Assembly: GCA_035461765.1 (NCBI GenBank) | Contig: DATHUY010000108.1 | Span: forward strand, 1-61,952 | From: Longimicrobiales bacterium | Lineage (GTDB): Bacteria > Gemmatimonadota > Gemmatimonadetes > Longimicrobiales > RSA9 | Length of the DNA: 61,952 nt | Reading direction: 5' to 3' | Part shown: positions 1 to 61,952 of the stretch, one piece after another | Position numbering within the stretch: position 1 is the stretch's first letter | Layout of the letters: each line of letters begins with the position of its first letter | The notes under the pieces: model-generated | The model's input: the letters and a program-made list of their open reading frames with translations, nothing else | Told to the model about the DNA's origin: nothing | Databases searched by the model: none | Program-made: the position numbers and the translations under genes

Positions 1-363
1 GCCCATGCCGCCCAGCTGCGGCGGCTGGCCTTCCATGGCCGCCACGAAGCACATGTCCGCCGGGTCGCGAATGTAGCCCTCCGCGACTGCAACTTCCACG
101 TCGCGGAACCGCTCCGTCGCCTCGCGTATCGCGTCCAGCTCCCCGGCGATTCCCGGTGCAGCACCCTCTACCTCACTGGCGCTCGCCGCCGGGACCTCCA
201 CCTGTCCCGCGCCGCAGCCCGCGAGCAGCGCGCCAAGTCCCAGACAGACTGCAGCCGCTACGGCAGCCGGATGCGATAGAAGAAATCCTGCGCGCTGCCG
301 TCGCGCGTGCGGCGCAGTCGGGTCTCGATGCTCCAGGTTCGCTGTCGTCACTGTTTCCCCCAT
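1..363 (-). CDS. Partial lipoprotein of unknown function (N-terminal part)
   Basis: The gene runs off the left edge, so only about 121 N-terminal codons are visible. The chosen start is ATG at 363; an in-frame GTG at 351 is an alternative. A hydrophobic Ala/Leu stretch ends in a lipobox, LLAGC, with Cys near residue 50, so a secreted lipoprotein is predicted. The mature part begins Ala/Glu-rich, then reads FRDVEVAVAEGYIRDP and a Met/Cys/Gly-rich segment ending at the window edge. From memory this resembles a conserved hypothetical family common in Gemmatimonadota; I know no function for it. It lies 45 bp downstream of the methyltransferase gene on the same strand and could be co-transcribed with it. 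The leading residues before the hydrophobic segment are long for a signal peptide, so the true start may be further inside. Confidence 0.6.
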   Translation of the reverse strand, partial: MGETVTTANLEHRDPTAPHARRQRAGFLLSHPAAVAAAVCLGLGALLAGCGAGQVEVPAASASEVEGAAPGIAGELDAIREATERFRDVEVAVAEGYIRDPADMCFVAAMEGQPPQLGGMG

Positions 364-408
364 ATGTCTGAGGCGGAGCGGACCACCCGCCCCGCCGTTG
401 ATTACGAA

Positions 409-1482
409 TCAGATCCGCGCCTCGAACACGAGGTTGAACGGGGTCTCGGCGGCGCGACGGAAGCGCGTGAAGCCCGCCTCCTCGAGCACCGCCCGGATCG
501 CCGCCTCGCCCGCCTGCGCGCCCAGCGCCAGCCCGACCTCCTGGCTGAGCGACGTCGGCGTGCAGATCAGAGTCGATGCCGCGTAGTAGAGACGGCCGAC
601 CGGATTGAGATTCTCCTCGACGCGATCGCCCGCACGCGGCTCGACGACCATCAGGATGCCGTCCGGCGCCAGGGCCTGCTTCGCATGCATCGCCGCACCT
701 ACGGGATCGCCCAGATCGTGCAGACAATCGAACATCGTAATGAGGTCGTAGCCGCGCCCCGGAAAGTCCTTGGCGGTCGTGCGCTCGAACGTCACGCGGT
801 CGGCTACGCCGGCTGCACGGGCATCCGCATTCGCAGCGTCGATCGATCCTTCGTGATAGTCGAACCCGAAGAACCGCGACTCCGGGAACGCCTCGGCCAT
901 CAGCCTGGTTGAGATGCCGTATCCGCACCCGACATCCGCGACACGGGCCCCTGCCCGCAGCTTCTCCTCCGCGCCCTCGAGCGCCGGCAGCCAGCCGCTC
1001 ACCAGGTTTGCGCGGTACCCCGGCTCGAAGAACCGCGCTGTCGAGCATGACAGGTTCGGGTCGTGATCGTGCCAGCGAATCCCTTCGCCTGTGCGGAACG
1101 ACTCTTCGACCTGCTCACTGCGCGCGCCCATGATCATCGCCTGCTCGAAGCCGACGATCAGGTAGGCGGGGCTGGTCCTGTCCGCGAACACCAGCGCCTG
1201 CTCCGGCGTGAGCGCGTAGCGATCGGTGTCGGCATCGTATGCGACGTATCCTGCCGCCGCCTGTGCCCGCACCCACTCGCGCACGTAACGCTCGGTAGTG
1301 CCCGTGCGCTCGGCCAGCTCCGACGTCGTGACGAATCCGTCCGCCAGTGCCTCGAAGAGGCCCAGCCGGCTGCCAAGAATCATCAGCGGCGCCTGGACCG
1401 CCGCGCCAATATCGACGAGCGTTCGCCCGAGCAGCTCATTCAGCGTGTCGTGATTCACTGCGACTTCTGCCGTGGCTTCCAT
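409..1482 (-). CDS. Class I SAM-dependent methyltransferase with N-terminal winged helix
   Basis: A 357-residue protein. Residues about 20-95 look like the dimerising winged-helix domain found in Rv2258c-like and O-methyltransferase families (LGLFEALADG, then TTSELAERTGTTERYVREW). The Rossmann methyltransferase fold follows, with motif I VADVGCGYGIST near residue 185, the acidic motif FFGFDYHEGS and the post-motif MFDCLHDLGDP. It should transfer a methyl group from SAM to a small molecule or metabolite; the substrate cannot be read from sequence. The start ATG is preceded on the transcribed strand by GGAGGGATGA-type purines (the plus strand reads CATTCATCCCTCC). Upstream, in the 239-bp gap to the BTAD regulator, are three heptamer repeats with 11-bp period and a palindrome around a GATAAT box. 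This makes it a likely target of that regulator. The identification of the fold is secure; the specificity is unknown. Confidence 0.85.
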   Translation of the reverse strand: MEATAEVAVNHDTLNELLGRTLVDIGAAVQAPLMILGSRLGLFEALADGFVTTSELAERTGTTERYVREWVRAQAAAGYVAYDADTDRYALTPEQALVFADRTSPAYLIVGFEQAMIMGARSEQVEESFRTGEGIRWHDHDPNLSCSTARFFEPGYRANLVSGWLPALEGAEEKLRAGARVADVGCGYGISTRLMAEAFPESRFFGFDYHEGSIDAANADARAAGVADRVTFERTTAKDFPGRGYDLITMFDCLHDLGDPVGAAMHAKQALAPDGILMVVEPRAGDRVEENLNPVGRLYYAASTLICTPTSLSQEVGLALGAQAGEAAIRAVLEEAGFTRFRRAAETPFNLVFEARI

Positions 1483-1529
1483 TCATCCCTCCTTGTCCGA
1501 CGTGCACCGGGCCGCATCAGTGCGACCCG

Positions 1530-1549
1530 AGAAGTCATTATCGACTTCT
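1530..1549 (-). promoter_or_regulatory. Palindrome AGAAGTC-N6-GACTTCT enclosing a -10-like GATAAT
   Basis: Perfect 7-bp arms flank ATTATC, which reads GATAAT on the minus strand, about 50 bp upstream of the methyltransferase start. No good -35 lies 17 bp further upstream, which fits an activator-dependent promoter. The operator and promoter roles are inferred. Confidence 0.35.
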
Positions 1550-1583
1550 GCGGACAAGTCTCGGTGCCGGCTGTTTCGGGAGG

Positions 1584-1612
1584 GTGTCAGATCCGTGTCA
1601 GGCGCCTGTCAC
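1584..1612 (-). promoter_or_regulatory. Three heptamer direct repeats, 11-bp period (SARP-like binding site)
   Basis: On the plus strand, GTGTCAG (1584-1590), GTGTCAG (1595-1601) and CTGTCAC (1606-1612) are each separated by exactly 4 bp. Heptamers with 4-bp spacers are the known binding architecture of SARP/BTAD regulators. A BTAD regulator gene ends only 110 bp away. The assignment to that protein is inference. Confidence 0.5.
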
Positions 1613-1721
1613 GCGAGGCACGCGACCGCATGCTGGAATCAACCGGAGGGACACGAGCACCGGACGCGATGCGGCGCCTGAGCGGCGTCCGGACATGAGC
1701 GCCAGGAGGGCGCCGGCGCAA

Positions 1722-3395
1722 TCAGTCCAGCGTTTCCTCGGCCAGGAATCGGAGCGCCTCGCGCATCCAGTAATCGAACGCGGGCTCGTGCTCGAGGATC
1801 AGATGGTTCTCGCTCTCCAGCAGCACGAACCGCGCACCGGGTATTCCCATGGCCAGCTCGCGACCCTTCTCGAAATGGATGCGGGCGTCGCCGCGGCTGT
1901 GCAGAACGAGCGTCGGTGCACGCACTTCCGCAAGACGAGCGCGCACATCGATGTACGCGAACGTTTCCATGAAGCGCGCTGCCATCGCCGGCGATACTGT
2001 CCGGCGCTGCAGCTCGTTGAACCACTCGATCTCCGCTGCGTTCCCGCCGGGTATGAACGTCTGCGTGAACATCTGCCGGTACGCCGGCGTGTCCTCGCCC
2101 CAGCCGTGACGCACGATCTCGATGCTCGCATCGCGGCGCGCGATCTCTGCGGGGCCGAAGCTCGGATCCGCGCGCCAGCCGGCCGCGTAGCCGCCGTGCA
2201 GGATGAGTCCGGAGACGCGCTCGGGGTGGCGCGCGGCGTACTCGATGCATACCGCGCAGCCCTGCGAGATGCCGAGCAGGGGAAACCGATCGAGGCCGCA
2301 CGCGTCCACGATGCATTCCAGGTCAAGGACCCAGGCATCGAGCGACATGTCCACCGGGTCGCGGTCGGAGAGACCGCTGCCACGTTCGTCATATCGTATG
2401 AACGTGCGTCGTGCGGCGAGCTCGCGGAACAGGCGGCGCCAGACGGGACTCTCCCAGTCGAACTCCAGGTGGTTGAGCCAGTTGGCGGCCTTCACCAGCG
2501 GCGGACCGCTGCCGACGGTCGCATAGGCGAGGCGCACGCCGTCGGCGCTGGCGGCGAAGCGGATGTCCTGGCTGGGCTCGCTGCCCGGCACGACCTGAGG
2601 CGCATGTACCACCTCGAGTGTGTATGCGGCCACGCCAGCCACGGGGGCCTGCGGCGGCGCGGCATGCTGGATGATCTGCCGCTCCATCTCGCGCAGCGCC
2701 GGCGAGGGGTCGAGGCCGAGCTCCGTACTGAGCAGTCGCCTGTAGTCCTGGAAGGCAGCGAGCGCATCGTGCTGACGACCGGCCTGATAGAGAGCCTGCA
2801 TGGCCAGCGCGCGATGCCGCTCGCTCAACGGATCGGCCAGGATCAGGTCCTCGGCCGCTGCCACAGCCTCGCCGGTCCGGCCGACCGCGAGCAGGCATTC
2901 CACGCGACGCTCCTGCACGCTGTTCCGCAGCTGGTTCAGTCGGGCCGCCTCGCCCAGAAAGTGGGGCAGCTCACGAAACTCGACGTACGCGTCATCGCGC
3001 CACAGCGCCAGCGCGTCGTCGGCCAGCGCCAGAGCCCGCTGCGGCGCCGACACTGACCGGGCGCGGCTCACCAGCTGCTCGAACACCGTCACGTCCAGCT
3101 GGTCCGGCCCGGGCGTCAGGCGGTAGCCGGGCACATCCCCGCGCACGAGCAGCCCCTCTCCTCCGGCCTCCGTCAGCAGTGCGCGCAGGCGCGAGATCTG
3201 AGTGCGGAGCGCGCCGGCCGGATCATCCGGAAGGTGCTCGCCCCACAGCACGTCCACGAGGCGATCCGCAGACACGACCCGGGGTGCGTGCAGGATGAGC
3301 GTGGCGAGCAGGAGCCGCTGCTTGGCGCCGTTCGGCACCAGAACGCGTCCGTCATCGGTGTGAACCTCGACAGGTCCCAGCACCCGGAACTGAAT
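1722..3395 (-). CDS. BTAD (SARP-type) transcriptional regulator fused to an alpha/beta hydrolase
   Basis: About 553-557 residues. From the N-terminus: an OmpR-type winged helix (residues about 1-85; PNGAKQRLLLATLILH, then ADRLVDVLWG), a bacterial transcriptional activation domain of TPR-like helices (about 95-235), a Pro/Ala linker, and an alpha/beta hydrolase (about 265-553). The hydrolase has an oxyanion segment, the nucleophile elbow GISQGCA, a late Asp in LVLHSRGDARI and a His in SENHLI, so the Ser-Asp-His triad looks intact. The hydrolase may sense or process a ligand; that is inference. The conservative start is GTG at 3383. The family N-terminus (xFRVLGPVEV) instead fits an ATT codon at 3393-3395, which has GAGG 5 nt upstream; I give the longer form. 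A consensus -35 TTGACA lies upstream (3490-3495). It is probably the activator of the adjacent methyltransferase. Confidence 0.85.
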   Translation of the reverse strand: MQFRVLGPVEVHTDDGRVLVPNGAKQRLLLATLILHAPRVVSADRLVDVLWGEHLPDDPAGALRTQISRLRALLTEAGGEGLLVRGDVPGYRLTPGPDQLDVTVFEQLVSRARSVSAPQRALALADDALALWRDDAYVEFRELPHFLGEAARLNQLRNSVQERRVECLLAVGRTGEAVAAAEDLILADPLSERHRALAMQALYQAGRQHDALAAFQDYRRLLSTELGLDPSPALREMERQIIQHAAPPQAPVAGVAAYTLEVVHAPQVVPGSEPSQDIRFAASADGVRLAYATVGSGPPLVKAANWLNHLEFDWESPVWRRLFRELAARRTFIRYDERGSGLSDRDPVDMSLDAWVLDLECIVDACGLDRFPLLGISQGCAVCIEYAARHPERVSGLILHGGYAAGWRADPSFGPAEIARRDASIEIVRHGWGEDTPAYRQMFTQTFIPGGNAAEIEWFNELQRRTVSPAMAARFMETFAYIDVRARLAEVRAPTLVLHSRGDARIHFEKGRELAMGIPGARFVLLESENHLILEHEPAFDYWMREALRFLAEETLD

Positions 3396-3466
3396 GGCGA
3401 CCTCGGAGGGTTGCGGCGCGCCCGGCAGGCTGCAGCGACGCCGTTCAGGTTGTGGTTCCCGGTCGG

Positions 3467-3495
3467 AGGATGCCCCGGTCGCCGTTTCCTGTCAA
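3467..3495 (-). promoter_or_regulatory. Candidate promoter of the BTAD regulator gene
   Basis: On the minus strand, TTGACA (3495-3490) is followed after 17 bp by a weak -10, CATCCT (3472-3467). This gives a leader of roughly 65-75 nt before the regulator start. The -35 is a perfect match and the -10 is poor. Confidence 0.35.
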
Positions 3496-3555
3496 TGGAA
3501 TGTCCGCGCAGATCGTGTTCTTGACGCACACTCCCGGGGGCCGTACGTGTACCGA

Positions 3556-4014
3556 ATGGACATCACATTTCGCACGGCTGAAGCCGGAGACCTGCCGCAG
3601 ATCGTCGCACTGCTGGCCGATGACGTGCTGGGCCGGAAACGCGAGGCCGCGGGCGATGCGCTCGCGGAGAGCTACGTGGAAGCGTTCGAGGCGATCGACG
3701 GGGATCCGAACAACGAGCTGATCGTGGGCTGCATGGATGGCAGGATCGTGGCAACGCTGCAGCTGACGTTCACACCGTCACTCTCGTTTCAGGGCTCCTG
3801 GCGCGCCACTGTCGAGAGTGTGCGAACGGACTCCGCGCTGCGTGGCCGCGGGATCGGCGCCGCCCTGATGGAGCATGCGATCGACCGTGCGCGGGCGCGG
3901 GGCTGCGGCATCGTGCAGCTGACCACGAACAAGGCGCGTGGCGACGCGCGGCGCTTCTACGAGCGGCTCGGCTTCAGCGCCACCCACGAAGGCATGAAGC
4001 TGATGCTCGAGTAA
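3556..4014 (+). CDS. GNAT family N-acetyltransferase
   Basis: A 152-residue single-domain acetyltransferase. It starts with the usual beta-1 (MDITFRTAEAGDLPQIVALL). The acetyl-CoA pyrophosphate loop RGRGIGAALM sits about two thirds along, followed by the C-terminal ARRFYERLGF motif typical of small GNAT enzymes acting on amines or amino acids. The substrate is unknown. The start ATG at 3556 is chosen because everything upstream is non-conserved and the beta-1 strand begins there. No convincing ribosome binding site precedes it. A TTGACG (3521-3526) and TACGTG (3544-3549) pair with 17-bp spacing would place the transcript start at the ATG itself, so a leaderless mRNA is possible. The gene is divergent from the BTAD regulator. 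Confidence 0.88.
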   Translation: MDITFRTAEAGDLPQIVALLADDVLGRKREAAGDALAESYVEAFEAIDGDPNNELIVGCMDGRIVATLQLTFTPSLSFQGSWRATVESVRTDSALRGRGIGAALMEHAIDRARARGCGIVQLTTNKARGDARRFYERLGFSATHEGMKLMLE

Positions 4015-4068
4015 CTCGCAGGTGCCGGCGGCTCACGTGCCGGTGCTGCGGCACGTCAGCGGGGGTGC

Positions 4069-4455
4069 CTATGGATGGATCGAGTTGCTGTCCGTCGCCG
4101 GCGCCACCAGCGACGACTGCGGCGTCAGCTCCGTGACACGCTGCATCGCCGAGTCCGCGGCGGCGACGTTGCCGAGCTGACGCTCGACCATGGACAGGCC
4201 GAACCAGCCCGCTGATTCCTCCGGGGCCAGCTCGATTGCGCGCCGGTACTGATCGCGCGCAGCGTTGTAGTCCTTTGCGCGGAACGCGGCATTGCCGCTG
4301 TCCAGTGCCGCCAGCACGTCCTGCGGGAGCTCGCGTGCCGCGCGCCAGGCCGCGGAATCGATGCTCCCCGTCGCCTGATCGTCGCGCAACCCTTCATCCC
4401 CGCGGCATGCGGCAAGGACGAGCAGCGCCACCATCGTCACACCGATTCTATTCAT
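4069..4455 (-). CDS. Small lipoprotein with TPR-like repeats
   Basis: A 128-residue protein. A signal peptide (MNRIGVTMVALLVLAAC) ends in a lipobox, so it is a predicted lipoprotein. The mature part has a tandem helical pattern of TPR type (ALDSGNAAFRAKDYNAARDQ, then SAGWFGLSMVERQLGNVAAA), about two repeats. The start ATG at 4455-4453 overlaps the TGA of the upstream 16-haem cytochrome by one base (TGATG). A GGAGG with 5-nt spacing precedes it, so translation is coupled. As the last gene of the cytochrome operon it may act as an assembly or docking factor for the conduit; that role is inferred from position only. Confidence 0.8.
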   Translation of the reverse strand: MNRIGVTMVALLVLAACRGDEGLRDDQATGSIDSAAWRAARELPQDVLAALDSGNAAFRAKDYNAARDQYRRAIELAPEESAGWFGLSMVERQLGNVAAADSAMQRVTELTPQSSLVAPATDSNSIHP

Positions 4456-6104
4456 CACGTCCTCCGGTTCAACGGATCTGTAATGTGGCACACCAGGCAG
4501 ATGGCCGCGTTTCTCTTCTGCGCGCGGCGCGCATCGAAGCCCTCACCGTGCGGATTCACCTTGAATGCGCCCAGCACGGAATGGCACTGCATGCACTCGG
4601 GCTGCGTGTGGCACGACGTGCAGCTCTCCAGCCCCTGACGCGCCGCCTGACCGTGCCGCAGCAGCCAGAGCGGCTCTGCGTCATGGAATCCCGGGCCGAG
4701 CCGGCCGGTAGTTGCGCCGGGGCTCATCCCCGCCGACTCGTGACAGTCCGCGCAGAACAGCCGGCTGTCATGGCAGTTGGAGCACTCCAGCCGCCGACCG
4801 TACGCCTCGGCGGAATGTCGCGCCATGAAGTTGGCGGGGTGGAACGCTCCGGGCCTGTCGCCGCGGCGCGTGTCGGTCGCGGCCGCCTGCCTCGCGTTCG
4901 CGCGGCTGACGTTGTCAGTCCGCACTGCAACCTGCTCAGGGCCGTTGAGTCGTCCCCGCGTGTTCGCGTGCACGTCGAACGCAACCGCGGCGTGCGGACT
5001 CGCGCCAGCACCGCTCAGCGCCGTACCACCGGCGGCGGCATTGTGGCAGTCGGAGCAGAACGTGCGCGTATGACACGCACTGCACGATGCGCTGCTCGCC
5101 GCCGCCACGTTGCCGTGATCGATCTCGAACAGCGGCGCCTGGTGTGACTGGGGCGCGCGCCGCATCACCTGGACACCCGGCGCGCGCACATCCGCACGCG
5201 ACCTGAGCTGGGTCACGACCGCCGGCTGCTCAGGCGGCAGGTGACATGACGCGCAGTCTTCCTGCGTGTGGCACGTCGCGCACGACGCCGTCGATGCGCC
5301 CGCACCGTGGTTCTCCATGAAGTCCGGCGTCAGGTGCGAGGGCGGCACCGGGTAGCGCGCCTCGAACTCCGGCAGCGACTGCGCCACCATGCCCTGCGCG
5401 GCCGGCATGCTCGCAATGGCATCCACTCCGGCCGCATCCACGTGACAGCTCTCGCAGCGCTCGCGCGTGTGACACACCGCGCAGCGCGTGATGTCGGCGT
5501 TCGCCAGCTCGCCGTGCGACTCCGCGAGGAAGTCGGCGAGGTCATGGTCCACCGGCTCCGGCAACGCGACCAGTCGCGCACGGTCGAACGGTGCTTCAGC
5601 GAGCGGAATGTGGCACGTCTCGCAGTCGGCATCCACGAAATGATCGGTCGCCTGATGCTCGTGGCAGGCGAGGCATCGCGGCACGACGGGCCGCTCGGCG
5701 ACGGACATGCGCGGAGCACCGGCGGGCGTATGGCAGGTCGTGCAGTCGATCGCAGCGCCCTGCTCATCCACATCCGGATGGTCGGGGTGCTCGAAAGCCA
5801 GGTTGTCCGGCTTCTCGGTCGGACCGTCCCACTCCACGCGCGGCTGCTCCACGCCGTCGTGACAGCCTGCGCATTCGGCGGGCGCCGGGTAGAATTCCGA
5901 GCGGTCGCCTTCCGGCACACCCTCGTGGCAGCCTTCGCACAGCGGGAACAGTCCCGCATGCTCCTCGTGCGGGAACTCCTGCTGCCGCTGAGCGACGGCC
6001 GCGAAGACCACGCCGACGATGGCGACGACGCAGAGGAGCCAGGCACGGCGCAGCATGCGCGTGTTCATTGCGGCCGCGGCGCGGCGCAGCATGCGCGTGT
6101 TCAT
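4455..6104 (-). CDS. 16-haem periplasmic c-type cytochrome
   Basis: 549 residues with 16 CXXCH haem-binding motifs spread through the whole length (for example CEGCH, CAGCH, CTTCH, CESCH, CASCH, CADCH, CLVCH). An N-terminal hydrophobic segment (WLLCVVAIVGVVFAAVA) serves as a signal peptide or anchor, so the protein is exported. The start at 6104 is supported by the ATGA overlap with the preceding barrel gene. A second possible start is ATG at 6068, because a 23-bp segment is duplicated 36 bp apart and repeats MNTRMLRRA twice. It presumably shuttles electrons in the periplasm, or inside the barrel like MtrA/PioA decahaem proteins, although it is longer and has more haems. No catalytic signature of a nitrite or hydroxylamine enzyme was recognised. 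It is translationally coupled on both sides. Confidence 0.9.
   Translation of the reverse strand: MNTRMLRRAAAAMNTRMLRRAWLLCVVAIVGVVFAAVAQRQQEFPHEEHAGLFPLCEGCHEGVPEGDRSEFYPAPAECAGCHDGVEQPRVEWDGPTEKPDNLAFEHPDHPDVDEQGAAIDCTTCHTPAGAPRMSVAERPVVPRCLACHEHQATDHFVDADCETCHIPLAEAPFDRARLVALPEPVDHDLADFLAESHGELANADITRCAVCHTRERCESCHVDAAGVDAIASMPAAQGMVAQSLPEFEARYPVPPSHLTPDFMENHGAGASTASCATCHTQEDCASCHLPPEQPAVVTQLRSRADVRAPGVQVMRRAPQSHQAPLFEIDHGNVAAASSASCSACHTRTFCSDCHNAAAGGTALSGAGASPHAAVAFDVHANTRGRLNGPEQVAVRTDNVSRANARQAAATDTRRGDRPGAFHPANFMARHSAEAYGRRLECSNCHDSRLFCADCHESAGMSPGATTGRLGPGFHDAEPLWLLRHGQAARQGLESCTSCHTQPECMQCHSVLGAFKVNPHGEGFDARRAQKRNAAICLVCHITDPLNRRT
6046..6104 (-). repeat. Tandem duplication of a cytochrome start region
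   Basis: Two identical 23-bp copies (6046-6068 and 6082-6104), offset by 36 bp (12 codons), each carry an ATG and encode MNTRMLRRA in frame. The gene therefore has two equivalent starts. Confidence 0.8.
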
Positions 6105-7564
6105 CGCATGCCCTGCGCGGTCATGCCCGGATCGCGGCCGAAGCCGACGCGGAGCGCCGCCCAGCCGCGCACCTGGTTCCAGTCGGTGTCGCCGACGCGA
6201 CGTTCCCACGTCTGGCGATACACGTGTGCGCCGCCGCTCAGCTGTGCGAACGATGTGACGTCCACGTCCACGGATCCGCCGCCGCCGAGTACCACGCCGT
6301 TACCGAGGCGGAACTCCTCGATCTGCTGGAACGCTGTGACGTCGGCATTGAGCGCCACGCGCTCGTGCACGCGGAAGCGCGCGCCGACATCACCCGACCC
6401 GAGATAGGCGCCGAAGCCGCGTTCCATGCGGTAGCTCGCATCGAGCATCAGGCGCGGCGACGCAGTCCATGCCGCCGCGGCCGTGACGGAGACGGCATCA
6501 TCGGGCAGCGGGTCGAAGATCACCGGTGCATCCGCATCGTCATACTTACGGTAGCCCACCGCACCGCGCACCTGAAGGGCGGGCAGCGGACGCCACGCAG
6601 CGCGCGCCTCGACCTCGTGGTGCGCGACGGGGCTGAAATAGCCCCAGATAGTCCACAGCTCGAAGTAGGGTACGTAGCGCGACCCGGCCAGCTCCAGCAC
6701 GAGGCCGCCATCGCTCACCGGCAGCCGCAGGTTCAGATTGGACTTGCCGACGCGCCCGAACGCAAAGTCGTAGTCCATGCCCGCGGTGATGTGCACGGGC
6801 GCGAGCACACTCGAGCGCAGATCGAGTGACGCGCGCTCCGACACCAGCGCGGACCGGTTCGTCCACATCTCCCGCTGATACCGCGCCGTCACGCTCGTAT
6901 GACCCCAGGGCTCCGCCTCCATCTCGCCGCCGATCAGCAGCGCGTTGCGATCCGGGAAGAACTGCTCGATGCCTGCGAGTGCCTCGTGGCGCGGCTCGTA
7001 CACGCTGCGCGCGAGACTCCTCCCGCCGAACAGCTGCACGCTCAGACGCTGCGTCGGCGCGTACAGCACCTGCCCGCCGTCGTAGCTCGTGAAGCCGAGA
7101 CCGGACAGGCTCTGGAGACGGCCGCCGCGCACGCGGAAATCGCCGCGCAGCAGCTCGGCATACGCGAGGATCGCATCGAACGGATCATCGCTGCGCGGCC
7201 ACTCGAAATCACCGCCGAGATCCGCGCGTGCGCGGAGCTGCACGGTGGCGCTCAACCCCTGCACACCGAGCCCCCACGCGGTCATGCCGACGTCCTGCGT
7301 CAGCATGATCGCGCTCTGCTTGCCGACGGCGCGGTAGCGCAGGCAGTGAACCTGAGGAATGCACGAGATCGGCAGACCTTCGTACAGGAACGAACCGTTG
7401 GCCAGCTCCTGCACCGCGGAGATCGGCACGGTATCGTGGGTGATGGGTCGCAGCTCGTAGTAGCGCGCCATCGTGACAGCCGTGCCGCGCATGCCCTGCG
7501 CAGCCGCCGGTCCGGGCAGCAGCAGCGCAAGCGCCGCCATCGCCGCCATGCCGCGTGCGGTCAT
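6101..7564 (-). CDS. Outer-membrane beta-barrel protein of the cytochrome operon
   Basis: 487 residues with a signal peptide (MTARGMAAMAALALLLPG, cleavage near AAA-QG). The rest is a run of amphipathic strands with alternating aromatic and polar residues (for example LSVQLFGGRSL, HTSVTARYQREMW, VALNADVTAFQQ, VRGWAALRVGFG). This is the texture of a barrel with roughly 20 strands. The start at 7564 is chosen from the signal peptide and the ATGA overlap with the preceding cytochrome gene; the longer frame upstream is non-coding. It sits between two multiheme cytochrome genes, which suggests the MtrB/PioB role of a porin sheath that brings a cytochrome through the outer membrane. I see no clear sequence signature of the MtrB family itself, and the barrel is shorter than MtrB. 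The barrel call is moderately sure; the partner role is inferred. Confidence 0.75.
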   Translation of the reverse strand: MTARGMAAMAALALLLPGPAAAQGMRGTAVTMARYYELRPITHDTVPISAVQELANGSFLYEGLPISCIPQVHCLRYRAVGKQSAIMLTQDVGMTAWGLGVQGLSATVQLRARADLGGDFEWPRSDDPFDAILAYAELLRGDFRVRGGRLQSLSGLGFTSYDGGQVLYAPTQRLSVQLFGGRSLARSVYEPRHEALAGIEQFFPDRNALLIGGEMEAEPWGHTSVTARYQREMWTNRSALVSERASLDLRSSVLAPVHITAGMDYDFAFGRVGKSNLNLRLPVSDGGLVLELAGSRYVPYFELWTIWGYFSPVAHHEVEARAAWRPLPALQVRGAVGYRKYDDADAPVIFDPLPDDAVSVTAAAAWTASPRLMLDASYRMERGFGAYLGSGDVGARFRVHERVALNADVTAFQQIEEFRLGNGVVLGGGGSVDVDVTSFAQLSGGAHVYRQTWERRVGDTDWNQVRGWAALRVGFGRDPGMTAQGMR

Positions 7565-9285
7565 TCGACTCGCTCCGCCGCTGCCGCGACCCATGACGGC
7601 GGTGTCGATGCCGGGGCGGGACCCGTCGCCTGGCGCGCCGCGGGCAGCGCGTGACAATCCACACACCGCCGGCCCGGCTGATGGTCCGTCATGTCCTGGT
7701 GACAGGACAGGCAGAGGCTGCGTGTGCGCTGCGCCGCCGTGACCGGTGCGGGCGAGTGGCAGCCCGAGCCCGCGCACGTCAGATGTGCCGTGGCCGTGTG
7801 CGCGGACGAAGCCGGTGTCTCGTGACAGGCCAGACAGTTGTTGTCCGGCTCGTGATGCTCATCGTGGCAGCCCTCGCAGCTGACGCGCGCGGCGCTCAGC
7901 TCCAGGCCCTGCACGTGGCAGCGTCCGCAGTCGATATCGTCATGCGGCCGGTGGTCGAACGGATACGTGCGGTTCTCGGCGCGGCCTACGCTCGGCCGGA
8001 ACGCGCGCCGCACACTGTAGCGCTCGGATGAGACCGCGGCGGGATCGTGGCAGCGCGAGCATGGCTGCATCGTCGAGCCCGTGTGGTGACACGACCGGCA
8101 GTCCTGCACCGTGGTGGTGGTCACCTGCCCGTGGGTGTTCTCGACGCTGTGACAGGCCGTGCACTCCACGTCCGTGTGCCGCGCGTGGTCGAATTGCAGC
8201 GGGAATGCGGGCCGGGTCTGTTGCGCATGCGCCGGAGCCGGCAGGAACAGACGGCCGAGGACCCGCAGCACACCGTCACCGAGCGACGTGCGCGGCGGCG
8301 CGTGCGGGTTCGGCGCCGGCGTGGGCGGCGTGCGCAGCGTCGGATCCGTATGACAGTCCCGGCACTGCCGTCCTTCGGCGTGGAAGCTGTGTGCCGAATG
8401 GCACCGGCCGCATGTCTCGAGGACACCGGCGCCCAGGCCGCGGTGGAACGGCGTCAGCGTGTCGGGCTGCATGTGGCAGTCCGTGCACGCATTGAACGCA
8501 TCGCTCGACTGCGCCTGGTCGTGCGGGTTGTGGCACGACGCGCACATGCCCGCATGCGGATCCGCCTCCGCGGGCGGGAAGTCCGCCAGCCGCACCTGCA
8601 TCGCGTGGCAGCTCAGGCACTGTTCCCGCTGCGGGTGGAATGCCAGCTGGACGGAGTCTCGCTCTTCCGCGGCGACCTGCGCGTTGAACGTGTGACACGT
8701 CGCGCAGTGGATCGTCAGGTCGCCCATCGCGCCGAGCTGGATGTTCTGATTCTCGTGGCATCCCGCCTGGCCGCATGTCTGCTCGGTGGCGGCGAACTCG
8801 TGGACGCTCGTGGAATGACATTCGACGCATTTCAGTCCGGAAAGCGCCGGGTCGTCCGATTCCAGGTGCACCCGGTGCCCCGCGGACGCCGCTACGTTGC
8901 TCCACTCCTCCGGATCGCCCTCCACGTGACACTCGACGCACACGTCATTCGATACTTCCGCGTGCGCCTCCAGACTATCGGGATTCTCGATGATCTGCGT
9001 CAGCGCCATCGTGCTGCGCGTCACGAGCGTCGGCTGGTGGCACGACTTGCACCCGAGATCGGCGTGCGCGCTGCGCGCGAACCGCTCGTAGGGATCCACC
9101 ATCAGGTGGCAGGAGAGACAGAAATCGTTGTCGTGCTGGACGTAATCGTATGTGCGGTAGGCTTCCACCCCGCCCCACACCAGCAGAGCCGCGAGCACCG
9201 CGCCCAGCCCCACCAGCAGTACCGGTGGAACCTGGCGCAGTCGCTCGCGCGTGCGTCGCAGCATGCCTGGACGTCTATCGTTCAA
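7561..9285 (-). CDS. Membrane-anchored NapC/NirT-like multiheme cytochrome c (about 20 haem motifs)
   Basis: 574 residues. One N-terminal membrane helix (about 18-42) is followed by a NapC/NirT-like start: FCLSCHLMVDPYERFARSAH, then CKSCH. I count 18 CXXCH motifs plus two CX4CH motifs (CGQAGCH and CAGSGCH), so up to 20 haems. A Pro/Ala-rich linker with a second hydrophobic patch near residue 340 divides two haem-rich halves. NapC-type proteins oxidise menaquinol or ubiquinol and hand electrons to periplasmic cytochromes; this very long version could be both the quinol-facing and the bridging part. The start is ambiguous: TTG at 9285 or ATG at 9264. The stop overlaps the barrel gene start (ATGA). 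A 61-bp gap separates it from the 9-haem lipoprotein gene upstream. Confidence 0.88.
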   Translation of the reverse strand: MNDRRPGMLRRTRERLRQVPPVLLVGLGAVLAALLVWGGVEAYRTYDYVQHDNDFCLSCHLMVDPYERFARSAHADLGCKSCHQPTLVTRSTMALTQIIENPDSLEAHAEVSNDVCVECHVEGDPEEWSNVAASAGHRVHLESDDPALSGLKCVECHSTSVHEFAATEQTCGQAGCHENQNIQLGAMGDLTIHCATCHTFNAQVAAEERDSVQLAFHPQREQCLSCHAMQVRLADFPPAEADPHAGMCASCHNPHDQAQSSDAFNACTDCHMQPDTLTPFHRGLGAGVLETCGRCHSAHSFHAEGRQCRDCHTDPTLRTPPTPAPNPHAPPRTSLGDGVLRVLGRLFLPAPAHAQQTRPAFPLQFDHARHTDVECTACHSVENTHGQVTTTTVQDCRSCHHTGSTMQPCSRCHDPAAVSSERYSVRRAFRPSVGRAENRTYPFDHRPHDDIDCGRCHVQGLELSAARVSCEGCHDEHHEPDNNCLACHETPASSAHTATAHLTCAGSGCHSPAPVTAAQRTRSLCLSCHQDMTDHQPGRRCVDCHALPAARQATGPAPASTPPSWVAAAAERVE

Positions 9286-9346
9286 CGATTACCCACTTCA
9301 ATGGCTGGCAGCGGGCGCCGCGACGCACGGCGCCCGCTGTCTCTGG

Positions 9347-10801
9347 CTAGTTGTGCTGGCCCAGCTGCCGGCTCAGCGATACGCCCGGCGCCGCGAGGCC
9401 ATAATCTGTCCGCACCTGCTGGATCGACGCAATGAGCAGGGCCTCGATCAGGAACGGATTGTGAACCGCCGACTCCGGGAAGCTGTTGATCAGCTGGTAA
9501 TTGAACCTGGCTCCCTCGGCCGTGCTGTACCGCCCGTCATTGGCATTGAACTCCGAGGCCGGGATCTGCGCGATCAGCGTGTTCAGCTGCGCAGCGAGCG
9601 TGTTGAGACGCTGCGTCGCGACCTGCTCCAGCGAACGGGCGACCGCCTCCGAGCCGTGGCAGCCCGCGTCGGTGCAGGTCTTGTATGACTTCTGGGACGA
9701 GGCGCAGTCGCCCGGCACCGGCACGCCGTTCACCATGCACGGCGTGGCCGCGAACATGTGACCGACCGAGAAGACCTGCTCGCCCGTCAGCTCGTCCGTG
9801 GTACTGAACGCGTTCACGTGGCAGCCCGCGCACAGCTTCGGATTCGCGACCGACCCATGCGTCGCTGCAATAACCGACGTGTCGCCCGTGCCGGGGAACT
9901 GCATGTTGGGGGGCCACCAGCCGCCGTAGCCGAGCAGCACCGGGCCCTCCGGCGAGTGCGGTCCGCGACTCTGCGAGGCCAGGTCCGGCGTGCCGCGCTT
10001 GTGATGGCACTTCATGCACAGGTTCTGCTCTTCGTTCGGCACGTCCACCGCGTAGCGCAGCTGACCCTCGTTGTCCGCCGAGTGCGGGTCGTGACACACG
10101 CCGCACGTGATCGCCAGATGCTGGCCCGGCTGCGACACACTGGCCTTTTCCAGATAATCGGCATTCTCGCCCCAAGCCACGAGCGCGCCCTCACCCGTGT
10201 GGCAGCTCTCGCATTCCGGTCGGCCCGCCGGCGACGCGAGCGCGGCGCCGTGCCCCGACTGCTCCCACTCCTCGACGAACGGATGGTGCGCGCCCTGGTG
10301 GCATTCGCCGCAGCCGATCGTCAGGTCGGTCCCGACAGCCAGCGGCGCCAGCGGGATCGTCGCATCATTCGGGTTCTGCACGTGCGCCAGTCCCGGACCG
10401 TGACAGCTCTCGCACTGCACGTTGTGGTAGCGTTCGTCACCCGTGGTCGCATAACCGCCGGCCGCGGTCGCCAGGTTGCCCAGCTGATTCACCGTGTGGC
10501 AGTTCTCGCAGAACGCCTGCGCGTGACCGCTGCCCTGCAGCGTCGCCCATGCATCCGCGTGCGCCGTCTGCTCCCACTCCCCCTGGAAGCTGACGTGGCA
10601 GTTGCCGCACACCGTCAGGTTCGTCTCCTGGTTCGTCAGGCCGACGAACCCCTCATGCCCGGTAGGAACGTCACCGACCAGATCGCGATCACGGTATACG
10701 ATTCGCTCGTCCACGCAGGCCGTGCCGAGGACGAGCATTACTGCCGTGATCGCCATGAGCGCATGCTGCGATATCCTTCTCATGTATCCCTCGTCTCTCA
10801 T
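9347..10801 (-). CDS. Nonahaem c-type cytochrome lipoprotein
   Basis: About 484 residues with a lipoprotein signal (ALMAITAVMLVLGTAC). It contains eight CXXCH motifs (CGNCH, CENCH, CESCH twice, CGECH, CGVCH, CMKCH, CAGCH) and one CX4CH (CTDAGCH), so nine haems are likely. Repeated blocks such as EWEQTAHADAW and EWEQSGHGAAL resemble the haem-ligand spacing of cytochrome c554/NrfB-like modules. The C-terminal 100 residues lack haems and look helical. It is the first gene of the minus-strand operon. The start at 10801 has GAGG 5 nt upstream; a near-identical second start (ATG at 10783) follows 18 bp later. As a lipoprotein it could be the surface-exposed terminal reductase or the periplasmic donor to it. 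The substrate is unknown. Confidence 0.88.
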   Translation of the reverse strand: MRDEGYMRRISQHALMAITAVMLVLGTACVDERIVYRDRDLVGDVPTGHEGFVGLTNQETNLTVCGNCHVSFQGEWEQTAHADAWATLQGSGHAQAFCENCHTVNQLGNLATAAGGYATTGDERYHNVQCESCHGPGLAHVQNPNDATIPLAPLAVGTDLTIGCGECHQGAHHPFVEEWEQSGHGAALASPAGRPECESCHTGEGALVAWGENADYLEKASVSQPGQHLAITCGVCHDPHSADNEGQLRYAVDVPNEEQNLCMKCHHKRGTPDLASQSRGPHSPEGPVLLGYGGWWPPNMQFPGTGDTSVIAATHGSVANPKLCAGCHVNAFSTTDELTGEQVFSVGHMFAATPCMVNGVPVPGDCASSQKSYKTCTDAGCHGSEAVARSLEQVATQRLNTLAAQLNTLIAQIPASEFNANDGRYSTAEGARFNYQLINSFPESAVHNPFLIEALLIASIQQVRTDYGLAAPGVSLSRQLGQHN

Positions 10802-10811
10802 GTAGTCCTCG
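10778..10811 (-). repeat. Near-duplicate start regions of the nonahaem lipoprotein gene
   Basis: Two 16-bp copies (10778-10793 and 10796-10811), 14 of 16 identical and offset by 18 bp, each contain a purine-rich ribosome binding site and an ATGAGA start, in the same frame. Confidence 0.65.
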
Positions 10812-11100
10812 CCTGGCTGAGCGGCCGGGTGCATGTGACAGCGTCGTTCTGCGTTTGCAGACTGCACTGTACGGTATGGTCAACCCGATGAGCGGCACAA
10901 TAGGAGAAACCCGCACGGCGGTGTAGGCATTTTCAGCGCAATTCGCACGCCGCGGTATTGAACACATCCGCATGCGCTTATGCTTCTTCGCCGTTATGTC
11001 CCCCAGTATCACGGGATTGCACTGATCTGGTTCGTCCGCGTGGCGGCGCAGCTGAATTCACGCGCTGCAGTCGCCGTTCCAGATTTGTCCGGTGAGTCGA

Positions 11101-11123
11101 CGCGCATGATGGCTGCATGCGCG
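11101..11123. promoter_or_regulatory. Inverted repeat with 8-bp arms (CGCGCATG / CATGCGCG)
   Basis: Perfect 8-bp arms flank a 7-nt centre, about 70 bp upstream of the TATAAT box of the kinase gene. It may be an operator or a hairpin; I cannot tell which. Confidence 0.35.
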
Positions 11124-11170
11124 CGCCGGCGGGGAGCCGCGCTCGACCCTCGACCGCTCGCTCTGGACCT

Positions 11171-11199
11171 TTCCCGGGTCACCGGACGGGTTGTATAAT
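11171..11199 (+). promoter_or_regulatory. Candidate promoter of the triple-PAS kinase gene
   Basis: A perfect -10 TATAAT (11194-11199) has a weak -35 (TTCCCG, 11171-11176) at 17-bp spacing. It is about 70 bp upstream of the ATG at 11270. Confidence 0.45.
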
Positions 11200-11269
11200 C
11201 GGCTCGAGACCCCTCCGCCCCCCATTCCGCAACCGCCCCGCGTCTGTCCCGACGCTGGCGGGCAGCATC

Positions 11270-13369
11270 ATGAGCACTGGCATGTACGACACCCCGGAGG
11301 CACAACGATACCGCCCCACGCCGCGGCGAACCGACGCCCTCTTCGACGGCCCGGGGGAGATGCGGGAGCTGTGCCGGGCGCTGGACTGGTCCGCAACGCC
11401 GCTGGGTCCCGTGGCGAGATGGCCGGTGAGCCTGCGTACGATCGTGGGCAGCGTGCTCGGGTCGCGCAACCCCATGTTCCTGTTCTGGGGCCCCGAGCTG
11501 ATCCAGATCTACAACGACGCGTATCGGCCGAGCCTGGGTGGCGGGGATGGAAGCAGGAGCCGGCATCCGCAGGCGCTGGGAATGCGCGGTCGGGAGTTCT
11601 GGACGGACATCTGGGATACGATCGGCCCGCAGATCGACCAGGTGATGGCGACAGGTGTGGCCACGTGGCACGAGGATCAGTATCTGCCTATCGAGCGGGA
11701 CGGCCATCTGGACGATGTATGGTGGACGTACAGCTACGGCCCGGTGCACGATGATGATGGCCGCATCAACGGAGTGCTGGTGGTGTGCCAGGAGACCACG
11801 CAGAGGATTCTCGCGGAACAGGCACTGCGCCGGAGCGAGGCCCGTCTGCGTGCGATCTTCGACAGCACGTACGAATACATCGGTCTTGTGACGCCGGACG
11901 GCTCGGTACTGGACTGCAATCGGGCATCGCTGGAGTTCGTCGGCAACCGGCGCGAGGACGTGATCGGCGGAAAGTTGTGGGAGACGCCGTGGTTCGCGCA
12001 GACGCCGGGCGCGGCCGAGCGGGTGCGGCAGGGTGTGGCCTGGGCAGCCGCGGGTGAGTTCGTGCGATACGAGGCGACGCTCGAGCGCCCGCCGCGCGAC
12101 CCGGTCACATTCGACTTCTCGTTGCATCCGGTCCGCAACGCAGACGGCGCGGTGGAGTTGATCGTCCCTGAGGGGCGCGACATCAGCGAGCGCAAGCGTG
12201 CCGAGGAAGAGCGCGAGCATCTGCTGGGTGCGCTCGAGGTGGAGCGCTCGCGACTGGCTGAAGTCTTCCGGCAGGCGCCCTCCTTCCTCGCGGTCATGCG
12301 CGGACCGGATCACGTGTTGGAGCTCGCCAACGACGCGTATTACGCGATGGTGGGCCACCGCAGCATCATCGGCCTGCCGATCGCCGAGGCGCTGCCGGAA
12401 GTGCGCGATCAGGGCTTCATCGATCTGCTCGATCAGGTCCTGGCCACGGGCGAGCCGTACATTGGCCGCGAAGTCCGCATCCGTCTCGTGCGCCGGCCCG
12501 GCGGCGAGCCGGAAGAGCGGTTCGTCGATTTTGCGTATCAGCCGATCCGGGAGGAGGACGGCACGTGCTCGGGCATCATTGCGCACGGCCATGACGTAAC
12601 GGCGCAGGTGATCTCACGGCGGGAAGTGGAGCGGCTGCTGGCGGAGAGTGAGAGGGCGCGCGCGGAAGCGGAATCAGCGAATCGCATCAAGTCGCAGTTT
12701 CTCACCACCATGAGCCACGAGCTGCGTACGCCGCTGAACGCGATCGGCGGCTACACGGAGCTGTTGCAGATAGGCATCGATGCACCGATGAGCGAGAGGC
12801 AGCTGCAGTTTCTCGACCGCATCCAGCAGAGCCAGCGTCACCTGCTCGGACTGATCAATGAGGTTTTGAACTTCGCGAAGCTCGAGACCGGTACGATCTG
12901 CTACGACATCGCGGATGTCCCCGTTCATGGTGTGCTCAGCGCTGCGAAGGCGCTGGTGGAGCCGCAGGCGCGGGCGAAGGACCTCGACCTTCAGATCGGC
13001 GAATGTCCCGGCACGCTCGTCGCACGCGCGGATGCGGAGAAGATGCGCCAGATCGTCATCAACCTGCTGTCCAACGCCGTCAAGTTCACGGACGCCGGCG
13101 GCCGGATCACGGTCAGTGCGACGGGCGACGATCGTGAGATCCGGGTGATGGTGAGCGACACGGGTATCGGCATCGAAGCGGACCAGCTCGAGGCGATTTT
13201 CGGCGCATTCGTCCAGGTCCGCGGCGACCTGACCCGTCCCTATGAGGGCACCGGGCTGGGCCTGGCGATCAGCCGTGACCTCGCGCGCGGCATGCGCGGC
13301 GACCTGACCGTGCGGAGTACCCCCGGCACGGGCAGCACCTTCACGCTGGTGCTCCCCGCCGCGCCGTGA
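11270..13369 (+). CDS. Triple-PAS sensor histidine kinase, soluble
   Basis: 699 residues with no membrane helix. Three PAS-like domains come first. The first (about 25-180) is the variant with LGPVARWPVSLRTIV, then LIQIYNDAYRP and TWHEDQYLPIERDG. The second (about 190-310) ends in GRDISERKRAEEER. The third is at about 325-450. After a short coiled coil come HisKA, with the phospho-acceptor His483 in [11 protein letters not shown], and HATPase_c, with the N box NLLSNAVKFTDAGG, DTGIGI and GTGLGLAISRDLARG. No receiver domain and no neighbouring response regulator gene are present. The ATG at 11270 is preferred over an upstream start at 11117, because the upstream part is Arg/Pro-rich and overlaps the promoter. 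The signal sensed is unknown; the last PAS retains no obvious cofactor motif. Confidence 0.9.
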   Translation: MSTGMYDTPEAQRYRPTPRRTDALFDGPGEMRELCRALDWSATPLGPVARWPVSLRTIVGSVLGSRNPMFLFWGPELIQIYNDAYRPSLGGGDGSRSRHPQALGMRGREFWTDIWDTIGPQIDQVMATGVATWHEDQYLPIERDGHLDDVWWTYSYGPVHDDDGRINGVLVVCQETTQRILAEQALRRSEARLRAIFDSTYEYIGLVTPDGSVLDCNRASLEFVGNRREDVIGGKLWETPWFAQTPGAAERVRQGVAWAAAGEFVRYEATLERPPRDPVTFDFSLHPVRNADGAVELIVPEGRDISERKRAEEEREHLLGALEVERSRLAEVFRQAPSFLAVMRGPDHVLELANDAYYAMVGHRSIIGLPIAEALPEVRDQGFIDLLDQVLATGEPYIGREVRIRLVRRPGGEPEERFVDFAYQPIREEDGTCSGIIAHGHDVTAQVISRREVERLLAESERARAEAESANRIKSQFLTTMSHELRTPLNAIGGYTELLQIGIDAPMSERQLQFLDRIQQSQRHLLGLINEVLNFAKLETGTICYDIADVPVHGVLSAAKALVEPQARAKDLDLQIGECPGTLVARADAEKMRQIVINLLSNAVKFTDAGGRITVSATGDDREIRVMVSDTGIGIEADQLEAIFGAFVQVRGDLTRPYEGTGLGLAISRDLARGMRGDLTVRSTPGTGSTFTLVLPAAP

Positions 13370-13443
13370 CGAGCCGCCCCGCCGCGCGGTGACCACCGGC
13401 CTCCGCGTACCGGGCCGTCCGTCCGAAGTGGTTCGCATGTTGC

Positions 13444-13456
13444 TTGGGTCCCAAGA
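13444..13456. promoter_or_regulatory. Short palindrome CTTGGGTCCCAAG upstream of the symporter gene
   Basis: Perfect 6-bp arms around one base, 52 bp before the symporter start, in the 138-bp gap after the kinase gene. An operator role is a guess. Confidence 0.25.
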
Positions 13457-13507
13457 CCGTCCACGGCAGTCCCCGTGTAAACCGTACGAACAAGGATCCG
13501 GAGCGAC

Positions 13508-15043
13508 ATGCACTATGCGGACTGGATCGTCCTGGCGATCTACATCGCCACGATGGTGGGGATCGGTTTCTGGGCCAATCGAAAGCAGACGGATACCGAG
13601 GCATACTTCGTCGGCAATCGCAACATCCGCTGGTGGGCGGCCGGCCTCTCCATCATCGCCACTTCCTTCTCCGCCGCCTCCATTCTGGGCGTGCCCGGCT
13701 ACGCCTATGCGGGCGACATGTGGTACCTGCAGTACCAGCTAGGTGACTTCCTCGGTGCCGCCATTGTCATCGTACTGTTCATCCCGTTCTTCCATCGCAT
13801 CCGCGGACTCACCACTGCCTACGAGTACCTCGAGGTACGCTTCGACCTGAAGACGCGCCTGCTGGGCTCATCGCTCTTCGTGCTGACGGTGCTCCTGCGC
13901 GCGGGCACGCTGCTGTTCGGCGCAGCGCTTCTGTTTTCGGCCGTGGTGCCGACCGACTTCATACCGGGTCTCACAGGCGTCGAGGAGGCGGTAGTCTTCT
14001 TCGGCATCATCGCGATCATCTACACGGTGCTCGGCGGTATCTCCGCCGTGATCTGGACGGACGTCATACAGTTCACGATCATGAGCCTGGGCATCTTCGC
14101 GTCCATGGCGGTGGTGGTGCTGTCGACGCCCGGCGGCTGGGGCCTGGCCTTCGAGCAGGCGGGCGCGGCCGGCAAGCTCGACATCATCCACACGGAGGAC
14201 ATTCTGGGCGGCCAGGGCCTGCTCACCGCCATCTTCGGGTACGGCCTGCTGGCGCTGTCGCTGTTCGGCACCAACCAGCAACCGGTCCAGCGCTACATGA
14301 CGGTTAAGAACCCGCGCGAGGCGCAGAAGAGCCTGATGCTCGGGATCGTCGCCGGCGCGATCGGCGTCACGCTGTCGCTGCTGCTCGGCGTGTTCATGTT
14401 CATCTTCTACGAGCACTTCCCGACGCTGCTCCCGGCCGACGCGACGTCCGACCAGGTCGTGCCGCACTTCATCAACACCCAGGTGCCGCCGATCCTGACC
14501 GGCCTGCTGGTCGCGGCCGTGTTCGCCGCGGCGATGTCGAGCCTCGACTCCGCGCTGAACTCACTCTCCGCCGCGCTCACGGTCGACTTCCTCAAGCGGT
14601 TCCGACCGGCGGTATCCGACGCCGGCCGCCTGACGTTCGCGAAGTTCGTCGTGGTCACGGCGGGACTGCTCGGGATCGTCATTGGGATCTACGCGGCACG
14701 GACGGAAGAGTCGCTGATCGATCTCATCCTGACCTTCATGGGGTATTTTGCGGGTGGCCTGCTCGGCCTGTTCCTGCTGGGCATGCTGACGAAGCGCGCC
14801 AACGGCACGGGTGCCTTCACCGGCGCCATCATCGGCACCCTGGTCGTGCTGATGATGACGGAGAACGACTTCCCGCTGCCCCACATGTACGAGTGGCTGG
14901 GCATCGGACCGATCCCGTTCATCTGGTCGACCGGCCTCGGGCTCCTGGTAACCCTCAGCACCGGCTACCTCTTCTCGCTCGCCGGGCCGCGCGTGCCGCC
15001 CGACCGGCTGGAGAACACCACGCTGAACTGGACGCGCGCCTGA
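13508..15043 (+). CDS. Sodium:solute symporter (SSS family)
   Basis: 511 residues with about 13 membrane helices. The protein opens with the LeuT-fold SSS pattern (WIVLAIYIATMVGIGFWANR, then EAYFVGNRNIRWWAAGLSII). It includes ATSFSAASILGVPGYAYAG, TTAYEYLEVRFDLKTRLLGS and the later AAVFAAAMSSLDSALNSLSA, whose Ser/Asp cluster corresponds to the Na2 site region of TM8. It imports a solute with Na+; sugars, sialic acid, proline or carboxylates are all used in the family, and I cannot choose. The start has GGAG with 4-nt spacing (GGAGCGACATG). It follows a kinase gene by 138 bp and may be controlled by it, but it has its own leader with a small palindrome, and no kinase domain is fused. Confidence 0.92.
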   Translation: MHYADWIVLAIYIATMVGIGFWANRKQTDTEAYFVGNRNIRWWAAGLSIIATSFSAASILGVPGYAYAGDMWYLQYQLGDFLGAAIVIVLFIPFFHRIRGLTTAYEYLEVRFDLKTRLLGSSLFVLTVLLRAGTLLFGAALLFSAVVPTDFIPGLTGVEEAVVFFGIIAIIYTVLGGISAVIWTDVIQFTIMSLGIFASMAVVVLSTPGGWGLAFEQAGAAGKLDIIHTEDILGGQGLLTAIFGYGLLALSLFGTNQQPVQRYMTVKNPREAQKSLMLGIVAGAIGVTLSLLLGVFMFIFYEHFPTLLPADATSDQVVPHFINTQVPPILTGLLVAAVFAAAMSSLDSALNSLSAALTVDFLKRFRPAVSDAGRLTFAKFVVVTAGLLGIVIGIYAARTEESLIDLILTFMGYFAGGLLGLFLLGMLTKRANGTGAFTGAIIGTLVVLMMTENDFPLPHMYEWLGIGPIPFIWSTGLGLLVTLSTGYLFSLAGPRVPPDRLENTTLNWTRA

Positions 15044-15056
15044 AGGCCGCCCGCAT

Positions 15057-15086
15057 CGCCCCGCCCCTGTCCCGGGGGACGGGGCG
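15057..15086 (+). terminator. GC-rich hairpin downstream of the symporter gene
   Basis: Arms CGCCCCG (15057-15063) and CGGGGCG (15080-15086), with further CCC/GGG pairing inside, begin 14 bp after the stop. There is no U-tract, as is usual in such GC-rich genomes. Confidence 0.45.
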
Positions 15087-15150
15087 AGCCCGGGCACCTC
15101 CTCTCTCCGCACGCGTCGCCTCCCCCGTTACGGCTCGGCCGGCTGTCGGC

Positions 15151-15168
15151 TGAGGGGTTTTCCCTACA
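15151..15168 (+). promoter_or_regulatory. AGGGGTTTTCCCT-type motif, site A
   Basis: TGAGGGGTTTTCCCTACA lies about 160 bp upstream of the S46 peptidase gene. Similar motifs lie upstream of the radical SAM gene (21653-21669) and the Dps gene (28886-28900). A shared regulator is inferred. Confidence 0.4.
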
Positions 15169-15184
15169 CGTCCGCCTCGATTGT

Positions 15185-15202
15185 GCGGGAGAATTCTCCC
15201 GC
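15185..15202. promoter_or_regulatory. Perfect 18-bp palindrome GCGGGAGAATTCTCCCGC
   Basis: Uninterrupted 9-bp half sites in the 284-bp leader region of the S46 peptidase gene, 17 bp after motif site A. The contiguous symmetry suits a dimeric repressor better than a terminator. Confidence 0.45.
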
Positions 15203-15327
15203 CCCCGAGTCCTGCGCCTGACTGTGGACCCGGTGCAGGCGTCCCACCTTTCGCCACCTGAGGCAGGCTCCATCACCTGCACCCGCCCGCTCCCGCGGGC
15301 GCCGCACCCCGACCGGAGATGTGATCC

Positions 15328-17547
15328 ATGGGCAAGCCGAGAGTTGTGCTGCAGCGTATTGCCGGAGTCCTGGTATTGACGCTGGGCGCCTGTGCGTCGG
15401 CTACGCAGCAGGCCCCGGTTTCTATTGAACGCGCGTCGACCTCCCCGCCAGTCGTCACGGCCGAAGCCGCGGTAAACCAGGCGCTCACGCCGCCCCAGTC
15501 CGCCGTGCGCACCGCGGCGCACATCGAGCTCAGCGGAACCGAGCTCGGGACGATGTGGACGTTCGAGAACCCGCCGCTCGAGCATTGGGCCAGCGCCTAC
15601 GGGTTCCGGCCAACGCAGGAGTGGCTGGACAGGGTCCGGCTCTCGTCGGTGAAGATCCCGGGCTGCTCCGCGTCCTTCGTATCAGAGAACGGCCTCATCC
15701 TGACGAACCATCACTGTGCCCGCGGCTGCGTCGCTTCGAATTCCACGCCCGACATGGATTACGTCACGCAGGGATTCTACGCCGCGTCCCGCGAGGAGGA
15801 GAAAGTCTGCCCGAACGCGTACGCGGATGTGCTCACGGGTATCGAGGACGTCACGGCGCGCGTGCGCGCGGTCGAGTCACCGGAGCTCACGAACCCCGAG
15901 ATCGCGGCGGCCACGCAGCGTGTCGTCGCGGAGATCACGAACGAATGCCAGCAGGATGGCAGCGTGTGCCGCGTGGTACCGCTGTTCCGCGGCGGCCAGT
16001 ACCAGCTCTACACGTACACGCGTCACATGCCCGTGAAGCTCGTGATGGCGCCCGAGCTTCAGGCCGGCTTCTTCGGCGGCGACTATGACAATTTCGTCTA
16101 CCCGCGTTACGCGCTCGACTTCGCGTTCTACCGCGCGTACGAGGCGGACGGCGTCACGCCGCTGAAGAGTCCGAACTTCTTCCCGTTCGATCCGACCGGT
16201 CCGGATGACGGCGAGGCGATCTTCGTCACGGGGAACCCCGGCTCGACGGCGCGGCTGATCACGGTTGCACAGCTGATGTACGAGCGGTCGTACCGCCATC
16301 CGATGATGGTGACGTACTTCAACGCGCATCGCCGGATGCTCGAGGAGCAGCTGCGTACGGCCACGGGCCAGCAGAAGATCACGTTGCGCGAGCGGCTGTT
16401 CGGCGTGGAGAACTCGCTGAAGAAGTATCAGGGAGAAGTGGCCGGCCTGATGGACAGCACGCTGGTCGCGCGGAAGATCAAATGGGAGACGGAGTTCAGG
16501 GCGGGCGCGCGCACGGCTGCGGGCGCACAGGCGTACGCCGACGTGTGGGACCGCCTGCATGAACTGCAGGTGCGCAAGCTGCAGATGGATCCTGTGCTGA
16601 TGGCTGCAAACCCTGCATGGCTGGGTTCGCAGTATCTGACGCTGCCCGCAAACATCCTCGCACTTCATCGGCTGTCGGCACTGCCCGAAGACCAGCGGCC
16701 GGCGCAGCTGCGCGGCGAGCGACGCGCGCAGTTCGAGCAGAGCCTGCTCGCCGAGGTCGATCAGGAGGCCGCACGGGCCGCGCTCGAGGCTCAGTTCGCT
16801 CTGGCCCTCCAGTGGCTGCCGCCGGGACACGCGCTGCGCGATGTCCTTCAGCCCGCAGGCGTCACTCCCGCCGAGGCGGCACAGCGACTCGCGCGCGATT
16901 CACGTGTGCTCGATCCCGCATTCCGCAGACAGCTGGTGGCGGGCGACACTGCGATCCTGCGCGCGTCCACCGACCCCGCCATCCGGCTGGTCCTGCTGCT
17001 GGACTCGATCCGCGGCGCTCTAACGCCGGAATACCAGGCACTGCTGGGCGAGGAGGCCGTGCAGAACCAGCGCCTCGCGCGTGCGCTGTTCGCCGTCTAC
17101 GGCACCCGGCTCCCGCCCGACGCCACGTCCACGCTGCGCATCAGCGATGGCGTGGCAAAGGGATACGCATACAACGGCACGCTCGCGCCCTACCGGACCG
17201 TGTTCCACGGCATGTATGCACGCGCTGCGGAGTTCGACAACATGGTCCCGTTCGACCTGCCGCCCACGTTCCTCGCCCGGCAGAAGCATGTGAACATGAC
17301 AGTCCCCATGGACTTCGTGTCCACGAACGACATCACGGGCGGCAACAGCGGCAGCCCGATCATTGATCGCGAGGCGCGCATTGTCGGGCTGGCGTTCGAC
17401 GGCAACGTCGAACAGCTGCCGAACGAATACGTGTTCAGGACGGAGACCGGCGGCCGGACGGTGGCCGTGCATGCGGGCGGCATACTGGAAGCGCTGCGCA
17501 GCATCTATCAGGCGGAGGCACTGCTGAGGGAGCTGCTCGGCTCCTAG
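15328..17547 (+). CDS. S46 family dipeptidyl peptidase, DPP7-like, lipoprotein
   Basis: 739 residues with a lipoprotein signal (GVLVLTLGACAS). The S46 chymotrypsin-like fold carries the His motif LILTNHHCARGC (His128/129), the Asp motif FFGGDYDNFVYPR (Asp252/254) and the Ser motif ITGGNSGSPII (Ser674). The S1-pocket determinant, 18 residues after the catalytic Ser, is Gly692 (LAFDGNVE). In this family Gly there marks DPP7-type enzymes that cut after hydrophobic or aliphatic residues, whereas DPP11 has Arg for Asp/Glu. It should release N-terminal dipeptides from oligopeptides in the periplasm or at the surface, consistent with amino-acid-based nutrition. The gene is monocistronic: a strong hairpin follows, and the upstream leader carries motif site A and an 18-bp palindrome. 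Confidence 0.92.
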   Translation: MGKPRVVLQRIAGVLVLTLGACASATQQAPVSIERASTSPPVVTAEAAVNQALTPPQSAVRTAAHIELSGTELGTMWTFENPPLEHWASAYGFRPTQEWLDRVRLSSVKIPGCSASFVSENGLILTNHHCARGCVASNSTPDMDYVTQGFYAASREEEKVCPNAYADVLTGIEDVTARVRAVESPELTNPEIAAATQRVVAEITNECQQDGSVCRVVPLFRGGQYQLYTYTRHMPVKLVMAPELQAGFFGGDYDNFVYPRYALDFAFYRAYEADGVTPLKSPNFFPFDPTGPDDGEAIFVTGNPGSTARLITVAQLMYERSYRHPMMVTYFNAHRRMLEEQLRTATGQQKITLRERLFGVENSLKKYQGEVAGLMDSTLVARKIKWETEFRAGARTAAGAQAYADVWDRLHELQVRKLQMDPVLMAANPAWLGSQYLTLPANILALHRLSALPEDQRPAQLRGERRAQFEQSLLAEVDQEAARAALEAQFALALQWLPPGHALRDVLQPAGVTPAEAAQRLARDSRVLDPAFRRQLVAGDTAILRASTDPAIRLVLLLDSIRGALTPEYQALLGEEAVQNQRLARALFAVYGTRLPPDATSTLRISDGVAKGYAYNGTLAPYRTVFHGMYARAAEFDNMVPFDLPPTFLARQKHVNMTVPMDFVSTNDITGGNSGSPIIDREARIVGLAFDGNVEQLPNEYVFRTETGGRTVAVHAGGILEALRSIYQAEALLRELLGS

Positions 17548-17567
17548 CGGAACCGGCCCGTCTCGTC

Positions 17568-17611
17568 GCAGGCAGTCCGCCCCGGTCTCATCGGCGGAGC
17601 GGGCTGCCTGC
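17568..17611. terminator. Bidirectional terminator between convergent genes
   Basis: Outer arms GCAGGCAG (17568-17575) and CTGCCTGC (17604-17611) and inner arms TCCGCC (17576-17581) and GGCGGA (17593-17598) form a long stem with a 5-nt bulge. ATTCTTCCCC follows. It lies between the S46 peptidase and GMC oxidoreductase genes. Confidence 0.7.
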
Positions 17612-17625
17612 ATTCTTCCCCGCCG

Positions 17626-19890
17626 TCAGATCTCGCCGCGTCGAGCCGCGCGCGCCATCAGCTCGCCTGCCCTGAACCCGAGTGCGGAGATGGTGCACGT
17701 CGGCTGACCGCGGCCGGACGTGACGAAGCTGCTGCCGTCGCACAGGAAAAGGTTCGGCACATCATGAGTGCGATGGTTTCGGTCGATCACGCTCGTGCGC
17801 GGGTCGTCGCCCATCCGGCACGTTCCGAGCAAGTGCACGCTGCCCTCCATCTCCTCGATCGGCCGCCCGTGTGTTTCCAGCGCACCGGCAGCTTCCAGCA
17901 CTTCCTTCGCACGGTCGGCGAGGAACCGTGAGCATGCGAGGTCATCGGGATGGTCGCGATACGTCGTGCGCAGCGCAGGCAGGCCCCAGTCGTCCTTCAG
18001 CTCCGGATCCAGCTCGACGCGGTTCGTCGCGAGGGGAATCGACGTGCTGTGCGTCGCGAGCACCATCCACCGCGGGAATACGTGCGCAACGCGCCGCCGG
18101 AACTCCGTACCCCATGACGGGCTGCTGAGCGATGCGAGAGTCAGTGCAAACTGGGCCGGCGTCTGGGGTCCGAAACGCGCGTCTATGCCGCCACCACCGT
18201 AGAAGCCGCGCCGAGCATCGCTGTCATAGAAGTCCCACAGCACACGCGATGGCTGAACGCTCTTCCATTCGTTGAGTGGCTGCTCGAAAACGGCGCCGAC
18301 CCTCTCATCACGATTGAACATGAGATGCTTCCCGACTGCGCCGCTGGAGTTCGCGAGGCCATCGGGGAACTGGTTCGACGCGCTCATGAACAACAGGCGC
18401 GGTGTCTCCGCGCCGTTCGCGCATACGACCACGGCGCGGGCGCGCTGGAAGACTTCACGGCGTTCCGCGTCAAAGTAGATCACACCGGTCGCGCGGCCGC
18501 GTGCATCCGTCTCGATCCTGCGCACGTAACTGTTCGGCCGCACCTCGCAGTTGCCGCTGCGCTCGGCCTCACGGATGACGCTGGCCATGCTGCTCGACTT
18601 CGCACCGAACTCGCAGCCAAAGCTCTGACAGAAGCCGCAATGCATGCACTGGCCGCGGCCGCGGTGCGGTCGGGAGATGACGGCCATGGGCGCCGGGAAC
18701 GGATGATAGCCGAGCGCACGAGCACCACGCTCGAACAGCACACCGCCCGACTTCACGGGCAGCGGCGGCAGTGGATATGGCGCCGAACGCGGCGGATCGA
18801 ACGGATGTGAGCCTGCGAGCCCCGAGACGCCGAGCATGTACTCGGCTCGTGTGTAGTACGGCTCCAGGTCATCGTAACTGATCGGCCAGTCGTCGAACGC
18901 GGTGCCTTCGATGGCGCCGACGGTGCTGCGCTCGATGAAATCGATCGGCCGGAACCGCCAGTAGTTGGCCGTGAAATGGAGCGTCCCGCCACCCACCGCA
19001 CGACCGTAACCGAGTCGCCTGCCAGGTTGCGCCTCTTCGTGTTCGGCTTTCCGGAATGTCTGCGGCTGAGTCCTGCCGTCGTTCGTCAGACCATTGTTCC
19101 AGAGCACCGCGACTTCATCGTGGGTGAAGTCCTTCTCCGTGAGATACGGCCCCTGCTCGAGCACGACGACGCTCATCCCGGCACGCGACAGCTCCCACGC
19201 GACCGCTCCGCCCGCCGCGCCGGACCCGACCACGACGAAGTCCACTTCGTCTTGCGGCTCGTACCGTACGGGAGGTGCCGGCGGCGGCGGCGGCGGCACG
19301 ATGTCCGGCGCCGGCTCCGGCGCTGACGGCTCGGCGTAGCCGCGATCGTAGGCGCCGAACGGCGGCGTGTGAACCGGCGAGTGCTCGAAGCCGATCAGTT
19401 TCCAACCGGCCTGGTCGATGTTGCCGCCGCGCTCGGGCAACGTCAGGCACGCGAACAGAGTGTCCGCCCTGAACTGCTCGAGCAGATCCGCGTCAGCGTC
19501 GAGGACACTGTCCTGCTGCTCCGGCGTGAGCCCGACGAAGCCGTTCGCCGCAGGAAACAGATCGACTGCCTTCGCGTCCAGCGCCGAGAGCGATTCGACA
19601 TACCGCTCGCCCTCCTCCGGGTATACCCGCGCGATCAGTCGATCGATGAACTGGGGCGTGCCGACCGCCGCGGCGCCGGGGAAGCCGTCTCCCGGAGGCA
19701 GAATGCGGTCAGCCACGGCGCCCACCAGCCGCATCTGCGCGGGCGTCAGGAACTCGGGCTCCGCCGCCGGCCAGCCACTGCGCCCGTCCGCCAGGTCACG
19801 CGCCGCGGCGTCTGGACCGAACAGGACGGTGGCCAGGGCGGCCGCGCCGGTGCGCAGCAGGAATGCACGGCGGGAAAACACGTCCCTCAT
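17626..19890 (-). CDS. Tat-exported GMC oxidoreductase fused to a gluconate 2-dehydrogenase subunit 3 domain
   Basis: 754 residues. The twin-arginine signal SRRAFLLRTGAAALATVLF is followed by a gluconate 2-dehydrogenase subunit 3-like helical domain (about 45-190), a Pro-rich linker (PPPPPPAPP) and a GMC flavoprotein domain. The FAD Rossmann motif is VVVGSGAAGGAVAWELSRAG, with VVLEQGP after it. The C-terminal GMC signature is GTCRMGDDP, then NLFLCDGSSFVTSGRGQPTC. A Cys cluster, CMHCGFCQSFGC, occurs mid-protein as in other bacterial GMC dehydrogenases. It should oxidise an alcohol or sugar in the periplasm and pass electrons to a c-type cytochrome; the substrate is unknown. The two parts are usually separate subunits, so this is a natural fusion. 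The start ATG at 19890 fits the Tat signal and has GGAG 7 nt upstream. It is divergent from a lipoprotein gene. Confidence 0.9.
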   Translation of the reverse strand: MRDVFSRRAFLLRTGAAALATVLFGPDAAARDLADGRSGWPAAEPEFLTPAQMRLVGAVADRILPPGDGFPGAAAVGTPQFIDRLIARVYPEEGERYVESLSALDAKAVDLFPAANGFVGLTPEQQDSVLDADADLLEQFRADTLFACLTLPERGGNIDQAGWKLIGFEHSPVHTPPFGAYDRGYAEPSAPEPAPDIVPPPPPPAPPVRYEPQDEVDFVVVGSGAAGGAVAWELSRAGMSVVVLEQGPYLTEKDFTHDEVAVLWNNGLTNDGRTQPQTFRKAEHEEAQPGRRLGYGRAVGGGTLHFTANYWRFRPIDFIERSTVGAIEGTAFDDWPISYDDLEPYYTRAEYMLGVSGLAGSHPFDPPRSAPYPLPPLPVKSGGVLFERGARALGYHPFPAPMAVISRPHRGRGQCMHCGFCQSFGCEFGAKSSSMASVIREAERSGNCEVRPNSYVRRIETDARGRATGVIYFDAERREVFQRARAVVVCANGAETPRLLFMSASNQFPDGLANSSGAVGKHLMFNRDERVGAVFEQPLNEWKSVQPSRVLWDFYDSDARRGFYGGGGIDARFGPQTPAQFALTLASLSSPSWGTEFRRRVAHVFPRWMVLATHSTSIPLATNRVELDPELKDDWGLPALRTTYRDHPDDLACSRFLADRAKEVLEAAGALETHGRPIEEMEGSVHLLGTCRMGDDPRTSVIDRNHRTHDVPNLFLCDGSSFVTSGRGQPTCTISALGFRAGELMARAARRGEI

Positions 19891-19949
19891 CGTCCAGCTC
19901 CCTGGGCGTCCCGGTGATTCATGGCGGTGCGGTGGTGGAGAGTGGAGAG

Positions 19950-20005
19950 TATCATGATAGTGAGTGCGGCCGGTGACGGGAACCATCGCATGATCATGCG
20001 GTTCC
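19950..20005. promoter_or_regulatory. Two palindromes in the divergent GMC/lipoprotein spacer
   Basis: TATCATGATA (19950-19959) and CGCATGATCATGCG (19987-20000) are perfect. The second is nested in a larger imperfect repeat, GGAACC (19979-19984) against GGTTCC (20000-20005). They lie 60-115 bp upstream of the GMC start and 110-165 bp upstream of the lipoprotein start, so one site could serve both. Confidence 0.45.
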
Positions 20006-20112
20006 GCCTGGCACATCGAGTGGGCGCGGTAATGTGGAAATGGCCGGGATCCAGCGTCCGACCGGCTTCGTCAGCCGTGCGGAATGCGAGTTGCTGTTGG
20101 ACTCGGCCGGGA

Positions 20113-20823
20113 ATGCCATTCACGTTCTACGGATCGAGTGCAGCCGTGACCATCACACGCCGCATCGGGGGATCCTTCCTGTCGCAACGGCCGACCGTAC
20201 GCCGAGCCGCCTTCGCGGTACTTCTCGGCGTGCTCGGGGCGGCTGCATGCGAACGCAATGAGGGCGGCGAGGACGACGACACGGCTCCGCTCCTGACGCT
20301 GCGCGTGGAGACCCCTGAGGCGCTCGACTGGGGCGGCAGCGGCATCCTGCGCCTGACCCTCACGAACGAAGGCGATGAGCCGGCCGCTGGCGGCATCGTG
20401 CAGGTATACGTCCCCGACTGGCTCGAGTTCGGATCGGTCGAACCGCCCGGTACAGCGGTGACGGTAGTAAGCGGCGACGCGGAAACGAGCCTGCAGTATC
20501 AGCTGACCGACTCGCTGGCTCCCGGCGACAGCCGTGTCATTGTCCAGCATCTGCGGGTTCTCGAGCGCCCCGTCCCTCCATCGATGGGTGACAGCGTGGA
20601 GACCGTGCAGATCGCTCCAACGAATCAGCGGGTGCGAGCGCGCCTGCTCACGGCCTCCGGCGAAGCACTGGGTGTGGAGGTCCAGGCCGATCTCAATTTC
20701 GTCGGCTGGTCAGGGCCGGTGCCTCCTGCTGGTGATACCGTTCCCGATACCACCAGCGCGGGCCCGGATACCGTGCCCCCGCCGCAGGACACGGTGCCGC
20801 AGGACACGATCCCGTCGCGTTGA
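20113..20823 (+). CDS. Lipoprotein with a DUF11/CARDB-like beta domain
   Basis: 236 residues from ATG at 20113; a GTG at 20146 would give a more normal signal peptide length. The signal (AAFAVLLGVLGAAAC) has a lipobox, then an acidic GEDDDTAP stretch. The core (about 50-200) resembles the immunoglobulin-like repeat domains that describe unequal additive terms: GSGILRLTLTNEGDEPAAGG, then VYVPDWLEF and VQHLRVLE. The tail is a low-complexity run of Asp-Thr-Val-Pro repeats. No enzymatic motif is seen. A surface or periplasmic structural role is possible; I do not recognise a named function. It shares a 222-bp divergent spacer, rich in palindromes, with the GMC oxidoreductase. Confidence 0.7.
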   Translation: MPFTFYGSSAAVTITRRIGGSFLSQRPTVRRAAFAVLLGVLGAAACERNEGGEDDDTAPLLTLRVETPEALDWGGSGILRLTLTNEGDEPAAGGIVQVYVPDWLEFGSVEPPGTAVTVVSGDAETSLQYQLTDSLAPGDSRVIVQHLRVLERPVPPSMGDSVETVQIAPTNQRVRARLLTASGEALGVEVQADLNFVGWSGPVPPAGDTVPDTTSAGPDTVPPPQDTVPQDTIPSR

Positions 20824-20868
20824 GCTGCCGGGTGGCGCGTACGGACACACTTCAGGGCTGACAACCGC

Positions 20869-21276
20869 TTACGGGCCGACGTGGACCACACAGCACCGCG
20901 TCGACCCGCGGCGGCGATGTTCCCAGACGTAGATCCCCTGCCAGGTGCCCAGAGCCAGGCGGCCCTCCACGAACGGGATGGACAGCGTCGTCGCCGTCAG
21001 CGCCGCCCGGATGTGACTCGGCATGTCGTCAGGACCCTCGGCCGTGTGTGTGAAATGAGGGTCACCCTCGGGAACGTGCCGCTCCATCCATGACTCGAGG
21101 TCGCGCCGCGCTGATGGGTCGGCGTTCTCCTGGATCGTCAGGCTGGCGGATGTGTGCCGGATCAGGATCGCGCACACCCCTTCCTCCAGGCCGCTGGCGT
21201 TGACGACCGCCTGGACATCCGTCGTGATCTCGTGGAGGCCACTGCCGGCCGTCCGTACCTCAATGCGCTGTATCAC
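20869..21276 (-). CDS. YjbQ family protein (UPF0047)
   Basis: 135 residues covering the whole family length. Diagnostic segments are AILIRHTSASLTIQENADPS in the first half and GTWQGIYVWEHR near the C-terminus; the conserved His and Glu residues of the trimeric beta fold are present (RHTSAS, QEN, EHR). Some members have weak thiamine phosphate synthase activity, but the physiological role is unsettled. The stop lies 45 bp from the convergent lipoprotein gene. Upstream is a 416-bp non-coding stretch, so it probably has its own promoter. The start at 21276 agrees with the family N-terminus (MIQRIEVRT). Confidence 0.9.
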   Translation of the reverse strand: MIQRIEVRTAGSGLHEITTDVQAVVNASGLEEGVCAILIRHTSASLTIQENADPSARRDLESWMERHVPEGDPHFTHTAEGPDDMPSHIRAALTATTLSIPFVEGRLALGTWQGIYVWEHRRRGSTRCCVVHVGP

Positions 21277-21456
21277 CAGGTTCTCCCATGAAGATGGTGC
21301 CGATCCGCACTATTCAATCGGAGGGCATCGCAGGTCACACCGGAATTCGCTCCCAACTGACCATTCGGCGCATGCGGATCCGGCGAATGGAGGATTGGGC
21401 GCGCGTGAGTCTCCTGACCGTCCACTGATCGGATTCGCATTCGCGTGAATGGAGCA

Positions 21457-21479
21457 TTGATGGCGCATGGCGCCATCAA
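21457..21479. repeat. Inverted repeat with 10-bp arms (TTGATGGCGC / GCGCCATCAA)
   Basis: Perfect 10-bp arms are separated by ATG. It overlaps the second of the 61-bp-spaced repeats. With a 3-nt centre it could be an operator or a tight hairpin. Confidence 0.5.
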
Positions 21480-21652
21480 CCTTCCGACCTTCGGGTGAGC
21501 GTTGCACGAAGTGGAGGATTCGAAGCGCCGCGCCGCCTGCGCTCGCGATGGCCACCGACGCCCGGAGCCTCCCCTTCCGCCCGGAGTCGCCGCTGTGCGT
21601 CGTCGTGCGACCGATACCCGCATGGCGCTGCGTGCTGTTCAACAAGCGGGCC

Positions 21653-21669
21653 GTAGGGCAAACCCCTAC
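21653..21669. promoter_or_regulatory. GTAGGGCAAACCCCTAC motif, site C
   Basis: The reverse strand reads GTAGGGGTTTGCCCTAC, matching site A and site B. It ends 23 bp before the radical SAM start, so a bound protein would cover the promoter or ribosome binding region. Confidence 0.4.
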
Positions 21670-21692
21670 GCCGCTTTCGGGAGGCTGCGACC

Positions 21693-22973
21693 ATGCGCGC
21701 ATGGATTAACCCGACAGATTTTTCGCCGCTGGCCAGGCAGCTTGAGCCCATGATGAAACATCACGGCCGCTCCGGCGCCGGACACCCCGGCATGGGCACA
21801 CTCGACTTCGACCAGGCGCCATTCCTGGTCATCTGGGAAACCACGCAGGCGTGTGACCTGGCCTGCAAGCACTGCCGCGCGGAAGCGCAGCCCGACCGCC
21901 ACCCGCGCGAGCTCACTACCGACGAGGCGCGCGCCATGCTGCGCGATATCCGCCGGTTCGGTCAGGTCATCTTCGTGTTCAGCGGCGGCGACGCACTGAA
22001 GCGTCCGGACATCGTCGAGCTGGTCTCCTACGGCCACGGTCTGGGTCTGCGCATGGCGATCACGCCCGCGACCACTCCGCTCGCGACGCGCACGCAGCTC
22101 AGGGAGCTGAAGGACGCGGGCCTCGTGCGCCTGGCGGTCAGTCTCGATGGCTCGCACGCGGGCATTCACGATGAGTTCAGGCAGGTCGCCGGCTCGTTCG
22201 AGCACGGTCTGCGCATCCTGAAGACCTCACAGGAGATCGGACTGTCGACGCAGGTCAATACGGTCGTTGCACGCCACAACCTGCATGACTTCGACAACCT
22301 CTGCCGGCTGATGACGGAGGTCGGCATCGTGTTCTGGGAGGTGTTCTTCCTGATCCCGATGGGCCGCGCGAAGCCGGAAGATGTCGCCAGTGCGGAAGCG
22401 TTCGAGGAAGTGTTCCACCGGCTGTACGACCTGTCGAAGACGGCACCGTTCGACATCAAGGCGACAGCGGCGCCGCAGTACTCGCGCGTCGTGCTCCAGC
22501 GCAAGGTCTCCGAACGCAGGAGCGGCGCGCGCGCCGAGTCGAGCGACGTGCTCACGGACGGCGCGGCCATCTCCATGTCCGACGGCATCGGTCGCGCACG
22601 CAACGTGAACGATGGCGACGGCTTCATGTTCATCAGTCACACCGGCGAGATCTTCCCATCCGGTTTCCTGCCCGTGTCGGCGGGCAACGTGCGCAGGGAC
22701 GACCTGGTCGAGGTGTACCGCAACTCGCACCTGTTCCGCACACTGCGCGACCGCACGCTGCTGAAGGGGAAGTGCGGCGTATGCGAGTACCTGAAAGTCT
22801 GCGGCGGCAGCCGTGCACGGGCGTACGCGGTCACCGGGGACTATCTGGAAGCGGAGCCGTTCTGTGCGCACGTTCCCGCGAAGTACGCGCGCATGATCGA
22901 GCGCGGCGAGGTCGACCCCAGCGCGCCGCACCGCAACGTCAGGCTGCCGGTGTTCGACCGCCTGCCGGTATAG
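21693..22973 (+). CDS. Radical SAM/SPASM protein (TIGR04053-like)
   Basis: 426 residues. The radical SAM cluster motif is CDLACKHC (Cys54, Cys58, Cys61), followed by the SAM-binding FSGGDAL segment (GGE-type motif with Asp). A C-terminal SPASM-like region, CGVCEYLKVCGGSRARAYA then EPFC, holds an auxiliary Fe-S cluster. The arrangement matches the TIGR04053 group, which is related to NirJ/AhbD tetrapyrrole enzymes, but no haem d1 genes are nearby and the substrate is unknown. GGGAGG lies 8 nt upstream of the ATG. Motif site C is immediately upstream. The gene end overlaps a hairpin (CTGCCGG-TATAG-CCGGCAG) that includes the stop codon. Confidence 0.85.
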   Translation: MRAWINPTDFSPLARQLEPMMKHHGRSGAGHPGMGTLDFDQAPFLVIWETTQACDLACKHCRAEAQPDRHPRELTTDEARAMLRDIRRFGQVIFVFSGGDALKRPDIVELVSYGHGLGLRMAITPATTPLATRTQLRELKDAGLVRLAVSLDGSHAGIHDEFRQVAGSFEHGLRILKTSQEIGLSTQVNTVVARHNLHDFDNLCRLMTEVGIVFWEVFFLIPMGRAKPEDVASAEAFEEVFHRLYDLSKTAPFDIKATAAPQYSRVVLQRKVSERRSGARAESSDVLTDGAAISMSDGIGRARNVNDGDGFMFISHTGEIFPSGFLPVSAGNVRRDDLVEVYRNSHLFRTLRDRTLLKGKCGVCEYLKVCGGSRARAYAVTGDYLEAEPFCAHVPAKYARMIERGEVDPSAPHRNVRLPVFDRLPV

Positions 22974-22980
22974 CCGGCAG
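22962..22980. terminator. Hairpin overlapping the radical SAM stop codon
   Basis: Arms CTGCCGG (22962-22968) and CCGGCAG (22974-22980) with a TATAG loop that contains the TAG stop. It lies between convergent genes. Confidence 0.45.
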
Positions 22981-23030
22981 CGCACGCGGCGCAATGGGCT
23001 TCCGAGCCGGTGCACGTGCGGGCACGGCCG

Positions 23031-24413
23031 TCAGCGGACGATGTGAAACTCCGTCTGCCGCCGGAGCACCCATCGGCGCGCGCCGTCGGCATCGATGATC
23101 GCGTCCTCCTCCTGCGCCATGCGCACGGGCTGACCGTCCCACTCCGCAACCGGGGTGGTGGCCTGCAGCTCGATCGAGAACCACGTGTTCGGCCGCAGCG
23201 CGACGTCACCCCGTCCGGGCACACCGTCCTGACGGTCCCAGAGACCAATCGTCGGGCCGGCGCCATGTCCGTGATCGCCGATGGGGTGCGTGTACACGGT
23301 GCCGTCGATGCCTTCCGCACGCATGCGCGTCAACGTGCGCTGCAGAACCTCGTTGCCCGTTCTGCCCGGCTCCATCTCCTCGAGCAGGATGTCCTGCAAC
23401 CGGTTCGACCGGCCCAGAGCCGCCGACAAACCTGCCGGCGGGGCGTCCTCGCCTTCGCGCTGCACGTATCCCATGTGCTGCGTATCCGTCTTCAGCCCGT
23501 ATGCGACGATACCGAAGTCCGTGTGCAGCACGTCGCCCCGGAGGATCACCGGATCGGCCGAATCCCCCATCTCGACGCCGCGCCGCTGCACGGTGACGGA
23601 CGGCTGGAACCAGGAGCCGAGGCCCAGATCGTTGACGCGCTGCCGCAGCCACCACACCACATCCTGTGTCGTCGTCTCGCCGGGTGTGATGACGCGGTTC
23701 GAGAACGCCGTCGCAATGATGTCGTGCACCAGATCCTGCATGCGCACGTACGCGGGCAGCATCTCCGGCAGCCGCTCCTCGATGTAATGAAGCGGGAGCA
23801 GCTCGCGGCGCACGACGCGCGCGGCGAACGTCTCCCCGAGCGCACGCTCCATCTGCTCCCATTCTCCCAGCGTAAGTCCATCGGAGAACGCGTGCGTGTG
23901 CGAGACGTTGACCGCGATCGTCTGCGGGTCCCGTTCAGCTACCAGCGGCGTGAGCAGCTTCCACTGCTCCGGTCCGAACGGCTCGGCCGCGCGGCGCGTC
24001 GTGCCGGCGGTACCAATGGCCGCGTCAGGATCGCGCACCACGGTGTAGAGGCCGCCCTGTGAGGTCCCGCCGATCGCCAGCCGCTCCACGCCCTGATCGA
24101 CACCATCCCTGATGCCGCGGTCGTGGAAAACGTAGATGGTGCGGCGGCGCGCGGCGAACGTGGTGGGTGATACCAGCGAGTGGAACACCGGGTCTTCGTT
24201 GTACTCGCGCACGGGCACGATCCACATCGCGACGCCTTGCTCCCGCATGAGCCGCGGCAGCACCCGCTCCAGTCGAAGTGAGAGCCACTCCTGCCGGACG
24301 TCGGTCTGCTCGCGCAGTGTCGCGAACGGACGTTCCTGTGCGCTCAGGCTGGCGGCGGGTGCAGTTACGAGCAGGACGATTACCGCAGCGATGTTCTTCA
24401 TGTACCTGTTCAT
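23031..24413 (-). CDS. Secreted M24 family metallopeptidase (Xaa-Pro aminopeptidase-like)
   Basis: 460 residues with a signal peptide (NIAAVIVLLVTAPAASLSAQ). The C-terminal pita-bread domain keeps candidate metal ligands: Asp in LHTDFGIVAYGLKTD (two), His in THPIGDHGHGAGP, Glu in WFSIELQ and Glu in AQEEDAIID. It should cleave N-terminal residues next to proline or related peptides in the periplasm; a non-peptidase role is possible because the family contains creatinase-type hydrolases. The start ATG at 24413 is set by the signal peptide and by GGAGA 4 nt upstream. It lies 25 bp after the aldolase gene on the same strand, hence probably in the mtnA-aldolase transcription unit, although no metabolic link is obvious. 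Confidence 0.85.
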   Translation of the reverse strand: MNRYMKNIAAVIVLLVTAPAASLSAQERPFATLREQTDVRQEWLSLRLERVLPRLMREQGVAMWIVPVREYNEDPVFHSLVSPTTFAARRRTIYVFHDRGIRDGVDQGVERLAIGGTSQGGLYTVVRDPDAAIGTAGTTRRAAEPFGPEQWKLLTPLVAERDPQTIAVNVSHTHAFSDGLTLGEWEQMERALGETFAARVVRRELLPLHYIEERLPEMLPAYVRMQDLVHDIIATAFSNRVITPGETTTQDVVWWLRQRVNDLGLGSWFQPSVTVQRRGVEMGDSADPVILRGDVLHTDFGIVAYGLKTDTQHMGYVQREGEDAPPAGLSAALGRSNRLQDILLEEMEPGRTGNEVLQRTLTRMRAEGIDGTVYTHPIGDHGHGAGPTIGLWDRQDGVPGRGDVALRPNTWFSIELQATTPVAEWDGQPVRMAQEEDAIIDADGARRWVLRRQTEFHIVR

Positions 24414-24438
24414 GTCATCTCCAGTCGTGTGTCCCTGC

Positions 24439-25131
24439 TCATGATCTGTAGTCGCTGAACGCTTCCAGAGCCTCGGCCATCTGTGCGTCGGACAGCAGCA
24501 CCGGTTCGCCCGCCTGAAGCGCGATGCAGTACTGCTGCGCCAGCGTCTCGATCTCGAGCGCCAGGCCGAGCGCAGCCGAGACACTGGGGCCGACCGCCAG
24601 CACCCCGTGGTTCGCCAGCAGGCACGCGTTGCGATCGATCAGTGCCGCGGCCGCCGTGGCCGCGAGCTCAACCGTGCCGAACGTGGCATATGGCGCGCAT
24701 GGCACGTCGCGGCCGCCGGCCGCAGCCACCATGTAGTGAAACGCCGGAATCGGACGGCGCATGCATGCCAGCGCCGTGGCATACGGCGAGTGCGTGTGGA
24801 CGACGACCTTGACGTCCGCACGTGTCTCATGGATCCGGGCATGCATGCGCCACTCGGTGGATGCACGACGTCCTGCCGAATCCCGCGGCTCGCCATCGAG
24901 TGACACGGCGACGACGTCGGCCGCGTCCATTGTCGCGTATTCGACGTTCGATGGCGTGATCAGCATGCCACCCGCCGTACGCGCGCTGATGTTGCCGGAC
25001 GTACCGCGGGTGAGGCCGTCCGCGACCATGCGCCTGCAGCCCGCGACAATCTGGTCGCGCAGTGCCGCATCGCCGCGCGCCGCCCGACCAAAGGTGCCGC
25101 CCGGGCCGCCGGTGCCGCCCGCAGCGCTCAC
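24439..25131 (-). CDS. Class II aldolase, FucA-like (candidate methylthioribulose-1-phosphate aldolase)
   Basis: 230 residues. The family pattern is complete: GTSGNISART, MLITPSNVEY, the catalytic Glu in STEWRMH, zinc His residues in VVHTHSPYATAL, and IPAFHYMVAAAGG followed by CAPYATFGT, which closely follows L-fuculose-1-phosphate aldolase rather than MtnB dehydratase. A later LLANHGVLAVG gives the third zinc His. The GTG start at 25131 overlaps the TGA of mtnA (GTGA) and has AGGAG 7 nt upstream, so the two are translationally coupled. Beside mtnA, the likely reaction is cleavage of 5-methylthioribulose-1-phosphate (or 5-deoxyribulose-1-phosphate) to DHAP plus an aldehyde, as in the DHAP shunt. 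Fuculose phosphate cleavage is the alternative. Confidence 0.88.
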   Translation of the reverse strand: MSAAGGTGGPGGTFGRAARGDAALRDQIVAGCRRMVADGLTRGTSGNISARTAGGMLITPSNVEYATMDAADVVAVSLDGEPRDSAGRRASTEWRMHARIHETRADVKVVVHTHSPYATALACMRRPIPAFHYMVAAAGGRDVPCAPYATFGTVELAATAAAALIDRNACLLANHGVLAVGPSVSAALGLALEIETLAQQYCIALQAGEPVLLSDAQMAEALEAFSDYRS

Positions 25132-26210
25132 GTGTTCACTCCTGTCATGACCTGATCGAGGCCGGCTTCCGTGGCCGGCACCACTCCGTGCTCCGTAATC
25201 AGTGCGGTCACGAGCCGGCCCGGCGTGACATCGAAGCCGGCGTTCATTACCGGCGTCCGTTCGCCGAGGATCCGCACGCGTGTCTCGCGACCGTTGTCGT
25301 CTACGCCGCGCACGTGGGTGACCTCGCTGGCGTCCCTCTCTTCGATGGGAACTGACGCACCGTCGTCGAGGGACCAGTCGATGGACGGGGAAGGTGCCGC
25401 GACGTAGAACGGCACATCGTTGTCGCGCGCGGCCAGCGCCTTCAGGTACGTGCCGATCTTGTTCGCGACATCGCCGCGCCGCGTCACGCGGTCGGTGCCC
25501 GTGATGACCATGTCGACGGCACCGCGCTGCATGAGGTGGCCGCCGGTATTGTCCGCGATGACCGTGTGTGGGATCCCCTCCTGCGCCAGCTCCCATGCCG
25601 TGAGAGCACCCTGGAGCCGCGGCCGCGTCTCGCTCACCCAGACGTGCACGGGGATGTGTGCGCGCGCAGCCATGTATATCGGGGCCGTCGCGGTGCCCCA
25701 GTCCACCGTGGCAAGCCAGCCGGCATTGCAGTGGGTCAGGATCTGAAGCGGGCGGTCCGGGTTGCGGGCAGCAATGTGCCGTATCACGTTCACGCCATGC
25801 TCCCCGATCCGCCGGTTGATCGCGACGTCCTCATCCGCAATGTCACGCGCCAGCGCGAATGCCGCCGCGGCGCGTTCGCTTTCGGGTGTGGCGCGCAAGC
25901 GCTCCGCGACCCGCGTGACGGCCCAGTGCAGGTTGACCGCCGTCGGCCGTGTCGCGAGCAGGCGGCGCGCCGCATCCTCGAGGGAGGCGGAGCGGTCATC
26001 GCTGCGTGCGGCGAGCGCGAGGCCGAAAGCGGCAGCCGCGCCGATCAGCGGTGCGCCCCGGACTCTCATGCATGCAATCGCAGCGACGGCGTCGTCCAGC
26101 GTGTGCAGCTGCCGGACCGTGAAGCGGAACGGCAGTGCGAGCTGGTCGACAATGAAGATATCGTCGCCCTCCGTCCATATGCTGCGTCGATCCCGGCCAT
26201 CTACTTTCAC
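25128..26210 (-). CDS. mtnA: S-methyl-5-thioribose-1-phosphate isomerase
   Basis: 360 residues, full length for the family. N-terminal VKVDGRDRRSIW and DQLALPFRF, CMRVRGAPLIGAAAAFG, the catalytic Cys in ILTHCNAGWLAT and the catalytic Asp in ITGTDRVTRRGDVANKIGTY are all present. It converts 5-methylthioribose-1-phosphate (and 5-deoxyribose-1-phosphate) to the ribulose form. The start is GTG at 26210, preceded by GAAGG. The stop overlaps the aldolase start. It is divergent from the phosphorylase gene with only 17 bp between start codons, so at least one promoter must lie inside a coding region. eIF2B-like paralogues exist, but the two catalytic residues and the length support MtnA. Confidence 0.95.
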   Translation of the reverse strand: MKVDGRDRRSIWTEGDDIFIVDQLALPFRFTVRQLHTLDDAVAAIACMRVRGAPLIGAAAAFGLALAARSDDRSASLEDAARRLLATRPTAVNLHWAVTRVAERLRATPESERAAAAFALARDIADEDVAINRRIGEHGVNVIRHIAARNPDRPLQILTHCNAGWLATVDWGTATAPIYMAARAHIPVHVWVSETRPRLQGALTAWELAQEGIPHTVIADNTGGHLMQRGAVDMVITGTDRVTRRGDVANKIGTYLKALAARDNDVPFYVAAPSPSIDWSLDDGASVPIEERDASEVTHVRGVDDNGRETRVRILGERTPVMNAGFDVTPGRLVTALITEHGVVPATEAGLDQVMTGVNT

Positions 26211-26227
26211 GGACCTTCTCTGAGCTG

Positions 26228-26956
26228 ATGATGATACCGACGCTCGGCGTCATTGCCGGCAGCGCGTTCCTCGAGGGCGTGGACCTGCCGGACGCGAAAC
26301 GCGAGACTATCGCCACTGCCGCCGGCGATGTCGTTCTCTACCATGCCGCCGACTTCGTCTTCATCCGCCGGCACGGCGAGAAGGAATACCGCCCGCCGCA
26401 CCGCATACCCCACCATGCACACGTGCTGGCGCTGGAAGAGCTCGGCGTGCGCACCGTCGCAGGTCTTGCGTCCACCGGAGCGCTGCGCGACACGATTCAT
26501 CCGGGCGACGTCGTGATCCCGGACGACTACATCTCCTGGTCGCCGCCGCCCACATTTGCCAGCGACGAGTACATGCACATCGTACCCGCCCTCGATCCGG
26601 GGGTGCGCGCGCTGCTGCGTTCCGCAGCCGACGCGGCCGGTGGTGCGGCGACCCGCATCATCGACTCGGGCGTGTACGTCCAGACGCACGGCCCGCGTTT
26701 CGAGACACCCGCGGAGGTCAGGATGCTGGCGCGCGATGCCGACGTGGTCGGCATGACTGCAGCATCGGAAGCGACGCTGTGCCAGGAACGGGGATTAGCT
26801 TACGGCGTGCTCTGCATCGTGGACAACTATGCGAACGGCATGGGCGCCGAGCCGCTGACGCTGGAGGCCTTCCGCGCACAGCTTGCCCGTAACGCGGAGA
26901 TGGCCCGGAGCCTGGTCGCCCAGCTGCTCCGCCTGTGGCGGGAGGCCACCCGATGA
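26228..26956 (+). CDS. MTAP-family purine phosphorylase, probably methylthioinosine phosphorylase
   Basis: 242 residues. Family motifs are LGVIAGSAF, RRHGEKEYRPPHRIP, GLASTGALRDTIHPGDVVIPDD, YVQTHGPRFETPAEVRML and VVGMTAASEATL. At the base-recognition loop human MTAP has Asp220 and Asp222 (TDYDC). The gap-free alignment gives Asn200 and Ala202 (VDNYANG), as in 6-oxopurine enzymes such as PNP and, as I recall, Pseudomonas methylthioinosine phosphorylase. With the MTA/SAH deaminase gene overlapping its end (ATGA), the likely reaction is methylthioinosine plus phosphate to hypoxanthine plus methylthioribose-1-phosphate, feeding MtnA. MTA or 5'-deoxyinosine use remains possible. ATG codons at 26228 and 26231 are both usable. 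Confidence 0.88.
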   Translation: MMIPTLGVIAGSAFLEGVDLPDAKRETIATAAGDVVLYHAADFVFIRRHGEKEYRPPHRIPHHAHVLALEELGVRTVAGLASTGALRDTIHPGDVVIPDDYISWSPPPTFASDEYMHIVPALDPGVRALLRSAADAAGGAATRIIDSGVYVQTHGPRFETPAEVRMLARDADVVGMTAASEATLCQERGLAYGVLCIVDNYANGMGAEPLTLEAFRAQLARNAEMARSLVAQLLRLWREATR

Positions 26957-28332
26957 GTGCGCCCGCTCTCGAGATACGGGGCGCCGCACTCGGCGGGTAC
27001 ACGGTCGATCTGGCTATCGCCGAAGGCCGCATCACGGCTGTCACGCCCGCAGTTTCCCGCGATCCGTCCGGCCGCGGCGAGCCGCCGCATGGTGTGTCCG
27101 ACCGCGCGGCGGCGTCGGATGCGTCCCGCGGCGAGCGGGCCGCGGCGGGCGGCAGTCGTGGACCAGCGGGCTCCGCGGCACGCGTCATCGACGCGCGCGG
27201 GCTCCATGTTTTTCCTTCCTTCCGGAACGCACACACCCACGTGGCCATGACGCTGTTCCGCGGCTACGGCGACGACATGCCGCTCATGGAATGGCTCCAG
27301 ACGCGGATCTGGCCGGCCGAGGCGCGGCTCACCGAGGAGGACGTCTTCCATGGCGCGCGCCTGGGCATGCTCGAGATGATCCGCGGCGGCACGACGTTCT
27401 TCAACGAGATGTACTGGCACCGCCCCGGCATCGTGCGCGCGGTGGAGGAGATGGGTGTCCGGGCGCTGGTCGGACAGACGCTGATCGATCTCGGTGATGC
27501 AGAGCTGTTCCAGCGGCAGAAGGACGAGCTCGTGCGGCTCGCGCGAGAGGAGCGGGTCACCGGCCGTGTGGCACTCGCCGCCGCACCGCATTCGATCTAT
27601 ACCGTGCCGGCGGACGTGCTGCGCTGGATCGGCGGGGTGGCCGCCGAGCATGATCTGGTGGTGCACATCCACCTCTCGGAGACGGCCGCGGAGGTCGAGC
27701 GCTGCGTGGCGGAGCATGGCTGCCGTCCCGCGCAGCTGCTGGAACGGGCCGGGCTCGTGAACGCGCGCCTGGTGGCCGTGCACGGCCAGTTCCTGGATGA
27801 CGCCGAGCTCGATCTGCTCGGCGCGGCGGGCGCGACACTCGTGACGAATCCGGCCGCCAACCTGAAGCTCGCTACGGCCGGGATCATGAGGTACAGCCGG
27901 GCCCGCCAGGCCGGGGTGCGGGTCTGTCTCGGTACCGACGGCGCCGCGTCGAACAACACGCTCAGCATGATCGAATCCATGAAGCTCGCGGCGCTGCTCC
28001 AGAAGAACCTGGATGCCGATGCCACTACGCTCCCGGCCGCCGACGCGCTCGCCATGGCGACCAGCACGCCCGCTGCGGTGTTCGGCCATGGCAGCGGCAC
28101 CATCGCGGCGGGGCAGCCGGCCGACCTTATCCTCGTCGACTTCGCGGGCGCGGCTACCCAGCCGCTGCACGACCCCGTCTCCGCCCTCGTCTACGCGGCC
28201 ACCGCGGCCAACGTCCACACGACCGTGTGCGACGGGCGCGTGCTCATGCACGACCGCCGGATCGAGGTCTGCGATGAGGAAGAGGTGCTGGAGCACGCGC
28301 GGCGTGCCGCTTTCAGCGTAACGAGCGGCTGA
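26953..28332 (+). CDS. mtaD: 5'-methylthioadenosine/S-adenosylhomocysteine deaminase
   Basis: 459 residues of the amidohydrolase superfamily. Metal and catalytic residues appear in order: HxH in FRNAHTHVAMTLFRGYGDD, His in AAPHSIYTV, His and Glu in VVHIHLSETAAE, and Asp in CLGTDGAASNNTLSM. This is the TRZ/ATZ group that includes MTA/SAH deaminases. It should convert MTA, SAH or 5'-deoxyadenosine to the inosine analogue, the substrate of the phosphorylase encoded just upstream with ATGA overlap. An odd feature is an insertion of about 40 Gly/Arg/Ala/Ser-rich residues (about residues 29-72) in the N-terminal beta-sandwich, between ITAVTPA and ARVIDARG. Guanine or cytosine deaminase are alternatives but fit less well. 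Confidence 0.88.
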   Translation: MSAPALEIRGAALGGYTVDLAIAEGRITAVTPAVSRDPSGRGEPPHGVSDRAAASDASRGERAAAGGSRGPAGSAARVIDARGLHVFPSFRNAHTHVAMTLFRGYGDDMPLMEWLQTRIWPAEARLTEEDVFHGARLGMLEMIRGGTTFFNEMYWHRPGIVRAVEEMGVRALVGQTLIDLGDAELFQRQKDELVRLAREERVTGRVALAAAPHSIYTVPADVLRWIGGVAAEHDLVVHIHLSETAAEVERCVAEHGCRPAQLLERAGLVNARLVAVHGQFLDDAELDLLGAAGATLVTNPAANLKLATAGIMRYSRARQAGVRVCLGTDGAASNNTLSMIESMKLAALLQKNLDADATTLPAADALAMATSTPAAVFGHGSGTIAAGQPADLILVDFAGAATQPLHDPVSALVYAATAANVHTTVCDGRVLMHDRRIEVCDEEEVLEHARRAAFSVTSG

Positions 28333-28353
28333 GAGCGACACCCGTCGGCCGCG

Positions 28354-28818
28354 TCAGGTCCACGCCTTCGAGCCCTCCTTCTTCCAGGCGCCGAGCATCC
28401 AGACGTCCTTGTCGAGCGCGTCGGCCACGGCATCCAGCAGATTGACGGTGCTCCTGTCCTCCGCCGACTCCGCCGTGCCAATCAGCGCCATCAGCCGGGA
28501 CCTGATCACGGACAGGTCGCCCAGAAGCGCATCCACCATCTCCGCGGCGCCCGGAATCGACTCGTCCTCCTGGAGCTCCGTACTCTCCAGCATCGAGGCC
28601 AGGGTGTGCAGCGGCACGCCCTCCAGCATCAGGATGCGCTCCGCCATCTGATCGATCGTGAGCGCCCACGCCGTGTAGAGCTCCTCGAACTTCACGTGCA
28701 GCGTGAAGAAATCGCTGCCGACCACGTTCCAGTGGTAGTGCCTCAGCTTCTGGTAGAACACCGTGGCATCCGCCAGCAGCCCGTTCAGCCCGTCGATCAC
28801 CTTCTGATTGCCCTTCAT
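28354..28818 (-). CDS. dps: Dps family ferritin-like DNA-protection protein
   Basis: 154 residues, typical of the family. The ferroxidase-site helix reads LRHYHWNVVGSDFFTLHVKF, with the His, Asp and Glu ligands of the inter-subunit site (HWNV, DFF, H, FEELY). LTIDQMAERILMLEG and the C-terminal helices follow. It should form a dodecamer that oxidises and stores iron and protects DNA from peroxide. Position decides the start: GGAGG (28830-28826) is 7 nt from ATG at 28818 but only 1 nt from ATG at 28824, so 28818 is chosen. Motif site B lies about 70 bp upstream. The gene is divergent from the Lhr helicase gene and convergent with the deaminase gene, 22 bp away. Confidence 0.9.
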   Translation of the reverse strand: MKGNQKVIDGLNGLLADATVFYQKLRHYHWNVVGSDFFTLHVKFEELYTAWALTIDQMAERILMLEGVPLHTLASMLESTELQEDESIPGAAEMVDALLGDLSVIRSRLMALIGTAESAEDRSTVNLLDAVADALDKDVWMLGAWKKEGSKAWT

Positions 28819-28885
28819 CTCCATGCCTCCCTTTCGGACGATTCCGCTTCGTCGCTGAACATGTGCAGGCGCGGTCACGGCCGCC

Positions 28886-28900
28886 GTGGGGAAAACCCTG
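28886..28900 (-). promoter_or_regulatory. AGGGTTTTCCCC motif, site B
   Basis: The plus strand reads GTGGGGAAAACCCTG; on the minus strand this is CAGGGTTTTCCCCAC. It is 68 bp upstream of the Dps start and also within the leader of the divergent helicase gene. Confidence 0.4.
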
Positions 28901-28970
28901 AGCTGCGCGGGGAGGATCACCCCTGTGGGAATGAAGCGTGCAGCCGGGTACCCCGGCGCCGCAGCGGGGT

Positions 28971-31900
28971 ATGAATACCACTGGTCCCGAACCCCCGACA
29001 CCGACACAGGGCCCGCAGGGATTGCACTACTTCACCGACGTCACGCGCCGCTGGTTCGAGGCCGCGTTCGCCCGTCCCACGGACGTGCAGCGGCTCGGCT
29101 GGGAGCGCATTGCCGAGGGCGAACACACCCTCCTGATCGCACCGACGGGCAGCGGCAAGACGCTGGCGGCATTCCTCTACGCCATTGACCAGCTCACGCG
29201 TCTCCCGGCCGATGCGGAGCCGGGCGTGCGCGTCGTCTACGTGTCCCCTCTCAAGGCGCTGGCATACGACATCGACCGCAACCTGCGCGTGCCGCTGGCG
29301 GGGATCCGCCGCGCGTCCGGACTCGACGAAGGCGACACGGCGCTGCGCCTGCCGCGCGTCGATGTGCGTACCGGTGATACGCCGCAACAGGACCGCCGGC
29401 GGCAGGCGAAGGATCCCGCTGAGATCCTCGTCACGACGCCCGAATCGCTGTTCCTGATCCTGGGCTCTCAGGCGCGGGAGACACTGCGCACGGTGCGCTG
29501 GGTGATCATCGACGAGGTGCACGCGGTCGCGGCGACGAAACGCGGCTCGCACCTGTCGCTCTCCCTCGAACGGCTGTCCGCGCTGGCCGACCAGGACCCG
29601 CAGCGCATCGGCCTGTCCGCGACCGCGCGACCGGCAAGCGAGGTGGCCCGCTACCTCGGCGGCGACCGCCCCGTCAGCATCGTCGACACGCATCGCCCAC
29701 CGGCCCTGGACCTCCAGGTGGTGGTAACGGTCGATGACATGACCCGCCCGGTGATCGAGACGGAGGATGGCGGATTCGAGGTTTTGTCGCCCGACCTGCC
29801 GGGATCCGGTCCGCTCATGCTCGCGGATCACGATGAAGCGACGCGCCAGTACGGCATCTGGCCGGCCATCCATCCGCGCATCATCGAGCTGATCCGCGCA
29901 CATCGCTCGACGATCGTGTTCGTGAACAGCCGCGGCCTGTGCGAGCGTCTGGCGCAGCGTCTGAACGAGACCGCAGGCGAGGACCTGGTACGCGCGCATC
30001 ACGGCAGCGTCGCTCAGCAGCAGCGCCGGGAGATCGAGGAGGCGCTCAAGGGCGGCACGCTGCGCGCCATTGTCGCGACCAGCTCGCTGGAGCTGGGCAT
30101 CGACATGGGCGCGGTGGATCTGGTCATCCTGGTCGAGTCGCCCGGCGCGGTATCGCGCGGGCTCCAGCGGATCGGCCGCGCGGGACACGGCGTGGGCGAG
30201 ACCAGCATCGGACGCATCTTCCCGAAACATCGCGGTGACCTGCTCGAGGCGACGATCGTGTCACGCCGCATGCGCGATGGCGCAATCGAGGCGCTGCGCG
30301 TGCCGCGCAATCCGCTCGACGTGCTCGCGCAGCACATCGTCGCGATGACCGCCATCCAGGACTGGCACGTCCCGGACCTCGCGCGCGTCGTGCGCCGCTC
30401 CGCCAGCTTCCACGCCCTGCCCGACGATGCGTTCCGCGGCGTGCTCGACATGCTGGCCGGGCTCTATCCGTCGCACGACTTCGCCGATCTGCGACCGCGC
30501 CTGACGTGGGACCGCGAGCATGACCTGCTCCAGGGGCGGCGCAGCGCGCGCATGCTCGCGGCCGTGAACGCGGGCACCATTCCCGATCGCGGCCTGTACG
30601 GCGTGTTCCTCGGCGATGACGGACCGCGCATCGGCGAGCTCGATGAAGAGATGGTGCACGAGGTCACGACCGGGCAGACGTTCACGCTCGGCGCGTCCAC
30701 GTGGCGCATCCAGCGCATCAACCGCAACCGCGTCATCGTGGAGCCCGCGCCCGGCGAGTCGGGACGGCTGCCGTTCTGGAAAGGCGAGGGGCCCGGCCGC
30801 CCGCTGGAGCTCGGTCGCGCGCTCGGCGAGATGACGCGTACGCTCGCGAGCATGCCACGCGCTGAGGCGGACGCGCTCCTGCGCTCGGAGTATGGACTCG
30901 ATGAGCGCGCTGCGGGCAACCTGCTCGACTACCTGGAGGAGCAGCGCGAGATCGCGGGCGGCCTGCCGACGGATCGCGACATCACGGTCGAACGGTTCCG
31001 CGATGAGCTGGGCGACTGGCGCGTCTGCATCCTGACGCCGTTCGGTGCGCGTGTGCACGCGCCGTGGGCGCTCGCACTGCGCGCGATCGTGTCCGATCGC
31101 GTCGGCTACGACGTGCAGGCCGTGTGGAGTGACGATGGCATCGTGCTGACGATCGCGGACGGCGATGAGCCACCGGATGCATCGCTCCTCGTACCCGACC
31201 CCGATGAGCTGGAGGACCGGCTGCTGCTCGAGCTGCCGCGCTCGCCGATCTTCGCCGCCGAGTTCCGTGAGAACGCCGCGCGCGCGTTGCTGCTTCCGCG
31301 TCGCCGGCCGGGACAGCGCACGCCGCTGTTCGCGCAGCGGCTGCGTGCGCAGAAGCTGATGGAGATCGCGCTCCAGTACCCGTCGTTTCCAATGGTCGTC
31401 GAGACGTTCCGCTCGTGCATGCAGGATGTGTTCGACGTGCCGGCGCTGCGCGATGTACTGCGCGCCGTGGAGGCGGGCGAGGTGCGCATCAACGAGGTGG
31501 AGACGGCGTTCGCCTCGCCGTTCGCGCGCTCACTCGTGTTCGCGTACGTAGCGGCATATCTCTATGAAGGGGACTCGCCCGCTGCGGAACGGCGCGCGCA
31601 GGCACTCTCCGTGGACGTGAAGCTGCTGCGCGAGCTGCTCGGCGAGGCTGACCTGCGCGAGCTGCTCGATGCGGAGGTCATCGAGCAGGTGGAGGCCGCG
31701 CTGCAGCGTCGCGCGGACGGACGTCGCGCGCGGCATGCCGACGACCTGCATGACATGCTGCGTCAGCTGGGCGATCTGACGGAGCCGGAGATCGACGAGC
31801 GCACCGATGCCGATGCCGCGCCCATGCTGGGCGAGCTGCAGTCGAGCCGGCGCGCAGCGCGCGTGCGTGTCGCCGGTCGCGATGCGTGGATCGCGGTCGA

Positions 31901-33548
31901 GGACGCTGCGCTCTACCGTGATGCGCTGGGCACCGCACCGCCCTCCGGTATCGCGTCGGTGTTCCTGGAGGCGGTCGAGCAGCCGGTGGAGACGCTGCTG
32001 ATGCGCTGGGCGCGGACACACGGGCCGTTCTCGACGGATGAGGCGGCCGCACGCTACGGCATTGTCGCCGCGCAGGCGGAAGTGCTGCTCCAGCGGCTGG
32101 CGGCCGACGGCCGCCTCCTGCATGGCGAGTTCCGGCCGGGCGGCAGTGGCAGCGAGTGGTGCGAGCCTGATGTTCTCAGACAGATCAAGCGGCGCACGAT
32201 CGCTATGCTGCGCGGCCAGGTGGCGCCCGTCCCGCGTGAGGTGCTCGGCCGGTTCCTTCCCGCCTGGCATCGCACGGCCGCGTTCGACCCGCACGAGCGG
32301 CTCGAGGACGCGATCAGCCAGCTGGAGGGGATGCCGCTCAGCTATCGTGACCTCGTGCGCATGATCCTGCCCGCGCGCATCCGTTCGTTCAGGCCGGAGC
32401 ATCTCGATGAGCTCGGTGCAATGGGCTGGCTGGTATGGACCGGGCACTCGCCACTGCGCGGGGATGATGGCCGCATCGTGCTGTACCGGCGCGAGCGCGT
32501 CGACCGACTGCTGATCCCGAACGATGAAGAGGAAGCCAGCGCGCGTATCGAGGGGTTCGACGAGCGACATCGCATGATACTCGACCGCCTGGCACGGCGC
32601 GGCGCTTCGTTCCACGCGGAGCTCGTCGCTGCCCTGCCCGCGCATGACGAGAGTGCTGTGCTCGAGGCGGTGTGGGATCTGGTGTGGGCCGGCCTCATTA
32701 CGAACGATACTTTTGCGGCGCTGCGCTCGCTCGGCGTGCGCGTACGCAAGTCAGCGCGCCCGCCGCGTGCACGTCCGCTCGGTATCCCGGGCGAGCGCGC
32801 CGAATCTTCGCAGCGGCGCAGGCTGCCGCGCGGCTGGTGGCGCGGCCCGCAGCCACGCGGCGGACGGAGCGCTGTGATCGGCGGGCGCTGGTCACTCGTC
32901 AGGGACCTGGTGCACACCGATGTCAGCTCGACCGAGCGCGCGCATTCGTGGGCCGCGACGCTGCTCGACCGGCACGGCATCGTCGCGCGCGAGACGGCGC
33001 AGGTCGAAGCACTCGGCGGCGGCTTCGGCAGTGTCTACAACGTGCTGCGCTCGATGGAGGAGGCCGGCCGGCTGCGCCGCGGCTATTTCGTCGAAGGCCT
33101 CGGCGGTGCACAGTTCGCCTGGCCCGGCATCGTCGACCGTCTCCGCCGCGAGCGCGACGCGGCGCCTGACAGCACCGCCATCGCCCTGGCCGCAACCGAT
33201 CCCGCCAACCCCTATGGCTGGCTCCTGCCCTGGCCGCCGTTCACTGAAAGCGATGCCACGCGCGGTGCGCGGCGCGCGGCGGGAGCGATCGTCGTGCTGA
33301 CGGACGGCATCCCCGTCCTCTACCTGGACCGCGACGGCCGCCGTCTGCGCACGTTCGCGGACGCGAGCGATGACAGCATTGCCCGCGCCCTGCCGGCATT
33401 GCGCGATGTCGCACGGGGGCGGCCGTCACGCACGATCTCCATCGAGCGCATCGGATCCGATGCTGCCATCCGGTCGCCGCTCGCACCGCTGCTCCAGGAG
33501 GCCGGATTCCAGCACGACTATCGATACATGCGGCTGCGCGCACAGTAG
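28971..33548 (+). CDS. lhr: Lhr family large ATP-dependent helicase
   Basis: 1525 residues from ATG at 28971 (1536 from GTG at 28938), about the size of full-length bacterial Lhr. Superfamily 2 helicase motifs are present: the Q-like motif PTDVQRLGWERIAEGEHT, Walker A APTGSGKT, motif Ia VYVSPLKALAYD, TTPESLF, DEVH (IIDEVHAVAATKRG), SAT (GLSATARP), VNSRGLCERLAQRLNE, ATSSLELGIDMGAVDLVI and QRIGRAGHG. The Lhr winged-helix core and the long C-terminal Lhr-CTD follow, ending in LLQEAGFQHDYRYMRLRAQ. It unwinds RNA:DNA hybrids in a 3'-5' direction and is linked to DNA repair. The next gene starts 2 bp after its stop and encodes a Nei/Fpg glycosylase, a neighbourhood known from mycobacteria, which supports a repair role. 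Confidence 0.93.
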   Translation: MNTTGPEPPTPTQGPQGLHYFTDVTRRWFEAAFARPTDVQRLGWERIAEGEHTLLIAPTGSGKTLAAFLYAIDQLTRLPADAEPGVRVVYVSPLKALAYDIDRNLRVPLAGIRRASGLDEGDTALRLPRVDVRTGDTPQQDRRRQAKDPAEILVTTPESLFLILGSQARETLRTVRWVIIDEVHAVAATKRGSHLSLSLERLSALADQDPQRIGLSATARPASEVARYLGGDRPVSIVDTHRPPALDLQVVVTVDDMTRPVIETEDGGFEVLSPDLPGSGPLMLADHDEATRQYGIWPAIHPRIIELIRAHRSTIVFVNSRGLCERLAQRLNETAGEDLVRAHHGSVAQQQRREIEEALKGGTLRAIVATSSLELGIDMGAVDLVILVESPGAVSRGLQRIGRAGHGVGETSIGRIFPKHRGDLLEATIVSRRMRDGAIEALRVPRNPLDVLAQHIVAMTAIQDWHVPDLARVVRRSASFHALPDDAFRGVLDMLAGLYPSHDFADLRPRLTWDREHDLLQGRRSARMLAAVNAGTIPDRGLYGVFLGDDGPRIGELDEEMVHEVTTGQTFTLGASTWRIQRINRNRVIVEPAPGESGRLPFWKGEGPGRPLELGRALGEMTRTLASMPRAEADALLRSEYGLDERAAGNLLDYLEEQREIAGGLPTDRDITVERFRDELGDWRVCILTPFGARVHAPWALALRAIVSDRVGYDVQAVWSDDGIVLTIADGDEPPDASLLVPDPDELEDRLLLELPRSPIFAAEFRENAARALLLPRRRPGQRTPLFAQRLRAQKLMEIALQYPSFPMVVETFRSCMQDVFDVPALRDVLRAVEAGEVRINEVETAFASPFARSLVFAYVAAYLYEGDSPAAERRAQALSVDVKLLRELLGEADLRELLDAEVIEQVEAALQRRADGRRARHADDLHDMLRQLGDLTEPEIDERTDADAAPMLGELQSSRRAARVRVAGRDAWIAVEDAALYRDALGTAPPSGIASVFLEAVEQPVETLLMRWARTHGPFSTDEAAARYGIVAAQAEVLLQRLAADGRLLHGEFRPGGSGSEWCEPDVLRQIKRRTIAMLRGQVAPVPREVLGRFLPAWHRTAAFDPHERLEDAISQLEGMPLSYRDLVRMILPARIRSFRPEHLDELGAMGWLVWTGHSPLRGDDGRIVLYRRERVDRLLIPNDEEEASARIEGFDERHRMILDRLARRGASFHAELVAALPAHDESAVLEAVWDLVWAGLITNDTFAALRSLGVRVRKSARPPRARPLGIPGERAESSQRRRLPRGWWRGPQPRGGRSAVIGGRWSLVRDLVHTDVSSTERAHSWAATLLDRHGIVARETAQVEALGGGFGSVYNVLRSMEEAGRLRRGYFVEGLGGAQFAWPGIVDRLRRERDAAPDSTAIALAATDPANPYGWLLPWPPFTESDATRGARRAAGAIVVLTDGIPVLYLDRDGRRLRTFADASDDSIARALPALRDVARGRPSRTISIERIGSDAAIRSPLAPLLQEAGFQHDYRYMRLRAQ

Positions 33549-33550
33549 CA

Positions 33551-34378
33551 ATGCCCGAAGGCGATACCGTCCATCGCAATGCGCGGGTGCTGAACCGCGA
33601 GCTCAAGGGCCGCAGGCTCGCCCGGTTCTTCGTGCGCGATCGCGGCGACGTACCGGAGCTCGCCGGCCGCACGATCGAATGCATCGAAGCGCGCGGCAAG
33701 CATCTGCTCGTCCACATCGAGGGCGGCTGGATCCTGCGGGTGCACCTCGGCATGAAGGGCAGCTGGATACGCCGGCACGTGCACGAACGCGCACCGCGCA
33801 ACATCACCGCGATGCTCGTCGCAGATGAGACGGCATACATCTGCGAAGGCGCATTCACGGCCGAGCTGCTGCGCGAGACGGCCCTGCGTACACATCCGCG
33901 CCTCGGCCGCCTCGGCCCCGACCTCCTCGCCGACCCGCCCGACATCGACGAGGCCGTGCGCCGCGCCCGCATGCCCGCTCACGCCAGTCGCGAGATCGGC
34001 GACGTGCTGATGGACCAGCGCGTCGCCGCCGGCATCGGCAACGTCTACAAGAGCGAGGTCCTGTTCGAGTGTCGCGTGCACCCCCGCACGCGGATGCACG
34101 ACATCGCTGCGGACACGCTTGCGGAGATCTTCCGGAAGGCCGCGCATCTGATGCGATTGAATCTGCTGACACGGCGCCGCACCGCGGTCCCGCTCAGGCG
34201 CCGACCGACTCCGTCAGCGCAACGGCTCTGGGTTTACATGCGCGCCGGCAAGCCATGTCTCGACTGCGGCACACCTGTCGAACGCTTCATGCAGGGCGAC
34301 ATGAATCGCAGCACGTACTTCTGCCCGCTTTGCCAGGGCGGCAACAAGGCCGTTGGCCGGAAGACCTCACCGGAGTAA
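33551..34378 (+). CDS. nei: Endonuclease VIII-like (Nei/Fpg) DNA glycosylase/AP lyase
   Basis: 275 residues. The catalytic N-terminus is MPEGDTVHRNARVLN (Pro2 as the Schiff-base nucleophile after Met removal, and Glu3). IEARGKHLLVHIEGGWILRVHLGMKGSW gives the conserved Lys-containing hairpin. The helix-two-turns-helix contains DQRVAAGIGNVYKSEVLF. A C-terminal zinc finger has CLDCGTP, then YFCPLCQ. The MPEGDTVHR start and finger type match Nei (mycobacterial Nei2-like) more than Fpg. It removes oxidised bases and nicks the abasic site. It is translated just 2 bp after the Lhr helicase gene, so the two probably act together or are co-regulated. The tail after the finger (KAVGRKTSPE) is short and basic. 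Confidence 0.92.
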   Translation: MPEGDTVHRNARVLNRELKGRRLARFFVRDRGDVPELAGRTIECIEARGKHLLVHIEGGWILRVHLGMKGSWIRRHVHERAPRNITAMLVADETAYICEGAFTAELLRETALRTHPRLGRLGPDLLADPPDIDEAVRRARMPAHASREIGDVLMDQRVAAGIGNVYKSEVLFECRVHPRTRMHDIAADTLAEIFRKAAHLMRLNLLTRRRTAVPLRRRPTPSAQRLWVYMRAGKPCLDCGTPVERFMQGDMNRSTYFCPLCQGGNKAVGRKTSPE

Positions 34379-34387
34379 TTTGTCGGC

Positions 34388-36232
<1,845 letters not shown>

Positions 36233-36291
36233 CACCCGCGCTGCGTGCGACGCGCAAATCTGCCTGCGGCGCGTGGCCTGGCCTTGTTCGG

Positions 36292-37803
36292 TCAGCGGGG
36301 CTGAGCGGGCGCAGCCTGCCGCGCCGTTCCCTCCGCCTGTCGTGCGATCGCCTCGATGAAGCCGCTGAAGATCATGCGGTGGATCGGGTAGAGGCCGTAC
36401 CAGTAGAGCCAGCCCGACAGCCCCTTCGGTGCGAAGAACGCGGTCTGCGTGAGAACGGTGCGCCCGTCCTCCCGCGGCACCGCATCGAACTGCAGCCACG
36501 CCATGCCGGGCACCTTCATCTCCGCGCGCAGCCGCAGCAGGTAGTCCCTTTCGATGGCCTCGACGCGCCAGAAGTCCAGTGCATCGCCGACGCGCAGCTG
36601 ATCCGGGTCGCGTCTCCCGCGCCGTACGCCCACCCCGCCGAGCAGACGGTCGGCGAATCCGCGCAGCCGCCACGCCCAGTCCATGTAGAGCCAGCCGCGC
36701 TCCCCGCCGACGCCGGTAAAGACGCGAAACACCTCCGCGGGTGATGCAGCGACGACGCGCCGGCGATGCTCGCGCACCATGCCTTCACGGTTCGTCAACG
36801 TGACCGGTTCCGCAGCCTGCCGACTGCTGCTGAGCGCGTCGCTCCACGCGGACTCCACACTGCTCGCCTGGAGCCTGCTCAGTGCGCGCTCCACCGACGT
36901 GCGATAACTCGCCGGCTCGATCTGCGGGAAGAGTATCCGGGCTGCGTTGTCGTGAACGACGTTCTCGTTGCGCAGCCCTTCCACCAGCGGCCGTGCGATC
37001 GCGCCCGGAATCGGCGTCACCACGTTCACCCACAGCGACGAGAGTCGCGGCGTCAACACAGGCACCGGCACCATCCAGCGCTTCAACCCGCGCACTTCGG
37101 CGTAGGTCATCATCATGTCGCCGTACGTGATGACGTCCGAGCCGCCGATCTCGATGATCCGCCCGGTGCTTTCCGGTACCTCGAGCGCCGCGCTCAGATA
37201 CCGAAGCACCTCGCGGATGCCTATCGGCTGCGTGCGTGTGTAGACCCAGCGCGGACAGATCATGACCGGCACGCGCTCCGTCAGATACCGGATCATCTCG
37301 AACGACAGACTGCCGGATCCTACGATCACGCCCGCGCGGAACTCGGTAACGGGGACGCCGGCCTCGCGCAGAGCGTCACCGGTCTGCTGTCGCGAGCGCA
37401 GATGCTCCGACAGCCCCGGTGCCGCCTCGGCCAGACCGCCGAGATAGATGATGCGGCCGACTCCCGCCGCGGCCGCGGCCCGGCCGAAGTTGCGCGCCGC
37501 CGCAACATCGCGTTCATGGAAATCCGTCGTGCCGAGGCTGTGCACGAGGTAGTATGCCGCCGTCACGCCGGACATCGCTGCCTCGAGCGTGTCCGGCTGC
37601 AGTACATCGCCCGTCACGACTTCGACATCATCCTGCCAGCTGCGACCCTGCAGTCGCCCCTGGTCACGCACCAGGCAACGCACCGCGTGCCCGGCACTCA
37701 GCAGGCGGGGAACCAGTCGGCCGCCGATGTAGCCGGTGGCGCCGGTCACCAGAACGACAGCCGGGCCCGCCTCAACCTGAGCCACGCTGACTCCCTTCGT
37801 CAT
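36292..37803 (-). CDS. NAD(P)-binding SDR-like protein with C-terminal DUF2867 domain
   Basis: 503 residues. The N-terminal atypical SDR domain (about 15-300) has the nucleotide motif VLVTGATGYIGGRL, then RCLVRDQGRL, the acidic GDVLQPDTLEAAM and YYLVHSLGTTDFHERD. The usual YxxxK catalytic pair is not evident, as in NmrA- and complex-I-assembly-like members. The C-terminal SRPBCC-like DUF2867 region (about 345-490) contains REHRRRVVAASPAEVFRVF and LSGWLYWYGLYPIHRMIFSG. The combination is a known bacterial architecture of uncertain function; quinone or isoprenoid chemistry is sometimes proposed. It is convergent with the kinase gene and followed on the same strand by no other gene. Confidence 0.85.
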   Translation of the reverse strand: MTKGVSVAQVEAGPAVVLVTGATGYIGGRLVPRLLSAGHAVRCLVRDQGRLQGRSWQDDVEVVTGDVLQPDTLEAAMSGVTAAYYLVHSLGTTDFHERDVAAARNFGRAAAAAGVGRIIYLGGLAEAAPGLSEHLRSRQQTGDALREAGVPVTEFRAGVIVGSGSLSFEMIRYLTERVPVMICPRWVYTRTQPIGIREVLRYLSAALEVPESTGRIIEIGGSDVITYGDMMMTYAEVRGLKRWMVPVPVLTPRLSSLWVNVVTPIPGAIARPLVEGLRNENVVHDNAARILFPQIEPASYRTSVERALSRLQASSVESAWSDALSSSRQAAEPVTLTNREGMVREHRRRVVAASPAEVFRVFTGVGGERGWLYMDWAWRLRGFADRLLGGVGVRRGRRDPDQLRVGDALDFWRVEAIERDYLLRLRAEMKVPGMAWLQFDAVPREDGRTVLTQTAFFAPKGLSGWLYWYGLYPIHRMIFSGFIEAIARQAEGTARQAAPAQPR

Positions 37804-37855
37804 TCAGCTGAAAGAAGCTCTCTGAGCCACTGCGCAATGCGTGTGCGCCCGCCGT

Positions 37856-38617
37856 TCAATGCACCGCTCCCGGCCGCCACACCAGTGACACCGTTGCGTA
37901 ATGCAGCCACGCGAACGTGTAGACTTCGTCGACATCGGCGCCGCCTTCGACCATCCGGTACCCGGCCTCCACCGTCCAGCGGCTGTCGATGTCGTGCCTC
38001 AGCTCGAGCGCGGCATCGATCGCACGGCCGGGCCCCCCGGCCAGAGCGTCCGCGTCCAGACCGACACGCCAGCCCGGTGCGATGCGATACTCCCCCGCAG
38101 CGTGCAGCAGCGGTACCACGCCCAGATCGTCCTTGCGGCTCGACGTGCTGCCATCCAGAGCGATCACTGCATCTCTGATTTTCACGGTCGCACCGATCCA
38201 CGCGGAAGTCCTGTCACCCGCGCGCGCCAGATAACGATACGACAGCCGGTACGAGTTGAACGTGTACGTCGCCTGCACCGGTGCGCCGGCGGGATAGGTC
38301 GCACCAGCGAACCGTACCTCGTTCTCCGGCGTGCCCGTCTCCGTCAGACTGAACGGCGCGAGGAGCAGCCGGAGTCCGTGCCGCGGCGCCATGTTCCAGG
38401 TGACGTAGAGCCTGCCGGCCGGCCACGGTCCACTGCCCGCCAGATCATACAGCGAGAACCTCGTCGCTGAGCCGTCGTTGGGGATCTCGACATCGTTGTA
38501 GCTCTGCCAGGCGGGGCCGCCCTCCAGCTCGAAAATGAGCCGGGGCGCCTGCGCGCCCGCCGTCATCGGCAGCAGCAGCATGAACACGGCGGGGAAGGCG
38601 CGGCGGGCAGACGACAT
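37856..38617 (-). CDS. Secreted protein, predicted small outer-membrane beta-barrel
   Basis: 253 residues with a signal peptide (AFPAVFMLLLPMTAGAQA). The mature part has alternating strands with aromatic girdles (WPAGRLYVTWNMAPRHGLRL, then YTFNSYRLSYRYLARAG, WRVGLDADALAGG and the terminal LHYATVSLVWRPG). This is consistent with a barrel of about 10-12 strands. I do not recognise a named family, and the cargo, if any, is unknown. The gene sits 52 bp upstream of the SDR-DUF2867 gene on the same strand and might be co-transcribed with it. Its 5' side is a 238-bp spacer shared with the divergent PCYCGC gene. Confidence 0.7.
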   Translation of the reverse strand: MSSARRAFPAVFMLLLPMTAGAQAPRLIFELEGGPAWQSYNDVEIPNDGSATRFSLYDLAGSGPWPAGRLYVTWNMAPRHGLRLLLAPFSLTETGTPENEVRFAGATYPAGAPVQATYTFNSYRLSYRYLARAGDRTSAWIGATVKIRDAVIALDGSTSSRKDDLGVVPLLHAAGEYRIAPGWRVGLDADALAGGPGRAIDAALELRHDIDSRWTVEAGYRMVEGGADVDEVYTFAWLHYATVSLVWRPGAVH

Positions 38618-38775
38618 GGCAGCTCCGGGGGCTCAGGCGAAAGTGGAATTGAGCCGTGCATCCTCAGCCCGGCAAGACCGTCGGCTGGCACCGCGACAGG
38701 CGGGATGGCGTATGTGGTGGATCGCCTTACATCTCTTCCGGGCTTTGCCGGCTCGTCCCGCCGGTCGCGATACGT

Positions 38776-38781
38776 TATAGT
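38776..38781 (+). promoter_or_regulatory. Candidate -10 element (TATAGT) of the PCYCGC gene
   Basis: TATAGT lies 75 bp before the start of the PCYCGC protein gene, in the 238-bp divergent spacer. No good -35 is seen, so the call is weak. I see nothing else in the spacer. Confidence 0.25.
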
Positions 38782-38855
38782 CCGACACGGATCCGACCGC
38801 GGCCGGCGTGGCCGCACCATCGTGAACAACGCCATCAGGCTCAGGCGGGAGTACA

Positions 38856-39287
38856 ATGGGCAGGAACAGAAAGCAGCCCAGGCAGCAGGTATCACCCTTC
38901 ATCCGCTACACCGTCGTCGCACTCGCGGTGGTCGTACTGCTGCTCGGACTGGCGACGACGCGTACGGCAAACGCGCATCACCCCGACCCGCGCGGCGATC
39001 TGAGCGCGGTCACCGTCGCGTCATCGAGCCGCTATGCGTCCTACCCGCGCATCGCGGAAGTCTACGACATGGCCGCGGAGATACCGCACGTGCTCGACGG
39101 TCTCTACTGCCACTGCGACTGCAGCAAGCACTCCAATCACCGCTCGCTGCTGACCTGCTTCCAGGATGATCATGGCGCCGGCTGCGACGTGTGCCTCACG
39201 GAAGCAGCCCTCGCGCACCGCATGACGAATGAGGGCCGGTCGCTGAAGGAGATCCGCCAGGCAGTGGATGATCTCTACCGCCGATGA
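38856..39287 (+). CDS. PCYCGC-motif membrane-anchored protein
   Basis: 143 residues. A positively charged N-terminus and one membrane helix (about 17-38, IRYTVVALAVVVLLLGLATT) place the rest outside the cytoplasm. The diagnostic Cys-rich core is LYCHCDCSKHSNHRSLLTCF, then GAGCDVCLTEA, which is the pattern of the PCYCGC domain. The clustered Cys and His residues suggest metal binding (copper or haem handling has been guessed for the family, without proof that I know of). The stop overlaps the next gene as ATGA, and that gene encodes a monohaem cytochrome-like protein, so a redox or metal-delivery partnership is likely. Confidence 0.85.
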   Translation: MGRNRKQPRQQVSPFIRYTVVALAVVVLLLGLATTRTANAHHPDPRGDLSAVTVASSSRYASYPRIAEVYDMAAEIPHVLDGLYCHCDCSKHSNHRSLLTCFQDDHGAGCDVCLTEAALAHRMTNEGRSLKEIRQAVDDLYRR

Positions 39288-39727
39288 CCCTGCGGCGCGT
39301 ACTGGGGCTGCTGCTGATGGTCGGCATGCTGACTGCCGCGGTCATCTCACATCGCGACCGCCAGCGCAGTGACCGCATGAACAATACTGCAGCCGCGCTG
39401 CGCGAGCTGGCCGCGACCCGTCTCGCGCCGGCCGGCTCCGCCCCGCGGGCCGGCATCAGCGCGCGCGCGGACATCGATGTGCGGGAATTCCCGGAGAAGA
39501 TCGCCAGGAAGCTGCACGATGACCCGGATTTCCATCGTCTCAGCCATCGCTGCGGCGTCTGTCACTCCACGCCGGATCCGGCGCTATACGAAGCTGGCGA
39601 ATGGCCGGCCGTGATCGGGCGCATGAGCCTTACGATCGACGCGGCCGGTCTGCTCCCCCTGTCGCAGACCGACAGCGCGGCCGTGCTGCGTGCACTCACG
39701 AAGGACTATTCGCGCCAGGTCCGCTGA
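39284..39727 (+). CDS. Small membrane-anchored monohaem c-type cytochrome
   Basis: 147 residues. A short N-terminal hydrophobic segment (VLGLLLMVGMLTAAVI) serves as a signal anchor. One haem motif, CGVCHSTPDPALY, is preceded by HRLSHR and followed by EWPAVIGRMSLTIDAAGLLPL, where a Met could be the sixth ligand. The spacing is like small class I cytochromes that accompany redox lipoproteins. The start ATG at 39284 overlaps the TGA of the PCYCGC gene (ATGA), so the two are translated together. The function is presumably electron transfer in the periplasm; the partner is unknown. It is convergent with the YdcF-type gene 33 bp away. Confidence 0.82.
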   Translation: MTLRRVLGLLLMVGMLTAAVISHRDRQRSDRMNNTAAALRELAATRLAPAGSAPRAGISARADIDVREFPEKIARKLHDDPDFHRLSHRCGVCHSTPDPALYEAGEWPAVIGRMSLTIDAAGLLPLSQTDSAAVLRALTKDYSRQVR

Positions 39728-39760
39728 GCTCAGGCAGCCGGACGGAGTGATCCGCGACCG

Positions 39761-40450
39761 CTACTGCACGCCCGATCGCGGCAGCCACTGCGCCGTGCCC
39801 TCGATGCGGTCGATCCGTGCAATCTCGCTCAGGCGCCGCTCCATCTCCTCAGCCGACATCATGGGCGCGTTGCCGTATACGGGATGATGGTGACTCATGA
39901 CCGAGTCCACGCTGATCTCATCCCCGTCCTCGACCGTTGCCAGCCACTCGTTGAGGAAGACGGAGACGCGGCACTCGTCGAGCGCGCGCACGATCAGCTC
40001 GTCCGTCGAGAACCCGGATGGCGCTGATGTGAACGAGAAGTCGTAGCGCGGCCCCAGGACCTTGCGGAATACCCATGCTGCGCGCGACAGATGGAAATCG
40101 TTCGTGACGACCCGTATCGAGCTCCAGCCGTTGGGCTGGAGAATGTCGCGCCGGACGAAGTATGCGTTGCCGAGCGTGTCGCGGGCCTCCTCCTCGAGCA
40201 GGACGGCTGCCGCAGGAAGGCCCCGCTGCTCCGCGTATGCCGCCATTGCCGCGGCTTCCGTAACGCGCGGCTGCGCCGGACCATACAGACCGACACGGCC
40301 CGTGAACACGACGCGCGCCGCGACGCCGGCCTGATACGCTTCGAGTGCCCGCTCAACACGCGCGGCTACCCAGGGCGCAAGTGTGCCATCCTCTTCCACC
40401 ATGCCGCCGAGCACGACAATCGCATCGTGACGATCTCTCGTTCGATTCAT
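39761..40450 (-). CDS. YdcF/SanA family protein (DUF218)
   Basis: 229 residues. The DUF218 pattern is clear: DAIVVLGGMVEEDGT at the N-terminus, ARVVFTGRVGLYGP, TEAAAMAAYAEQRGLPAAAV, the acidic EEEARDTLGNAYFVRR and VTNDFHLSRAAWVFRKVLG. Members of this group (YdcF, SanA, ElyC) have been linked to envelope integrity and peptidoglycan metabolism, and YdcF binds SAM in vitro; no reaction is established. Unlike SanA or ElyC this protein has no membrane helix and begins directly with the domain. It is divergent from the cyclic glucan synthase gene (94 bp spacer), another envelope gene, which may be coincidence. Confidence 0.85.
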   Translation of the reverse strand: MNRTRDRHDAIVVLGGMVEEDGTLAPWVAARVERALEAYQAGVAARVVFTGRVGLYGPAQPRVTEAAAMAAYAEQRGLPAAAVLLEEEARDTLGNAYFVRRDILQPNGWSSIRVVTNDFHLSRAAWVFRKVLGPRYDFSFTSAPSGFSTDELIVRALDECRVSVFLNEWLATVEDGDEISVDSVMSHHHPVYGNAPMMSAEEMERRLSEIARIDRIEGTAQWLPRSGVQ

Positions 40451-40544
40451 GCGTGGACGTTAGCCGGCCGGATGCGTGCCACGCCAGTCGTCGACGCGGT
40501 GACCACGCGTGCCGTAACCTCGCCCGGGCCGGGGGGTAGCACGC

Positions 40545-43500
40545 ATGACCGGTAGCGCTTCATCTCGCCAAAGGACGACCTCGCTTCATGACACGGGCGC
40601 AATAGCAGTCCCCCGCTTCCGGCTCCCCTTCCAGGCTCGACCGGGGTCAGCCCGTGACGAGCTGCTCGCCGGACCGATCCGCGGTGCCCTGCTCGGTACC
40701 GACCAGCTGGCCGAGAAAGCTCGCAACGTCGCCGGCCGTGAAGCCGTGCTGCCCCGCACCGGCGCGCGCCGCGAAGCGGCGCTCCTGGCACGTCTGGCCG
40801 AGACCGCAGAGATCCTGGATGATACCCGGACCGCGCTCGCGGCCGGCGTTGCGCGCAACGTGGACGTCGGTCCCGCCGGCGAGTGGCTGCTGGACAATTA
40901 CCACGTCGTGCAGCAGCAGATCCGCGAAGTCCACGAAACGCTGCCGCGCGGCTACTACCGTGAGCTGCCCGAACTGGCGAGCGGACGTCTCACAGGATAC
41001 CCGCGCGTCTACGAGCTCGCGATCGCGCTGATCTCCCACTCGGAAGCGCGCGTCGACCTCGAGAACCTCGAGCTGTTCGTCACGGCCTGGCAGTCCGTCG
41101 CGCCACTCTCGATCGGCGAGCTGTGGGCACTGCCCGCGATGTTCCGGCTCGCTCTCATCGAGAGCGTACGCCGTATGGCGCTGCGCACGATGCAGCGCAT
41201 GAGCGAGATCGAGAAGGCCGATGCCTGGGCGCTGCGCATCGAGCAGGCGAGCGAGGATGGCAATGCCGCCCTCGGCCGCGTCCTGGACACGTTCGTCGCT
41301 GATCCGCCGCGCCTGACGGAAGTCTTCATTGCGCGGTTCCTCCATCAGCTGCGGCTGACGAGCGCATCGTACCTGCCGCTCGTGGAGATCGAGCAGTGGA
41401 TCACCGAACGGGTGGTGGACCACGAGGTCGCATCCGCTCGCTCCACGCAGCACCTGGCGCTGACACACGTGATGATGGCGAACAGCATCACGAGCCTCCG
41501 CACCATTGCCCACCTGGACTGGCGCGGATTCGTCGAGCGGCAGAGTGTGATGGAGTCGGTGCTGCGCGACGATCCCGCGGCATATCACTCCCGCATGACA
41601 TTCGCCGCCCGCGACCATTACAGGCACGTCGTGGAGCGGGTGGCGCGTCGCACGAACAACAGCGAAGAAGATATCGCGCTGCTGACCGTCGACCTCGCAC
41701 GGGCCGGACTCGAAGCGCATGGCGCGGAGCACGTCAGTGCGCACACCGGCTACTATCTCGTGGACGAGGGACTCGCCGAGCTGGAGGCGGCGACCGGCTA
41801 CCGGCCGAAGCCGCGCGAGGCCGTGCACCGCTGGGTGCTGCGACACCCCGACTTCGCATTCATCAGCACGGTTCTCGCCGCCCTGCTGGCGACTCTCGCG
41901 GCCGTGCTCTGGCTGGCGGGCCCGCCTGCGGCCGTCGCCTGGGGAGCCGTGCTCCTGTTCGCGTTCCTGCCCGCCGCACACATCGCGATTGCCGCCGTCG
42001 ATCAGCTCGTTACCGCCCTGCTCCCGCCACGCACCCTTCCCGCACTCGATCTGCAGCGCGCCGGCGTTCCGCCCGAGCTCCGCACTGCCGTCGTCATCCC
42101 CACGCTCTTCGACAGCGTGGAATCGGTGCGTGAGGCATTCGACCACCTCGAGGTGCAGTTCCTGGCGAACCGGGAGGTTCATCTGCACTTCGCCGTGCTG
42201 AGCGACTTCACCGACGCAGCGGCACAGTCGTGCGCCGGGGACGCCGCGATCGTGGCGGCCGCGGTCGACTGCGTGCGCGACCTCAACGAACGCTACGCGC
42301 CCGACACCCGCGACACATTCTTTCTGTTTCACCGCGACCGACGCTGGAACGAGCGGCAGGGCACCTGGATGGGATGGGAGCGCAAGCGCGGAAAGCTCTC
42401 CCAGTTCAACCACTTCCTGCGCGGTGGCGGCGGGGATGCGTTCTCAACGATCGCAGGCAACGTCGACACCCTGTTCTCGGTCCGCTATGTCATCACTCTG
42501 GACTCGGACACCGTACTGCCGCCCGGCACGGCCGCGCAGCTGATCGGCGCGCTGGCCCACCCGCTCAACCGCGCCCGGTACGACAGCGCAAGCGGGCGCG
42601 TCGTGCGCGGCTACGGCATCCTCCAGCCGCGCGTCGGCGTGTCGCTGCCGAGCGCGCATCGCTCGCGCTTCGCATCGATTCACTCCGGCCATCCCGGCGT
42701 CGATCCGTACACGACGGCATCATCCGACGTGTACCAGGACCTGTTCGGCGAGGGCAGTTTCACGGGCAAGGGAATCTACGATGTGGACGTGTTCGAGCAG
42801 GCCACGCACGGCCGATTTCCGGAAAACACGCTGCTCTCGCATGACCTGATCGAAGGCAGCTACGCCCGCGCGGGTCTCGTGAGCGCGATCAGCGTCTATG
42901 ATGACTATCCTGCACGCTACCTCACCTTCACGCGACGGAAGCATCGCTGGATACGGGGCGACTGGCAGCTGCTGGACTGGTTGACACCGCGCGTGCCCGG
43001 ACCCGACGGTCCGGAGCCGAACCGGCTCCCGCTGCTGTCGCGCTGGAAGATTCTCGACAACCTGCGCCGCAGCACTGTCGAAATCGGGCAGCTCCTTTTT
43101 CTCGTTGCAGGCTGGACTCTGCTGCCGGGATCACCGCTGCGCTGGACGGTGCTCGGCCTCGCCGCCATCGGCGCGCCCTGGATCCTCGCGCTGCTGGTAG
43201 CCGCACTGCGCCCGCCGCTCGACCGGTCATGGCGCGCCTACTACGCCGCCGTGGGCCGTGACGCCGTGACGAACGCACAGCAATTCGTGCTGGCGGTAAC
43301 CTTTCTGCCGCATCAGGCGTGGATCTCGGCGGATGCCATCGCGCGCACGCTCTGGCGACTGCTCGTCTCGAAGCGGCACCTGCTCGAGTGGCAGACGGCA
43401 TCCACCACGGAGCGCGCCATTACGGCCGGCGGGCGCGGTGTGTGGCAAACGATGGCGCTGCCCTCTCTCGCAGCTGCGGCGGTTGCGCTGCTCGCACTCG

Positions 43501-46500
43501 CACGAACGTCCGGCACCGGACCCGTCGTATTGTCGTGGTCCGTCATCGTGCTCGGGGGGATGGCCGTTCTCTGGGCCGTATCACCCGCTGGCGCGCATGC
43601 ACTCAGCACCCCGGCCGTGCGCCGGCGGCGCATGCCCGATGCCGAACAGCAGGCGACTGCACGCGACCTTGCCCTGCGACACTGGCGCTTCTTCGACGAG
43701 TTCGTCAGCGAGCGGACGCAGTGGCTCGCACCGGACAACTTCCAGGAGGACCCCGAACCCGTCCTGGCGATGCGCACCTCCCCCACCAACATGGGACTGC
43801 AGCTGCTCGCCATTGGCAGCGCACATGACCTCGGGTTCATCCCGCTCGAGGACATGACGCACCGGCTGGAGCTCGCATTCCGCGCCATGGAGCGGATGAG
43901 GCGGTTCCGCGGGCACTTCTTCAACTGGTACGACCTGCACGACCTCAAGGTCATGGAGCCCGCATACATCTCCACGGTGGACAGCGGCAACCTGGCCGGC
44001 CACCTCCTGGCGGTGAAGCAGGCGTGTCTCGATGCCCGTCCGCCATGGGCCGGCGGCAGCAGTACAGCCAGCGACGGCGCAGCGGCGCCGGACAGGGGGG
44101 CAGCCGCGACGAATGCGGAGCTTCGCGCACGACTGGAGGCGCTGGCCGCACGCGCGGAGGCGTACGTGGCCGAGATGGACTTCCGCTTCCTCTTCGATGA
44201 GGATCTCGAGCTGTTCTCTATCGGCTATCAGTATGCCAGTCATTCGCTCGACGCCTCGTACTACGACCTGCTCGCATCCGAGTCGCGGCTCGCGAGCTTC
44301 ATTGCCGTCGCCAGAAACGACGTGCCGCTCGATCACTGGTTCCGGCTCGGTCGCTCCCTGACGCACACAGCCGGCGCGACTGCGCTCGTGTCGTGGAGCG
44401 GGAGCATGTTCGAGTACCTGATGCCGGCGCTCGTGATGCGCTCCTATCCGTTCACTCTGCTCGACCAGACCTGCCAGAGCGCCGTACAGCGCCAGATCAG
44501 CCATGGCTCGAGCCGTGGCGTGGCCTGGGGGGTGAGCGAGAGCGCGTACAACGTACGCGACCGTCATCTCACGTATCAGTACCGTGCGTTCGGTGTGCCC
44601 GACCTCGCACTGAAGCGCGGGCTGGGTCGCGATCTGGTCGTCGCCCCCTATGCCTCCGCGCTCGCGCTGATGGTCGAGCCGGACCTGGCGATGGAGAATC
44701 TCGCCGCGCTCACGGATCTCGGTGCACTCGGTCGTTACGGGTTCCGTGACGCTGTCGACTTCACACGGCCGGACCCCGGCCAGGACTACGCGATCATCGG
44801 CAGCTACATGGCGCACCACATCGGGATGAGCCTCGTCGCGTTCACGAACCTGCTCACCGACGGAGTGTGGCAGGAGCGCTTCCACAGGGAGCCGCTGGTG
44901 CGCTCGGCGGAGCTGCTGCTGCACGAGCGGATTCCGCGTCGGCTCGTGCTCCAGGCGCCGCAGCAGTCCAGTGTCGATGAGGCGCTGCCACGGCCGGAAG
45001 CCGAGAGTCCCGCGGTACGCGAGTACGACCACGCGGATACGCCGCGCCCGCACGTCGCGCTGCTCGGCTGGCTGCCCTACACGGTGATGGTGAGCCACGC
45101 CGGCGCAGGCTTCAGCCGGTTCGAGGACAGCGCCGTCACGCGCTGGCGTGCGGATGGCACGACGGACTCCATGGGCCAGTTCTGCTATGTGAAGGATGTC
45201 ACCTCCGGCCGGGTTTGGTCGGCGGCCCACCAGCCGGTGTGCGCGCCGGCGGACACGTATCGCGCACAGCTGGCGACGGACCGCGTCACGTTCCAACGCA
45301 CCGACGGCCCCATCGATACGCGCATGGAGATCGCCGTAGTGCCGGACGATGCTGCGGAGATCCGCTGTGTCACTGTCACCAACAACGCGGACGACACGCG
45401 CGAGATCGAGCTGACGAGCTACGGCGAGATCGTGCTCAACCCCGCGGATGCCGACCGTGCACATCCGGCGTTTGCAAACCTGTTCGTCGAGACGGAGTGG
45501 CACGAGTGGTGTACGGCGATCACCGCTACACGGCGCCCGCGGTCCGCTGCGGAGCCTTCCATGTGGTGCGTGCACGTCGTCGACTCGTGCATTTGCACCT
45601 CGGGCCCGGTGACCTGCGAGACCGACCGCGCGCGCTTCCTCGGCCGCGGCCGCACGACCCGCGCCCCGGCGTCGCTCGAGGTCGACGGCCCGCTGTCGGG
45701 AACCACGGGCGCCGTGCTGGACCCCATCTTCGCCCTGCGCAGCCGCCTGCGGCTCGCGCCCGGCGAGTCCGCGTCCGTGACGTTCACCACGCTCGTCGCC
45801 AGCTCGCGCAAGCGCGCATTTGAGCTGGCTGACCGCTATCACGACCCGCACACCGCCCAGCGCGCGCTCGACCTCGCGTGGACGTCGCAGCAGGTGGAGC
45901 TCCAGGACCTGGCACTGACGCCGGCCGATGCCGCTGTTTTCCAGGAGCTGGCGGGCTGCCTGATCTTTCCGCACCCGGATCTTCGTGCGTCCCGGGATGA
46001 CCTGGAGCGCAATCGCGGCGCACAGCCTCTCCTCTGGGCGGCCGGCATCTCGGGCGACCGCAGGATCGTCCTGGCCACCATCGACGGTCCGGAGGGTCTG
46101 CCTACGCTTCGACAGATCGGCGCCGCACACCACTTCTGGCGGCGGCGCGGGCTCGTCGTGGACCTGGTAATCCTGCACGCACAGCCCACGTCATATCTGC
46201 ACGAGCTGCACGACCGCATCATGGAAGCGCTGTTCGCTTCCAGCGACACGATACTCGACCGGCCGGGCGGTGTCTTCATCCGCAATGCGGAGGAACTCGA
46301 CGACGATACCCGGCTCATGCTGCACGCCACCGCACGTCTCATCCTGCCGTGCGACGGCCGCTCGCTCGCGCATTTCGTCGACGTGGTGACAACGCAGGAG
46401 GACGAAGCGACGAGCGCGACGGAGCCGCGCACTTCGGCACGACCGCGCCTGCTCGAGCGAACGCATCCACACTTGTCACTGGTGGAGCGCAGGGCCCACG

Positions 46501-49001
46501 CGCATCGCGAGAATCCCGCGCCGTCAGCCGCCACGCTGCGGGACAGAGGGCCGGCCGAGCCCACGGTGTCCGTAGATTCCGGGCCGGAGTCTGCCCCGAT
46601 GCTCCTCGACAACGGGTTCGGCGGATTCAACGAAAATGACGAGTACCAGCTCCGTGTGCGAGGCGATGCCCTGCCACCGGCCCCGTGGGTGAACGTGGTC
46701 GCCAATCCGCGCGGAGGCTTCGTCGTGAGTGAGCGCGGCGCCGGCTTCACCTGGGCCGACAACAGCTATTTCTTCCGGCTCACACCATGGCACAACGATC
46801 CCGTGAGCGACCCGATCTCCGACGTTCTCTACCTTCGTGATGAAGCGACGGGAGACGTGTGGAGTGCGACGCCGGCACCGCTCGGCCACGACACGGCGTT
46901 CACAGTCCGGCATGCCGCCGGCACATCGGTGTTCGAGTCCGAGCGCAGTCACATTGCGACTGCTCTGACGCTGGCCATGGCGGACGATGAGCCCGTCCGC
47001 CTGTCGATCCTCCGCGTGACCAACCGGGATACCATCGAGCGGCGCATCGGCGTGACCGCATACGCGGAATGGACGCTGGGCGCCCGCCGCGAGCATACCC
47101 AGCATCACGTGCGCACCACGTTCGACCGCCCCCTCGGCGCCATTCTCGCCCGCAACCTCTTCGATCCGCAGTTCGAACGGCATGTCGCGTTCTGCGCCCT
47201 GAGCGAGCGCATCACCGGCTACTCCGCCGACCGCCGTGAATTCCTCGGCCGCAACGGCAGCGTGCAGCAACCGGCCGCCCTGTACGGCGGCGGCCTTACC
47301 GGCGCGACAGGGATCGGCCTCGATCCCTGCGCCGCACTTCAGTGTGTGCTCGTGCTGGCGCCCGGCGAGACACGCGAGGTTGTCGTAGTGCTCGGAGCGG
47401 CGGAAGGCGAGGACGAGGCGCGCAGCGCAGTCTCCCGGCTCCAGGACGTCCACACGGCGGTGGCCGCTGCGGGACGCAGCCTCGAGCGCTGGCAGGAGCG
47501 ACTGTCCGTCATCACCGTGCACACACCCGAGCCCGCGTTCGATGCTCTGCTCAACAGCTGGCTCCTCTACCAGACGCTGTCCTGCCGCATGTGGGCCCGC
47601 TCCGCACTCTACCAGAGCAGCGGCGCGTACGGATTCCGTGATCAGCTCCAGGATTCACTCGCCATTGTGCATGCGGAGCCAGCGCTCGCGCGGGAGCACA
47701 TCGTCCGCACTGCTGGGCGACAGTTCATCGAGGGCGATGTGCAGCACTGGTGGCATCCGCACAGCGGGCGCGGCGTGCGCACGCGTTTCTCCGACGACCT
47801 CGCCTGGCTCCCCCATGTCGTCGATCAGTACGTGACTCGAACCGGTGACCACAGCGTGCTCGATGAGTATGTGCCGTTCCTCACCATGCGTGCGCTCGAG
47901 CCGCACGAGCACGAGATCTACGACCTGCCTGCCATCACGGACGAGCACGGGAGCATCTACGAGCATTGCCTGCGCGCGCTCCGCACCGCGTGCACGACCG
48001 GCCCGCACGGGCTGCCGCTCATCGGCACGGGCGACTGGAACGACGGCATGAACCGCGTCGGCATGGATGGGCGCGGCGAAAGCGTGTGGCTGGCCTGGTT
48101 CCTGATCGCCACGCTGCGCCGGTTTGCCGAACACGCTGCACAGCGCGACGACGCGAGCGCGGCGGCCGACCTGATCGCGCGCGCGGATGCGTACGCGGTG
48201 GCCGTGGAGGCACACGGGTGGGACGGTGAGTGGTACCGGCGCGCCTATTTCGACGATGGCACTCCGCTCGGATCCGCCACGAGCGACGAGTGCCGTATCG
48301 ATTCCATTGCGCAGAGCTGGAGCGTCATCTCGGGCGCCGGCGCACCCGACCGCCAGGCGCGTGCCATGCGCGCGCTCGAAGAGCATCTCGTCGATGACGA
48401 CGCGCGCCTCATCAGGCTGCTCACGCCACCGTTCGACACCACTCCGCACGATCCAGGCTACATCAAGGGCTACCTGCCGGGCGTCCGGGAGAACGGCGCC
48501 CAATACACACATGCCGCGGTCTGGGCCGTGCTCGCGACCGCCATGCGCGGCGACGGCTGTCGCGCGTTCGAGCTCTTCCAGATGCTCAACCCGCTGCTGC
48601 ACAGCCGCACGCCCGAAGAAGTGGCAACGTACAAGGTCGAGCCCTATGTCGTCGCCGCTGACGTCTACACCGCACCCGGTCAGCTCGGCCGCGGCGGCTG
48701 GACCTGGTATACCGGCGCCGCCGGCTGGATGTACCGCGTCGGAATCGAGGCCATCCTCGGATTCAATCGCACCGGTAACACGCTGCGCATCGAGCCGCGC
48801 GTGCCGGCAGCATGGCCGGAGTTCACGATCGATTATCGCTTCGGCAACACCGTGTATGCGATCATCGTGCAGCAGCCCGGCAGGCTCGACGCCGGCGCCG
48901 AAGTGGTCATCGACGGGCACCCGCTCGACGGTACGGATATCCCACTGGTGGACGACGGCGTGCGCCATCAGGTCATGGTGCGGCCACTGCACGAGGAATG
49001 A
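40545..49001 (+). CDS. Cyclic beta-1,2-glucan synthase (GT84 and GH94 domains)
   Basis: 2818 residues, the size of NdvB/Cgs proteins. After a helical N-terminal region come paired membrane helices (about 440-500). The glycosyltransferase 84 domain follows, with KRGKLSQFNHFLRGGGG, the metal-binding ITLDSDTVLP, TGKGIYDVDVFEQ and RKHRWIRGDWQLLDWL. Four more helices lie at about 845-1020. Next is the glucoamylase-like/carbohydrate-binding middle region, in which WGVSESAYNVRD and GSYMAHHIGMSLVAF are conserved. The C-terminal GH94 phosphorylase domain has the catalytic Asp in LIGTGDWNDGMNRVG, and DDLAWLPHVV. The GH94 part limits chain length and the protein cyclises its glucan, which is released to the periplasm for osmotic adaptation. 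GGGGG lies 8 nt before the ATG. No transporter gene (ndvA/cgt) is adjacent. Confidence 0.93.
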   Translation: MTGSASSRQRTTSLHDTGAIAVPRFRLPFQARPGSARDELLAGPIRGALLGTDQLAEKARNVAGREAVLPRTGARREAALLARLAETAEILDDTRTALAAGVARNVDVGPAGEWLLDNYHVVQQQIREVHETLPRGYYRELPELASGRLTGYPRVYELAIALISHSEARVDLENLELFVTAWQSVAPLSIGELWALPAMFRLALIESVRRMALRTMQRMSEIEKADAWALRIEQASEDGNAALGRVLDTFVADPPRLTEVFIARFLHQLRLTSASYLPLVEIEQWITERVVDHEVASARSTQHLALTHVMMANSITSLRTIAHLDWRGFVERQSVMESVLRDDPAAYHSRMTFAARDHYRHVVERVARRTNNSEEDIALLTVDLARAGLEAHGAEHVSAHTGYYLVDEGLAELEAATGYRPKPREAVHRWVLRHPDFAFISTVLAALLATLAAVLWLAGPPAAVAWGAVLLFAFLPAAHIAIAAVDQLVTALLPPRTLPALDLQRAGVPPELRTAVVIPTLFDSVESVREAFDHLEVQFLANREVHLHFAVLSDFTDAAAQSCAGDAAIVAAAVDCVRDLNERYAPDTRDTFFLFHRDRRWNERQGTWMGWERKRGKLSQFNHFLRGGGGDAFSTIAGNVDTLFSVRYVITLDSDTVLPPGTAAQLIGALAHPLNRARYDSASGRVVRGYGILQPRVGVSLPSAHRSRFASIHSGHPGVDPYTTASSDVYQDLFGEGSFTGKGIYDVDVFEQATHGRFPENTLLSHDLIEGSYARAGLVSAISVYDDYPARYLTFTRRKHRWIRGDWQLLDWLTPRVPGPDGPEPNRLPLLSRWKILDNLRRSTVEIGQLLFLVAGWTLLPGSPLRWTVLGLAAIGAPWILALLVAALRPPLDRSWRAYYAAVGRDAVTNAQQFVLAVTFLPHQAWISADAIARTLWRLLVSKRHLLEWQTASTTERAITAGGRGVWQTMALPSLAAAAVALLALARTSGTGPVVLSWSVIVLGGMAVLWAVSPAGAHALSTPAVRRRRMPDAEQQATARDLALRHWRFFDEFVSERTQWLAPDNFQEDPEPVLAMRTSPTNMGLQLLAIGSAHDLGFIPLEDMTHRLELAFRAMERMRRFRGHFFNWYDLHDLKVMEPAYISTVDSGNLAGHLLAVKQACLDARPPWAGGSSTASDGAAAPDRGAAATNAELRARLEALAARAEAYVAEMDFRFLFDEDLELFSIGYQYASHSLDASYYDLLASESRLASFIAVARNDVPLDHWFRLGRSLTHTAGATALVSWSGSMFEYLMPALVMRSYPFTLLDQTCQSAVQRQISHGSSRGVAWGVSESAYNVRDRHLTYQYRAFGVPDLALKRGLGRDLVVAPYASALALMVEPDLAMENLAALTDLGALGRYGFRDAVDFTRPDPGQDYAIIGSYMAHHIGMSLVAFTNLLTDGVWQERFHREPLVRSAELLLHERIPRRLVLQAPQQSSVDEALPRPEAESPAVREYDHADTPRPHVALLGWLPYTVMVSHAGAGFSRFEDSAVTRWRADGTTDSMGQFCYVKDVTSGRVWSAAHQPVCAPADTYRAQLATDRVTFQRTDGPIDTRMEIAVVPDDAAEIRCVTVTNNADDTREIELTSYGEIVLNPADADRAHPAFANLFVETEWHEWCTAITATRRPRSAAEPSMWCVHVVDSCICTSGPVTCETDRARFLGRGRTTRAPASLEVDGPLSGTTGAVLDPIFALRSRLRLAPGESASVTFTTLVASSRKRAFELADRYHDPHTAQRALDLAWTSQQVELQDLALTPADAAVFQELAGCLIFPHPDLRASRDDLERNRGAQPLLWAAGISGDRRIVLATIDGPEGLPTLRQIGAAHHFWRRRGLVVDLVILHAQPTSYLHELHDRIMEALFASSDTILDRPGGVFIRNAEELDDDTRLMLHATARLILPCDGRSLAHFVDVVTTQEDEATSATEPRTSARPRLLERTHPHLSLVERRAHAHRENPAPSAATLRDRGPAEPTVSVDSGPESAPMLLDNGFGGFNENDEYQLRVRGDALPPAPWVNVVANPRGGFVVSERGAGFTWADNSYFFRLTPWHNDPVSDPISDVLYLRDEATGDVWSATPAPLGHDTAFTVRHAAGTSVFESERSHIATALTLAMADDEPVRLSILRVTNRDTIERRIGVTAYAEWTLGARREHTQHHVRTTFDRPLGAILARNLFDPQFERHVAFCALSERITGYSADRREFLGRNGSVQQPAALYGGGLTGATGIGLDPCAALQCVLVLAPGETREVVVVLGAAEGEDEARSAVSRLQDVHTAVAAAGRSLERWQERLSVITVHTPEPAFDALLNSWLLYQTLSCRMWARSALYQSSGAYGFRDQLQDSLAIVHAEPALAREHIVRTAGRQFIEGDVQHWWHPHSGRGVRTRFSDDLAWLPHVVDQYVTRTGDHSVLDEYVPFLTMRALEPHEHEIYDLPAITDEHGSIYEHCLRALRTACTTGPHGLPLIGTGDWNDGMNRVGMDGRGESVWLAWFLIATLRRFAEHAAQRDDASAAADLIARADAYAVAVEAHGWDGEWYRRAYFDDGTPLGSATSDECRIDSIAQSWSVISGAGAPDRQARAMRALEEHLVDDDARLIRLLTPPFDTTPHDPGYIKGYLPGVRENGAQYTHAAVWAVLATAMRGDGCRAFELFQMLNPLLHSRTPEEVATYKVEPYVVAADVYTAPGQLGRGGWTWYTGAAGWMYRVGIEAILGFNRTGNTLRIEPRVPAAWPEFTIDYRFGNTVYAIIVQQPGRLDAGAEVVIDGHPLDGTDIPLVDDGVRHQVMVRPLHEE

Positions 49002-49015
49002 CGAGCACCGCGCGA

Positions 49016-49039
49016 GCGGACCGCTGCCACGGGGTCCGC
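49016..49039. terminator. Hairpin between the glucan synthase and TetR genes
   Basis: Arms GCGGACC (49016-49022) and GGTCCGC (49033-49039) with a 10-nt loop, 15 bp after the glucan synthase stop, between convergent genes. Confidence 0.4.
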
Positions 49040-49079
49040 GCGCCGCGCGCAGCCACCCGTCGGCGCGGCCGCACCACCA

Positions 49080-49685
49080 TCAGCCGAACCGGCTGATCAT
49101 CCCGCGCACTGCTGTCAGATACTCCTCCGTGTCGAAATGCTGCGGGTCGATCATCGCCTGTACCGCAGATCCCTGGATCCAGCTCACCGCCACCGCAGCC
49201 AGCCCGTCCGCAGTCGCACCCGCAAATGCCGCCGGCTCCGACAGCAGCAGCTCTTCCATGATCTCACGGAACGCGGAACGGTAACGCTCCAGCTCCGCAC
49301 TGATCCGCGTACGGATCCTCTCCTCACGCGCACCCATGGCCCAGAACTCCAGGAACAGGCGCGTTTGCTCCGGCTGATGCGACAGCCTCGTCATCTCCTG
49401 CTCCAGCAACGCGTGCAGACGATCCCGTGCGTGCGGGAACCGCGCGATATCCTCAGAGATGTGCAGCACAGAGGTCGCCTCGATCACCCAGTCGAGCAGA
49501 CCGTGAACGAGCCGCTCCTTCCGCCCGAAATGGAAGAGCACCAGCGCATGGCTGATCCCCGCCTCCGCAGCCACTGCCCGCACTGTCAGCCCGCCAATCC
49601 CGTCGCGGCCCGCAACATCGAACGCCGCCTGCAGAATCTGCCCGCGCCGCACTTCTTCCGGCTTCCTCCTGGTGGTTCGCATCAT
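49080..49685 (-). CDS. TetR family transcriptional regulator
   Basis: 201 residues. The N-terminal helix-turn-helix reads GQILQAAFDVAGRDGIGGLT, then VRAVAAEAGISHALVLFHFG and RKERLVHGLLD, standard for TetR. The C-terminal helical ligand domain (about 75-200) is unlike any named subgroup I can identify. Two near-identical operators (TTGACC-N4-GGTCAR) lie in the 102-bp divergent spacer and cover both promoters. It therefore should repress itself and the CheB/CheR-kinase-Mla operon until a ligand binds; the ligand could be a lipid, solvent or other membrane-active compound (inference). ATG codons at 49685 and 49682 both fit, with GAGG 4 or 7 nt upstream. Confidence 0.9.
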   Translation of the reverse strand: MMRTTRRKPEEVRRGQILQAAFDVAGRDGIGGLTVRAVAAEAGISHALVLFHFGRKERLVHGLLDWVIEATSVLHISEDIARFPHARDRLHALLEQEMTRLSHQPEQTRLFLEFWAMGAREERIRTRISAELERYRSAFREIMEELLLSEPAAFAGATADGLAAVAVSWIQGSAVQAMIDPQHFDTEEYLTAVRGMISRFG

Positions 49686-49706
49686 CCGACCTCAGCGTGC
49701 ACTGTA

Positions 49707-49722
49707 TTGACCAATTGGTCAG
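49707..49722. promoter_or_regulatory. TetR-type operator 1 (TTGACCAATTGGTCAG)
   Basis: TGACCAATTGGTCA (49708-49721) is a perfect palindrome. It contains the -35 TTGACC of the rightward promoter and lies near the expected start of the leftward transcript. Confidence 0.75.
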
Positions 49723-49735
49723 AATAGTGTATCTT
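49707..49735 (+). promoter_or_regulatory. Rightward promoter of the CheB/CheR-kinase-Mla operon
   Basis: -35 TTGACC (49707-49712), 17 bp, -10 TATCTT (49730-49735). Transcription would start near 49742, inside operator 2, giving a leader of about 46 nt before the GTG at 49788. Confidence 0.6.
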
Positions 49736-49754
49736 AAGTTGACCAGATGGTCAA
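49726..49754 (-). promoter_or_regulatory. Leftward promoter of the tetR gene
   Basis: On the minus strand, -35 TTGACC (49754-49749), 17 bp, -10 TACACT (49731-49726). Transcription would start near 49719, inside operator 1. The two divergent promoters interlock and each -35 is an operator half site. Confidence 0.55.
49739..49754. promoter_or_regulatory. TetR-type operator 2 (TTGACCAGATGGTCAA)
   Basis: Seven-base arms TTGACCA and TGGTCAA around GA. Its centre is 32 bp (three helical turns) from operator 1. It overlaps the +1 of the rightward promoter and the -35 of the leftward one. Confidence 0.75.
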
Positions 49755-49787
49755 TAGCAGGGCTCCCTCCGTCCCATAAGGCCTCCC

Positions 49788-52700
49788 GTGACCACGAGTC
49801 CCTCGACCGGCCCGCCCCACGCAGAAGCCGACGCGCTCGCCGTTGTGGGCATTGGCGCGTCCGCCGGCGGGCTCAAGGCGCTCCAGCAGTTCGTGGAGGC
49901 GGTGCCTGCCGACAGCGGGATGGCGTTCGTGGTCATCATGCACCTCGACCCGGAACGCGAGAGTCGGATGAGCGACCTGCTGCAGGACCGTGCGAAAGTG
50001 CCGGTCACGCAGGTCACGGGGCCGATGACGGTGGAGCCGAATCACATCTACATGATCCCGCCCGGTCAGGATCTGACCATGCGCGGCACCGGCCTGCAGC
50101 TGCAGAACCGGGGCGAGCGTGCCGATCACGCGCCCGTTGACCTCTTCTTCCGCACGCTGGCGGAAGCCTGCGGACCCGACGCCGTGGGCGTAATCCTGTC
50201 GGGCACGGGCTCGGATGGCAGTGCCGGCATACGCTACATCCGGGAAGGCGGCGGCATCACGGCCGCGCAGCTGCCGGAGGAAGCGGCATACGACGGGATG
50301 CCGGGCAGTGCGATCGCTACGGGCCTGATCGACCTGGTCCTCCCGTCGGCGCAGATCGCGGAAGAGTTGATCCGTATTCGCCAGGCGCCACAAGAATCGG
50401 GGCCCGGAACAGCAGTGCCCGCGATCGCGGAGACGGAGCTGGCCGGAGTCTTCGATGTACTGCGGAGCCGTACGGGTCACGACTTCAGCATGTACCGTCG
50501 GTCGACGGTGCTGCGCCGGCTGGAGCGGCGGCTGCGATTCAACAACGTGAGCACACTGGAGCAGTACCTGCCGCTGCTGACGGAAAGCGCGGCTGAATCG
50601 CAGGCGCTTCTGCGCGACCTGCTCATCTCCGTGAGCGCATTCTTCCGTGACCCGGACGCGTTCCAAGCGCTGACCGCGCTTGTGCCGACGCTGTTCGAGG
50701 GGAAGGGCGCCGGGGACGCGGTGCGCGTCTGGGTGGTCGGGTGTGCGACGGGGGAGGAGGTGTACTCCATCGCGATCGTGCTGGCGGAGCACGCTGCGAC
50801 GCTCGCGGACCCACCGCGGCTGCAGCTGTTCGCCACGGACATCGACGAGCGCGGGTATGCCTTCGCACGTTCGGGGCTGTACTCGACGGCAGCAGTGACG
50901 GGTGTGGATCCGGCCCTGCTGGAGAAGTATTTCACGCGCGAGGCGAGCGGATTCCGCATCGCCAAATCGCTGCGCGAGCTCGTGCTTTTCGCCGGTCACA
51001 ACGTGTTGCACGATCCGCCGTTCTCCCGCATGGACCTGATCAGCTGCAGAAACTTCTTCATCTATCTGCAGCCGGAGGCGCAGGAGCGCGTACTCGAGAC
51101 GTTCCACTTTGCAACGAATCCTGACGGCGTGCTCTTCTTGGGCGCATCGGAATCGGCGGGCGACAGCGGCCTGTTCGCCCCAGTTGCGGATGGCAGACAG
51201 CGATTGTTCCGCCGGAACGCCGCGCCGCACCGTCCCCTGCCACGGCTTTCGGCTGCGGACCCTCAGCCGGGCACGGCGGGGACGGCACCGGTCACCGATA
51301 CATCCGACCAGGCGCGCGCGCGGTTCTCCTACGGATCGCTGCACGTGCGCATGCTGGAGCAGTACGCTCCCGCCAGCATCATCGTGGACCAGCATCTCGA
51401 CGCGGTGCATCTGTCGGCGGGCGCCGGCCGGTTCCTTCGTCCGGGTGGCGGCGAGCCGACGCACAACGTGCTGCTGATGGCGTCGGGCAAGCTGCGCACG
51501 GTGCTGCGTACCGCGCTGTATCACGCATTCCACGGCGGCGCCGCCACGACGAGGCAGGTGCGTACGGACGTGGACGGCGAGCCCTGCGACGTGCGAGTCC
51601 AGGTGCGGCCCGGCAATGGAGGCGGCGGTGCGGATCGTTTCGCACTGATCGTTTTCGAAACGACAAGGCAGGATGCCTCGGCACTCATGCAGCACGACGA
51701 CGGCCCGTCACACGCCGAGGCGGATCTGGAGGAGGAGCTGCGCCAGACCCGTGACCTGCTGGAATCAACCAGCGCGGCGCATGACCGCACGGTAGCCGAG
51801 CTGCAGACGATGAATGAGGAGCTCCAGTCGATCAACGAGGAACAGGGGGCCGCGACCGAAGAGCTGGAGACCGGGCGTGAGGAGATCCAGTCGATCAACG
51901 AGGAGCTGACGACGATCAACCAGGAGCACCAGAGTACGATCGAGGAGCTCAAACGCACGAACGAGGATCTCCAGAACCTCATCGAGTCCACGGAGATCGG
52001 CACCTTATTTCTCGACCGCGAGATGCGCATCCGACGCTACACCCCGGCGGCGAGCGCCCTCTTCAACTTCGTCCCGACGGACCAGGGGCGACCGCTCGCC
52101 CACATCACGCATCGACTCAGGTATGACGGCCTGTTGACGGACGTGGGAGACGTGCTTTCGAACCTGGAGCGCATCGAGCGGGAAGTGGAGAGCGACGCGG
52201 GGCACTACTACATCATGCGTATCAGCCCGTACCGATCCTCCGATGGCACGAACGAGGGAGCGGTGCTCACGTTCTTCGACAACACGGCGCAGCACGCCGT
52301 GCGCGAGGAGCTGCGTGAGGCGACGCATGCCGCGGAGACGGCGAACCTGGCGAAGGGCACGTTTCTGTCCACACTGTCGCACGAGTTCCGCACTCCGCTG
52401 AACGGCATTCTCGGCTACGCCGACCTGCTCCAGTTCGAGGGAAATCTGTCGGATTCGCAGGAGCAGAAGGTCGGGCGGATAAGGGCGGGCGGCTGGCACC
52501 TCGCCGCGATGATCGACGAGATCCTGAGCTTCGCCAAGCTGGACGGCGGTCACTCGGTCGTTGAGGCGGAGCCGATGGACGCGCGCGCGCTCGCGACCGA
52601 CGCTGCATCGCTCATCCAGCCGGCGGCGGCAGTCAAGTCGCTCGCATTCGTCATCGACGTGCCGGACGACGATGTGCCCATGGTCACCGATGCAGGCAAG

Positions 52701-53033
52701 GCCAGACAGATCCTCATCAACCTGTGCGGCAACGCAGTGAAGTACACGGACACCGGTGAAGTGCGGCTGCGCGTGCGTGCAGACGAGACCGGCGTCGGTT
52801 TCGTGGTCAGCGACACCGGTGTCGGCATCGCGGCTGAACATCTCACCCGCATCTTCGATCGCTTCTGGCAGGTGGATGGAGCGTCCACGCGCGCATCGGG
52901 CGGAATGGGGATCGGCCTGGCGGCGGCGCGGGAGTATGCCCAGCTGCTTCGGGGCCGCATCGAGGTTGCGAGCACGCCCGGCGTGGGCACGTCCTTTACG
53001 CTGTGGCTGCCGGCGGAATACGAGCGACGCTGA
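49788..53033 (+). CDS. CheB-CheR-PAS-histidine kinase fusion protein
   Basis: 1081 residues, soluble. Residues about 15-200 form a CheB methylesterase domain, with Ser in VGIGASAGGLKAL, His in VVIMHLDP and Asp in LSGTGSDGSAGIRY. About 220-480 form a CheR methyltransferase with FRDPDAFQAL, the SAM site VVGCATGEEVYSIAI and MDLISCRNFFIYL. A long Glu/Gln coiled coil follows (about 660-730, heptads such as ELQSINEE), then PAS (about 735-850), HisKA with His865 in LSHEFRTPLNGILGY, and HATPase_c (NLCGNAVKYTDTG, DTGVGIAAEH). No receiver domain is present. The GTG start has AAGG 6 nt upstream. The stop overlaps the MlaE start (TGATG), tying this sensor to lipid transport; no chemotaxis genes are nearby, so ordinary receptor methylation is unlikely. 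Confidence 0.92.
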   Translation: MTTSPSTGPPHAEADALAVVGIGASAGGLKALQQFVEAVPADSGMAFVVIMHLDPERESRMSDLLQDRAKVPVTQVTGPMTVEPNHIYMIPPGQDLTMRGTGLQLQNRGERADHAPVDLFFRTLAEACGPDAVGVILSGTGSDGSAGIRYIREGGGITAAQLPEEAAYDGMPGSAIATGLIDLVLPSAQIAEELIRIRQAPQESGPGTAVPAIAETELAGVFDVLRSRTGHDFSMYRRSTVLRRLERRLRFNNVSTLEQYLPLLTESAAESQALLRDLLISVSAFFRDPDAFQALTALVPTLFEGKGAGDAVRVWVVGCATGEEVYSIAIVLAEHAATLADPPRLQLFATDIDERGYAFARSGLYSTAAVTGVDPALLEKYFTREASGFRIAKSLRELVLFAGHNVLHDPPFSRMDLISCRNFFIYLQPEAQERVLETFHFATNPDGVLFLGASESAGDSGLFAPVADGRQRLFRRNAAPHRPLPRLSAADPQPGTAGTAPVTDTSDQARARFSYGSLHVRMLEQYAPASIIVDQHLDAVHLSAGAGRFLRPGGGEPTHNVLLMASGKLRTVLRTALYHAFHGGAATTRQVRTDVDGEPCDVRVQVRPGNGGGGADRFALIVFETTRQDASALMQHDDGPSHAEADLEEELRQTRDLLESTSAAHDRTVAELQTMNEELQSINEEQGAATEELETGREEIQSINEELTTINQEHQSTIEELKRTNEDLQNLIESTEIGTLFLDREMRIRRYTPAASALFNFVPTDQGRPLAHITHRLRYDGLLTDVGDVLSNLERIEREVESDAGHYYIMRISPYRSSDGTNEGAVLTFFDNTAQHAVREELREATHAAETANLAKGTFLSTLSHEFRTPLNGILGYADLLQFEGNLSDSQEQKVGRIRAGGWHLAAMIDEILSFAKLDGGHSVVEAEPMDARALATDAASLIQPAAAVKSLAFVIDVPDDDVPMVTDAGKARQILINLCGNAVKYTDTGEVRLRVRADETGVGFVVSDTGVGIAAEHLTRIFDRFWQVDGASTRASGGMGIGLAAAREYAQLLRGRIEVASTPGVGTSFTLWLPAEYERR

Positions 53034-54178
53034 TGGCCACGCACCCGGTTGCAGATCCGGTCACCGCACCGGCGACCGCCGAGGTACGCGCGGTAAACTC
53101 GAACATTGTTATTGCGCTGTCCGGCGTGTGGCAGCTGGACGCTGGCACGCCGCGATGGGCGGACGTGCTCGATCCCGGATGGGAGCCGGGCGAGATCGGC
53201 TTCGACACGGCCGCGCTCGGTTCGTGGGACAGCAGTCTGCTGATCTTCCTGCTTCAGGTGCGGGACCATTGCGAGACCGACGGCATCCTCTTCAACACCG
53301 CCGGGCTGCCCGACCGCACGATCCGGCTGCTCGAGCTTGCGCGGGTAGTGCCGGACCGTGCCGCCGAGCCGGAGGCCGCGCGCCCGCCGGCTGCGGAACG
53401 CCTCGGCGCGGCCGGCATCGCGGCCTGGGATGCAACGATGACGTCCGTCACGTTCACGGGCGCGGTCACGGACAGCGTGATCCGGCTGCTGCTGCGGCGC
53501 ACCCGTCTTAGGTGGCGCGAGTTCTGGGTCGTGGTGCAATCGAACAGCTCGGGCGCGCTCGGCATTGTCACCCTCATCGCTCTGCTTGTCGGTGTCATCA
53601 TCGCATTCCTCGGTGTTGTCGTGCTGAAGCGGTTCGGCGCCGGCTACTACGTGTCGTATCTCGTCGGCTACGGCATGCTGCGGGAAATGGGCGCGCTCAT
53701 GACGGGCATCATCATGGCGGGCCGGACGGGTGCGGCGTTCGCCGCGGAGCTTGGCAGCATGAAGATCACGGAGGAGATCGACGCGTATACCACGCTGGGG
53801 ATCTCACCCATCGATCATCTCGTGCTGCCGCGCCTGCTCGGCCTGTTCGTGATGATGCCACTGCTCGTGATCTACGCCGACTTCGTCGGTATCGCGGGCG
53901 GAATGATGGTAGCCGTCACGCTGCTGGACCTCACGCCCACACAGTTCATCGGTGGACTGTTGTCGGCGGTGACGCTGTCCGACGCGCTGCTCGGCGTGTT
54001 CAAGGCCACGATCTTCGGTCTCATCATCGGCCTCTCGGGCTGCATGAAAGGCATGCAGACGGGCTCCGACGCCGGTGCGGTCGGCCGCTCTGCGACGAAC
54101 GCCGTCGTCATGGGGATCACACTGATCATCCTCGCCAACGCCGTCGTCGACTGGCTCGCGGCCCTGTTGCAGATATGA
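53033..54178 (+). CDS. mlaE: MlaE-type ABC permease with N-terminal STAS (MlaB-like) domain
   Basis: 381 residues. The first 110 residues resemble a STAS domain (IVIALSGVWQLD, then FDTAALGSWDSSLLIFLLQV), the role played by separate MlaB in E. coli. After a Pro/Ala-rich linker, the permease has membrane helices and the MlaE signature (LVGYGMLREMGALMTGIIMA, GRTGAAFAAELGSMKITEEI, DAYTTLGISPIDHLVLPRLL, TGSDAGAVGRSATNAVVMGI). It forms the inner-membrane core of an MCE-type phospholipid transporter between inner and outer membranes. The start ATG at 53033 overlaps the kinase stop by one base. Its TGA overlaps the MlaF start (ATGA). The STAS-MlaE fusion ensures fixed stoichiometry of the regulator domain. 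Confidence 0.92.
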   Translation: MATHPVADPVTAPATAEVRAVNSNIVIALSGVWQLDAGTPRWADVLDPGWEPGEIGFDTAALGSWDSSLLIFLLQVRDHCETDGILFNTAGLPDRTIRLLELARVVPDRAAEPEAARPPAAERLGAAGIAAWDATMTSVTFTGAVTDSVIRLLLRRTRLRWREFWVVVQSNSSGALGIVTLIALLVGVIIAFLGVVVLKRFGAGYYVSYLVGYGMLREMGALMTGIIMAGRTGAAFAAELGSMKITEEIDAYTTLGISPIDHLVLPRLLGLFVMMPLLVIYADFVGIAGGMMVAVTLLDLTPTQFIGGLLSAVTLSDALLGVFKATIFGLIIGLSGCMKGMQTGSDAGAVGRSATNAVVMGITLIILANAVVDWLAALLQI

Positions 54179-55032
54179 GGCATTCACTGAGTGTTCCGGC
54201 GTCCGCACCCGCCATTCCTGCCAGCGGCCCGACCCGCGACCGGCCGGCCGAGGCGGCGGTGCGCGACGAGACAGGCGGTGGCGCGGCCATCGAGGTTCGC
54301 AACCTCACGATGCGCTACGGATCGCTGCTCATCATGCAGGACCTGAACTTTTCCGTCGCCCGCGGCGAGGTGTTCGTGATCATGGGCGGCAGCGGCAGCG
54401 GCAAGAGCACGCTGCTCAAGCATCTCATCGGTCTGAAGAAGCCTGCGGAGGGTGAGATCCTGTTCGACGGCGTCGATTTCGGCAATGCGGACGAGGCCGT
54501 GCGGAAGGGCATCCTGCGCCGCATGGGCGTGCTGTACCAGAACGGGGCGCTGTGGAGCGGGCTGACGCTCGCGGAGAACGTTGCGCTGCCGCTGGCCGAA
54601 TTCACGACGCTGGAACCCGGCGCCATCGAAGAGGTGGTGGGGCTGAAGCTCGCGCTGGTCGGGCTACGCGGGTTCGAAGGCTTCTATCCGTCCGCGATCA
54701 GCGGAGGCATGCGCAAGCGTGCGGCACTCGCACGCGCCATCGCCCTCGACCCGGACGTGCTGTTCTTCGACGAGCCGTCGTCCGGCCTGGATCCCATCAG
54801 TGCCAGCCGGCTCGACGACCTGATTCTGGAGCTCAAGGCGAGCTTCGGCACCACCATCGTCGTCGTGACGCACGATCTCGACAGCATCTTCAGGATTGCG
54901 GATCGCGCGTTGTTCCTGGACATAACCACAAAGACGATGACCGCGCTCGGCAGTCCGGCAGATCTGCGTGACAATCCGCCGAGCGAACAGGTGCACCGTT
55001 TTCTGACCCGCAGCAGTGAAGGCGAGCCATGA
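54175..55032 (+). CDS. mlaF: MlaF-type ABC transporter ATPase
   Basis: 285 residues with about 38 unstructured N-terminal residues, longer than E. coli MlaF. ABC motifs: Walker A IMGGSGSGKSTLLKHLIG, Q-loop MGVLYQNGALWSGLT (the VLYQ-GAL form typical of MCE transporter ATPases), signature ISGGMRKRAALARAIA, Walker B VLFFDEPSSGLDP and the switch His in VVVTHDLDS. It hydrolyses ATP to drive MlaE-dependent lipid movement; direction (anterograde or retrograde) cannot be read from sequence. ATG at 54175 overlaps the MlaE stop, and the stop overlaps the MlaD start as ATGA, so all three are translationally coupled. Confidence 0.94.
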   Translation: MRHSLSVPASAPAIPASGPTRDRPAEAAVRDETGGGAAIEVRNLTMRYGSLLIMQDLNFSVARGEVFVIMGGSGSGKSTLLKHLIGLKKPAEGEILFDGVDFGNADEAVRKGILRRMGVLYQNGALWSGLTLAENVALPLAEFTTLEPGAIEEVVGLKLALVGLRGFEGFYPSAISGGMRKRAALARAIALDPDVLFFDEPSSGLDPISASRLDDLILELKASFGTTIVVVTHDLDSIFRIADRALFLDITTKTMTALGSPADLRDNPPSEQVHRFLTRSSEGEP

Positions 55033-56015
55033 GCATACGCGCGAACCCCAGGGCGATCGGGCTGTTCCTGATCGGCGGCATCGTGCTGGCCGTCGGCGGC
55101 ACCGCCGTACTCGCATCGACGACGTGGTTCGGGAAACGGACCACGTTCATCAGCTTCTTCCAGGAGTCCGTGAACGGCCTCGAGATGGGCGCACCGGTGA
55201 AATTCCAGGGCGTACCGGTCGGGACGGTGACGGGCATCCTCATCCAGATCGACCAGACCGACAAGACGTTTCAGGTTCCTGTGGAGTACGAGATCGACCT
55301 GACGCGCCTCACCACCCAGCTCGGCACGTACGTCAACCTGAGCAATGACACCGTGCTGCAGCAGAACATCGCGGACGGACTGCGAGCCCAGATGCAGATG
55401 GAAAGCATCGTCACCGGTCAGCTCTACATAGAGCTGAGCTACTCCCCGGATGCGGCGCCGCCGGATCTGGAGACCCACGCCACGGCGTGGCCGGAGATCC
55501 CCACGACACCGTCGCTGATGGCGGCGCTCGGCACCGGTGCGGGCAGCCTGGTCGCGGACATGCTGCAGGTGCTCTTCCAGGTCAACCAGATGCTGGCGGA
55601 AGTCGACATGCCCGGGATCAACGCCGCCGTCGTGTCTTCGGCACAGGCCGTGGAGCGGCTGATGAACTCGCCGGAGATCATGGCTGCAGTCGAACAGGTT
55701 CCGATCATGGCCGTGCAGGTGAACCGCACGATGGAAGGACTCGAGGAACTGGCGACGAACGCCAGCGGCGCCATCGACCCATTCCAGCTCCAGGTCGACG
55801 CCGCGTCGGCGGAGCTCATCGCCACGCTGCAGACGCTGCGGAAGACCCTGGAGGAGACGCACGGACTGCTCTCCACGGATTCCGGGGTCGGCTACGGGCT
55901 GCAGGAGGCGCTCGCCAGCTTCACCGAAGCGGCGGACGCGCTTCGCATGCTAACGACATCACTCGAGCAGAACCCGGACATGCTGATTCGCGGCAAGAAG
56001 CCGCCGGAGAACTGA
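55029..56015 (+). CDS. mlaD: MlaD-type MCE domain protein
   Basis: 328 residues. One N-terminal membrane helix (about 9-30, IGLFLIGGIVLAVGGTAVLA) is followed by an MCE domain (about 38-130) with SVNGLEMGAPVKFQGVPVGT, then VTGILIQID and LSNDTVLQQNIADGLRAQM. The remaining 190 residues are mostly helical, with a predicted amphipathic region, and would extend the hexameric ring as a lipid-conducting helical part; E. coli MlaD is much shorter (183 residues), so this resembles longer MCE proteins of the Ttg2C or LetB-like side. It binds phospholipid in the periplasm. The start overlaps MlaF (ATGA). Confidence 0.9.
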   Translation: MSIRANPRAIGLFLIGGIVLAVGGTAVLASTTWFGKRTTFISFFQESVNGLEMGAPVKFQGVPVGTVTGILIQIDQTDKTFQVPVEYEIDLTRLTTQLGTYVNLSNDTVLQQNIADGLRAQMQMESIVTGQLYIELSYSPDAAPPDLETHATAWPEIPTTPSLMAALGTGAGSLVADMLQVLFQVNQMLAEVDMPGINAAVVSSAQAVERLMNSPEIMAAVEQVPIMAVQVNRTMEGLEELATNASGAIDPFQLQVDAASAELIATLQTLRKTLEETHGLLSTDSGVGYGLQEALASFTEAADALRMLTTSLEQNPDMLIRGKKPPEN

Positions 56016-56017
56016 CC

Positions 56018-56737
56018 ATGCGCAGATCAATCCTGTCGATCCTCCCCGTCATCCTCGCCACGGGAGCGTGCTTCAGCCTCGGCCGCGACACGCCGCCGCT
56101 CCAGCAGTACGTGCTGGGGGGTACGCCCGCGGCGGCGGCGGGCGCAATGTCATCGAATCCGGCCGGCGTGACCATCGGCCTGCGCCGGCTGGATCTGACG
56201 CCGTACCTGGCGTCGTCATCGATCGTGGTGCGCCGCGGTGCCAACCAGGTGATCGTGTCGCAGTACCATCGCTGGGGTGAGGACCCGGTCGCGGGAATCA
56301 ACCGCGCGTTCGCCGGATACCTGGCCGCGGCGCAGCCTGTCACAGCCGTGGATGTTGCCCCCTGGCCGGCGCGCTCGCAGCACGACTTCGTGGTACAGCT
56401 CCACGTATTGCGTTTCGAGGGAGTAACGCTGGATGATGCAGCCGCAACGCACGGCGGGGCACACCTGCTGGCGAGCTGGGAGGTGCATCGTCCGCAGGAC
56501 GGCGCTGTACTGGCGCGGGGCGGCACGGACTACCGCGAGGATGGCTGGCTGGTGGGTGACTACGCCGCGCTCGTCACACTGCTGAACCACGGCCTGGACC
56601 GCATGGCGAGCGAAGTTGTGGCATGCCTGAACCGTGTGGGCACACCGTCGGCAGCTCAGTCCACGGTCAGCACTCAGCCGCTGGCTTGTGCCGGCTCCGC
56701 TGAACCTGCCGTATCAGGGACGGCCGTGCGCCAATAA
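56018..56737 (+). CDS. PqiC/YmbA-like ABC transport auxiliary lipoprotein
   Basis: 239 residues with a lipoprotein signal (MRRSILSILPVILATGACFS). The early PPLQQYVLGG segment, the IGLRRLDLTPYLASSSIVVR strand pair and SQYHRWGEDPVAGINRAFAG match the ABC-type transport auxiliary (DUF330, PqiC) family. In MCE systems such lipoproteins sit at the outer membrane and receive the tunnel. The C-terminal 35 residues are low complexity with two Cys. GGAGA lies 7 nt before the ATG at 56018, and the gene starts 2 bp after mlaD, so it is the last gene of the operon. No MlaC-type shuttle gene is present, suggesting a PqiB/LetB-like direct bridge (inference). Confidence 0.85.
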   Translation: MRRSILSILPVILATGACFSLGRDTPPLQQYVLGGTPAAAAGAMSSNPAGVTIGLRRLDLTPYLASSSIVVRRGANQVIVSQYHRWGEDPVAGINRAFAGYLAAAQPVTAVDVAPWPARSQHDFVVQLHVLRFEGVTLDDAAATHGGAHLLASWEVHRPQDGAVLARGGTDYREDGWLVGDYAALVTLLNHGLDRMASEVVACLNRVGTPSAAQSTVSTQPLACAGSAEPAVSGTAVRQ

Positions 56738-56748
56738 GCCCGCAGCGA

Positions 56749-59334
56749 TTACGTCTCGACGGCCGGGACGGGCAACGTCACTGTAAAGACGCTGCCTTCG
56801 CCCGCCGTGCTCTGTGCGGACAGATCGCCTCCCATGGCGCGTGCCAGGTCGCGGCTGATCGCGAGACCGAGACCGGTTCCTTCGGCGGTACGCGTCAGGT
56901 CCGAGCGCACCTGCACAAACGGATCGAAGATCCTGTTCAGCTGATCCGGCGGTATGCCGACACCATTGTCGGCCACGACGATGTTCACCGCGTCGTCTGA
57001 CGCTGAGCATGACAGCTCGATGCGTCCGCCTCGGTCAGTGAATTTCACAGCGTTCGACAGCAGGTTGACCAGGATCTGGCGAACCTTCTCGATGTCGGCG
57101 CGTGCGATGATTTCGGGCGGGCACGGCGTGACCACCAGGTCGAGATCCCGGGCCTGCGCCTGCGGCGCAACGAGTGCCTCCGCAGCCGAGATCACGTCCC
57201 GGACACGCATATCCCCCACCTCGTAGTGTACGGTACCGGTCTCGAGCCTGGCGTAGTTCAGCACTTCGTTGATGAGGCCCAGCAGGTGTCGCTGGCTCGC
57301 CTGCACACGACCGAGGTCTTCGTGCTGTTGCGCGGTCACGGGTCCGCGGATCCCCATGTCGATGAGCTCGATGTAACCGGCAATGGCGTTCAGCGGGGTG
57401 CGCAGCTCGTGACTCATCACCGCCAGGAACTCGCTCTTGGCGCGGTTGGCCCGCTCCGCCTCCGCGCGCGCGGCGTGCTCCGCCTCGAACAGGCGCGCAC
57501 GTTCCATCGCCAGCGCCGCCTGGCTTCCGAGCGCGAGCAGGAATCCGCGATCCTCCTCCGTGAACACCCGCTGACCGTCGAACGCGAAGGAGATTACACC
57601 GACGGCCTCGCCCGCTGCCACGAGCGGCACGAACGCCGCCGACTCGACACCGAGCGCATCCCAGACCGGCGCAATCGGAGGATACCGCGCATCGAGACCG
57701 TCCGGACCATCACGTGTCTCGATCCAGATGGGCGCCCGCTCGAGAAAGCACTCCGTCAGCGGGCTCTGCAGGTCGAACGGCTGGCGCCTGACTCCCGGGA
57801 CCACGGAATCGGGAAACCCGACCGTGCGGAGCAGCAGCATGTGGTCGCTGCCATCCGGGTCCCGTGCGGCCAGCGCGCCGGTGCGGGCGCCCAGCGCACC
57901 TACCATATCGGAGACGACCACGGTCGCGATGTCGTCGACGGTGCTGGCGCCCGCCAGTGCGGCAGTAAGAGCCTGCAGGCGCTCCGCGCGATCCCGCGCT
58001 CGCTCCACCTCCTGCCACGCACGTGCCTGGTCCGTGACGTCCGTGCCCATCACGACGATGTCGGTGCGCGTGCCATCCACCTCCGTCAGCGGGACGTACG
58101 CAACATCCACGATCCGCTCTTCCATCCCCCCATCCGCGTCACGCTTCAGCGAAATCGGCAGCGCGCGCCCGACGAAGGACTCACCCGTCTCGAGCACTCG
58201 GTTCATCACCTCTTCGTAACCCTGCCCGCGTGCCTCCGGTATGGCGTCGAACAGCGGCTTGCCCACCACGTCCCGGCCGCCGATCAGTTCCATGTAGGCA
58301 TCGTTGACGATCTCCAGCACGTGGTTCTCGCCCCGCAGCACCACCATGAACGCAGGCGCCCGCCGGATCACCTCGGCGAGCCGCTCCCGCTCGAGCCTCA
58401 GTGCTTCCAGCAGCCGTTCGCGCTCCTCAGACGCTGAGTGTTTCTCCGCCACATCGCGAAACAGCACCGCGACCCGCCGCTCCTCCGGTCGGCCGGTGCG
58501 GAACGCATACACGTCGTACCATCGCCCCAGCGCACGGGCCCCCTCCTCGAAGCGTATCGGCTCTCCCGTGCGCGCTACGCGGCCGTACCGCTCGAACCAG
58601 TGCTCTTCGTGATCCGGCGCCAGATAGCGCATCCGTTTTCCCACGGCATCGACCAGCCCCGTCTGCTCCACGAACGCCGCGTTCGTTTCGACGAACACAT
58701 AATCGACCGCGCGCCCCACGTCGTCGAAGATGACCTCGATGACGCAAAACCCTTCGTCAATGGAATCGAACAGCGCCTGATAACGCGCATCGCTCTCACG
58801 CAGCGCGACATTTTTCTCGGCCAACTCGCGCCGCAGACCCGCACGGAGTTCGATCTCGCCAAGCGCCCATGCACCCATGTCGGTGAGCTGGGCGATCTCA
58901 CGTTCCGTCCAGTGCCTGGGCTCGAAATCAACGACGCAGAGCGTGGCCAGCGGGGCTGATGAGCGGGGCGAAAGAAGCGGAATGGACAGATAGGCGACGA
59001 TGGCATCCTCGGAATCGACGGTGCTCGCTGCGAATCGGGGGTCCTTGCGGGCATCTTCGACCACCAGCGGCTCGCCCGTCTGGATCGCCGCCTGGCAGTA
59101 CGACCGACTCAGGTCCACCGACCGGCTCCACGTATCGCCGCCGACATGGCTGACCGGCACCTGCCGGTCCGCCGTGATCACGTTCAGCTGCACGACCGGT
59201 ACGCGCAGCAGGTCCGCCGTGAGGCGTGCCACGCGATCCAGCGCCGGGATGGCGCCACCGTCGAGGAGGTCGCTTGCCGCGATCGCGGCAAGGCGGTCAC
59301 GCTGATTCAGCGCATTGTCGTTCGGATCGGGCAC
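56749..59334 (-). CDS. Soluble GAF-PAS-PAS-GAF histidine kinase
   Basis: 861 residues, no membrane helix. A GAF domain lies at the N-terminus (about 15-165; VVQLNVITADRQVPVSHVG, then SRSYCQAAIQTGEPLVVEDA). A PAS-like domain (about 180-300), another PAS (about 315-440, ending VMGTDVTDQARAW) and a second GAF (about 460-610) follow. HisKA has His642 in [18 protein letters not shown]. HATPase_c has NLLSNAVKFTDRGG, DNGVGIPPDQ and GTGLGLAISRDLARAMGG. Its kinase core is strikingly similar to that of the triple-PAS kinase at 11.3-13.4 kb, so they are paralogues. The start is GTG at 59334; no earlier in-frame start was found. It lies 112 bp downstream of the next kinase gene on the same strand. No receiver domain or response regulator gene is adjacent. 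Confidence 0.9.
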   Translation of the reverse strand: MPDPNDNALNQRDRLAAIAASDLLDGGAIPALDRVARLTADLLRVPVVQLNVITADRQVPVSHVGGDTWSRSVDLSRSYCQAAIQTGEPLVVEDARKDPRFAASTVDSEDAIVAYLSIPLLSPRSSAPLATLCVVDFEPRHWTEREIAQLTDMGAWALGEIELRAGLRRELAEKNVALRESDARYQALFDSIDEGFCVIEVIFDDVGRAVDYVFVETNAAFVEQTGLVDAVGKRMRYLAPDHEEHWFERYGRVARTGEPIRFEEGARALGRWYDVYAFRTGRPEERRVAVLFRDVAEKHSASEERERLLEALRLERERLAEVIRRAPAFMVVLRGENHVLEIVNDAYMELIGGRDVVGKPLFDAIPEARGQGYEEVMNRVLETGESFVGRALPISLKRDADGGMEERIVDVAYVPLTEVDGTRTDIVVMGTDVTDQARAWQEVERARDRAERLQALTAALAGASTVDDIATVVVSDMVGALGARTGALAARDPDGSDHMLLLRTVGFPDSVVPGVRRQPFDLQSPLTECFLERAPIWIETRDGPDGLDARYPPIAPVWDALGVESAAFVPLVAAGEAVGVISFAFDGQRVFTEEDRGFLLALGSQAALAMERARLFEAEHAARAEAERANRAKSEFLAVMSHELRTPLNAIAGYIELIDMGIRGPVTAQQHEDLGRVQASQRHLLGLINEVLNYARLETGTVHYEVGDMRVRDVISAAEALVAPQAQARDLDLVVTPCPPEIIARADIEKVRQILVNLLSNAVKFTDRGGRIELSCSASDDAVNIVVADNGVGIPPDQLNRIFDPFVQVRSDLTRTAEGTGLGLAISRDLARAMGGDLSAQSTAGEGSVFTVTLPVPAVET

Positions 59335-59446
59335 GGTCTCATCTGCTGCGTTGGCACGGCTGGAGGCGGAAATCGCCGCCGCACCACCATGCAGGATCGC
59401 TGCCGCAGCGCTTGGGGTGGCGTTACGGAGAGGATCGAGCCTGGAG

Positions 59447-60694
59447 TCAGCGGCGCAGGGGCAGATCCACCCAGGCGGTCGTGCCTACCCCGACCTCGCT
59501 GTCCACGTGCATCCTGCCGGCGTGTGCCTCGATGATCCCGCGTGCGATGGTCAGGCCGAGACCGGCGCCGCGCCGGTCTCCCGCTCCTGATTGCCAGAAG
59601 CGGTCGAATATGTGCTCGAGCTCCGCCGCGTTCAGCCCCGGTCCCGTATCGCGCACGCCGATCCGCACCCCGTCTTCGCTCCGCTCCGTCACCACACGCA
59701 CCGTCCCGCCTTGCGGGGTGAACTTGATGGCATTCCCCACCAGATTCCCCAGCGCCTGGAGGATCCGGCCCTCATCGACTTCGAGCGTGATCGGCTCCTC
59801 CGGGCGTTCGACCTCCCACGCGACATTTTTCTCCTTCGCCGCCGGCGCATGCGCCTCCTCGAGCAGATCCAGGATGTTGCGGAGCGAGGTCTCGCCGGTC
59901 TCGACCGACAGCCTGCCGGCTTCGATCCGGGTGACGTCCAGCAGGTCCCCGATCAACCGGTTCATCTCGTCCGCGGCCCGGACGATCATCGCAGCGGTGC
60001 GCTGCGCAGCTTCCGGCAGTTCATGCGCTTCGATCATCAGCTCCGCGGCGAGCCGGACGCGGCTTACGGGATTGCGCAGATCGTGGGATACCACGCCCAG
60101 GACCTCGTCGCGCGCGGCAATCGCGTGCTCGGCCTTCTGATAGAGGCGTGCATTCTCGATGGCGAGCGACGCGCTGCGGGCGAGCTCGCGGGCCAGCATG
60201 AGGTCCTGTCGGTGGTAGAAGCGGTCGGTTCGCGTGGACCCGAACGTCAGGAGTCCGAGCTTCTCGTCGCCAACGAGCAGCGGAACGATCATGAGCGAGC
60301 GCCCGGCGAGGCTCCGGATCCGCTCGAGACTTTCCGCGCCGCCGACCCAGTCACGCTCCACATTCTCGATCAGCACGGGCTCCCCGGTTTCGAGCACAGT
60401 CGCCAGCGGCACCAGCCCCGCCTCCTCGGGGAGAAAGGACCCACCGCGATCGAGCAACGGCTCGCGGCGTTCGTCAATGTGCCGGTATGCGACGCGGTCC
60501 AGGCGGCCGCCGGGCTCGACGAGGTCGATCATGGCGAAGCAGGCGATGCGCGGAACTGCGAGCCGTACGAGCCGCTCGAGAGTCTCCCCGGGGTCCAGCG
60601 AAGCGGACAGCAGACGTCCGGCGCGGGTGAGGAACCGAAGCGCTTCCCGCGAGCTTACGCGCGCATCGGCGGGCTGGCTCCGGGACGCATCCAT
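59447..60694 (-). CDS. Soluble GAF-domain histidine kinase
   Basis: 415 residues. A GAF domain (about 25-185; VPRIACFAMIDLVEPGGRLD, GEPVLIENVERDW, RSLMIVPLLVGDEKLGLLTF) leads into HisKA, with His204 in VVSHDLRNPVSRVRLAAEL, and HATPase_c (NLVGNAIKFTPQGG, DTGPGLNAAELEHIFDRFW, GAGLGLTIARGIIEAHAG). The DLRNP H-box groups it with the HPK1 kinases. The ATG at 60694 overlaps the stop of the DUF5996 gene by one base (TGATG), so the shorter start is chosen over the longer frame. It belongs to a three-gene unit with a UBP-type zinc finger and DUF5996. The signal and the cognate regulator are unknown. Confidence 0.9.
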   Translation of the reverse strand: MDASRSQPADARVSSREALRFLTRAGRLLSASLDPGETLERLVRLAVPRIACFAMIDLVEPGGRLDRVAYRHIDERREPLLDRGGSFLPEEAGLVPLATVLETGEPVLIENVERDWVGGAESLERIRSLAGRSLMIVPLLVGDEKLGLLTFGSTRTDRFYHRQDLMLARELARSASLAIENARLYQKAEHAIAARDEVLGVVSHDLRNPVSRVRLAAELMIEAHELPEAAQRTAAMIVRAADEMNRLIGDLLDVTRIEAGRLSVETGETSLRNILDLLEEAHAPAAKEKNVAWEVERPEEPITLEVDEGRILQALGNLVGNAIKFTPQGGTVRVVTERSEDGVRIGVRDTGPGLNAAELEHIFDRFWQSGAGDRRGAGLGLTIARGIIEAHAGRMHVDSEVGVGTTAWVDLPLRR

Positions 60695-61578
60695 CACTTC
60701 GGCTCCAGCTCCTGCCGGTTCCAACCGCCCAGATCCGCTGCCGCGGACCAGGCAGCGCGCAGGAAGTCGAGCACGGCGTCCGGATCCGCTCCGCCACTCT
60801 CCGGCCAGGGAAGAACGAACTCGCGGAGGTCCGGATGGTAATGGGCGCCCGACGGTACCTGCGCCTCGCCGAATCCGTCCGGCTCCGGATAGGCGTACGC
60901 GTAGAACGCCGGCTTCGGATACGCCTCGCTGCCCGGCCACCAGCCGGCACTGAACACCTCGTGCGAGTAGGCGGACCGGGTCACCCAGTCGGCCAGATTC
61001 GGGATGCCGCCCGGGTGCGGAGGGGCCTCCCTGCCCGAGAAGCGGGTGACGGCGAGGTCGAAGCTGCCCCAGAAGAAGTGGACGGGACTCGACTTCCCCA
61101 GGAACTCGCCCCGGAATCGCCGGAGTATGCGATCGGCCCCGGAGAGCGCCTGAAAGAAGCGGGTCACCCGCGCCGCATCGTACGAGCGATGCACGCGATC
61201 CACATCGAAGGGGATCGGGTCCGTAATCTCGACGGGCTGCCGCCAGAAGTCGACATGGAGTCCGCGCTCATCCAGCTCGCCCAGCAGCCTGCCGTGGAAC
61301 TCCGCGACCGCCATCGGCTGGAGCGGCACATGCGCCAGGTCCCCGTCCGACACAACGATCCGGCAATCGTGCTCGACGAAATCCAGGTCGATCTCGAAGG
61401 TTCTGTCGCCGTGGGGCAGCGGACCGGTCGTCAGCCCGCGCGCGGTCACGTGCTGGGCAATGTGCCACCAGTGATTCACGGGCGGGGCCAGCGCGAGCTG
61501 AATCTTCCCGACGACCTGGGTCCACATGTGGAGCGTCTCGAGCGTCGGACGCCAGTCGTGGTAGGGCAGCGCGATCAT
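60694..61578 (-). CDS. DUF5996 family protein
   Basis: 294 residues, soluble. The family start IALPYHDWRPTLETLHMWTQ is followed by NHWWHIAQHVTARGLTTGPL, FEIDLDFVEHDCRIVVSDGD and, in the C-terminal half, SPVHFFWGSFDLAVTRFSGR, GGIPNLADWVTRSAYSHEVF and AGWWPGSEAYPKPAFYAYAY. Conserved Trp, His, Asp and Glu residues suggest an enzyme or binding protein, but no reaction is known to me. The ATG at 61578 overlaps the stop of the zinc-finger gene (ATGA) and its stop overlaps the kinase start (TGATG), so all three are coupled. Confidence 0.85.
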   Translation of the reverse strand: MIALPYHDWRPTLETLHMWTQVVGKIQLALAPPVNHWWHIAQHVTARGLTTGPLPHGDRTFEIDLDFVEHDCRIVVSDGDLAHVPLQPMAVAEFHGRLLGELDERGLHVDFWRQPVEITDPIPFDVDRVHRSYDAARVTRFFQALSGADRILRRFRGEFLGKSSPVHFFWGSFDLAVTRFSGREAPPHPGGIPNLADWVTRSAYSHEVFSAGWWPGSEAYPKPAFYAYAYPEPDGFGEAQVPSGAHYHPDLREFVLPWPESGGADPDAVLDFLRAAWSAAADLGGWNRQELEPK

Positions 61579-61907
61579 GTCGGGTCGCCTGCGGCCCCGC
61601 CGTGTGCGCCCTGTGCCCTGTCGCGAGCGGCGTCGACCGCGGACGGTCTCAGCGGCATGGCGTCGGGATAGCACCACGCCCATTTCTCGCCGGGCTCGAA
61701 CGATCGGATGATCGGGTGGCCGGTGTCGCGATTGTGCGCGGTCGCGTGCCGGTTCGGCGACGCGTCGCAGCAGCCGACGTGGCCGCACGTGAGGCAGAGC
61801 CGGAGGTGTACCCAGGTGTCCCCGCTGGCGAGGCATTCCTCGCAGCCGTCGGGCGTGCGGGGCTCCACCGCGCGGACCTGGTCCAGGTGAGTGCACTTTG
61901 TCGCCAT
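61575..61907 (-). CDS. UBP-type zinc finger protein
   Basis: 110 residues. The zf-UBP pattern is complete: Cys and His in KCTHLDQVR, DGCEECLASGD, LRLCLTCGHVGCCDASPNRH, ATAHNRDTGHPIIRSF and EKWAWCYPD. In eukaryotes this fold binds the C-terminal diGly of ubiquitin; bacterial single-domain versions are common in actinobacteria and related phyla and have no established ligand. The final 25 residues are Ala/Gly-rich and likely disordered. The gene is first in the unit with DUF5996 and a GAF kinase (ATGA overlap). The 45 bp to the window edge contain GGGGAGG, but no closer ribosome binding site is clear. Confidence 0.88.
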   Translation of the reverse strand: MATKCTHLDQVRAVEPRTPDGCEECLASGDTWVHLRLCLTCGHVGCCDASPNRHATAHNRDTGHPIIRSFEPGEKWAWCYPDAMPLRPSAVDAARDRAQGAHGGAAGDPT

Positions 61908-61952
61908 TTCGTCAGTCTCCGGGTTACCTCCCCTCGCCGCAAGGCATGTTCC

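Follow-up and report, generated by a model that had tools for sequence, protein, structure and literature searches.

We observed in a Longimicrobiales bacterium an operon that probably encodes a complete trans-envelope conduit, carrying electrons from quinol outward to an acceptor at the cell surface. Its best reading is a new type of porin-cytochrome conduit, a machine of known kind whose barrel belongs to a separate family. In the window (the whole stretch of 61 952 nt that was analysed) the operon occupies positions 4069-10801 of the minus strand, with five ORFs in the order c1, c2, barrel, c4 and TPR lipoprotein. A preliminary description of this DNA had claimed a five-gene operon with about 45 haem motifs and ATGA/TGATG overlaps linking the last four genes; we located all five ORFs on the minus strand, counted 45 motifs (42 CXXCH and 3 CX4CH) and saw the overlaps at all three junctions (ATGA at c2/barrel and barrel/c4, TGATG at c4/TPR). 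The four parts that it had named as a nonahaem lipoprotein, a NapC-like membrane-anchored cytochrome with about 20 motifs, an outer-membrane barrel and a 16-haem cytochrome were likewise recovered. Such an operon with such motifs is far beyond chance, because all 16 c4 motifs are conserved without exception in 32 homologues and the order of genes is repeated from family to family. Genes for cytochrome c assembly are present. The 82 bp between c1 and c2 contain an intercistronic hairpin (9309..9339, minus strand) with 11-bp perfect arms and a 9-nt loop; several relatives also have strong hairpins at this junction.

The barrel ORF (6101..7564, minus strand) carries no haem motif, and homology was judged on it wherever possible, since haem-rich sequences easily match one another. 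Its AlphaFold2 model (pLDDT 82) has 22 strands, each of them amphipathic, and 17.8% of the lumen residues are Arg. Near-invariant sites were mostly lumen-facing (25/146 versus 7/142; Fisher p 0.001); this count was the significant one, the general lumen-versus-lipid entropy test giving p 0.14. No Pfam or NCBIfam model matched the barrel, nor did its profile match any PDB sequence. Foldseek returned generic porins and ushers with TM-scores <0.5, MtrB among these; the likeness to MtrB is thus non-specific, and a detailed resemblance is not proposed.

The constant partner of the barrel is c4 (4455..6104, minus strand), a cytochrome with a signal peptide, 16 CXXCH motifs and, in the 32 homologues, 16 invariant additional His residues, equal to the number of haems. 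Sixteen haems were found in 47 of the 54 complete copies of c4, while haem numbers in the Gemmatimonadota conduit family vary from 9 to 18. The preliminary description had made its proposal depend on co-occurrence of the barrel and its cytochromes in other genomes; we observed c4 beside the barrel, adjacent and co-oriented, in every Gemmatimonadota locus long enough to judge (61/61). By script alone adjacency was 58/63; of the remainder, two loci end at contig edges and three have c4 inside a longer overlapping ORF. A scan of the collection with c4 alone as a query gave no matches, and no plasmid relatives of c4 were found. The AlphaFold2 model of c4 (pLDDT 63, no PDB match) is too weak to lend structural support to threading of c4 through the barrel; c4 is a predicted wire through or under it.

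The barrel was detected in 117 of 395 Gemmatimonadota genomes, representing 67 of 138 genera and essentially a single class, and the operon core is present in about half of the sampled genera. The search for the same gene order across the phylum, proposed earlier as a check, showed that it recurs across families. Distant barrel homologues exist in the phylum to which a Calditrichota MAG belongs; each adjoins a c4 homologue, and at six of these loci there is also a nonahaem homologue of c1 bearing a type IX secretion tail. The claim of a five-gene unit has to be narrowed: the number of genes was right, but the invariant core is only the barrel with c4, usually accompanied by c1, and c2 is exchangeable. 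The TPR-repeat lipoprotein (4069..4455, minus strand; Pfam TPR_16, E 4.9e-11) is an accessory part. Clustering of ORFs had made its gene appear rare; this was rejected, as tblastn located its homologues at 29 distinct homologous loci, in many cases immediately 3′ of c4.

The ORF of c2 (7561..9264, minus strand) has 18 CXXCH and 2 CX4CH motifs, 20 in total, behind an N-terminal helix, and its FCLSCHLM motif is as in NapC/NrfH. The N-terminal NapC/NirT domain scores above the cut-off (PF03264, 26.1 versus 24.1 bits), and similarity to NrfH (TIGR03153) was seen. Although c2 shares with NapC, NrfH and CymA the N-terminal anchor and a CXXCHXM first haem motif, it has 20 motifs instead of the 4-5 haems of a small NapC/NirT protein, as well as a second, separable nine-haem module; it is an extended relative rather than a classical member. 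Related loci encode the two modules (N half with 11 haems, C half with 9) as separate proteins, and a Rieske/cytochrome b pair can replace them there. One locus (L201) has Rieske, cytochrome b, c2, barrel and c4 within one gene run. Partners of the bc type have been noted near some conduits (PMC13264449).

The nonahaem lipoprotein c1 (9347..10801, minus strand) has 8 CXXCH motifs, one CX4CH motif and a lipobox, LGTAC, whose Cys29 is nearly invariant in 27 homologues; translation probably starts at the ATG at 10783, where close relatives begin. Judged by its sequence profile, c1 is homologous over the haem domain to OmhA (6qvm, E 6.8e-18 over 365 residues) and OcwA (6i5b, E 3.8e-11), surface cytochromes of Gram-positive iron reducers (PMC7829351, PMC6703420). 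For c1 and c2, DmsE-like and MtrC-domain matches stayed below curated cut-offs and were set aside as generic haem-motif similarity. All six complete c1 homologues beside distant barrel homologues have a T9SS sorting domain above the NCBIfam cut-off, which places the family of c1 at the cell surface; from this homology and the lipobox we infer a surface position in Gemmatimonadota, the Longimicrobiales bacterium included. Nine additional His are invariant in the 27 homologues of c1, again equal to the number of haems, and His conservation in c1 and c4 fits wires with bis-His coordination throughout. Such counts do not prove the coordination, since OcwA has open sites at haems 2 and 5 despite enough His (PMC6703420).

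We propose that quinol would be oxidized at the NapC-like head of inner-membrane-anchored c2, whose 20 haems would carry electrons over the periplasm to c4, the predicted 16-haem wire in or against the 22-strand outer-membrane barrel. The c2-c4 contact, like the direction of flow, is predicted. From c4 electrons would pass to c1, the predicted terminal cytochrome at the cell surface, which may deliver them to a recipient outside, for example an Fe(III) or Mn(IV) oxide, humics or another cell. For the TPR lipoprotein a role in assembly or docking is probable. In relatives, quinol might be oxidized instead, or additionally, by the Rieske/cytochrome b pair with a nine-haem cytochrome. Quinol oxidation, periplasmic transfer, outer-membrane passage and a possible surface lipoprotein, all said earlier to be represented, do have their candidates in the NapC head of c2, its 20 haems, c4 with the barrel, and c1, with roles that are predicted.

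The same conduit could run inward, with electrons from the oxidation of extracellular Fe(II) or another donor entering the quinone pool or reaching a periplasmic reductase. In principle, modules of the NapC type and those with cytochrome b are reversible, and after a paralogous conduit (on G000:C83) come a NapA-like molybdoenzyme, cytochromes, an FeS protein and NrfD, a neighbourhood that would be fitting for the oxidation of an external donor with nitrate. We consider inward flow unlikely: the window operon has no such NapA-like enzyme set, the kinship of c1 with OmhA and OcwA of Fe(III) reducers points outward, and oxidizers of the MtoAB/PioAB type have no extracellular cytochrome (PMC5566968).

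The outward conduit shares its logic with MtrCAB of Shewanella, in which a barrel, a multihaem wire and a surface cytochrome (MtrC) are fed by the NapC-family CymA. However, the quinol dehydrogenase is here in the operon with 20 haems versus 4 in CymA, the barrel has 22 predicted strands versus 26 in the MtrB type and does not match MtrB_PioB (PF11854), c4 with 16 haems and no TIGR03508 match is not the decahaem MtrA/DmsE-type partner of MtrAB/PioAB, and c1 is of the OmhA/OcwA type, unlike in MtrCAB or MtoAB/PioAB. No PF11854 protein was found in this genome (G000), although three others from its family (G004, G006 and G009) do have one. OcwA of Thermincola potens also has nine haems, but it and OmhA of Carboxydothermus ferrireducens belong to Gram-positive cells, which have neither outer membrane nor barrel, whereas c1 is a lipoprotein encoded within a conduit operon. 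PCC3 and PCC4 of Fe(II) oxidizers resemble the operon in having a porin and large multihaem proteins in a proposed whole-envelope conduit; they differ in a five-helix inner-membrane protein with two HX13H motifs, absent from the window operon, in the haem medians of PCC3 (34 and 21 versus 9, 20 and 16 here) and in the lack of an extracellular cytochrome in PCC4 (PMC5566968). The earlier suggestion of a distinct class is thus upheld against MtrB/PioB and, by gene content, against PCC3/PCC4; the Geobacter sets are told apart by their descriptions only.

Those sets (OmbB-OmaB-OmcB, ExtABCD/EFG/HIJKL) likewise combine a periplasmic multihaem cytochrome, a barrel and a redox lipoprotein in one cluster (criteria in PMC6148476), parts for which the operon has c4 with its signal peptide, the barrel as judged from AlphaFold2 and strand amphipathicity, and, as a candidate for the redox lipoprotein, c1 with lipobox, nine motifs and a surface site predicted from T9SS-tailed homologues. 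That the operon is a divergent member of the Omb/Oma/Omc or Ext line, a question of kinship compatible with the functional readings, gains something from Ext conduits pairing an 18-21-strand predicted barrel with a 12-haem periplasmic cytochrome (PMC6148476) and from the variation of haem numbers in the Gemmatimonadota family too. Yet the barrel has no counterpart in Pfam or NCBIfam, and haem numbers, gene order and gene content are unlike, with a built-in 20-haem NapC quinol module and an OcwA-type nonahaem protein; we regard such descent as distinctly unlikely. A periplasmic system beside an ordinary porin, with c1 reducing a soluble compound, is very improbable: OcwA is structurally akin to multihaem enzymes of the N and S cycles (PMC6703420) and octahaem nitrite reductase and cytochrome c554 are weak matches of c1, but the barrel never occurs without c4 in testable loci of either phylum, related c1 proteins bear the surface-secretion tail, every haem has a candidate conserved distal His, and no cytochrome of the operon looks like the soluble reductase that would have spoken against the original proposal.

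Returning to the outward conduit, chances seem about even that it represents a separate evolutionary line common to Gemmatimonadota and Calditrichota. One operon would then encode an unbroken wire of 45 haems between quinol and the surface, with no soluble carriers in the periplasm, and lineages would have swapped the inner-membrane module and the mode of surface attachment (lipid or type IX secretion) around a fixed barrel and c4.

The first cultured member of the Gemmatimonadota was described as an aerobe. Homologues reported from this phylum were one of the CbcL type and two of ImcH (PMC6295460), and the main text of the MHCscan survey does not mention Gemmatimonadota (PMC11475568). A conduit in about half of the sampled genera would make these bacteria candidates for electron exchange with minerals, with humics or between species. 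The fixed core of barrel and c4 with interchangeable quinol modules offers a ready test of conduit evolution, and the 20-haem c2 together with the 16-haem c4 raises the testable idea of a wire across the whole envelope.

The five genes claimed in the preliminary description are real and have the location given there; the contig is rich in G+C, and all five are encoded on its minus strand. In order of transcription they encode c1 (9347-10801), a nonahaem lipoprotein with eight CXXCH motifs and one CX4CH; c2 (7561-9264), a cytochrome anchored in the membrane and bearing 20 motifs (18 + 2); the barrel (6101-7564), free of haem motifs; c4 (4455-6104), with 16 CXXCH motifs; and a small TPR lipoprotein (4069-4455). 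The count of haem motifs is 45 (42 CXXCH and three CX4CH), as had been estimated, and the overlaps said to link the last four genes were observed as ATGA at the c2/barrel and barrel/c4 junctions and TGATG at c4/TPR. Between c1, the upstream gene, and c2 there is a gap of 82 bp, within which a hairpin with perfect 11-bp arms (9309-9339) may separate expression of c1 from that of the rest of the operon. Strong GC-rich hairpins of differing sequence are seen in this gap in six homologous loci (L005, L036, L040, L042, L043 and L049); no T-run was found beside the hairpins in the window or in its relatives. The true start of c1 is probably ATG 10783, since close relatives begin there. The N-terminus of c4 carries, before the signal peptide, a tandem duplication of ∼12 residues, MNTRMLRRAAAA MNTRMLRRAWLL; a diverged form is retained in an operon copy on contig C32 of the same genome. 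As the duplication is absent in loci L035 and L036, the second copy may be the true start.

The barrel had no match among Pfam and NCBIfam models, nor did its profile (28 homologues) match any PDB sequence. Structure prediction agreed with the outer-membrane barrel proposed earlier: the AlphaFold2 model was good (pLDDT 82, pTM 0.73), with a signal peptide followed by 22 long strands, every one of them amphipathic, with a hydrophobic and a polar side. Arg makes up 17.8% and Lys 0.7% of the lumen face, where 25 sites are near-invariant; the lipid face has 7 such sites (Fisher p 0.001). The difference in mean entropy between the two faces was not significant (p 0.14). The protein is thus a predicted outer-membrane barrel, of a family new to the libraries. 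As Foldseek matches were general outer-membrane barrels, including MtrB of the Mtr complex, with every TM-score <0.5, the predicted likeness to MtrB is not specific.

We observed c4 directly downstream of the barrel in 58 of 63 Gemmatimonadota barrel ORFs by a scripted neighbour check, which bears out the co-occurrence with a partner cytochrome that the preliminary description had made a test of its reading. Two of the other five ORFs are at contig ends, and in three loci c4 is read in a longer overlapping ORF, which the distance rule of the script missed. The haem count of c4 is 16 in 47 of the 54 complete copies and 9 to 18 in the rest. All 16 motifs are invariant in an alignment of 32 c4 proteins, as are exactly 16 His outside the motifs; H371, listed by the script as a seventeenth, was discounted because almost every sequence is gapped at that column. 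For c1 (27 homologues) there are 9 motifs and 9 invariant extra His, and for c2 20 motifs and 21 extra His, the first c2 motif being an invariant CXXCHXM, as in NrfH. Judged by sequence, the three cytochromes have the look of bis-histidine electron wires. The pattern falls short of proof: the OcwA sequence, too, holds enough His, yet some of that protein's haem sites are open (PMC6703420).

The c1 profile matched PDB 6qvm (E 6.8e-18 over 365 residues) and PDB 6i5b (E 3.8e-11). We take the former, titled 'Multiheme cytochrome cf', to be OmhA of Carboxydothermus ferrireducens, and the latter is presumably OcwA of Thermincola potens. OmhA was sheared off the cell surface and was also detected on biogenic magnetite (PMC7829351); OcwA, whose nonahaem structure is described in PMC6703420, serves T. 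potens as its terminal reductase at the cell surface (PMC6703420). Independently of these matches, six c1 homologues (L086, L217, L219, L222, L224 and L225), all adjoining distant barrels, terminate in a T9SS type A sorting domain that scores above the NCBIfam cut-off. One c1 family thus reaches the surface by type IX secretion in one phylum and bears a lipobox in the other; in the window's organism c1 would probably also be placed at the surface.

The N-terminus of c2 contains a NapC/NirT domain above the Pfam cut-off. Homologous loci have individual genes for counterparts of its N half, with 11 haems, and of its C half, with 9, so c2 either is a fusion of two modules or has been split elsewhere. 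In other loci a pair of cytochrome b and Rieske proteins, together with a 9-haem cytochrome, would take the quinol step, sometimes adjoining c2; in L201 all of these form a single gene run, with Rieske, cytochrome b, c2, barrel and c4 among its members. On the barrel tree (58 sequences) the NapC label changes at least nine times on well-supported branches, a count inflated by contig edges. The conserved core is the barrel with c4, usually with c1, and the quinol modules are interchangeable. Proteins of ∼950 aa with 19 haem motifs adjoin the barrel and Rieske/cytochrome b genes in L187 (10766-13621) and L200 (11222-14095), the former also having a cytochrome b561-like membrane domain (PF01292).

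A trans-envelope conduit, whichever way it runs, is in our view highly probable. The computation establishes the gene set, the predicted barrel fold, the gene pairings and the homologies, whereas threading, protein contacts, flow direction and acceptor are inferred from them. In such a conduit c2 would oxidize quinol and bridge the periplasm, c4, presumably threaded through the barrel and in contact with its partners, would cross the outer membrane with it, and c1 would reduce some acceptor outside the cell. That electrons flow outward is likely, if less firmly so. Inward flow is an unlikely reading for the window. The paralogue on contig C83 of the same genome could plausibly run that way, as its conduit genes are followed by a NapA-like molybdoenzyme (677 bits, short of the 904 required for NapA), two cytochromes, an FeS protein and NrfD. 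This second conduit (L005, 7631-19006), 34% identical to that of the window, comprises c1, the 9-haem C-half of c2, the barrel and a 16-haem c4; parts of its neighbourhood are shared by up to three further loci (L059, L067 and L069). The C32 copy (L004) is a 94%-identical operon with the same downstream genes and an inserted COX1 (cytochrome oxidase subunit I, 4555-6225), and it probably stems from another strain included in the MAG, not from a real duplication.

The barrel was found in 38 of 146 genomes of near relatives (25 of 59 genera) and, phylum-wide, in 117 of 395 Gemmatimonadota genomes (67 of 138 genera), with a single, borderline match outside the window's own class (E 1e-5). In a Calditrichota MAG (L086) a weak barrel homologue (E 1.5e-5) adjoins a 14-haem c4 homologue, and of 82 genomes searched in that phylum, 12 had a barrel homologue. 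All 14 distant barrels, those of L086 and L207 included, adjoin a c4 homologue, with 12-14 haems where complete. A Myxococcota cluster (L206, 5534-13914) holds a 24+1-haem protein, a barrel-sized ORF with a 13-haem c4-like gene beside it, and a c1-like protein; the barrel profile does not recognize the ORF, and the cluster is possibly a further conduit type. An uncultured bacterium (L090, 6160-15866) has clustered genes for a NapC-like 18-haem protein, a c1-like nonahaem protein, a barrel-sized ORF and an 11-haem c4-like protein. Near-identical barrels in genomes of two families, f1 and f6 (L054, 325-1893; L195, 9871-11439), point either to a gene transfer in the recent past or to contamination of a MAG. 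Three genomes of the window genome's own family, G004, G006 and G009 (L180-L182), have barrels of the classical MtrB/PioB family, and the first two of these genomes also have the new barrel.

Identity with MtrAB/PioAB is ruled out, because PF11854, the MtrB_PioB family, is absent from both the barrel and its genome and c4 does not have ten haems and is not of the DmsE type; against these families, the distinct class suggested in the preliminary description is supported. From PCC3 and PCC4 (PMC5566968) the system differs by gene content. A recent cave survey reported NapC/NirT, ImcH or bc1 genes in the vicinity of conduits (PMC13264449), and the presence of a quinol module next to a conduit is therefore no novelty of its own. 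We found no description of this conduit family in Gemmatimonadota in the open-access literature searched, and the main text of the MHCscan survey (PMC11475568) makes no mention of the phylum. By the criteria for Geobacter conduits, a periplasmic multihaem cytochrome, a barrel and a redox lipoprotein (PMC6148476), the system classes as a probable porin-cytochrome conduit, the comparison with Geobacter conduits being one of gene content and haem numbers. Since independent origins are already accepted for Mtr, Omc and Pcc (PMC12133095), a further independent conduit line is plausible, and it is well supported that the window's conduit is a new form, broadly distributed, within a known type.
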